IMG/VR virus record: IMGVR_UViG_3300044613_001247
Span: 1-20,352 of that record
From: a virus
Length of the DNA stretch: 20,352 nt
Direction: 5' to 3' (one strand)
The notes beneath the pieces are model-generated. The model did not search any database. It was not told the origin of the DNA and saw only the letters and a program-made list of their open reading frames with translations. Of this stretch, positions 1 to 20,352 are shown piece after piece. Every line of letters starts with the position of its first letter. Within the stretch, counting starts at the first letter, position 1. The translations under genes and the position numbers were made by a program.

Positions 1-378
1 AACGATGAACAGCAAATTGACGGCGACCACATACTGATAAAGACCCAACTGTGTCAGACTGCCCAACTTCCACATGGTGATGGCCACAACGTGCAAGGTG
101 AGTTGCGCCACTAAGCTCCCCACCATCACCACTTTCCAGCCCTCGCGATTGCGGACCCACGCCCGGTAAATCATCGCGGCGAGAAAACAGTCGAGGACCG
201 GCGACGCCAGCAGCGCGTCAGGGAAATCGTACAGCGTCACCAACAGGTTATTGATGACAAACACGACAGCCAGCAAAGCGCTTACGCCCATTAGGTCCGC
301 GTATTTGGCGGGCCGGGCTCGGTACGCCAGAAAGCAAATGGCGAAGACCGCTACGGTGGCGACAAGATACCAGATCAC
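1..378 (-). CDS. Polytopic membrane protein (partial, runs off the window)
   Basis: The frame starts with GTG at 378, overlapping the previous stop as GTGA, and is open for 126 codons to the window edge. It is strongly hydrophobic, with four clear membrane spans and a start of a fifth: MIWYLVATVAVFAICFL, GVSALLAVVFVINNLLV, a span around LLASPVLDCFLAAMIY, VVMVGSLVAQLTLHVVAI and YQYVVAVNLLFIV. Short basic loops (RARPAK, RAWVRNREG) set the topology. It does not look like a standard holin, which has one to three spans. It may belong to a lysis or membrane-remodelling module, but no family is recognised. The codon pattern and the tight coupling support it as a real gene. Confidence 0.72.
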   Translation of the reverse strand, partial: MIWYLVATVAVFAICFLAYRARPAKYADLMGVSALLAVVFVINNLLVTLYDFPDALLASPVLDCFLAAMIYRAWVRNREGWKVVMVGSLVAQLTLHVVAITMWKLGSLTQLGLYQYVVAVNLLFIV

Positions 379-620
379 GGCTTGATAGGTCCGTCAGGGT
401 CGTTGACCGGCGGTTTGTCGTTGCCGCCCGAGAAAGCCACGATGTTGCCGCCGTCATTGGCCACGCTGGCGATGTAAGCGGCTTCGGCCTTCCCGAGCAC
501 TTCATGCAGTGCATTGGTTTTTTGAACGACTAGGCGGGCGGCTTTTTTAGCCTCCTTTGCCGCGTTCTCTAGAGCGACCGTAGCCGCGCCGATGGCGTCG
601 ATATGTTCCTGAGCAGTCAT
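375..620 (-). CDS. Small soluble phage protein of unknown function (81 aa)
   Basis: 81 aa from ATG at 620, preceded by GGAAAGG and overlapping the previous stop by one base. Residues 1-50 are a charged, Ala-rich helix (ATVALENAAKEAKKAARLVV). The rest is a Gly/Pro/Asn-rich flexible tail ending PPVNDPDGPIKP. No signal peptide, lipobox or membrane span is visible, so it is not a classical spanin. Its place between two membrane-protein genes suggests it works with them. The stop overlaps the next GTG start (GTGA). Confidence 0.75.
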   Translation of the reverse strand: MTAQEHIDAIGAATVALENAAKEAKKAARLVVQKTNALHEVLGKAEAAYIASVANDGGNIVAFSGGNDKPPVNDPDGPIKP

Positions 621-724
621 TATGTTGCCTTTCCGTTGACGCGACCTTCAAGCCGCACCAGCCAAATGATGACGGCCACACCTGCGAGGCCGAGGGTGAT
701 GAGGTGGCCAGGTTCGAGCGTCAT
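620..724 (-). CDS. 34-aa single-span membrane protein
   Basis: A 34-codon frame from ATG at 724, overlapping the tailspike stop as ATGA; its TAA shares a base with the next start (TAATG). It reads MTLEPGHLITLGLAGVAV, then IIWLV, then a charged end (RLEGRVNGKAT): a short outside-type N-terminus, one membrane span and a basic cytoplasm-type tail. Coupling on both sides makes it a credible gene despite its size. Its position after the tailspike and ahead of more membrane genes suggests a small holin-like or lysis-accessory protein. The ribosome site is weak, so it probably depends on re-initiation. Confidence 0.72.
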   Translation of the reverse strand: MTLEPGHLITLGLAGVAVIIWLVRLEGRVNGKAT

Positions 725-2760
725 CACGGGAGCCTGTAAGTGATGTTGCCGATGAAACGGTTGCCCGCACCGATGGCAGAGTTGCCGTCGTATTTGCTTA
801 GTTCAAACTTGGTCAGGTCAGACGGGCGAATGTAGCAAGTATGCTCAAAGCCCGTGTTCTGGATTTCCTGCGTTGCGGCAGCAGTGGGTCCGCCCGCCGT
901 AAGCGGAACAGTGAAATACAGCGCACCCGATGCCGGGCCAAGCGTCGTCAAGGCAAAGTCAAACTCAACCAGAATGGCCTTGGCGTTGATGTATGTGTAG
1001 CGAGCCGAGTTGATCGTGACCGTCGTGGGAACGCCGCCCGTGGAGTCGAAGGTCGGGGTGTAGGAAGTCCAGTCCTGTTGTGCCTGCTCGACACCAGTAA
1101 TAGATCCCGCATCCGTGATCGAGACACCGTTGGCAAAGCCCGTGACAGTCAGATAGCCCCGAACCTCAGTCGTGCTTTGGGCGCGAGAGTTCCGCAGGCC
1201 GTAAGACATAAAGCCGGCCGGATCAGTGATGTTGGCGTTCCAAACCCGCACCGTCGTCGCGTCGGTGTTGGCATTGTCCGAAGTGACCCGGATGCCGTCG
1301 CCCGTGGACGTCCCGCCGTTGGATGTGTTGACGTTTTTGAGAACGGGATACAGGTCGATGTCGGAGCCGGTGGACGTAATCACCACGCCGATTTCGGACA
1401 CTTCCGCCGCATTGACCCGGACGGTGCAACGAGCCTGCGACGCGCCCTGCATGATGACTGCGTTAATCATCGTGGTGCCGGACACGTTGACATCGATGTT
1501 GGACACTGGGCCATTGACCGACGCCAGATAACCGACATCGCGCCCGATGCCCTCAACCCGGATGTTCGCGATAAGACCACCCGACAGCGCCGCCGTCTCG
1601 TAAAGCGAGCCGCCAATGTTGTCCGCAATGTTTCCGTAGCAGTCGATATTGGTCATTGTGTAACCGCTGACCGACGACTGGTTTTTGATCAGCGAGGTGT
1701 AGATGTCGCTGCCGCTGTTGCCCGACGCAATCAGGAACCCGGCCTGATTATAGACCGCGTGTTGCCCCGGAATGTTGCGGAAGGTGTTGTCCAGCAGGTA
1801 GGTCGGCTGCGTCGGCGCGTTGGTGGCGCTGACCAACTCGCGCAGCACACCTTGAGCAGAGCCGCTGATCGTGCAGTTTTGGACGCGAGTGTTGTCGGCG
1901 GTGCCGTGGGTCGTGTCATTGGCGATGTAAACGCCATTGTTGAAGTTGCCGTCACCGGGGATCGTGACAGGAACGCCGCCGCTGGTGACGCTGGCGTAGC
2001 CGTTGACGCCCTCAATGTTCACGCCGTCAATGGTGTTGTCAGAGCCGCCAAGCACGGCAATACCTGCGTTGCCCCAGTTCACCACTTTGCCGGGGCCGTA
2101 GATCGCGCACCGCTGACAGCCCGTGAAACGGACGCCGCGATAGACCTCGTTACCTTGGTTGCCGGTCCATGTGCCGCCGTTGTTCCACCCGCCCGGCCCG
2201 TAGATCGTGCCGCCGTTCAGGTTAATGACCACGCTGTTAATGGTCGTGCAGACGAAACCGGACTTGTTGACCGTATACTGGCGAATGGTCGTGGTCGGGG
2301 ACAGGTCAATCCTGTGGCCAGTGCGGAGCGTCAGGCTATCCGAAATGTGGTAGTTGCCGGGGAAATAGACGAACAGGCTGGCATCCAGCGCCTTTTGGAT
2401 GTTGACCGTGTCGTCCGTGCTTCCGTCGCCCGCAGCGCCAAACTGTTCCGGTGTGACAGCAAAACGACGCAACGTCGTTTGCAGCGTCTCGTTGATTGCG
2501 CCGGTACCAGCTTGCAGGAAGTTGATAGCCGTTGACGCAATCTGGCCTAACGCAGCAAGGAAGGCGCTATTGTTTGCCGTGGCAAGCAGGGTGCGCGTAA
2601 ACGCGGTTCCAATCACCGTGTTTATGTATGTGCCTAGAACGGAGGCGGTCGTGCGCTTTGCTGGACCCGGCGAACGATAAACGGCCAGCACATCACTATC
2701 CACCACGGGGGCGGATAGGGCCTGAAGCTCAGGAAAAGTCTTACGGGGCGTGGTGGCCAT
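724..2760 (-). CDS. Tailspike protein with beta-helix (pectate-lyase-like) domain
   Basis: 678 aa. Residues 1-95 form a virion-attachment region. From residue about 99 the hallmark VTPEQFGAAGDGSTDDTVNI starts a right-handed beta-helix of the pectate-lyase/glycosyl-hydrolase-28-like superfamily. Many Asn/Gly/Val turns follow, such as TINSVVINLNGGTIYGPGG. Residues 563-678 form a C-terminal beta domain (DWTSYTPTFDSTGG ... NITYRLP) common on fibres and spikes. Tailspikes of this build bind and often cleave or deacetylate host polysaccharide, so depolymerase activity is possible. The catalytic acids cannot be assigned from the sequence alone. AAGGGA precedes the ATG, and the stop overlaps the next start as ATGA. 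It is the second likely receptor-binding protein, next to the collar fibre. Confidence 0.9.
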   Translation of the reverse strand: MATTPRKTFPELQALSAPVVDSDVLAVYRSPGPAKRTTASVLGTYINTVIGTAFTRTLLATANNSAFLAALGQIASTAINFLQAGTGAINETLQTTLRRFAVTPEQFGAAGDGSTDDTVNIQKALDASLFVYFPGNYHISDSLTLRTGHRIDLSPTTTIRQYTVNKSGFVCTTINSVVINLNGGTIYGPGGWNNGGTWTGNQGNEVYRGVRFTGCQRCAIYGPGKVVNWGNAGIAVLGGSDNTIDGVNIEGVNGYASVTSGGVPVTIPGDGNFNNGVYIANDTTHGTADNTRVQNCTISGSAQGVLRELVSATNAPTQPTYLLDNTFRNIPGQHAVYNQAGFLIASGNSGSDIYTSLIKNQSSVSGYTMTNIDCYGNIADNIGGSLYETAALSGGLIANIRVEGIGRDVGYLASVNGPVSNIDVNVSGTTMINAVIMQGASQARCTVRVNAAEVSEIGVVITSTGSDIDLYPVLKNVNTSNGGTSTGDGIRVTSDNANTDATTVRVWNANITDPAGFMSYGLRNSRAQSTTEVRGYLTVTGFANGVSITDAGSITGVEQAQQDWTSYTPTFDSTGGVPTTVTINSARYTYINAKAILVEFDFALTTLGPASGALYFTVPLTAGGPTAAATQEIQNTGFEHTCYIRPSDLTKFELSKYDGNSAIGAGNRFIGNITYRLP

Positions 2761-2769
2761 TGTAGTCCC

Positions 2770-3945
2770 TTAAAACTTGATAATGAACATGAGGGCAATG
2801 TTACGCGGGCGCGTTTCGCTGCCGCCCGTAGACCCCGTGTTGTACGGCGTAATGGTTTCTGACCCGCCCGTGCCCGTTGTAGTCAGGCCCGACGATGTGT
2901 CGTCATTTGCAGCCGGAGGCTGGACGCTGTGTGTGTGCGCCTCAAGCTCGTCAGCCTGCGCCGAACCAAACGCCCGCGCCGGGTCAATGCCGCGTCCGTT
3001 ATCCCACCCTCGCGCGAACTCACCGCGAAAATCAGGAAGGTTGAACGTTGTGGACCCGTCACCCGACCCAAACACGGTGCCGATGGCAGTGAACAGACCC
3101 GCGTACGTCGTGCGAGATACCGCCGCGCCGTTACATTCCAGCCAACCAGTCGGAGCCGTGTTAGCGCCATACATCGTGATGGAGCCGACAGGGACAGCCG
3201 CCGCAAAAGTGCCAGCCGCGCTAAGGAAGCGAGCCGCTGCCGTATCGCCAGCCGCAGGGGCGGGAACGAGGCCCTTGGTGCCACCCGATCCGCTATCACC
3301 CACAACCGCGCTAAGGATCGTGGTTGCTTGAGCGCCGGTCAAATCCTCAACCACGCCGGTTGAGGCAGTCACCCGACCCTTGATCGTAGCCGTGGCAACC
3401 GTCGCCAGTTTGGCATTCGTGAACGATGCGTCAGGAACGGTCACGGTCGAGGTGAAGGTGGCCGTGCCGTTAAAGGTCTGGTTTCCGGTGAACGTGCCAG
3501 CCGCCGCAACCGACAGCGTATCCGTGCCAGCGTTGCCGATAGTCGTGTTACCGTTGACAGTCAGGTTTCCGGTAACGGTCTGGTTTCCCGAGAACGTCAC
3601 GCCGAGCGGGAACGTCACGCCCGACGACGTAGCCGACAGAACAGCCACGCCGCCGCAGACCAACGCAGCAGAGTTTGCAGCCGGAAAATAAAAGCCGGTG
3701 TCCGTGTCGCCAATCACGGCAATCGACGGTGCTGTAATCAGGCCATCGGAAACGCGGATGCCTTGAGCAAACGGAATGACCGCCGCCGCTGGCGTCTGGC
3801 CATCGGATGCCAGCGATTGCGTAAGCGCCGTGGCGAGGTCCGCAAGCGTGGCGTTCCAATCGTCCGACAGGATAGCGGTTTCCGGGACTGCCGGATTCCA
3901 TGTGTTTGATGGGGGCGAATATGATCCAGAACCGTTGCGGGCCAT
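2770..3945 (-). CDS. Tail fibre with C-terminal phage tail-collar domain
   Basis: 391 aa. Residues 1-55 carry an attachment domain seen in many short-tailed phage fibres (NTWNPAVPETAILSDDWNAT, then ALTQSLASDGQ). A central Gly/Asn/Thr/Val-rich part (residues about 110-170) repeats short units such as TGNLTVNGNTTIGN and is probably a trimeric beta shaft. The C-terminus, from VPVGSITMYGANTAPTGWLE to the end, is a tail-collar (T4 gp12-type) receptor-binding head, with FNLPDFRGEFARGWDNGRG and EAHTHS (His pair that binds metal in this family) and the closing ETRPRNIALMFIIKF. It likely binds a host surface receptor. AAGAGGA precedes the ATG; the stop is followed ten bases later by the tailspike gene. 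Confidence 0.9.
   Translation of the reverse strand: MARNGSGSYSPPSNTWNPAVPETAILSDDWNATLADLATALTQSLASDGQTPAAAVIPFAQGIRVSDGLITAPSIAVIGDTDTGFYFPAANSAALVCGGVAVLSATSSGVTFPLGVTFSGNQTVTGNLTVNGNTTIGNAGTDTLSVAAAGTFTGNQTFNGTATFTSTVTVPDASFTNAKLATVATATIKGRVTASTGVVEDLTGAQATTILSAVVGDSGSGGTKGLVPAPAAGDTAAARFLSAAGTFAAAVPVGSITMYGANTAPTGWLECNGAAVSRTTYAGLFTAIGTVFGSGDGSTTFNLPDFRGEFARGWDNGRGIDPARAFGSAQADELEAHTHSVQPPAANDDTSSGLTTTGTGGSETITPYNTGSTGGSETRPRNIALMFIIKF
3475..3621 (-). repeat. Short imperfect repeats in the tail-fibre shaft
   Basis: Two near-identical 21-base units (3475-3495 and 3577-3597, 102 bases apart) encode F-T/S-G-N-Q-T. A 12-base unit occurs twice 18 bases apart (3592-3603, 3610-3621) and encodes G-V-T-F. 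They lie in frame in the fibre shaft and reflect its repetitive beta structure; they could promote slippage or recombination that changes shaft length. Confidence 0.6.
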
Positions 3946-3947
3946 AT

Positions 3948-6545
3948 CTAATCCTCTTGTCCAGCCGCGACCGCTACGCCCGCACGGATGCGGTTAGCGC
4001 CACGGGGACGGTTAAGCGCACGGGTCAGCCGGGCGTTGAAGTCTTCGGAACCGGCCATCAGCAGATCGGCCAGCGTTTCGGCGTTGCGGCGAGCAAGGAA
4101 ATCATCGACGCCTTGTCCGATCCTCGCGGGAATACCAAGCGGGTTTGTTGCCGATTTTACCGCGCCTGACGCAAGGTTTCCGCCGCGTAGGTTTTGGATT
4201 GCCTCTGTGTTAAACGCGGTTTCCGAACCGGCGCGTTGACGCTGGCCAGTCGCTTGCAAAACCTCGACGAGTTGCGCCATCGGATCAGAACCACGAGCGG
4301 GCGCGGCATTGGCGCTAATGGGTGGGAATGCCATGTTAGGGTCGGGACGGTTTACAACGTCAAGCGCCCCCATAACTGTCCGGCGCTGTTCAGGGTTTCC
4401 GAACGCGCGAGCGGCAAAATTTGCGCCGCCAAACTGGTTGGAACCTGTAGCCAATTCTTGCTGCGCTTCCATCGCTTGACGCGCCAGTTGCTGCCGAACA
4501 AGCGGGCCACCAACAGAAGGGTCAATCTCGCTCATGAGTTCTAGCGCGCGGGCGGTTTCAGCGGCTTGGCCCTCAAACGGCGCGTCAGGGAACAAGCGCC
4601 CCGTCATTGCCGCAAGGTTTGGCGCGGCTTCCGACGTGTCAGCAAGCGCACCAATCGGACCGGCTTTAAGCGGGTCAATAAACGCTTCATTGATGCCGCG
4701 CACCGTGTCGCGGGCCATGCCGTAATCTGGCGAGGCTTCACGGGCCAAAGCATCAGCCAACCGTTGCGCTTCCGTCCGTTGAGCGGCGCGCGTCATGCTT
4801 CCGCCAACCCGCATAGAGTTTGGCGCGGCTTCATCGGCCATCGTGCCGAGTTGCTTCACAACCTCATTGATGACGTTAAGATCATTGTTCGGGCTAGGCG
4901 CTGCGAAGGGGTCGAAAGTGGAGCGAACCGCGTCAGGGTTGCGAACAACAGACTGGCCCGGCGCGCGAATAATGTCCGCCTCCGCTCCCGCGCGGAACGC
5001 CGCACCACCTTTCGGCGTAGTGGTATCGAGAACCGAACCCTGACGAAGAAACGTCGGGTACACCGCTCCTTCACTTCCGGCATATTCCGACGCGATCTGC
5101 GGACGGCGGGTCACATACAAACCTTCGCCAAGCGCCCCGCGCTCGGTCATGTCCGTTCGGAACTCGCCCTCAAATGGCTGGCGAGAGCCGTGGTAATAGG
5201 GCCGGTCTGTGTTGAAGCCTTGCTGTTGTGCTCGCAGCATCCGCACGTCTTGTTCCATTGGCAGTTCACGGCTGAGAAGCGGCGCAAGCTCCTCGTCACC
5301 GCGAACCGCACGCAGTGCGGCGGCAAACGACGGGTTTTCCGTCAGTTGCTGGAACTGTTCAGGCGGGAGAGATTGACCGGGCAGACGTTCATAGAACGGG
5401 CGAGCGTCCTCATTTGCGCGTTGACGCAAGCGCGTCAGCACACCGCCAGCCGCCTCCCGCACTTGAGGCGCAAGAGTAGATGGCTCAACGCTTGGCGCAA
5501 TCTGGTTTAGCCGCGCCTCAATAGCGCCCTGCACCTGAGCGGGGCGATTGGCGAACATCGGGGCCATGCGCGTCGTCTGGCCCTCGACCACACGCTGCAA
5601 GCGGCCAAGGCCTGACCCGCCACCCGTGACTTGCTGAATGGCCTCTGCGTTGGTCAGGTCAACGCCCATCGCCTGCGCGTCACGCCTAAGCGCCGTTGCC
5701 AGTTGCAGGTTCTGCGGGGTTACGCCTTCCGCTGCATTGCGGAGGGAAATGTCAGCACCGCCGCGAACTGCGCCCACGCCACCAACGCCAAACCCGCCAA
5801 GCAGACCGCCACCAAGACGCGCCAAACCCTCTGCCGTCGTATCGCGCTCACCGCCGCTCATGCCGCGCGCAATCTGGCCAGCGGATTCGCTTGCAAGCGC
5901 CGGAACCGCAACCGACGCCACCCGCGTCAACGCTCCGCCCGGTGCCAAACCGCCCGGCAGAAACTCGCCAAGCGTCCGTGAGTATTCTCCCGCGACCGTC
6001 TGAGGCTGGTAATAATCCCGGCCAAGCGCGTCGCGGATGCTTTGGTTGAGGTCTTCGCCGCTTGGCAAAAACCGCGTCATACTCGTGGGGTTTTGCAGGC
6101 TTTCGGGGATTATATCCCGAAGCGAGCCGGGCAAGCCCGCGATACCCGTCAAACCTTCAACCACACCAGTCGGAAAAGATTTTGCGACATCCTCCACGCC
6201 AGATTGCGGACGCTGCATCAAGCCGGGCGACAGCGGCTCGTCGCCGGTTCTAGCCACACCTTCTCGCGCGTCTTCTGGCAGCGCATAAACCGTGCCATCC
6301 GCGCCCCTGACCCACGTTCCGCGCGTCAGACTTGCCACTAGCGCCTGACCCTCTGGCGTAGAGCGGTCAATAGTTGTCAGATCAATCGGGTTGTTTTCGG
6401 TCATGCCCGGTTCGGCGTAATACGCCGCGTCTTCCGGACCGCCGAAATTCTCCTGCATTACGCGCACGATTTCTTGATCAGGCGTCCCTGCCGGAAACTT
6501 GATGACCGTCCCATCCGGGGCGATGATTTCAATGTCCGGTTCCAT
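3948..6545 (-). CDS. Large internal/ejection-type protein with inserted ADP-ribosyltransferase-like domain (865 aa)
   Basis: 865 aa. Residues 1-35 contain IIAPDGTVIKFPAGTPDQEI, an N-terminal motif seen in phage internal proteins. Residues about 195-265 are Gly-rich and hydrophobic (VASVAVPALASES, GGGLLGGFGVGGVGAV), possibly membrane-active. The rest is mostly long helices. Embedded at about 449-547 is a compact, aromatic- and Gly-rich segment: YYHGSRQPF (450-458), GEGLYVTRRPQIASEYA (473-489), AVYPTFL (494-500) and VVRNPDAVRSTFDPF (533-547). This order (HG-S/T, G-x-Y-x-T, then N-P-D-x-[I/V]-R-S-x-F-D-P) is the pattern of ADP-ribosyltransferases of the polyvalent/MuF-associated type. Position suggests injection with DNA, so the domain could modify a host target early in infection. 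The virion role is inferred; catalytic residues are tentative (H452, Y477). Confidence 0.8.
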   Translation of the reverse strand: MEPDIEIIAPDGTVIKFPAGTPDQEIVRVMQENFGGPEDAAYYAEPGMTENNPIDLTTIDRSTPEGQALVASLTRGTWVRGADGTVYALPEDAREGVARTGDEPLSPGLMQRPQSGVEDVAKSFPTGVVEGLTGIAGLPGSLRDIIPESLQNPTSMTRFLPSGEDLNQSIRDALGRDYYQPQTVAGEYSRTLGEFLPGGLAPGGALTRVASVAVPALASESAGQIARGMSGGERDTTAEGLARLGGGLLGGFGVGGVGAVRGGADISLRNAAEGVTPQNLQLATALRRDAQAMGVDLTNAEAIQQVTGGGSGLGRLQRVVEGQTTRMAPMFANRPAQVQGAIEARLNQIAPSVEPSTLAPQVREAAGGVLTRLRQRANEDARPFYERLPGQSLPPEQFQQLTENPSFAAALRAVRGDEELAPLLSRELPMEQDVRMLRAQQQGFNTDRPYYHGSRQPFEGEFRTDMTERGALGEGLYVTRRPQIASEYAGSEGAVYPTFLRQGSVLDTTTPKGGAAFRAGAEADIIRAPGQSVVRNPDAVRSTFDPFAAPSPNNDLNVINEVVKQLGTMADEAAPNSMRVGGSMTRAAQRTEAQRLADALAREASPDYGMARDTVRGINEAFIDPLKAGPIGALADTSEAAPNLAAMTGRLFPDAPFEGQAAETARALELMSEIDPSVGGPLVRQQLARQAMEAQQELATGSNQFGGANFAARAFGNPEQRRTVMGALDVVNRPDPNMAFPPISANAAPARGSDPMAQLVEVLQATGQRQRAGSETAFNTEAIQNLRGGNLASGAVKSATNPLGIPARIGQGVDDFLARRNAETLADLLMAGSEDFNARLTRALNRPRGANRIRAGVAVAAGQED
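4905..5201 (-). other. ADP-ribosyltransferase-like domain within the 865-aa protein
   Basis: This span codes for residues 449-547 of the large internal protein. It carries the H-Y type ART signature: Y451-H452-G453-S454, then G475-L-Y477-x-T479, then a Tyr-rich strand (Y488, Y496), and finally N536-P-D-x-V-R-S-x-F-D-P546. The helical chain on either side (LRAQQQGFN before, LNVINEVVKQLGTMADEA after) reads as one interrupted helical repeat, so the domain appears inserted. No catalytic glutamate could be placed with confidence. Confidence 0.65.
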
Positions 6546-8080
6546 TATTCAAGCTGTCCGGTGTTGGGGTTATAACGGCGTGTTTGGCCGTTAGAACGAG
6601 GCGGCGCTGCCGGTTGACGCGGGCGGCTTGGCGCAGCAGGACGCGGTTGCGGACGCGGGGCGGGGGCTTCTTCCCATCCGTATGCCTGACGAACAGACGG
6701 CGGCACAACGTCATCAAACGCGCCAGCGCCAAGGCTACGGTCCAGAAATTCTCTGCGGCCCATGACTTGCTCACGAATCATGGGCATTTGCGTCCCATAC
6801 AGCGTTTCGGCCACACCGGAGATTTGTGCGCGAATTTCGGGGCTAAACCGACCCGACGACGAGAGATAGCCGCGCAGACCCGCCAAGCCGCCCGCGATGC
6901 CCTGAACTTCCAGTTGCAGATTTACGTCGCCCTCTTTGACCACACCGTCGTCAATAAGGCGTTGCAATCCGTTAACCGCAGCAATGTCGCCCGCGCCGTT
7001 TTGCGCTCCCACGCCTGCCCGCACCGCTTGAATGTTGCGGGTAATTGCGGTTGCTTGGTCGAGAAGTGGGCGAATCCGCTGTTGCTCGCCAGTGATGGCT
7101 GTAAACCGCGCAGTCTGGTTTCCGCCGAGGTCTTCCCTACCGCCGGTTTCTGGAACAAGCGTCCCGTCTCTCAGGCGTCGATAGCCCGCCGTTGGCGTTT
7201 GAACCGTCGAGGCTACGCCGCTTGGATTAATAGAATATGTGGTCCCCTCAACCATGCCAAACGGGTCGTTTGGCCCGGCCACAACGGTTCTGGTTCGCGC
7301 AAGTTCAGGAACGCCTTGCTCACCAAACAGCGGAACCGGCGGCGTCGCGCCAGTCGGGTCAACCAAATACTTGACGCCGTTTTGGTCTGTAACTTCTCTC
7401 CGTTCCGCAGCGGGGGCCGACATCCGTTGACGAACCAAGTCGATTTCTCCGCGCACCCACGCGCCAATTGCGGGATCACCTGTCCGGCGAAACGCGTCAA
7501 CGCCCTCCTGAATCCGGGCCATTTCACCCGGCGTAATCCCAAGCGGGTTAGCAGCCGATTGAGGCGCGATTTGCGGGGCCACTTGCGGGGCATTGACAGG
7601 CGGCGCGGCAAGTTGCGGCATCGGCGGAACGTCTGCCATCGGCGGCATTGCTGCGGGCATTCCAGCCGGAGCGGCGGGACGCATAGGCGAACCCGCAACC
7701 GCTGCAACAGGGGCCGTCATGGCCTCAACGGGCTGTTGCGTGTTGGAGACGGGCGGCACCATTGGAGGCGGCGCAACGGGCGGCATATCTGTAGCGGGCG
7801 GCGCACCACCGGAATCGCGCAACACGCTTGCCAGCGTCAAGCCAAACGCATCCGCTTCGCCCGTCGTCCGTCTTGCCCGTTCGTCCCGCACCGCCCGTTC
7901 AGCACGGTTAGCGCCAAACTGCGTGATGCCTTGGCCGAGAAGCCTAGCCGCAAGCTCGCCGTAGCCGCCCCTAATCTCTACGGGCTGGCGTTGTTGCTCA
8001 AGCAGTTGGGCCAGCATTGCGCTACGGCGCATAGCCGGGGTTTCGATCATCTGCGGGGCAGGCATGGGAGTGCGGGCCAT
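6545..8080 (-). CDS. Internal virion protein with long Pro-rich linker (511 aa)
   Basis: 511 aa. Residues 1-90 are helical and Gln/Arg-rich (RSAMLAQLLEQQRQPVEI, then GYGELAARLLGQGITQFGAN). Residues 91-180 are dominated by Pro, Ala and Met and must be disordered. A folded part follows, with GDPAIGAWVRGEIDLVRQRM, a beta-like middle with DQNGVKYLVDPTGATPPVPL, and a helical domain (GDIAAVNGLQRLIDDGVVKE). The C-terminus is a second Pro/Arg-rich tail. Flexible, elongated proteins of this kind are often stored in the capsid or channel and ejected with DNA; no enzyme motif is seen. Its stop overlaps the next start as TAATG, so it is coupled to the ART-bearing protein. Confidence 0.75.
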   Translation of the reverse strand: MARTPMPAPQMIETPAMRRSAMLAQLLEQQRQPVEIRGGYGELAARLLGQGITQFGANRAERAVRDERARRTTGEADAFGLTLASVLRDSGGAPPATDMPPVAPPPMVPPVSNTQQPVEAMTAPVAAVAGSPMRPAAPAGMPAAMPPMADVPPMPQLAAPPVNAPQVAPQIAPQSAANPLGITPGEMARIQEGVDAFRRTGDPAIGAWVRGEIDLVRQRMSAPAAERREVTDQNGVKYLVDPTGATPPVPLFGEQGVPELARTRTVVAGPNDPFGMVEGTTYSINPSGVASTVQTPTAGYRRLRDGTLVPETGGREDLGGNQTARFTAITGEQQRIRPLLDQATAITRNIQAVRAGVGAQNGAGDIAAVNGLQRLIDDGVVKEGDVNLQLEVQGIAGGLAGLRGYLSSSGRFSPEIRAQISGVAETLYGTQMPMIREQVMGRREFLDRSLGAGAFDDVVPPSVRQAYGWEEAPAPRPQPRPAAPSRPRQPAAPPRSNGQTRRYNPNTGQLE

Positions 8081-8083
8081 CGC

Positions 8084-8971
8084 TTACCGTCCAAACACGC
8101 CAAGGCCAGCCGAGCCAAGGCCAAACAAGCCGCTCATAAGGCCCTGCTGTTGCTGAAGCCGCGTTTGATAGTTCTGGTTCTGCTGGCCAAGGCTCATAGC
8201 GTTAGCGCCGAGAACGTCTGTCTGGCCTACGCCGGTCGGGCTGTATTGAATGCCCTGCGGCATACCGACTTGACCCGTGCCTAACAGCGCTTGAAGTTGC
8301 TGAAGGGGCTGATTCTGGACGTATGCCCGCTCTTGCAGGCCCTGCGTCCGCGCCTGATTACCGAATGTCCCGCCCGCAATGGCTTGCTGAATAGCGCGAG
8401 ATTGCTCCGCACCACCGGCTTGAATGGCTTGGTTGGCTGCCGCTCCGTATGCGTCCGCTCTATCTCTAGCAAAATCAGATCGAAGATTTCGCGTTGCCTC
8501 GCTATTCGCTCCAAGGCCCTGCGCGGCAAGACGAGCATCTTGCGACCTTTCAAGCCGCTGAAACTGGGGGTCAAGGCGGCGGGTCTGGCTGGCATAAAAC
8601 GAATCCTCAAACCGTTGGCGGTCAAAGTCAGGCGCGTTGTAGCCTTGCAGGTCGGGCAGGCCTTCGGTGCTCAAGCCTTGGCCAAGCGCGGTGTTCACGC
8701 GGCCAATCTGTTGGCCAGCCGTATCAAGGGCGCTACCGTAAACGCCCGTTGAGCGTTCGTAGTTTTGCTGCTCCAGCGGGCTGAGTGCCGTTTCTTGACG
8801 ATAACCGCCCGGCGCGGACGGATCGGCCACATAACGCACGGTCCCTTGCGGGCCGGACGTATTGACCATGTTTAGCCGTTGCTGCTCACGCGCGGTCGCG
8901 GTATTTGCCGCGCTTTGCGCGTTGGCAAGCTGGACGGGATCAGGTGCTGCTGGAGGCCGGGGCTTGCTCAC
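8084..8971 (-). CDS. Internal virion / DNA-ejection-type protein (295 aa)
   Basis: 295 aa with GTG start at 8971, eight bases after AAGGA. Composition is rich in Gln, Ala, Arg, Gly and Asn. Landmarks: GPQGTVRYVADPSAPGGYRQ (40s-50s), FDRQRFEDSFYASQTRRLDP in the middle and LAAQGLGANSEATRNLRSDF. The C-terminus is Gln-rich and ends in a Gly/Leu/Phe hydrophobic stretch (GLMSGLFGLGSAGLGVFGR), which could contact membrane. This pattern is common in conserved phage proteins lying between the tail hub and the long internal proteins, where P22 and T7 place their ejection proteins. The exact function is inferred from position and composition. The next gene starts after three bases. Confidence 0.75.
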   Translation of the reverse strand: MSKPRPPAAPDPVQLANAQSAANTATAREQQRLNMVNTSGPQGTVRYVADPSAPGGYRQETALSPLEQQNYERSTGVYGSALDTAGQQIGRVNTALGQGLSTEGLPDLQGYNAPDFDRQRFEDSFYASQTRRLDPQFQRLERSQDARLAAQGLGANSEATRNLRSDFARDRADAYGAAANQAIQAGGAEQSRAIQQAIAGGTFGNQARTQGLQERAYVQNQPLQQLQALLGTGQVGMPQGIQYSPTGVGQTDVLGANAMSLGQQNQNYQTRLQQQQGLMSGLFGLGSAGLGVFGR

Positions 8972-9407
8972 TTACACGGTCCTTGTTGAAACGGTGGACA
9001 CGCCACTCACTTTCGAGAAGACCGGATATGATGCAATCATCGTCACCATAACCACGCCGGATAGTCCCCTCATGTTTGAAACCAAACTTTGAGAGAAACT
9101 GGCGAGCGGGACGCAAACGCTTTGGCGTCAGGCTGGTGATTCTCGCCGCCCCAAGCTGCTGGAACGGATAACGCAAGATACCCGTCACAAGGCGAGGCGT
9201 CAACCAATCGGCGCGCGTAGAGGCAAAACTAACCTCAATGTTACGATATTGAGGCTGATATTGATTGAACACGACGCCGCCAACGAGATGGTCGTGCTTA
9301 TCGACTACCCCGATAGCCTCGCATGGCCCCCAGTCCAGTCCGTGCCCAATCTGGTCTGCTACCCATTGAGCGACCAAGGGCGAAAACGGGCCGGAGACTA
9401 GCCTCAA
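8940..9407 (-). CDS. GNAT-family N-acetyltransferase
   Basis: 155 aa with TTG start at 9407, overlapping the previous stop (TTGA). The GNAT fold is readable: strands 2-3 AIGVVDKHDHLVGGVVFNQY (31-50), strand 4 NIEVSFAST (56-64), helix 3 up to FQQLGAARI (82-90), and helix 4 RPARQFLSKFGFKHEGTIRR (99-118), the usual RimJ/RimL-like ending. The acetyl-CoA pyrophosphate loop is not a good Q/R-x-x-G-x-G/A match, so activity is uncertain. Such enzymes are recurrent in phage tail modules, but their substrate is unknown; a virion or host protein are both possible. The last 32 bases overlap the next gene, whose ribosome site lies in this gene. Confidence 0.85.
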   Translation of the reverse strand: MRLVSGPFSPLVAQWVADQIGHGLDWGPCEAIGVVDKHDHLVGGVVFNQYQPQYRNIEVSFASTRADWLTPRLVTGILRYPFQQLGAARITSLTPKRLRPARQFLSKFGFKHEGTIRRGYGDDDCIISGLLESEWRVHRFNKDRVSEQAPASSST

Positions 9408-11092
9408 AGCTGCCCACCCGTCTGGTTTTCGTATTTGAGGTTAAACGCGATAATCTCGCACGGCGCGTTGGTGTTCCGTGCCGACAAGATGGCTATGATG
9501 CCGTCCGCTTCATAGGCCAGCGACGTATCGTCGTCCACGCCAAGGTCAATGTAGAGCGTCGGCTCAGGCGCAACCCGCATCCGTACCGCGCCGCAATAAC
9601 CAATGCCGGTGACGCTTGTCCAGCTATCGCGCGTTTCCACGGTTTCCGACCACCTAGCCACATCCCAGAGGCCCGTATCCCAACGCCCGCCGGTCGTGCT
9701 GATTGTTGTCGGGACGGCAGTCGGAACCTTCTCCTTGAAGTCCGTGACAATCTCAACCGCCGGGGCTAGTTGCGAGCCAATCCGCAACACCGGCTGCAAC
9801 ATTTCAAACTTTTTCAGGCTCCCGCGCGAGCCAAAATAGTTGAACGCCGTCTTGATGTCGCCAACGATGCCTGTCGTGTTGTCCGCAAAGCCGGTATCCC
9901 ACAGGCAAACCGAATCAGCCGCGCCAAAGTACATTTGGTCATTGGCCACAGCCCAACAAAACGCATTGATGCCCGTAAACCGGCACCATGCGCCCGTCTG
10001 GACGTTCTGCACATATTGCTCCGACCGCGTTAGGCTAGCAGTCGGGACGTTGAAGATTGCCAGCGTCCCCTTGGGATACAGCGCACCTTCCCAGCCAAAG
10101 TTGCCGCGATAGCGTTGTGTCGATTGTTGAAACGCGTTCTGGATTTTCTGCGTCAGTGCAACAAGGTTCTCTTGTGCGCGGTCCAGCTTCAGGGCTTGCG
10201 ACAGCGGCACCACGCCGTCCGTCGTCAGCACCACTAGGTCCGAACCATACTTGATCAGCGACCGGCGCGACAAGGGTAGGCCAAGGTCATAGACACCGAC
10301 AAGTGCCCAGTTGTTAGCGTCCGAAGGGTCAAGGCCCTGATACACGGCCACTTGGCCCTGCGTCGTTACCCACACCGCCAAATCATCGGCACCCGAGCCG
10401 CCATCCAGCGTCCAAGTGGCTTGGCAAAGGATTGACCCGCCCTTGTCGAAAATCGGGCCAAGGTCCAGCAGATTAGCCGCGCCTTGGATAGCGAACGGCT
10501 CAAGGAACCAGCATCGCAGGCTGTCCTCTTGCACAAAGAACAGACGGCCCTTGTGATCCATCACATCGACCAACGTGCGCGGGTCCAGCGTAATCACGCC
10601 AGCCGAACCGGTGATAGCAGTCGAAGCAAACGTAGAGCCGTCGTAATAGACCGGATCAGTAGCCCCGTTGGCCGCAATGAGGAACGTCCCACCGTCATTG
10701 GCAAAGTTGATCCATTGCCAACGCGCGTTGCCAGTGCCAGAAAACACCTCAACCGGCGCGTCGTTCTGGTTGCTTACGTCGTAGATCGAACCACCGGCAG
10801 CCGCGAAAATCTTGTCAGCAGTCGTCGCGACACCACCCCGCCAGACCAGTAGCGATTCAGTCGGCAGCGGCATACCTTCCTGCCACGGGATGTAGCCCTT
10901 ACGCAGTTCCACATAGCCCGCGCGGGGAATGAAGTTGTCCAGAATGACCGCGTTTTCGGCAGGCATATTGGCCAGTGGGGATTGTGCATCCCACCCACCC
11001 ACGGGGGCAGGCACAGCGCGTCCGATAGACACCCGCTGTTGAGATACCGCCCGCAGGGGCTGGCGACCGTATCGCTGCGCCGCTTGTCTCAT
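9404..11092 (-). CDS. Packaged-DNA stabilisation protein (P22 gp10-like)
   Basis: 562 aa from ATG at 11092, which overlaps the previous stop as ATGA; a start 12 bases upstream is less likely. The sequence is almost all beta, with repeated aromatic/Gly strands, as expected for a tail-hub or head-completion protein that closes the portal channel. Landmarks: PVGGWDAQSPLANMPAENAV near the N-terminus, VILDNFIPRAGYVELRKGY, VMDHKGRLFFVQEDSLRCWF and GTLAIFNVPTASLTRSEQYV. These fit the P22 gp10-like family that follows gp4-like adaptors; at 562 aa it is longer than P22 gp10 (about 470 aa). It ends in the TTGA overlap with the acetyltransferase gene. Confidence 0.82.
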   Translation of the reverse strand: MRQAAQRYGRQPLRAVSQQRVSIGRAVPAPVGGWDAQSPLANMPAENAVILDNFIPRAGYVELRKGYIPWQEGMPLPTESLLVWRGGVATTADKIFAAAGGSIYDVSNQNDAPVEVFSGTGNARWQWINFANDGGTFLIAANGATDPVYYDGSTFASTAITGSAGVITLDPRTLVDVMDHKGRLFFVQEDSLRCWFLEPFAIQGAANLLDLGPIFDKGGSILCQATWTLDGGSGADDLAVWVTTQGQVAVYQGLDPSDANNWALVGVYDLGLPLSRRSLIKYGSDLVVLTTDGVVPLSQALKLDRAQENLVALTQKIQNAFQQSTQRYRGNFGWEGALYPKGTLAIFNVPTASLTRSEQYVQNVQTGAWCRFTGINAFCWAVANDQMYFGAADSVCLWDTGFADNTTGIVGDIKTAFNYFGSRGSLKKFEMLQPVLRIGSQLAPAVEIVTDFKEKVPTAVPTTISTTGGRWDTGLWDVARWSETVETRDSWTSVTGIGYCGAVRMRVAPEPTLYIDLGVDDDTSLAYEADGIIAILSARNTNAPCEIIAFNLKYENQTGGQL

Positions 11093-11283
11093 ATCGCCAC
11101 CCATGCCCCGGAACGCTTCTGATAGCCTTGTGCGCCGATATAGAACAACCGGCCATCGGGACTGTCCGCAACATCCGGCAACGTCGAACCATAGCCCGGC
11201 CCATAGGCCGACAGCAGCGCGTTAATCTTCTTGCGCTGCGTCTCTTGGTTCTTGGTGTCCGATATGGAGAGAAACAGGATCAT
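11089..11283 (-). CDS. Small protein between adaptor and stabilisation protein (64 aa)
   Basis: 64 aa from ATG at 11283, overlapping the adaptor stop as ATGA; an in-frame start at 11319 would overlap the adaptor more deeply and is not needed. It ends by overlapping the stabilisation gene start as ATGA. The N-terminus is short and hydrophobic (MILFLSIS), then charged and helical. The C-terminus, SPDGRLFYIGAQGYQKRSGA, has the Gly/aromatic rhythm of small beta repeats in phage structural proteins. No family is recognised. Lying between two head-completion genes, it may be a minor tail-machine part. Confidence 0.72.
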   Translation of the reverse strand: MILFLSISDTKNQETQRKKINALLSAYGPGYGSTLPDVADSPDGRLFYIGAQGYQKRSGAWVAI

Positions 11284-11981
11284 CCCGGCCACCCCCCTTC
11301 TTGGATGTTCGTCGCCCACCCGTAGTAAGCGCCACCCGCCGTGTCGATTACGCCGTTGCCGCCGTCACGGGCCATCCGCTGATTACGCTCGCCTTGATAA
11401 GTGCGGAAGTCCTCGGCATAATCCAGTCCCTTGGATTTAAGGAAGCGCCAACGCAAACCAAGCGGAAACAGCTTGTCATCAAGATAGGTTTCGTCCGTGT
11501 CGGCTAGAAACTCCGCTTGAGGGACGCTAGCAGCCGACTTTGCCCAGTATTTCGTGATGTACTCGTATGCAATCTCTTGGCCAGCCGGAGGCGTCGGGGT
11601 CACAAGAAACTGCCCGTCACGCTCCACAAACGCCAAAAACACGCGGTTAAGCTGCGGCTGCGCCTGAATTGCCTGCCACTCTTGCGGAGTGATCGGCCCG
11701 TAAATCATCCGCATGGTCGTGCGGTTAAAAAACGAGTTGGCAATGAAATGGTCGAAATCAGACGGGACGGCGCTGGACTGCACCGCGCTTGCCACCGTAT
11801 CGAACAAGTGCTGCCGCCGCATGACTTGCCAGTCATACGTTCCCGCTAGCTCATCACCTTCCTCATTGGCTAGCGCGTAAAGCTGTTGGACCTGAGTGTC
11901 AGTCGAGTTGACGACTTCCGTAGGGACAGGGATCGAAAGCAGACGGCAGGCCCGCTGGACGATGGAAAGCAGATTGGCCAC
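11280..11981 (-). CDS. Head-tail adaptor / tail accessory protein (P22 gp4-like)
   Basis: 233 aa starting with GTG at 11981, three bases after the previous stop. Proteins of this type form the ring below the portal and join the head to the tail machine after packaging. The family pattern is visible: an N-terminal helical region (IVQRACRLLSIPVPTEVVNS, then LYALANEEGDELAGTYDWQ), LPSDFD-like SSAVPSDFDHFIANSFFNRT, GPITPQEWQAIQAQPQ, and a C-terminal helical part (LDDKLFPLGLRWRFLKSKGL, then YAEDFRTYQGER). These features match P22 gp4-like adaptors, which are usually about 160-250 aa. The stop overlaps the next gene as ATGA. Whether it has the muralytic activity reported for P22 gp4 cannot be judged. 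Confidence 0.85.
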   Translation of the reverse strand: MANLLSIVQRACRLLSIPVPTEVVNSTDTQVQQLYALANEEGDELAGTYDWQVMRRQHLFDTVASAVQSSAVPSDFDHFIANSFFNRTTMRMIYGPITPQEWQAIQAQPQLNRVFLAFVERDGQFLVTPTPPAGQEIAYEYITKYWAKSAASVPQAEFLADTDETYLDDKLFPLGLRWRFLKSKGLDYAEDFRTYQGERNQRMARDGGNGVIDTAGGAYYGWATNIQEGGWPG

Positions 11982-11984
11982 GGC

Positions 11985-12314
11985 TTAGACCTTTGCAGGA
12001 CGCCCGCGCTTTTTGGCGACGGGGATGGATTCATAATCCGCCGCAACGTGCTTATGCTCGTCGCTGACGGGTCGGATTGAGCCGCCGGGACCATCCACCC
12101 CGTCGTGATCGAACGCTTCCAAAGGGGCGTGATTAAACGCATCCTTGAGGTACATATCATACTCTGCGCCGTGTGCCTTCTTGTCTGCTTCGGTCGCAAT
12201 GCGTGGACCGATAACCGACGACGAATCCGCCTGATAGCGGAACATCAAGAACTTGCCCTCTTTGAAGAAGCAAGCGCCCGGCTTATACATCACATCGCGT
12301 TCAAGATTGCTCAT
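11985..12314 (-). CDS. Hypothetical phage protein with basic AT-hook-like tail (109 aa)
   Basis: 109 aa from ATG at 12314, coupled to the previous stop as ATGA; a start 45 bases upstream would run into the neighbour and is rejected. The N-terminus has ERDVMYKPGACFFKEGKFLM, then FRYQADSSSVIGPRI; the middle is acidic and His-rich. The last residues, KKRGRPAKV, contain the R-G-R-P core of AT-hook minor-groove DNA-binding motifs. It precedes the adaptor gene by three bases. A DNA contact at the head vertex is imaginable, but a basic tail alone does not show it. The function is unknown. Confidence 0.8.
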   Translation of the reverse strand: MSNLERDVMYKPGACFFKEGKFLMFRYQADSSSVIGPRIATEADKKAHGAEYDMYLKDAFNHAPLEAFDHDGVDGPGGSIRPVSDEHKHVAADYESIPVAKKRGRPAKV

Positions 12315-12538
12315 TTTGACACCTCTAGCAGAGCTTGCGCCCGCACCGCAGTAGCGCAAGCGTTGACCATTTCTTGAGCCTCAAAGACTTGTTTTTGTGC
12401 ATCCTCCAGCCGGGATATCGCGTATTGGTATGCTCTCGCCGCTGCTTGCCCTCGGCATTCGCTTGGATCGCCAATCGCGGCTGTAATCTTCGCCCTAAGC
12501 GCCGCGTCGGCAGGGCTTTCGTTTAGCCACTCAATCAT
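12311..12538 (-). CDS. Small helical protein of unknown function (75 aa)
   Basis: 75 aa, almost entirely helix-forming (AARAYQYAISRLEDAQKQVF), with two cysteines and no membrane span. Its start overlaps the previous stop as ATGA and its stop overlaps the next start as ATGA, so it is translated as one unit with both neighbours. I recognise no family. The short, charged, coiled-coil-like composition suggests a small structural or chaperone-like phage protein, but this is a guess. Confidence 0.75.
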   Translation of the reverse strand: MIEWLNESPADAALRAKITAAIGDPSECRGQAAARAYQYAISRLEDAQKQVFEAQEMVNACATAVRAQALLEVSK

Positions 12539-13056
12539 GCGGCTTCCTTCTCTGCTTTGACCTCAAGCGCCAGCGCCAATTTTTCTTCAAGCTCGCGAAT
12601 GCGCTGCGTCATTTCGGCTAGGGGCTTTTCGGCTTCGGTCTGTTCAATGAACCGTTGAGCCTTGGCGCGGAGGGCTTGACCACCCATCGGGACACACTTG
12701 GCGAGTTGGCTGTCAGACAGGCCCGCAAGCGCCTCCACGGTGCGAATATGGACGCTGTTAAGCTCGATGACCTGACTGCGGCCCACGCCCGCCCACTCCT
12801 CTAACGGAGTACCGCTTTCAGGGGCTTCCATGTTGGTCTTAAACGCGGCGTACTTCGTAGGCCAGCGTTCGCGGTGTTCGTCCTTCACGGCAACATCAAC
12901 GATGTTCTTGTTATCGCCCGGCACGATCAGTTCGACGTACTCAACGTCGTTCCACACTTCGCGACCCTCCTTCTCCGACAGGAAGTTGTTGCGAACCGGC
13001 TTAATGTGGAAGCGCGGGATGATCCGGTCCCGTCCGTCAGGCGCTACATAATCCAT
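12535..13056 (-). CDS. Conserved phage protein of unknown function (173 aa)
   Basis: 173 aa. The N-terminal half (FHIKPVRNNFLSEKEGREVW, then VELIVPGDNKNIVDVAVKDE) is of a type I associate with a conserved phage protein near head genes; no function is known to me. The middle (VHIRTVEALAGLSDSQLAKC) looks like a helix-hairpin-helix-like repeat, and residues after about 135 form a charged heptad-like helix (IRELEEKLALALEVKAEKE), likely a coiled coil. The ribosome site CGGAGGA lies in the last codons of the methyltransferase gene. It overlaps the next gene as ATGA. A virion or assembly role is plausible from position only. Confidence 0.82.
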   Translation of the reverse strand: MDYVAPDGRDRIIPRFHIKPVRNNFLSEKEGREVWNDVEYVELIVPGDNKNIVDVAVKDEHRERWPTKYAAFKTNMEAPESGTPLEEWAGVGRSQVIELNSVHIRTVEALAGLSDSQLAKCVPMGGQALRAKAQRFIEQTEAEKPLAEMTQRIRELEEKLALALEVKAEKEAA

Positions 13057-13635
13057 CTATGTCCTCCGATACACAGTGTCGTTTCCAATACGCATCACGC
13101 GAGAATAACCGGGCAGATCGGCTTTCGGGCCTAGTCCCTTTTCTTCAAGGACTATGATAGGCGAAAACTTCTCGATTGTCGCTAGTGCGCCTTTAATGGC
13201 GTCCGCCTCCGCGCCCTCTATGTCCAACCAGATCAAATCGCACTGGTCGAGGCCAAGGCCGTCAATGGTCTGGACGGGGATCGCGTCGCCCGGCAGCGTC
13301 TTGTGAGAACCGCAGTTGTCGGTGTCGATGCGAAGGATGCCGCACATTTCTACTCTCGATCCGAGAGCGGCGTAATAGATCGTCACATTCTCAGCCGTGA
13401 CGTTCGCTACCAGACAATCAAGATTGTCGGTGTCTGGCTCCAAGGTGATGACCCGATCAAACACCTTGGCCAGCGCGAGAGGATAGACGCCGACGTTTCC
13501 GCCCGCTTGGACGCAGACACGCTTTTCCTTCACCAGCGGCAGGACAGCGGGCATGGCAGCGGCGCACTCATCTAGCACTACGGCGCGGCAGCGAACGTCA
13601 AAATCAGGCCACCAAAGGCCGGCAATCTGTTTCAT
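13057..13635 (-). CDS. FkbM-family SAM-dependent methyltransferase
   Basis: 192 aa from ATG at 13635, which overlaps the micropeptide stop (ATGA); a start 48 bases upstream would run through the micropeptide and is not preferred. The Rossmann methyltransferase motifs are clear: motif I VCVQAGGNVGVYPLALAK (residues 40-57, SAM binding), the acidic end of the next strand in VITLEPD (62-68), DLIWLDIEGAEADAIKGAL (133-151), characteristic of the FkbM family, and IIVLEEK (160-166). FkbM enzymes methylate hydroxyl groups, often on sugars, which fits the coupled glycosyltransferase upstream. The substrate could be a glycan put on the virion or on the host surface. Glutamine-alanine replaces the more usual Asp/Val-Gly in motif I; this is tolerable, but activity is unproven. 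Confidence 0.88.
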   Translation of the reverse strand: MKQIAGLWWPDFDVRCRAVVLDECAAAMPAVLPLVKEKRVCVQAGGNVGVYPLALAKVFDRVITLEPDTDNLDCLVANVTAENVTIYYAALGSRVEMCGILRIDTDNCGSHKTLPGDAIPVQTIDGLGLDQCDLIWLDIEGAEADAIKGALATIEKFSPIIVLEEKGLGPKADLPGYSRVMRIGNDTVYRRT

Positions 13636-13712
13636 CGACGCGTGTTCACAAAGATGCCGACGACTAGCAGCCACAGCAGCCAAACGGCAAGAAGGCCAAG
13701 AACCAGCATCAT
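13632..13712 (-). CDS. 26-aa single-span membrane micropeptide
   Basis: A 26-codon frame that starts with two ATGs at 13712 and 13709. After the initiator it is a hydrophobic run rich in Leu, Val and Trp (LVLGLLAVWLLWLLVVGIFV), followed by NTRR and a stop. This fits one membrane span with a basic, probably cytoplasmic, C-terminus. It has a near-ideal ribosome site (GGGGAGG, eight bases upstream), overlaps the glycosyltransferase stop as ATGA and overlaps the methyltransferase start as ATGA. That coupling on both sides is strong support for a real gene despite its size. The role is unknown: it could tether the two flanking enzymes at the membrane or act on its own. Confidence 0.7.
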   Translation of the reverse strand: MMLVLGLLAVWLLWLLVVGIFVNTRR

Positions 13713-15142
13713 GCGAGCAACCTCCCCATGTCGGGAATTAGACCCTTCCCGTGGGCAATGACCTTAACGCCACGGTCGCGCAAATACAAAAATGACTGCT
13801 GGAATTCCATGCTCTGCCGGATCATCCATCGGGCGCAAGTGTATGTCTTGTCGCCTAGCACAACATCCATCGTTGGCTCGCCGTCGTTGAGGCTTTGCGA
13901 ATAGGCATGGTGAGCGCCCTCTGCATACGAACTATCGAAGCCGTAGAGGTGGATTTTCTTATAGCCCGACAGCCACGCCAGATTGATGGCGCGAAGGCCA
14001 ACCGTGCCTCCACCGGGCACGAGAACGCAGGGCTTTTGGTTAGGCCCCTCGTCAAACCACGGCTTGATAATGTCCATGAGTTCCTCACCCGAACCCATCG
14101 CATTGTGCCACAGAACAACATCATGCCCCGAAAGCGCATCAAACACGCACGGATGAACCTGTGAAGCGAGGAAGTAGCGCACGGACATTGGCGCATCCTC
14201 GACCATGTGTAGATTTTCTTCCCGCGCATCCAACATCACATGAGCATCCGGCGTGACAGCCCGCTCCGTAAGGTATCGCAGCGCATTGTTGACGCTGATA
14301 ATCTTGGCGCCCCGCCTGCGATGGTCCTTAATGGCCTGCACACTGTCCGCAAGCGAGGGACCGCCACCGACGATAACGCAAGCCTTGTCTTGCTCCCCAA
14401 AGCCTGAGAACCACGGCAAATCCCGCTGCACGTTGGCCCGCACATTGGCATAGGCAAAATCGTGCGTGACGTTCATGCCCTTTAGCTCTGGCATGGCGGT
14501 ATAGCCGCCGACACGCCAGACGCCCGGAACCCACCCGTCCGTCACCTCATGCGGTTTGGGCTGGCCGTGGAATATAACCGCCTTGGCCGTCTCAGGGGGC
14601 CACGACACCGCGTCACGGTAAGACACGAACATTTCGGGTGGAAAGGTCTTCCACGAACTGACTTGGCTGATCCATTCCTGATCACCCCCGTTAATCTGGC
14701 CAGCGGGGAGCAGTCCCGTCAGGCTTTCCGTGGGGCGCGTCATCACGTCCGGCGTGAACCGTTCCCAAATGTCCGCGTGTTCGCCATGACGCCAGCGCAT
14801 CACAGACGAATTGTAGCAAGGCCAGTGCCAATCCTTGATAATACCAAGCGGCAAGCCCTCAAGCCTGCCAGTCACGCATACGTCTAGGTCCATATACAGA
14901 ACCTCGTCGCCAAGTTCCCACGGCATACCGTTAGCGGCGAAAAGCATCACTTTTTGCCACCAACCGGGCAAGCGCGGATTGTGCGGAATGCCTGTAATGC
15001 CGTCCGGAAGTCCATCAATGTCGTCAGTCAGGCACCAATGGTGCTGCGGTTCGTCCAGATGGCGGGCAATGCCATCGTGAAGGCGGGTGACGTATTCAAT
15101 CGGGTACTTGTCCCCGACGCGGACGCTGACAACGTTAATCAT
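13709..15142 (-). CDS. Two-domain glycosyltransferase / DUF115 (MAF-like) protein
   Basis: 477 aa. Residues 1 to about 215 look like a GT-A-fold glycosyltransferase: a nucleotide-sugar-type DxD motif (D85-L-D87, in VLYMDLDVCV), NGGDQEW at 151-157 and FHGQPKPHE at 191-199. Residues about 250-470 look like the DUF115/MAF_flag10 fold: CVIVGGGPSL at 255-264, ISVNNALRYL at 282-291 and GTVGLRAINLAWLSGYKKIH at 379-398, followed by LYGFDSSY. MAF proteins of this superfamily are implicated in sugar transfer to flagellins in other bacteria. A fusion suggests glycan transfer to a protein or surface structure, either virion or host. The substrate is unknown. It begins behind a terminator hairpin with GGAGGT close to the ATG and overlaps the next micropeptide gene as ATGA. 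Confidence 0.85.
   Translation of the reverse strand: MINVVSVRVGDKYPIEYVTRLHDGIARHLDEPQHHWCLTDDIDGLPDGITGIPHNPRLPGWWQKVMLFAANGMPWELGDEVLYMDLDVCVTGRLEGLPLGIIKDWHWPCYNSSVMRWRHGEHADIWERFTPDVMTRPTESLTGLLPAGQINGGDQEWISQVSSWKTFPPEMFVSYRDAVSWPPETAKAVIFHGQPKPHEVTDGWVPGVWRVGGYTAMPELKGMNVTHDFAYANVRANVQRDLPWFSGFGEQDKACVIVGGGPSLADSVQAIKDHRRRGAKIISVNNALRYLTERAVTPDAHVMLDAREENLHMVEDAPMSVRYFLASQVHPCVFDALSGHDVVLWHNAMGSGEELMDIIKPWFDEGPNQKPCVLVPGGGTVGLRAINLAWLSGYKKIHLYGFDSSYAEGAHHAYSQSLNDGEPTMDVVLGDKTYTCARWMIRQSMEFQQSFLYLRDRGVKVIAHGKGLIPDMGRLLA
13721..13727 (-). promoter_or_regulatory. Ribosome binding site of the 26-aa micropeptide gene
   Basis: GGGGAGG on the minus strand, eight bases before the ATG at 13712 and lying inside the last codons of the glycosyltransferase gene. 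The ideal sequence and spacing decide that the 26-codon frame is a real translation unit. Confidence 0.7.
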
Positions 15143-15156
15143 GCTACCTCCATAGC

Positions 15157-15187
15157 AAAATGGCCCCGAGGACGAACCCCGAGGCCA
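15157..15187 (-). terminator. Probable intrinsic terminator behind the capsid genes
   Basis: On the minus strand, 15187-15161 can fold into an eleven-pair GC-rich stem (arms TGGCCTCGGGG and CCTCGGGGCCA, with two G-U pairs) closed by a five-base TTCGT loop. TTTT follows at 15160-15157. The hairpin is between the 95-aa head gene and the glycosyltransferase gene, in the largest non-coding stretch of the window (15143-15233). The T-run is short, so termination is probably partial, lowering expression of downstream genes relative to capsid. The downstream gene's GGAGGT ribosome site begins only a few bases later, so the hairpin could also affect translation or protect an mRNA end. Confidence 0.7.
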
Positions 15188-15233
15188 TTAGGCTACCACC
15201 TAACCCCAGTGGAGGCTAGGGCAGGCGGAAGGC

Positions 15234-15521
15234 TTAGAGAGCGGTGCGCTTGGCCCAAAAATACTGGCCAGCGGTAACGCCTCCGGTCGTATTAGTTGTC
15301 CAGCCAGCCGAACCGGCATCCGAGGAAGCCGAACCGGCAGTGCCGATCAGGATGGTCTGGGTGGAGGACAGAGCCTCCGAAGCCCGCGCGTAAATGTGGT
15401 TACGGCCATCATTGCCGTAAACACGAAGGTTGACGGCGAATGCCGGGGTCGAGGACTTAGAGTCCAGATCAATCCCCACAGTCGGAATGGTCGAAAAGAC
15501 CGTTGCAGCAGTCGATGCCAT
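15234..15521 (-). CDS. Small head protein, probable capsid decoration protein (95 aa)
   Basis: 95 aa, rich in Ala, Ser, Thr and Gly, with no cysteine. The sequence looks like a small beta-structured domain: a strand-rich centre (FAVNLRVYGNDGRNHIYARA) and a C-terminal part ending GGVTAGQYFWAKRTAL. It immediately follows the major capsid gene with its own strong ribosome site and is followed by a terminator-like hairpin, so it belongs to the high-output capsid unit. Decoration or cement proteins are commonly small and sit at this place, so that is the likely role. It could also be a minor head protein of unknown use; no family motif is decisive. Confidence 0.8.
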   Translation of the reverse strand: MASTAATVFSTIPTVGIDLDSKSSTPAFAVNLRVYGNDGRNHIYARASEALSSTQTILIGTAGSASSDAGSAGWTTNTTGGVTAGQYFWAKRTAL

Positions 15522-15529
15522 GTTAGTGG

Positions 15530-15535
15530 CTCCTT
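15530..15535 (-). promoter_or_regulatory. Ribosome binding site of the 95-aa head protein gene
   Basis: A perfect AAGGAG on the minus strand, eight bases before the ATG at 15521, in the 24-base gap after the capsid stop. This is independent initiation, unlike most junctions in this operon, and argues for high expression of a virion component. Confidence 0.7.
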
Positions 15536-15545
15536 TCTAGGGGGA

Positions 15546-16517
15546 TTAGGATTGGAACAAGACGCCTTGGAGGAAGGCGTTCGACAAGGTCATATTGCCA
15601 GCCCAAACGATAGGCTTGACCATTGCGTCCTGATTGATCGAACGGACTTCTTCCAGCGGCACCATGTTGCGGTCCTTGTGAGGACGCCAGTGGATGTAAC
15701 CGGTGTTGAGGAAGTACATATGGTTATCCGGGCAGGCCCCGCCGTAACCACCGTCGAACACAACATCAGTTCCCTTGTACTTCAGCGAGACATAGCCCGC
15801 GTCGGCTTCGTTAGGGTTGGTGACGCGCTGAATGTCCTGAAGCGACGACTCGTAGAAACCAAAATAGTTGTCATCACACAGGATCAGGTCAGGCTTGTCC
15901 GTACCGCGCGAGCATTGACGATACAGGGTATTCATAAAGCGGGTGATGTTGGCAGCCGAGGCAGCCGAACCACCGTCCGAGGTCGCTTGAAACTTCTGGT
16001 TACGCCAGAAATTCCACGTTCCTCGGTTGATGCCGCCGACAGTGCCGCTCGTGGGGTCGTCAGCTACAAGAAGCTGAAGGCCACCAATCTGCTTGCCGCC
16101 CGAGGCCGTACCGTTTGAGTACAGGTCTTCGGCCACACCGTTCTGCATGGTCTTTTCCGCGTTCTTGATACGCGAGGCCAGCAGGTCGATGATTGCATCA
16201 ACGCCGGAGTTTTGCAGTTGCTCCAGACCGCTCATGGTCACGTTGACGGCGATTTGCTTCCAGTCGAACTCTGCAGCCGTGAACACGTCGCTAGGCGAGA
16301 TGTTCAGGACTTCATAGCCCGAGTAACGCTGATAGGTAACGTTCTCAGCGTATTCCAGCTCTTGCAGAATGGTGCGACCGCCGGAAACCGGCTTGATCGT
16401 GCCACGACGCTGCATACGCGACAGAATCGCGTTGTTGTTGGTGACGTTATCCGCCAGCTTGCCCGTGCGGTTACGCAGGGTAGTGGTCGCAATTTCCGAA
16501 AGATTCGGGGAGGTCAT
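15546..16517 (-). CDS. Major capsid protein
   Basis: 323 aa. This is the main shell subunit, present in hundreds of copies and expected to have the HK97 fold. The N-terminal part (TLRNRTGKLADNVTNNNAIL, then VSGGRTILQELEYAEN) and the middle (GKQIGGLQLLVADDPTSGTV) match a capsid family I recognise from phages and prophages of Alphaproteobacteria. The C-terminal part has HMYFLNTGYIHWRPHKDRNM and ends with NAFLQGVLFQS. It has no separate N-terminal delta domain or protease gene nearby, which fits assembly on a separate scaffold. It is preceded by scaffold and followed after 24 bases by a probable head decoration gene; both it and that gene have strong ribosome sites, so both are probably made in quantity. 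Confidence 0.93.
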   Translation of the reverse strand: MTSPNLSEIATTTLRNRTGKLADNVTNNNAILSRMQRRGTIKPVSGGRTILQELEYAENVTYQRYSGYEVLNISPSDVFTAAEFDWKQIAVNVTMSGLEQLQNSGVDAIIDLLASRIKNAEKTMQNGVAEDLYSNGTASGGKQIGGLQLLVADDPTSGTVGGINRGTWNFWRNQKFQATSDGGSAASAANITRFMNTLYRQCSRGTDKPDLILCDDNYFGFYESSLQDIQRVTNPNEADAGYVSLKYKGTDVVFDGGYGGACPDNHMYFLNTGYIHWRPHKDRNMVPLEEVRSINQDAMVKPIVWAGNMTLSNAFLQGVLFQS

Positions 16518-16523
16518 TTAAGT

Positions 16524-16529
16524 TCTCCT
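16524..16529 (-). promoter_or_regulatory. Ribosome binding site of the major capsid gene
   Basis: AGGAGA on the minus strand, six bases before the capsid ATG at 16517. It overlaps the scaffold stop codon (TAG, 16530-16528), so ribosomes ending the scaffold lie on the capsid initiation site. It is among the clearest Shine-Dalgarno sequences here, in keeping with high capsid output. Confidence 0.75.
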
Positions 16530-17556
16530 AGGCCGTACCGGCGACTTCCTCAAAAGCAGCCCGGATATCGTCCTCGATTGATCCATTGGATTTGCGGATT
16601 GCCGTTTGTCCCGGCGATCCAGTGACGCTGACAGCCGCCTTGCGCGCTTGCGCCGCCTTGTCTTGCACTGGCACCGCCGATGCCTGCGGGGTTTGCAGGA
16701 ACGGGCGAATGTCTGGCCTCATCCAGCAAGCCATGTCGTAGGCTTCCTTCAGGTCCGATGCCTTCCCGTTGTTCAAGAGGACCGCCATGTCATCGCGGAC
16801 GTTCTCAAAATACAGGTTGGCCGGATCGTTTTGGAACGCCTCGATCTGACTGACGATAGGCGCGGTTTGCGCCGTCTGGACTTGGCTTTGCAGGACTTGG
16901 AGTTGCTGCTTCAGGGCTGCAATCTCTGGGTGGCTGTCCGGTGCGGGCTGGGCCTGATAAGGCTGTCCCTGCGGCTGGGCCGATAGACTGGCAATGTTGA
17001 CGCCATACGAACGGGCTAGAAACTCAAGACCCTGCTTAGGGTCACGCTCCAACAAATCCTGCGCCGCAAGCAGCGTTTTGATTGCCGAAGCCTCATCCAT
17101 CCCCTGAGCCGCCCATAACGCGCGGCGCGGAGCAATGAGTTGTTCCAACGGTTCGTACCGCTTCACTTCCTCTGACTTGCGCCGCAGTCCGTGATCGATT
17201 TCCTGCTCTCGCTTTGCAACGGCCTGTTGCACTTCGGGAGGAAGCTTATCGAACGTGGCCTTAGCCGCAGGCGACCATGAAGCCGGGGCGCGGATGGCGA
17301 GCTTGATAGCAGGGTCCGCGACTGCCTCCGAGGGCTGGTCGGTAGTATCTTGCACGGTTTCTTGTGCTTTGGCAATAAACTTGCCGTCTGGTCCGCGCTC
17401 GCGTCCTTCGGACGCCGGTTCTGGCTCCGCAGCGGGCGTTTCCGCCTCAATTACCGCTTCCGGCGCAACCACCACCTCGTCAACGGGTGCAGGCTCAGGC
17501 GCGTTCCCGCTTACCTCTGCCATCGCTGCCCGGATGTCGTCTTCCATGTCGCTCAT
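16528..17556 (-). CDS. Capsid scaffolding protein
   Basis: 342 aa, directly upstream of the major capsid gene, where phage scaffolds normally lie. A scaffold guides coat subunits into a procapsid and then leaves. The composition fits: acidic and Ala/Pro/Glu-rich residues 1-75 are probably disordered; a charged helical centre follows (PPEVQQAVAKREQEIDHGLR), then a Gln-rich helical segment (ALKQQLQVLQSQVQTAQTA) likely to form a coiled coil. The protein begins MSDMEDDIRAAMAEVSG and ends with SIEDDIRAAFEEVAGTA: the same helix motif caps both termini. The start overlaps the previous stop (ATGA), and the TAG stop overlaps the capsid gene's Shine-Dalgarno. The identification rests on position, composition and length; scaffolds diverge too much for motif proof. 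Confidence 0.85.
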   Translation of the reverse strand: MSDMEDDIRAAMAEVSGNAPEPAPVDEVVVAPEAVIEAETPAAEPEPASEGRERGPDGKFIAKAQETVQDTTDQPSEAVADPAIKLAIRAPASWSPAAKATFDKLPPEVQQAVAKREQEIDHGLRRKSEEVKRYEPLEQLIAPRRALWAAQGMDEASAIKTLLAAQDLLERDPKQGLEFLARSYGVNIASLSAQPQGQPYQAQPAPDSHPEIAALKQQLQVLQSQVQTAQTAPIVSQIEAFQNDPANLYFENVRDDMAVLLNNGKASDLKEAYDMACWMRPDIRPFLQTPQASAVPVQDKAAQARKAAVSVTGSPGQTAIRKSNGSIEDDIRAAFEEVAGTA

Positions 17557-17882
17557 AGTCTGGCCTCCACCTGATCCATTGCCGTCTTGATGTCCTGCTT
17601 AAGCTCACGGTCCGACAGCGTAGGCCGTGGCTTGGCCGTTAGTTTCTCACTACCGACAATCTCGCAGCCCGCATCCTTGACACCGCGCTCATAGGCCGAC
17701 CGGCTGTCGTACATCATGCCATTGGCGTGGTTTAGGATCGGGTCCATGCCGTCAGCGCGGATGGCGGGCATTGGCAGATGGGAACGGGCCTTGCGAAACT
17801 GCTCAAGGCACTTGCCGGGCCATTCCGACACTTCATGAATGTCGCCACAAGCTTGGCACTTGCGATAGGTCGCCCGGCTCAT
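17553..17882 (-). CDS. Zinc-ribbon-like small phage protein (109 aa)
   Basis: 109 aa from ATG at 17882, which overlaps the previous stop as ATGA; a longer in-frame start at 17909 would extend into the upstream gene and is not needed. The N-terminus holds a treble-clef-like cysteine cluster: C9-x2-C12, H16 and C25 (CQACGDIHE ... WPGKC), suggesting metal binding. The middle (GMDPILNHANGMMYDSRSAY) resembles a conserved phage family usually found near portal and capsid genes, function unknown. The C-terminus, LKQDIKTAMDQVEARL, resembles the two ends of the scaffold protein encoded just downstream (pattern D-I-[R/K]-x-A-[M/F]). This may point to a shared binding partner during head assembly; that part is inference. 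Confidence 0.82.
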   Translation of the reverse strand: MSRATYRKCQACGDIHEVSEWPGKCLEQFRKARSHLPMPAIRADGMDPILNHANGMMYDSRSAYERGVKDAGCEIVGSEKLTAKPRPTLSDRELKQDIKTAMDQVEARL

Positions 17883-18139
17883 ACAGCAAACGTTCCCATT
17901 GACGACCAATCGTCAAACCCTTGGCTGTCCGCAAACGCTTGCATGGCCTCAGTCAGGTTGGTGTAGTTGGCGCTCAACCGGCTATTGATCCAAAGCAGTT
18001 GCGCTTCGTTGAAGGTTGCGGCGGCGGGCACGGTGATTTCCGCCTGAATCATCAGCCGCACATCGCCGTTATAGTTATTGGCGGTTGGCGTGAGGCTGAT
18101 TTCCCTCGCGCTCACCTGCCTTTTGCCTTGTTGCGTCAT
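17879..18139 (-). CDS. Small phage protein of unknown function (86 aa)
   Basis: Encodes 86 aa from ATG at 18139, seven bases after AAGGAG; a GTG one codon upstream (18142) is an alternative. The stop of the portal gene overlaps this start, so the two are likely translated together. The protein has a polar N-terminus, a central beta-like segment (GDVRLMIQAEITVPAAATF) and a helical C-terminus with LTEAMQAFADSQGF. No cysteines or membrane segment are seen. I do not recognise a family. Its place between portal and scaffold suggests a head-assembly accessory or a conserved hypothetical common to this phage type, but nothing in the sequence shows its role. Confidence 0.8.
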   Translation of the reverse strand: MTQQGKRQVSAREISLTPTANNYNGDVRLMIQAEITVPAAATFNEAQLLWINSRLSANYTNLTEAMQAFADSQGFDDWSSMGTFAV

Positions 18140-20220
18140 CACGCAACTCCTTGCGGCGTCGGATCACGCGAAAGCGCTGCCGCCTTAACCTGAAGTTCCT
18201 GCCCTTTCAGTTGCAGTTCCGCCATGCCAAGCTGACCCTCCATCTGCGTCCGCTGTTGCTCGATTTGGGCTTGCATCTGAGCCGTTTGCGACTTCAGTTG
18301 CTCAACCTGCATCGCGCTTTCATCCGGTGGTGGCGGTCCTTGTGGCTGGACAGGCGGCGCGGCCTCTGCTTGCTCAAACGTCTTGTCAATCACATCCTCC
18401 ATCGAACGTGAGACATTGAACGTGCGCGCACCCTGCTTCAGGATTTCGGCAAAGAGCGGGGCTGTATAAGGCGCAGTCGGCACGATACCAGCCGCAGCCG
18501 TCATCAAGCCCACCACCGCGCTTGTAAACTCTGTGTACGCCGCCTTGGCCGCATTCTCGTCCGGCTCAACGGTCGAATCCGTCTCAACGTCAATGCGGAA
18601 CGACCGCAGCGCATCGCTTTTCAGCAGCGCCTGCACTTCATCCCATGTCGGCTGGCTCATCAATTCCAGCATTTCGGGCGGGGGAGCCAGACCGGGCGGC
18701 ACCGGCAATCCCGCTTGCTCTGCTTGTTGGATCAGCGGCATGATTTGCTCGATCTGGGCTTTCTCAGCCGCAGTCAAAAGCTTGACGTTCGTCATGGCCT
18801 TCAACGTATCAATGCTAAAATGCTCCGCGATAATTTCCGCCTTGAGCCGGATAGCATCGCGGGCAAACCGTTGGAGGTCGCGTTGGCGGTCACGCACTCG
18901 CAACGAACCCCATTGACCCTTAAGCCGTTGAGCCGTCGCGGTTTCGTTCGGATTGCTTTCACCCCGAATGATGTCTGACAGGCCGGTGATCTGGTAAATG
19001 TCGTTCAGGACTTGCCCGCGCGCTTCGTAGCAGCCTTGGAGCGTCTGAATGACCATATCGACCGGAACCCACTCGATCAGGCCCTTAACGCCGCCCTTCT
19101 CTTTCCAGATGTCGTAGGTGTCGATTGGAATGAGCTTGTTCTCGTTACCCGGAGAAAACACCAACTGAAGCTCGCGGTTGGCCTCACCGGCATACACACC
19201 CACCATCCGCAGCGCATCTTGCAGTTTGCCAATGCGAGCGGTTAGTTCGTCTAGTTCCTCCGCCTGATCTTGATACATGACATAATCAGCAACCGGGATC
19301 GTGCTGTCAGGCCCCACTGTCGCATTGAGCGGGGCAGGGCATGGGAAGAACTCTCTCAGGCCAAGCGGGTCTTCACGCTCATCCAGAACGCCGCCAGTGT
19401 AGCCCTTCGACACCCAGAACGCCGTCTTGCTCGGCTTGTCCCAAATCTCATACACCTCAGCCGTCTTGTTGGCTTGGCGCTGTGCATCCGTGGCCGTGTC
19501 CGATCCAGTCGGCGTGGTCGCAAGCGGAACGAGCTTGGCCTTTTCCTCGCCGAACCGCTCAATCAGCTCTGCCTTGGTCATATAGACCCGACGAGCCACC
19601 CATCGGACCTCTGCCCACTCACGGGCTGGATTGGTCAGCCAGTCTTTCCACGCAACATGGTCGCACTGGACTTCCTCATAGACCACTTCCTCTGTGGCCT
19701 CTGGCGTCTCCACCTCGCCAACCTCATCACGGTCGGCGTCTTCCTCGCCTTCGCCTAGTTCGTAATCGTCTTCGGCGTTCAGCGTCTTCATGTGCGGGAT
19801 GTAGCGCACCCACACTTGACCACGGCCCGGCAGCAAATAGTCCAGAACGCAATGCTTCAGGCGTCCATCAAAATCGTATTGGTCAAGGCTGAACCCAAGC
19901 GCCCGCTCCAATACGTCCGACGCCACCTTGCCGACTGGGTCTTCGTCACGATAGCGGCGGTCCACCATCGGCTTAGGCTGTTTTGCATAAATTGCAGGCT
20001 GAAGGGTACAGACGTTTGACCACAGCACAGCAAAGCGCCGCGCAAGATAGTCAACGGACGGTCGCCCACCGCCACGGTTCCGGTTCTCGTTCTTGTACCG
20101 GCGCACGATAACGTCGCCAGCGCGCCACCATGGCTGAAGCTCTTGCTCGGCAAGATTTATCTCGTCAATCCATTTGGTGACGAGCTTTACGGCTTCGTTT
20201 TCCGGTTCAGTGGGAAGCAT
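18139..20220 (-). CDS. Phage portal protein (P22-like)
   Basis: About 693 aa, close to the roughly 725 aa of P22 gp1. The portal is the dodecameric ring at one capsid vertex through which DNA enters and leaves and to which terminase and tail adaptors bind. Supporting sequence: an N-terminal region with FAVLWSNVCTLQPAIYAKQP and LDYLLPGRGQVWVRYIP, typical of this portal family; an acidic stretch near residues 150-175; a central segment ending in DIIRGESNPNETATAQRLKG; and a Gln-rich, predicted coiled-coil C-terminus (QMQAQIEQQRTQMEGQLGM) like the helical barrel of P22-type portals. I chose ATG at 20220, just after a GAGGGG Shine-Dalgarno-like run. A TTG twelve bases upstream (20232) is possible but has no visible ribosome site. 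It is the first gene of the head module and overlaps the next gene at TGATG. Confidence 0.93.
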   Translation of the reverse strand: MLPTEPENEAVKLVTKWIDEINLAEQELQPWWRAGDVIVRRYKNENRNRGGGRPSVDYLARRFAVLWSNVCTLQPAIYAKQPKPMVDRRYRDEDPVGKVASDVLERALGFSLDQYDFDGRLKHCVLDYLLPGRGQVWVRYIPHMKTLNAEDDYELGEGEEDADRDEVGEVETPEATEEVVYEEVQCDHVAWKDWLTNPAREWAEVRWVARRVYMTKAELIERFGEEKAKLVPLATTPTGSDTATDAQRQANKTAEVYEIWDKPSKTAFWVSKGYTGGVLDEREDPLGLREFFPCPAPLNATVGPDSTIPVADYVMYQDQAEELDELTARIGKLQDALRMVGVYAGEANRELQLVFSPGNENKLIPIDTYDIWKEKGGVKGLIEWVPVDMVIQTLQGCYEARGQVLNDIYQITGLSDIIRGESNPNETATAQRLKGQWGSLRVRDRQRDLQRFARDAIRLKAEIIAEHFSIDTLKAMTNVKLLTAAEKAQIEQIMPLIQQAEQAGLPVPPGLAPPPEMLELMSQPTWDEVQALLKSDALRSFRIDVETDSTVEPDENAAKAAYTEFTSAVVGLMTAAAGIVPTAPYTAPLFAEILKQGARTFNVSRSMEDVIDKTFEQAEAAPPVQPQGPPPPDESAMQVEQLKSQTAQMQAQIEQQRTQMEGQLGMAELQLKGQELQVKAAALSRDPTPQGVA

Positions 20221-20280
20221 AGCCCCTCGCAAGCGTTCAGCGGAACATATCGTGCGCGGGTCCGCTTGTCGATAGAACGA

Positions 20281-20352
20281 TCATGCGCGTTCGTGCCTTG
20301 CTCTGGACGGCTGCCCCGCCATCAGGTCGTCCCATGTCATATCACGGATGCC
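20281..20352 (-). CDS. C-terminal end of upstream gene, probably terminase large subunit (partial)
   Basis: The minus strand is open from the window edge for 23 codons and ends in TGA at 20283-20281. The visible tail contains DMTWDDLMAG and ends in a basic stretch (SRARHERA). The other two minus-strand frames close within about five codons of the edge. In P22-like and most other tailed phages the gene before the portal is the large terminase, the ATPase/nuclease that packages DNA through the portal, so this is the most economical identity. No ATPase or nuclease motif lies inside the window, so the call rests on position only. The reading frame itself is better supported than the function. Confidence 0.5.
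   Translation of the reverse strand, partial: GIRDMTWDDLMAGQPSRARHERA

What the first reader, a model, noticed from the sequence alone, without database searches (positions are those of the whole stretch)
4905..5201. ADP-ribosyltransferase-like domain inserted in a likely injected virion protein
Residues 449-547 of the 865-aa protein carry the ordered ART motifs (HGS; G-L-Y-V-T; Tyr-rich strand; NPDxVRSxFDP) inside an otherwise helical internal protein with a Gly-rich hydrophobic part. The surrounding helices read as one interrupted repeat, so the domain looks inserted. If the protein is injected with the DNA, the phage delivers a host-modifying enzyme at time zero, conceptually like T4 Alt but built into an ejection protein. 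Motif order is seen directly; the ART family pattern is established knowledge; injection is inference.
Basis: partly seen in the sequence, partly recalled or inferred. Interest (0 to 1): 0.85.

Follow-up and report, generated by a model that had tools for sequence, protein, structure and literature searches.

The report
Swappable enzyme slot in ejection protein
A short-tailed phage carries a compact ADP-ribosyltransferase-type domain inside a protein it probably injects with its DNA, and close relatives have an empty gap, a different version of this domain, or an unrelated domain at the same place, which suggests that the injected protein is a carrier with exchangeable cargo.

Summary
Residues 449-546 of the 865-aa protein (window 4905-5201, minus strand) are a compact close relative of the ART-PolyVal family: Pfam 29.5 bits, just under the 31.2 cut-off; 36.3 bits with a profile built only from other phage ARTs, against at most 8.8 for 500 shuffles; all 50 listed structural neighbours of a low-confidence model are ARTs.

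It is a real insertion. The segment (residues 423-553) is absent from 18 of 24 homologous IMG/VR phages and from two distant homologues. At exactly this site others carry two ART versions that pass the Pfam cut-off, a weaker fourth version, and one non-ART DGxHR (ParB-like by motif) domain. Cargo travels with its flanking helices by recombination and is swapped inside them. Purifying selection on the window's cargo is strong (17 synonymous, 3 non-synonymous differences).

Ejection is inferred from gene order and from a homologue with an N-terminal injection-type transglycosylase domain. Catalysis is unproven: H452 and Y477 remain, but the strand-5 acidic residue is Q531 (N536 at the other candidate position).

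ARTs in injected phage proteins are known; the swappable slot with natural empty controls is the new part.

The parts
3948..6545 (-). 865-aa carrier protein, last of the internal virion (ejection) protein run; homologous in 24 IMG/VR records, a Rhizobium phage and a Bosea prophage
   Evidence: synteny
4887..5279 (-). cargo slot: residues 423-553, absent from 18 of 24 homologous phages, replaced by other cargo in 5
4905..5201 (-). ART-PolyVal-like core, residues 449-547
5208..5264 (-). lead-in helix, residues 428-446 (LPMEQDVRMLRAQQQGFNT), the same type of lead-in as in ARTs of unrelated phage proteins
5190..5192 (-). H452, strand-1 active-site His of the family (HGS)
   Evidence: alignment A6: invariant column; family active site in PMC5512222
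5115..5117 (-). Y477, strand-2 position (GLYVT); Y, F, W or another residue in relatives
4953..4955 (-). Q531 at the strand-5 position that is Glu in 5 of 10 other versions in alignment A6 (L002, 98% identical to the window, left out)
4938..4940 (-). N536, the other candidate position (Asp of the FDP motif in most relatives)
5280..5468 (-). 5' flank, residues 360-422: part of the carrier allele that travels with the cargo
4626..4886 (-). 3' flank, residues 554-640: part of the carrier allele
5766..5948 (-). two hydrophobic Gly-rich stretches, residues 200-218 and 242-260, possible membrane-insertion segments before the slot
   Evidence: hydropathy, (1.31 and 1.17); inference
6545..8080 (-). 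511-aa internal protein just upstream, much more variable than the genes before it
8084..8971 (-). 295-aa virion structural protein (phrog_6121)
   Evidence: E 7e-32
8940..9407 (-). GNAT-like protein at the start of the internal-protein run (phrog_4470)
   Evidence: E 1e-29
9404..11104 (-). tail tube B-like protein (phrog_5107, annotated there as amidase; assigned here by order and size)
   Evidence: E 6e-123; order
2770..3945 (-). tail collar or fibre protein directly downstream

Best explanation
The 865-aa protein is a gp16-like ejection protein that acts as a carrier with one cargo slot. In this phage the slot holds a compact ART-PolyVal-type domain. The protein is packaged in the head, leaves ahead of or with the DNA, and its region after the hydrophobic segments, with the slot, reaches the cytoplasm. 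There the domain binds NAD+ and most likely ADP-ribosylates a host macromolecule early in infection. Cargo is changed by homologous recombination in the flanking helices and by replacement inside them, so that related phages carry none, another ART version, or a different domain. Shown here: ART family relationship, insertion, cargo exchange, purifying selection, syntenic context. Inferred: ejection, cytoplasmic exposure, catalysis, target.
For: ART relationship: PF18760 in the window's slot; L020 39.9 bits and L003 33.4 bits, both over the cut-off, at the same site (44.2 bits for L020's contig); L020 versus window slot BLASTP 4e-18; independent profile 36.3 bits versus shuffles at most 8.8; the 50 rows listed by the structural aligner are all ARTs, best Z 4.9; BFVD matches E 3e-5 downward, many named ART-PolyVal. 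Insertion and exchange: 18 empty, 6 ART, 1 non-ART among 25 homologues; DNA identity of window and L002 peaks at 95-99% in the slot and falls to about 45-75% over most of the rest; all cargo carriers form one group by flank sequence (8 rows, 2 of them empty) but are scattered on trees of the N and C parts, 5 changes each (Fisher p 3e-4). Constraint: dN/dS 0.05 in the slot. Ejection: order tail tubes, GNAT, 295-aa, 511-aa, 865-aa, collar conserved in the loci; L016 has an N-terminal transglycosylase domain, phrog_873 4e-38, also a tail-injection transglycosylase family, as T7 gp16 does (PMC8954989); the protein before the homologue in Rhizobium phage RHph_N65 is annotated 'putative injection protein'.
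Against: The window's own Pfam score is 1.7 bits under the curated cut-off and covers only the first half of the profile. The acidic strand-5 residue is Q531/N536. No sequence match to T7 gp16 or any solved ejection protein. No virion proteomics for these uncultured phages. Selection rests on one pair of sequences.
Confidence: 0.55

Rival explanations
1. Ejected pseudoenzyme: the ART fold is kept to bind NAD+, ADP-ribose or a partner protein, for example to mask a target or soak up a defence signal, without transferring ADP-ribose.
For: Q531 and N536 replace the acidic residues at both candidate strand-5 positions; several other phage versions also lack Glu there (I, V, S, N in L040, L003, L051, L041); about 38 positions are missing. 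Selection keeps the sequence anyway.
Against: H452 and Y477 are kept; the L020 version at the same site has Glu at this position; some known ART-fold enzymes work without the canonical Glu (own knowledge of mono-ADP-ribosylating PARPs).
Confidence: 0.3
2. Structural variability only: the slot lies in an exposed loop of the conduit that tolerates folded domains, and the cargo has no intracellular role (decoration, spacing, antigen-like variation).
For: 18 of 25 homologues have none, so cargo is dispensable for ejection; the neighbouring 511-aa protein and the tailspike vary strongly too.
Against: The cargo is drawn repeatedly from one enzyme family typical of injected polyvalent proteins; strong purifying selection on the cargo.
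Confidence: 0.12
3. The 865-aa protein is not ejected; it stays in the head or tail, and the ART acts during assembly or on the producer cell late in infection.
For: No proteomics; no detectable similarity to solved ejection proteins.
Against: Syntenic position at the end of the tail tube and internal protein run (general order in PMC10386132); injection-type transglycosylase domain in L016; hydrophobic segments.
Confidence: 0.1

Closest known systems
ART-PolyVal (PF18760, Tox-ART-HYD2 clade) domains of phage polyvalent proteins, Iyer et al. 2017, PMC5512222
   Same: Same sequence family by profile; HG[ST] strand 1, aromatic strand 2, (V/I)RSxF(D) end; carried in phage late-region proteins predicted to be injected; ParB-like, GNAT and metallopeptidase domains as companions
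   Different: Single cargo in a discrete slot of a small podovirus ejection protein with empty-slot relatives; compact; strand-5 acidic residue replaced by Gln/Asn
N4-like virion RNA polymerase with ART (Roseovarius Plymouth podovirus 1, cited in PMC5512222)
   Same: ART-PolyVal-type domain built into a podovirus protein that is ejected
   Different: Giant vRNAP of another lineage; no RNA polymerase here; per-phage cargo exchange not described in the passages read
Phage T4 Alt
   Same: Head-packaged, injected ADP-ribosyltransferase (PMC5512222)
   Different: Separate protein of the R-S-E Alt/VIP2 clade, not H-Y-D/E; free internal protein, not part of an ejection conduit
T7 gp16 / podovirus ejectosome proteins (PMC8954989)
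   Same: Position at the end of the internal protein genes; transglycosylase domain at the N terminus of one homologue; hydrophobic part followed by a long helical part
   Different: No detectable sequence similarity; T7 gp16 is not described there with an ART
MuF-ART fusions and free head ARTs (PMC9503650)
   Same: ART fused to a head protein for packaging
   Different: Carrier is not MuF; here the ART is internal to the carrier chain

Membership tests
ART-PolyVal (PF18760) | Pfam score over the curated cut-off of 31.2 bits | tested here: not met
   29.5 bits for the slot, 25.3 for the whole protein; versions at the same site in L020 and L003 do pass. Hence filed as close relative, not formal member
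ART-PolyVal (PF18760) | significant profile similarity including the strand-1 HG[ST] motif | tested here: met
   E 1.5e-6; independent profile 36.3 bits versus shuffles at most 8.8
ART-PolyVal (PF18760) | H on strand 1 and Y on strand 2 | tested here: met
   H452 and Y477 aligned with the family positions
ART-PolyVal (PF18760) | acidic residue (D, or E) on strand 5 | tested here: not met
   Q531 at the Glu column, N536 at the FDP column; which column is catalytic was not established
ART superfamily | split beta-sandwich fold | tested here: inconclusive
   models of pLDDT 54 and 59; all 50 listed VIA-align rows are ARTs but Z at most 4.9; BFVD best E 3e-5
ART superfamily | NAD+-dependent transfer | not testable with these tools
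   needs biochemistry
Polyvalent proteins (Iyer et al. 2017) | two or more unrelated effector domains in one chain | tested here: not met
   one cargo domain in the window's protein; no second Pfam family
T7/P22-type podovirus ejection protein | gene position in the internal virion protein run after tail tube B | tested here: met
   order conserved in the loci
T7/P22-type podovirus ejection protein | presence in the virion and release into the host | not testable with these tools
   uncultured phage
T4 Alt (Alt/VIP2, R-S-E clade) | R-S-E active site | tested here: not met
   H452 in strand 1 in place of Arg; family description from PMC5512222

The most novel reading that the evidence does not exclude
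The ejection protein is a general delivery chassis: a defined slot between two helices accepts unrelated folded domains (at least ART and a DGxHR/ParB-like domain), which phages exchange by recombination in the flanks to match host defences, so that each related phage injects a different effector with its conduit.
Probability: 0.4. Interest if true: 0.75.

Novelty: new variant of a known kind. Interest (0 to 1): 0.57.

Why it matters
Injected phage effectors are usually predicted from giant proteins or from gene neighbourhood alone. Here nature supplies matched pairs: nearly the same ejection protein with an empty slot (window and L007 are 96% identical in the C part), with four ART versions, and with another domain. 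That makes it testable what an injected ART adds, and it marks a site at which a podovirus conduit protein tolerates a folded domain of about 130-205 residues, of interest for studying how such proteins unfold and pass the portal.

Tried and rejected
Chance resemblance of the motifs: rejected by the profile built without the window and by shuffles. Ancestral domain lost in the others: less likely, since the two distant homologues (Rhizobium phage RHph_N65, Bosea prophage) and 18 of 24 relatives lack it, but loss in L014/L030, which sit in the carrier flank group without cargo, is not excluded. Foreign composition of the insert: none, GC 61.8% versus 61.9% for the rest of the gene. First AlphaFold alignment (A3) was misaligned in the last strands; a second, cleaner one (A6) raised pLDDT only to 58.7. 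Sequence search of PDB with the ART profile gave only non-significant matches to exotoxin-type ARTs. ParB identity of the L028 cargo: Pfam and NCBIfam find nothing, PHROGs ParB-like E 0.23, so it is named by motif only. Papers on an ART in an internal virion or ejection protein slot: none found in the held library.

Full report
WHAT IS THERE. The window is an IMG/VR virus record holding the late region of a short-tailed phage. On the minus strand run portal, scaffold-like protein, major head protein, tail tube A and B, a GNAT-like protein, a 295-aa virion structural protein, a 511-aa protein, the 865-aa protein of the finding, a collar/fibre protein and a tailspike-like protein. The same order is found in the related loci. 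Related portals occur in Bradyrhizobium, Rhizobium and Myxococcus Mx8 phages, and distant homologues of the 865-aa protein in Rhizobium phage RHph_N65 and a Bosea prophage, so an alphaproteobacterial host is likely (inference).

THE DOMAIN. Residues 449-547 correspond exactly to the coordinates given. hmmscan finds ART-PolyVal (PF18760) with E 3e-5 in the whole protein and 1.5e-6, 29.5 bits, in the slot alone; the curated cut-off is 31.2. A profile from ten ART domains of other phage proteins, none from this family, gives 36.3 bits in two blocks, profile 1-72 and 110-135 of 141, while 500 shuffles reach at most 8.8 bits. The window's domain is therefore a compact version that lacks the stretch between strand 3 and the last strands. 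The AlphaFold models are poor (pLDDT 53.8 and 58.7), yet the 50 rows listed when the second is compared with solved structures are all ARTs (exotoxin-type catalytic domains, PARPs, KptA/Tpt1), Z up to 4.9, and its viral matches are largely ART-PolyVal proteins. Each of these alone is modest; together with homology to the L020 version (BLASTP 4e-18, partly from shared ends) they make the ART assignment secure.

ACTIVE SITE. The published family description is His on strand 1, Tyr on strand 2 and Asp on strand 5 (PMC5512222). H452 and Y477 are in place. On strand 5 the relatives have Glu in L020, L042, L044, L045 and L049, other residues in L003, L040, L041, L047 and L051; the window and its near-identical relative L002 have Q531, and N536 where many have the Asp of FDP. 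Whether the domain transfers ADP-ribose is thus open.

THE SLOT. Among 25 homologues (window plus 24 IMG/VR records) 18 have no insert between the positions of residues 422 and 554; seven have cargo: the window and L002 share one ART version (98%); L020/L026 carry a second, over the Pfam cut-off (39.9 bits); L003 and L004 a third, over the cut-off (33.4 bits); L005 a weak fourth (19 bits); L028 carries 155 residues with no ART similarity and a DGNHR motif, ParB-like by motif only. Its flanks are nonetheless 89% and 95% identical to the window's.

HOW CARGO MOVES. Window and L002 are 95-99% identical in DNA across the slot, but about 45-75% over most of the rest. On trees of the N part and of the C part the cargo state needs five changes; on the tree of the slot's flanks all cargo carriers fall into one group of eight, with L014 and L030, which are empty (Fisher exact p 3e-4 without correction for relatedness). 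L007 is 96% identical to the window in the C part but has the other flank type and no cargo. The simplest reading is that a carrier module (helix, cargo, helix) spreads by homologous recombination and that cargo is replaced inside it. Two further scans with the flanks as queries found no additional carriers.

SELECTION. Between window and L002 the slot has 17 synonymous and 3 non-synonymous differences (dN/dS 0.05; binomial p 5e-5 even with a synonymous expectation of 0.40), and the core 8 and 1. The domain is not decaying. This is one pair of sequences.

EJECTION. Not shown directly. For it: gene order; published descriptions of tube B followed by ejectosomal protein genes that are the most mosaic part of such genomes (PMC10386132); an N-terminal transglycosylase domain of head/injection families in the homologue L016, as in T7 gp16, whose C-terminal part is placed in the host cytoplasm (PMC8954989); two hydrophobic Gly-rich stretches before the slot. 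Against: no similarity to solved ejection proteins and no proteomics.

MECHANISM. Best-supported chain: packaging in the head (inferred), ejection with the conduit (inferred), exposure of the region behind the hydrophobic stretches to cytoplasmic NAD+ (inferred), modification of a host molecule (inferred, weakened by Q531/N536), exchange of cargo between phages (shown). Rivals are an ejected pseudoenzyme, a purely structural loop decoration, and a protein that is not ejected.

KNOWN AND NEW. ARTs in virion proteins predicted to be injected are established (PMC5512222, PMC9503650), including in an N4-like podovirus vRNAP. New here are the discrete slot in a small podovirus ejection protein, the empty and alternatively filled relatives, and the evidence for module exchange. 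I therefore rate it a new variant of a known kind.

Noticed in passing
L028 7129-7593: At the same slot a 155-aa non-ART cargo with a DGNHR motif (ParB/sulfiredoxin-like by motif); a 52% relative lies in a 484-aa late protein of another contig (L055 286-669).
   Followed up: partly
L058 760-2385 (-): The phage of L027, whose slot is empty, has a separate 541-aa ART-PolyVal-like protein beside a small-terminase-like gene; none of 18 other related records searched has it.
   Followed up: partly
L016 5515-6000: Homologue of the 865-aa protein with an N-terminal transglycosylase-type domain (phrog_873, E 4e-38) instead of the short N terminus; N termini of this family are exchanged as well as the slot.
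   Followed up: partly
L037 7807-8814: In a Bosea prophage a metallopeptidase-like gene (HEIGH motif, weak Pfam matches) lies directly upstream of the 865-aa homologue.
   Followed up: no
window 13057-15142: FkbM-type methyltransferase (PF05050) and an MptE-like protein (PF01973) between the major head protein and tail tube A genes, unusual inside a structural module; possibly surface sugar modification.
   Followed up: no
window 6545-8080: The 511-aa protein before the carrier is 37-93% identical among relatives whose neighbouring genes are mostly 80-95% identical, so both of the last two internal proteins are hypervariable.
   Followed up: no
L021 2752-4233: Octadecabacter Antarctic DB virus 2 gp6, next to the terminase, joins a DGRHR (ParB-like) region and an ART with the same lead-in helix; 13 IMG/VR contigs have related ARTs in late proteins, with LPD23 or GNAT-like domains in two of them.
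   Followed up: partly
L014, L030: Empty slot with the carrier-type flanks: either the state before insertion or a loss of cargo.
   Followed up: partly

Follow-up and report, generated by a model that had tools for sequence, protein, structure and literature searches.

A Maf-like glycosyltransferase and methyltransferase cassette behind the capsid genes of Mx8-like phages: a candidate pathway for virion protein glycosylation and capping

Phage glycosyltransferases encoded near head genes are mostly unexplained, and the locus described here raises the question of what such enzymes might modify. The window, that is the complete 20,352 bases of IMG/VR record IMGVR_UViG_3300044613_001247, carries on its minus strand (13057-15142) a cassette in which the initial annotation saw three ATGA-linked genes, for a GT-A/DUF115 fusion, a 26-aa membrane peptide and an FkbM methyltransferase, placed just after the capsid and decoration genes and suggested to serve a single pathway. 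The open reading frames, their ATGA overlaps (glycosyltransferase/micropeptide at 13709-13712, micropeptide/FkbM at 13632-13635) and the Pfam and PHROGs matches agree with that description of the genes (Table 1).

Table 1 Features of the cassette and its surroundings, in window coordinates.
Feature	Position	Strand	Details and evidence
Major capsid protein, Mx8-like; candidate acceptor	15546..16517	-	phrog_9953
Decoration-type gene, 95 aa, Mx8 gp49-type homologue; candidate acceptor	15234..15521	-	hhalign
Leader stem-loop, conserved, 13 bp then UUUU	15159..15189	-	Fold z-score and compensatory changes
Two-domain glycosyltransferase (GT8-type and Maf/DUF115-type), 477 aa	13709..15142	-	ATG start, SD GGAGG; ORF, Pfam, PHROGs, model
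GT8-fold domain, N-terminal, residues 1-214	14501..15142	-	VIA-align on model; motif alignment with glycogenin
Maf/MptE-like (DUF115) domain, C-terminal, residues 226-475	13718..14467	-	VIA-align; PF01973
Single-helix membrane micropeptide, 26 aa, optional member	13632..13712	-	SD GGGGAGG; ORF and pN/pS
FkbM-family SAM methyltransferase, 192 aa from ATG	13057..13635	-	Pfam, NCBIfam, 2py6
Conserved gene closing the slot, phrog_20268, function not assigned	12535..13056	-	PHROGs

The cassette is embedded in a virion module. Upstream of the glycosyltransferase lie, in gene order, a portal, two small genes, a gene in the scaffold position, the major capsid protein and the 95-aa gene, and downstream of FkbM the phrog_20268 gene is followed by tail genes. 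The capsid gene matches a major head protein family in PHROGs (E 1.7e-117) and is 51% identical to the Mx8 capsid; the portal belongs to phrog_12082 (PHROGs). With Mx8-type capsid and portal genes in order, the head module is of the Mx8-like podoviral kind. No SD is visible ahead of FkbM, which is what coupled translation would lead one to expect, and a longer in-frame reading exists as a 208-aa ORF starting at TTG. Rfam returned no match, and a tRNA search returned none.

The glycosyltransferase was modelled with AlphaFold2 (mean pLDDT 92.6, pTM 0.75) from an input alignment of 32 window and locus proteins. When this predicted model was compared with solved structures in VIA-align, the N-terminal half resembled LgtC (1g9r; Z 16.8, rmsd 3.1, 196 aligned) and glycogenin (3t7n; Z 16.3, rmsd 3.0, 189 aligned), and PHROGs places glycosyltransferase phrog_1962 on residues 7-210 (E 2.1e-18). 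In a profile alignment, DLD (a DxD motif, residues 85-87), NGGDQ (151-155) and HGxPKP (192-197) fall on DAD, NGGDQ and FLGQTKP of glycogenin. D85, D87 and H192 are invariant in 11/11 copies of glycosyltransferase alignment A1, and in GT8 enzymes residues of these motifs bind the metal and the UDP. The predicted model thus shows the GT-A fold, and the alignment the DxD and the distal His motif, by which GT8 membership is recognised. The phage domain shares with LgtC and glycogenin the fold (over 189-196 residues) and the DxD, NGGDQ and HxG..KP-type motifs, but it is short (214 residues) and fused to a Maf domain. By analogy it would act as a retaining UDP-hexose transferase.

The C-terminal half carries PF01973 (MptE-like/DUF115) on residues 233-408 of the protein (E 1.5e-24, 87.2 bits against a Pfam gathering cut-off of 34.6) and, in PHROGs, alpha-2,3-sialyltransferase phrog_4603 on residues 258-413 (E 9.4e-6). 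In VIA-align the predicted model of this half matched Maf (5mu5; Z 21.9, rmsd 3.0, 224 aligned) more closely than MptE (8sd5; Z 16.0, rmsd 3.2, 192 aligned), and the sequence profile likewise found Maf as its best match in the PDB (E 4e-10; MptE, E 4.6e-5). By modelled structure and by profile, the Maf fold is thus the nearer of the two. A role for DUF115 as an MptE pterin kinase was accordingly rejected as the leading idea. Together with base hypermodification of phage DNA by the glycosyltransferases, it makes a reading that we consider very improbable: the Pfam domain is named MptE-like, the MptE structure does match, and phages do glycosylate DNA (available text of PMC12619734), but Maf outscores MptE by both fold and sequence and a scan of 20 further proteins of one relative turned up no thymidylate-synthase-like family. 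Top structural matches listed by name in BFVD include a methyltransferase protein of 714 aa and viral 'MptE-like' proteins, 685-700 aa long.

Maf enzymes attach nonulosonic acids to the Ser/Thr oxygens of flagellin, and Maf proper has a three-domain architecture whose Maf domain resembles Cst-II, a sialyltransferase (both from the available text of PMC11339370). The phage protein shares with Maf/PseD (5mu5, PF01973) the central fold over 224 residues, with GxGPS and G.D motifs in alignment; unlike Maf/PseD, it is viral, lies in a head operon, is fused to GT8 and lacks the flanking Maf domains. The Maf alignment covers 224/632 residues, so that neither the three-domain architecture nor the full-length PseD model is present, and the phage protein, although it may act in the manner of Maf, is not classed as a flagellin Maf because those flanking domains are missing. 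Its Maf half would by analogy transfer nonulosonic sugars to Ser/Thr. That a viral Maf instead glycosylates host flagellin or pilin, altering the flagellin to hinder other phages, strikes us as quite unlikely. The nearest solved structure is indeed a flagellin-modifying Maf, and FlagModPseD, although far under its cut-off, is the sole NCBIfam match for two relatives (L079 and L112; the window protein itself had no match in NCBIfam). Against this stand the missing flanking domains, the location in the head operon and the company that the phage Maf domain keeps with capsid and decoration genes across lineages.

The third gene reaches both curated cut-offs for FkbM methyltransferases (PF05050, E 4e-10, 40.5 bits against 22.7 in Pfam; TIGR01444, 57.1 bits against 37.7 in NCBIfam) and matches 2py6 (E 1.5e-8); unlike other members of those families, it and its phage relatives are fused to, or placed after, a Maf domain. 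As aligned, catalytic motifs are conserved in both enzymes. Neither has a membrane segment, the maximum 19-residue hydropathy being 1.2 for the glycosyltransferase and 1.4 for FkbM.

In an effort to place the cassette among its relatives, loci were collected with the two-domain glycosyltransferase (51 loci), the capsid (best 80 of 593), FkbM (best 80 of 101, yielding 79 loci) and a broader glycosyltransferase alignment (best 80 of 223). These relatives are not a random sample, as all were found by their likeness to the cassette or capsid. A set of 134 distinct contigs was then scored with domain profiles; omitted from it were further loci of any contig that was already in the set, those of annotated phages, the window itself and everything after L195. 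A GT8-DUF115 fusion followed by FkbM occurs in 69/134, a recurrence of order and sequence among related contigs that is beyond chance as judged from these profiles, and a DUF115-FkbM fusion followed by GT8 occurs in 2/134. DUF115 was found with neither GT8 nor FkbM in 11/134, where FkbM was the sole methyltransferase profiled and which include the methyltransferase-fused L112 type described below. The GT8-DUF115 fusion without FkbM accounts for 6/134, three of which (L027, L043, L049) end at or near the glycosyltransferase; FkbM alone for 7/134, each starting within 150 bases of FkbM; and partial or split copies for 2/134 (L050, L171). The remaining 37/134 have no cassette domain.

Setting aside the seven FkbM-only contigs that begin at or near FkbM, a DUF115/Maf domain lies beside FkbM in 73/73 contigs with upstream sequence, the slot behind the capsid genes being the same in each. 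This slot falls between head (capsid/decoration) and tail genes in cassette contigs with flanks, and FkbM relatives at 39-47% identity still occupy it behind a capsid gene. The placement first noted for the window therefore persists in relatives, and the scattering of the genes that would have spoken against a linked cassette was not seen among the contigs fetched. Six intact slots, however, hold the two-domain glycosyltransferase without FkbM (L042, L044, L070, L241, L247, L254). Across 50,697 phage records, none covers 80% or more of the two-domain glycosyltransferase. A search of phage records with a 269-aa stand-alone DUF115 gave no match, and one with L112 gave a single record, matched by the methyltransferase half only.

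The micropeptide fared differently. It has a mean hydropathy of 2.85 across 19 residues, and in 28 alleles with an in-register start codon (from 32 distinct ones) pN/pS is 0.40 in its own frame and 0.87 and 1.57 in the other two; judged by these substitutions, it is a real gene under purifying selection in its own frame. Its pattern was found in 38/70 contigs with separate glycosyltransferase and FkbM genes and is missing from 32/70, a count in which the pattern for a 59-aa gene missed L019 and L023 and the class 'GT+M Fkb' numbers 8. In relatives, that 59-aa gene and/or HNH endonuclease genes often stand between the glycosyltransferase and FkbM, so that the spacing is not fixed. Two divergent relatives (L044, L070) have unlike one-helix peptides coupled to the glycosyltransferase, and in L071 an unlike 27-aa membrane peptide comes after FkbM, not before it. 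We therefore rejected the micropeptide as a required member, given its absence from many intact cassettes and the arrangement in L071. The co-occurrence for which the initial annotation proposed a search thus holds for FkbM with DUF115 but not for the micropeptide, and the exact three-part layout is one variant and not supported as the unit. The micropeptide is perhaps a membrane tether, or else an unrelated small membrane gene using the coupled slot.

The single pathway proposed at the outset draws its best support from domain fusions. In L193 and L195, DUF115 and FkbM form one ORF (465 and 481 aa), both domains scoring over their Pfam cut-offs, and GT8 is a separate next gene overlapping by a few bases. 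In L267, GT8, DUF115 and Methyltransf_24 share a single 657-aa ORF; the genes ahead of it encode a capsid of Mx8-like type (45%) and a decoration-type protein. In L112, to which L116 is alignable throughout, DUF115 is fused to Methyltransf_25. The arrangements seen are therefore GT8=Maf with FkbM, Maf=FkbM with GT8, GT8=Maf=Methyltransf_24, Maf=Methyltransf_25 and Maf alone. Such fusions of DUF115 with methyltransferases and with GT8 make one shared pathway very likely and bring it close to established; that one Maf domain is joined, at one genome position, to three methyltransferase families is the strongest sequence evidence that sugar transfer and methylation go together. At the level of domain content, the conserved core is GT8, a Maf-like DUF115 and a methyltransferase, a multi-enzyme glycan module of Mx8-like phages.

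The cassette is not essential for this capsid type, for many Mx8-like phages, Mx8, ppBjS10J-1 and BUCT555 among them, are without it, as are the 37 contigs above. HNH genes and cargo of other kinds are found in the slot as well, so a site that readily accepts insertions may partly account for where the cassette lies. Two unlinked moron genes that share such a site by chance would account for the HNH endonucleases and small genes inserted between the glycosyltransferase and FkbM and for the other cargo that fills the slot of BUCT555, but order is kept at FkbM identities as low as 39-47% and the same functions are repeatedly fused, with three methyltransferase families. We regard chance cohabitation as far-fetched.

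Which protein would be modified is suggested by the immediate neighbours. The 95-aa decoration-type protein matches the gp49 type of Mx8 (hhalign prob 98, E 1.8e-13), which the Mx8 record labels 'virion structural protein'. Its model (pLDDT 80.5) shows weak similarity to head-fibre and decoration proteins of phages (at best Z 6.9, rmsd 3.5, 67 aligned), and the fold is not secure, the best VIA-align Z of 6.9 being below the advised Z of 8 and Foldseek giving nothing at E < 0.001. Most copies contain a conserved Ser/Thr-rich stretch, GSASSDxGSAG, which is a possible acceptor site; L193 and L195 have a longer decoration type instead. Among 113 slots, 73 hold DUF115 and the decoration gene, none DUF115 alone, 34 the decoration gene alone and 6 neither. 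With contigs treated as independent, the Fisher p is 0.0015, or 0.04 for capsids at <=80%; the association is weak because 107/113 slots have the decoration gene.

Between the decoration gene and the glycosyltransferase start, a leader of about 96 bases folds at -53.6 kcal/mol (z -4.48). Compensatory changes occur in 5/34 predicted pairs across 10 leaders, all within the 13-bp stem preceding UUUU. A simple scan for terminators gave no more hits (3) than shuffled sequences lead one to expect (3.5), so the hairpin rests on the fold z-score and the compensatory changes. It is probably an attenuator that lowers enzyme output relative to the capsid protein.

The analysis shows the genes and their position, the folds as predicted, the conservation of catalytic motifs, the co-occurrence and the domain fusions, whereas catalysis, the identity of the sugars, the order of steps and the acceptor are what we infer. 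The glycosyltransferase genes lie within the virion gene module, the feature that marks a virion-glycosylation system, and we lean, with somewhat better than even confidence, towards a cytosolic phage pathway of protein glycosylation and capping, with a surface protein of the virion as the most likely acceptor. In a first step, the Maf-like DUF115 half would move a first sugar, probably of nonulosonic type and from a host CMP-sugar, onto a protein Ser/Thr. The GT8 half on the same chain would then add a hexose from a UDP-sugar, and FkbM would O-methylate the glycan. The acceptor, for which the decoration protein is the first candidate and the capsid protein the second, would be modified before or during assembly. 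A fuller version, in which phages took over the catalytic domain of flagellin glycosylation, fused it to a GT8 extender and to one of three or more methyltransferase families, and with this Maf-type O-glycosylation machine place an attenuator-tuned, methyl-capped glycan on decoration or capsid protein, is tentative, its chances falling a little short of even. The 20 further proteins scanned in the one relative (G007) included no sugar-nucleotide family, so that the donor sugars would have to come from the host; no bacterial relatives or host were confirmed in scans of genome contigs.

The enzymes could instead act on the host surface, where decorated LPS/LOS or capsule would prevent superinfection and the micropeptide would hold the enzymes at the membrane. 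The GT8 half resembles LgtC, a LOS galactosyltransferase; phrog_4603 carries the name of a sialyltransferase; and many copies have a coupled one-helix peptide. The kinship of the Maf fold with Cst-II points the same way. This reading is nonetheless unlikely, though the least so of the alternatives weighed here: the cassette lies inside the head module and not in an early or lysogenic region, and the membrane peptide is often missing. Of the features of serotype-converting gtr systems, flippase and membrane glycosyltransferase families numbered 0 in the same 20 proteins of G007, a subset of genes from what may be a fragment. Integrase was found in 0/16 contigs (G001-G016), records that may also be fragments, and prophage conversion is therefore not the obvious use. 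The contig of L183, which carries the cassette, does bear an integrase.

Virion glycosylation by phages and flagellin glycosylation by Maf are kinds of system already known, and by analogy the phage cassette would work like a Maf pathway that has been cut short and supplied with an extender and a methyl cap. In Mycobacterium phages, glycans occur on capsid and tail tube (available text of PMC12619734, citing Freeman 2023); the outcome proposed here would be the same, with phage glycosyltransferases putting glycans on capsid-type proteins. Enterobacterial flagellin glycosylation islands, in the available text of PMC4875605, include GT41 enzymes that bear methyltransferase domains and, in 67 strains, FkbM genes. 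Like the phage cassette, they place glycosyltransferase and FkbM genes beside the gene of a surface protein, in the islands the one that is modified; unlike it, they are bacterial, larger, contain sugar biosynthesis genes and use GT41/GT2 enzymes. A description of the cassette was not found in the open-access literature, subscription papers lying mostly outside that search, and the main text of an Mx8-related paper (PMC10386132) has no word starting with 'glycosyl'.

The fusions described here give a testable pathway and name candidate acceptors. If the virion protein pathway is correct, Maf chemistry known from flagella would move into virus shells, and other uncharacterised phage gene pairs, such as pmgO/pmgQ of P1, may act alike. 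In P1, pmgO and pmgQ lie in one stretch, and in Citrobacter phage phiNP a gene named as a sialyltransferase overlaps a GT8-like gene close to the terminase. Both pairs are homologues, named or matched, of the two glycosyltransferase halves as separate genes close together, so the halves also occur apart; they differ from the cassette in that no FkbM neighbour is listed and the annotated function is just 'putative morphogenetic'. In an unrelated phage, Tetraselmis viridis virus S20, GT-D, GT2, FkbM, GT8-like and weakly MptE-like genes (the last at 18.3, under the Pfam cut-off of 34.6) lie between capsid and tail.

The two halves of the 477-aa glycosyltransferase, GT8-type and Maf/DUF115, have counterparts in phages of laboratory bacteria. 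In P1 (pmgO–pmgQ) and in phiNP, genes named as sialyltransferases and GT8-like genes lie near each other; these are the counterparts of the two halves, and the biology is therefore testable in P1 and phiNP. A large cluster of glycosyltransferase and FkbM genes occupies the capsid–tail gene interval of Tetraselmis viridis virus S20, a tailed phage genome whose host on record is a green alga. Two relatives with close capsids (69–70%), L077 and L078, are both without the cassette, and the single protein in their slot matches a decoration profile only weakly.

The leader RNA ahead of the glycosyltransferase gene contains a 13-bp hairpin with covariation followed by UUUU, and the gene's Shine-Dalgarno lies in the stem that closes the structure as predicted.

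The interval between the glycosyltransferase and FkbM genes of the L001–L055 loci holds a 59-aa soluble protein (MSSQYHERNDNERRKAWATLKWYPERLTDADRALL...), whose gene adjoins or replaces the micropeptide in ~40 of 70 cassettes. Recurrent insertions also adjoin the glycosyltransferase gene (L013, L017, L018, L021, L039 and others). From their sequence motif we take these to be HNH endonuclease-like genes, and their placement would be as expected of homing endonucleases.

Coordinates of features in the window and in relatives lacking the cassette
Feature	Coordinates	Strand	Location
Single 296–302 aa protein in slot	L077:2691-3581; L078:8987-9895		cassette-less relatives
Conserved leader, predicted three-way-junction-like	window 15141-15236	minus	decoration gene–glycosyltransferase interval
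865-aa protein, positioned like an internal virion protein	window 3948-6545	minus	
Acetyltransferase-type gene (phrog_4470)	window 8940-9407	minus	tail module

Elsewhere in the window, residues 450–503 of the 865-aa protein weakly match an ADP-ribosyltransferase (ART-PolyVal, PF18760, E 3e-5, under the cut-off). The acetyltransferase-type gene is kept in the tail module of relatives, and its product is possibly another protein-modifying enzyme.
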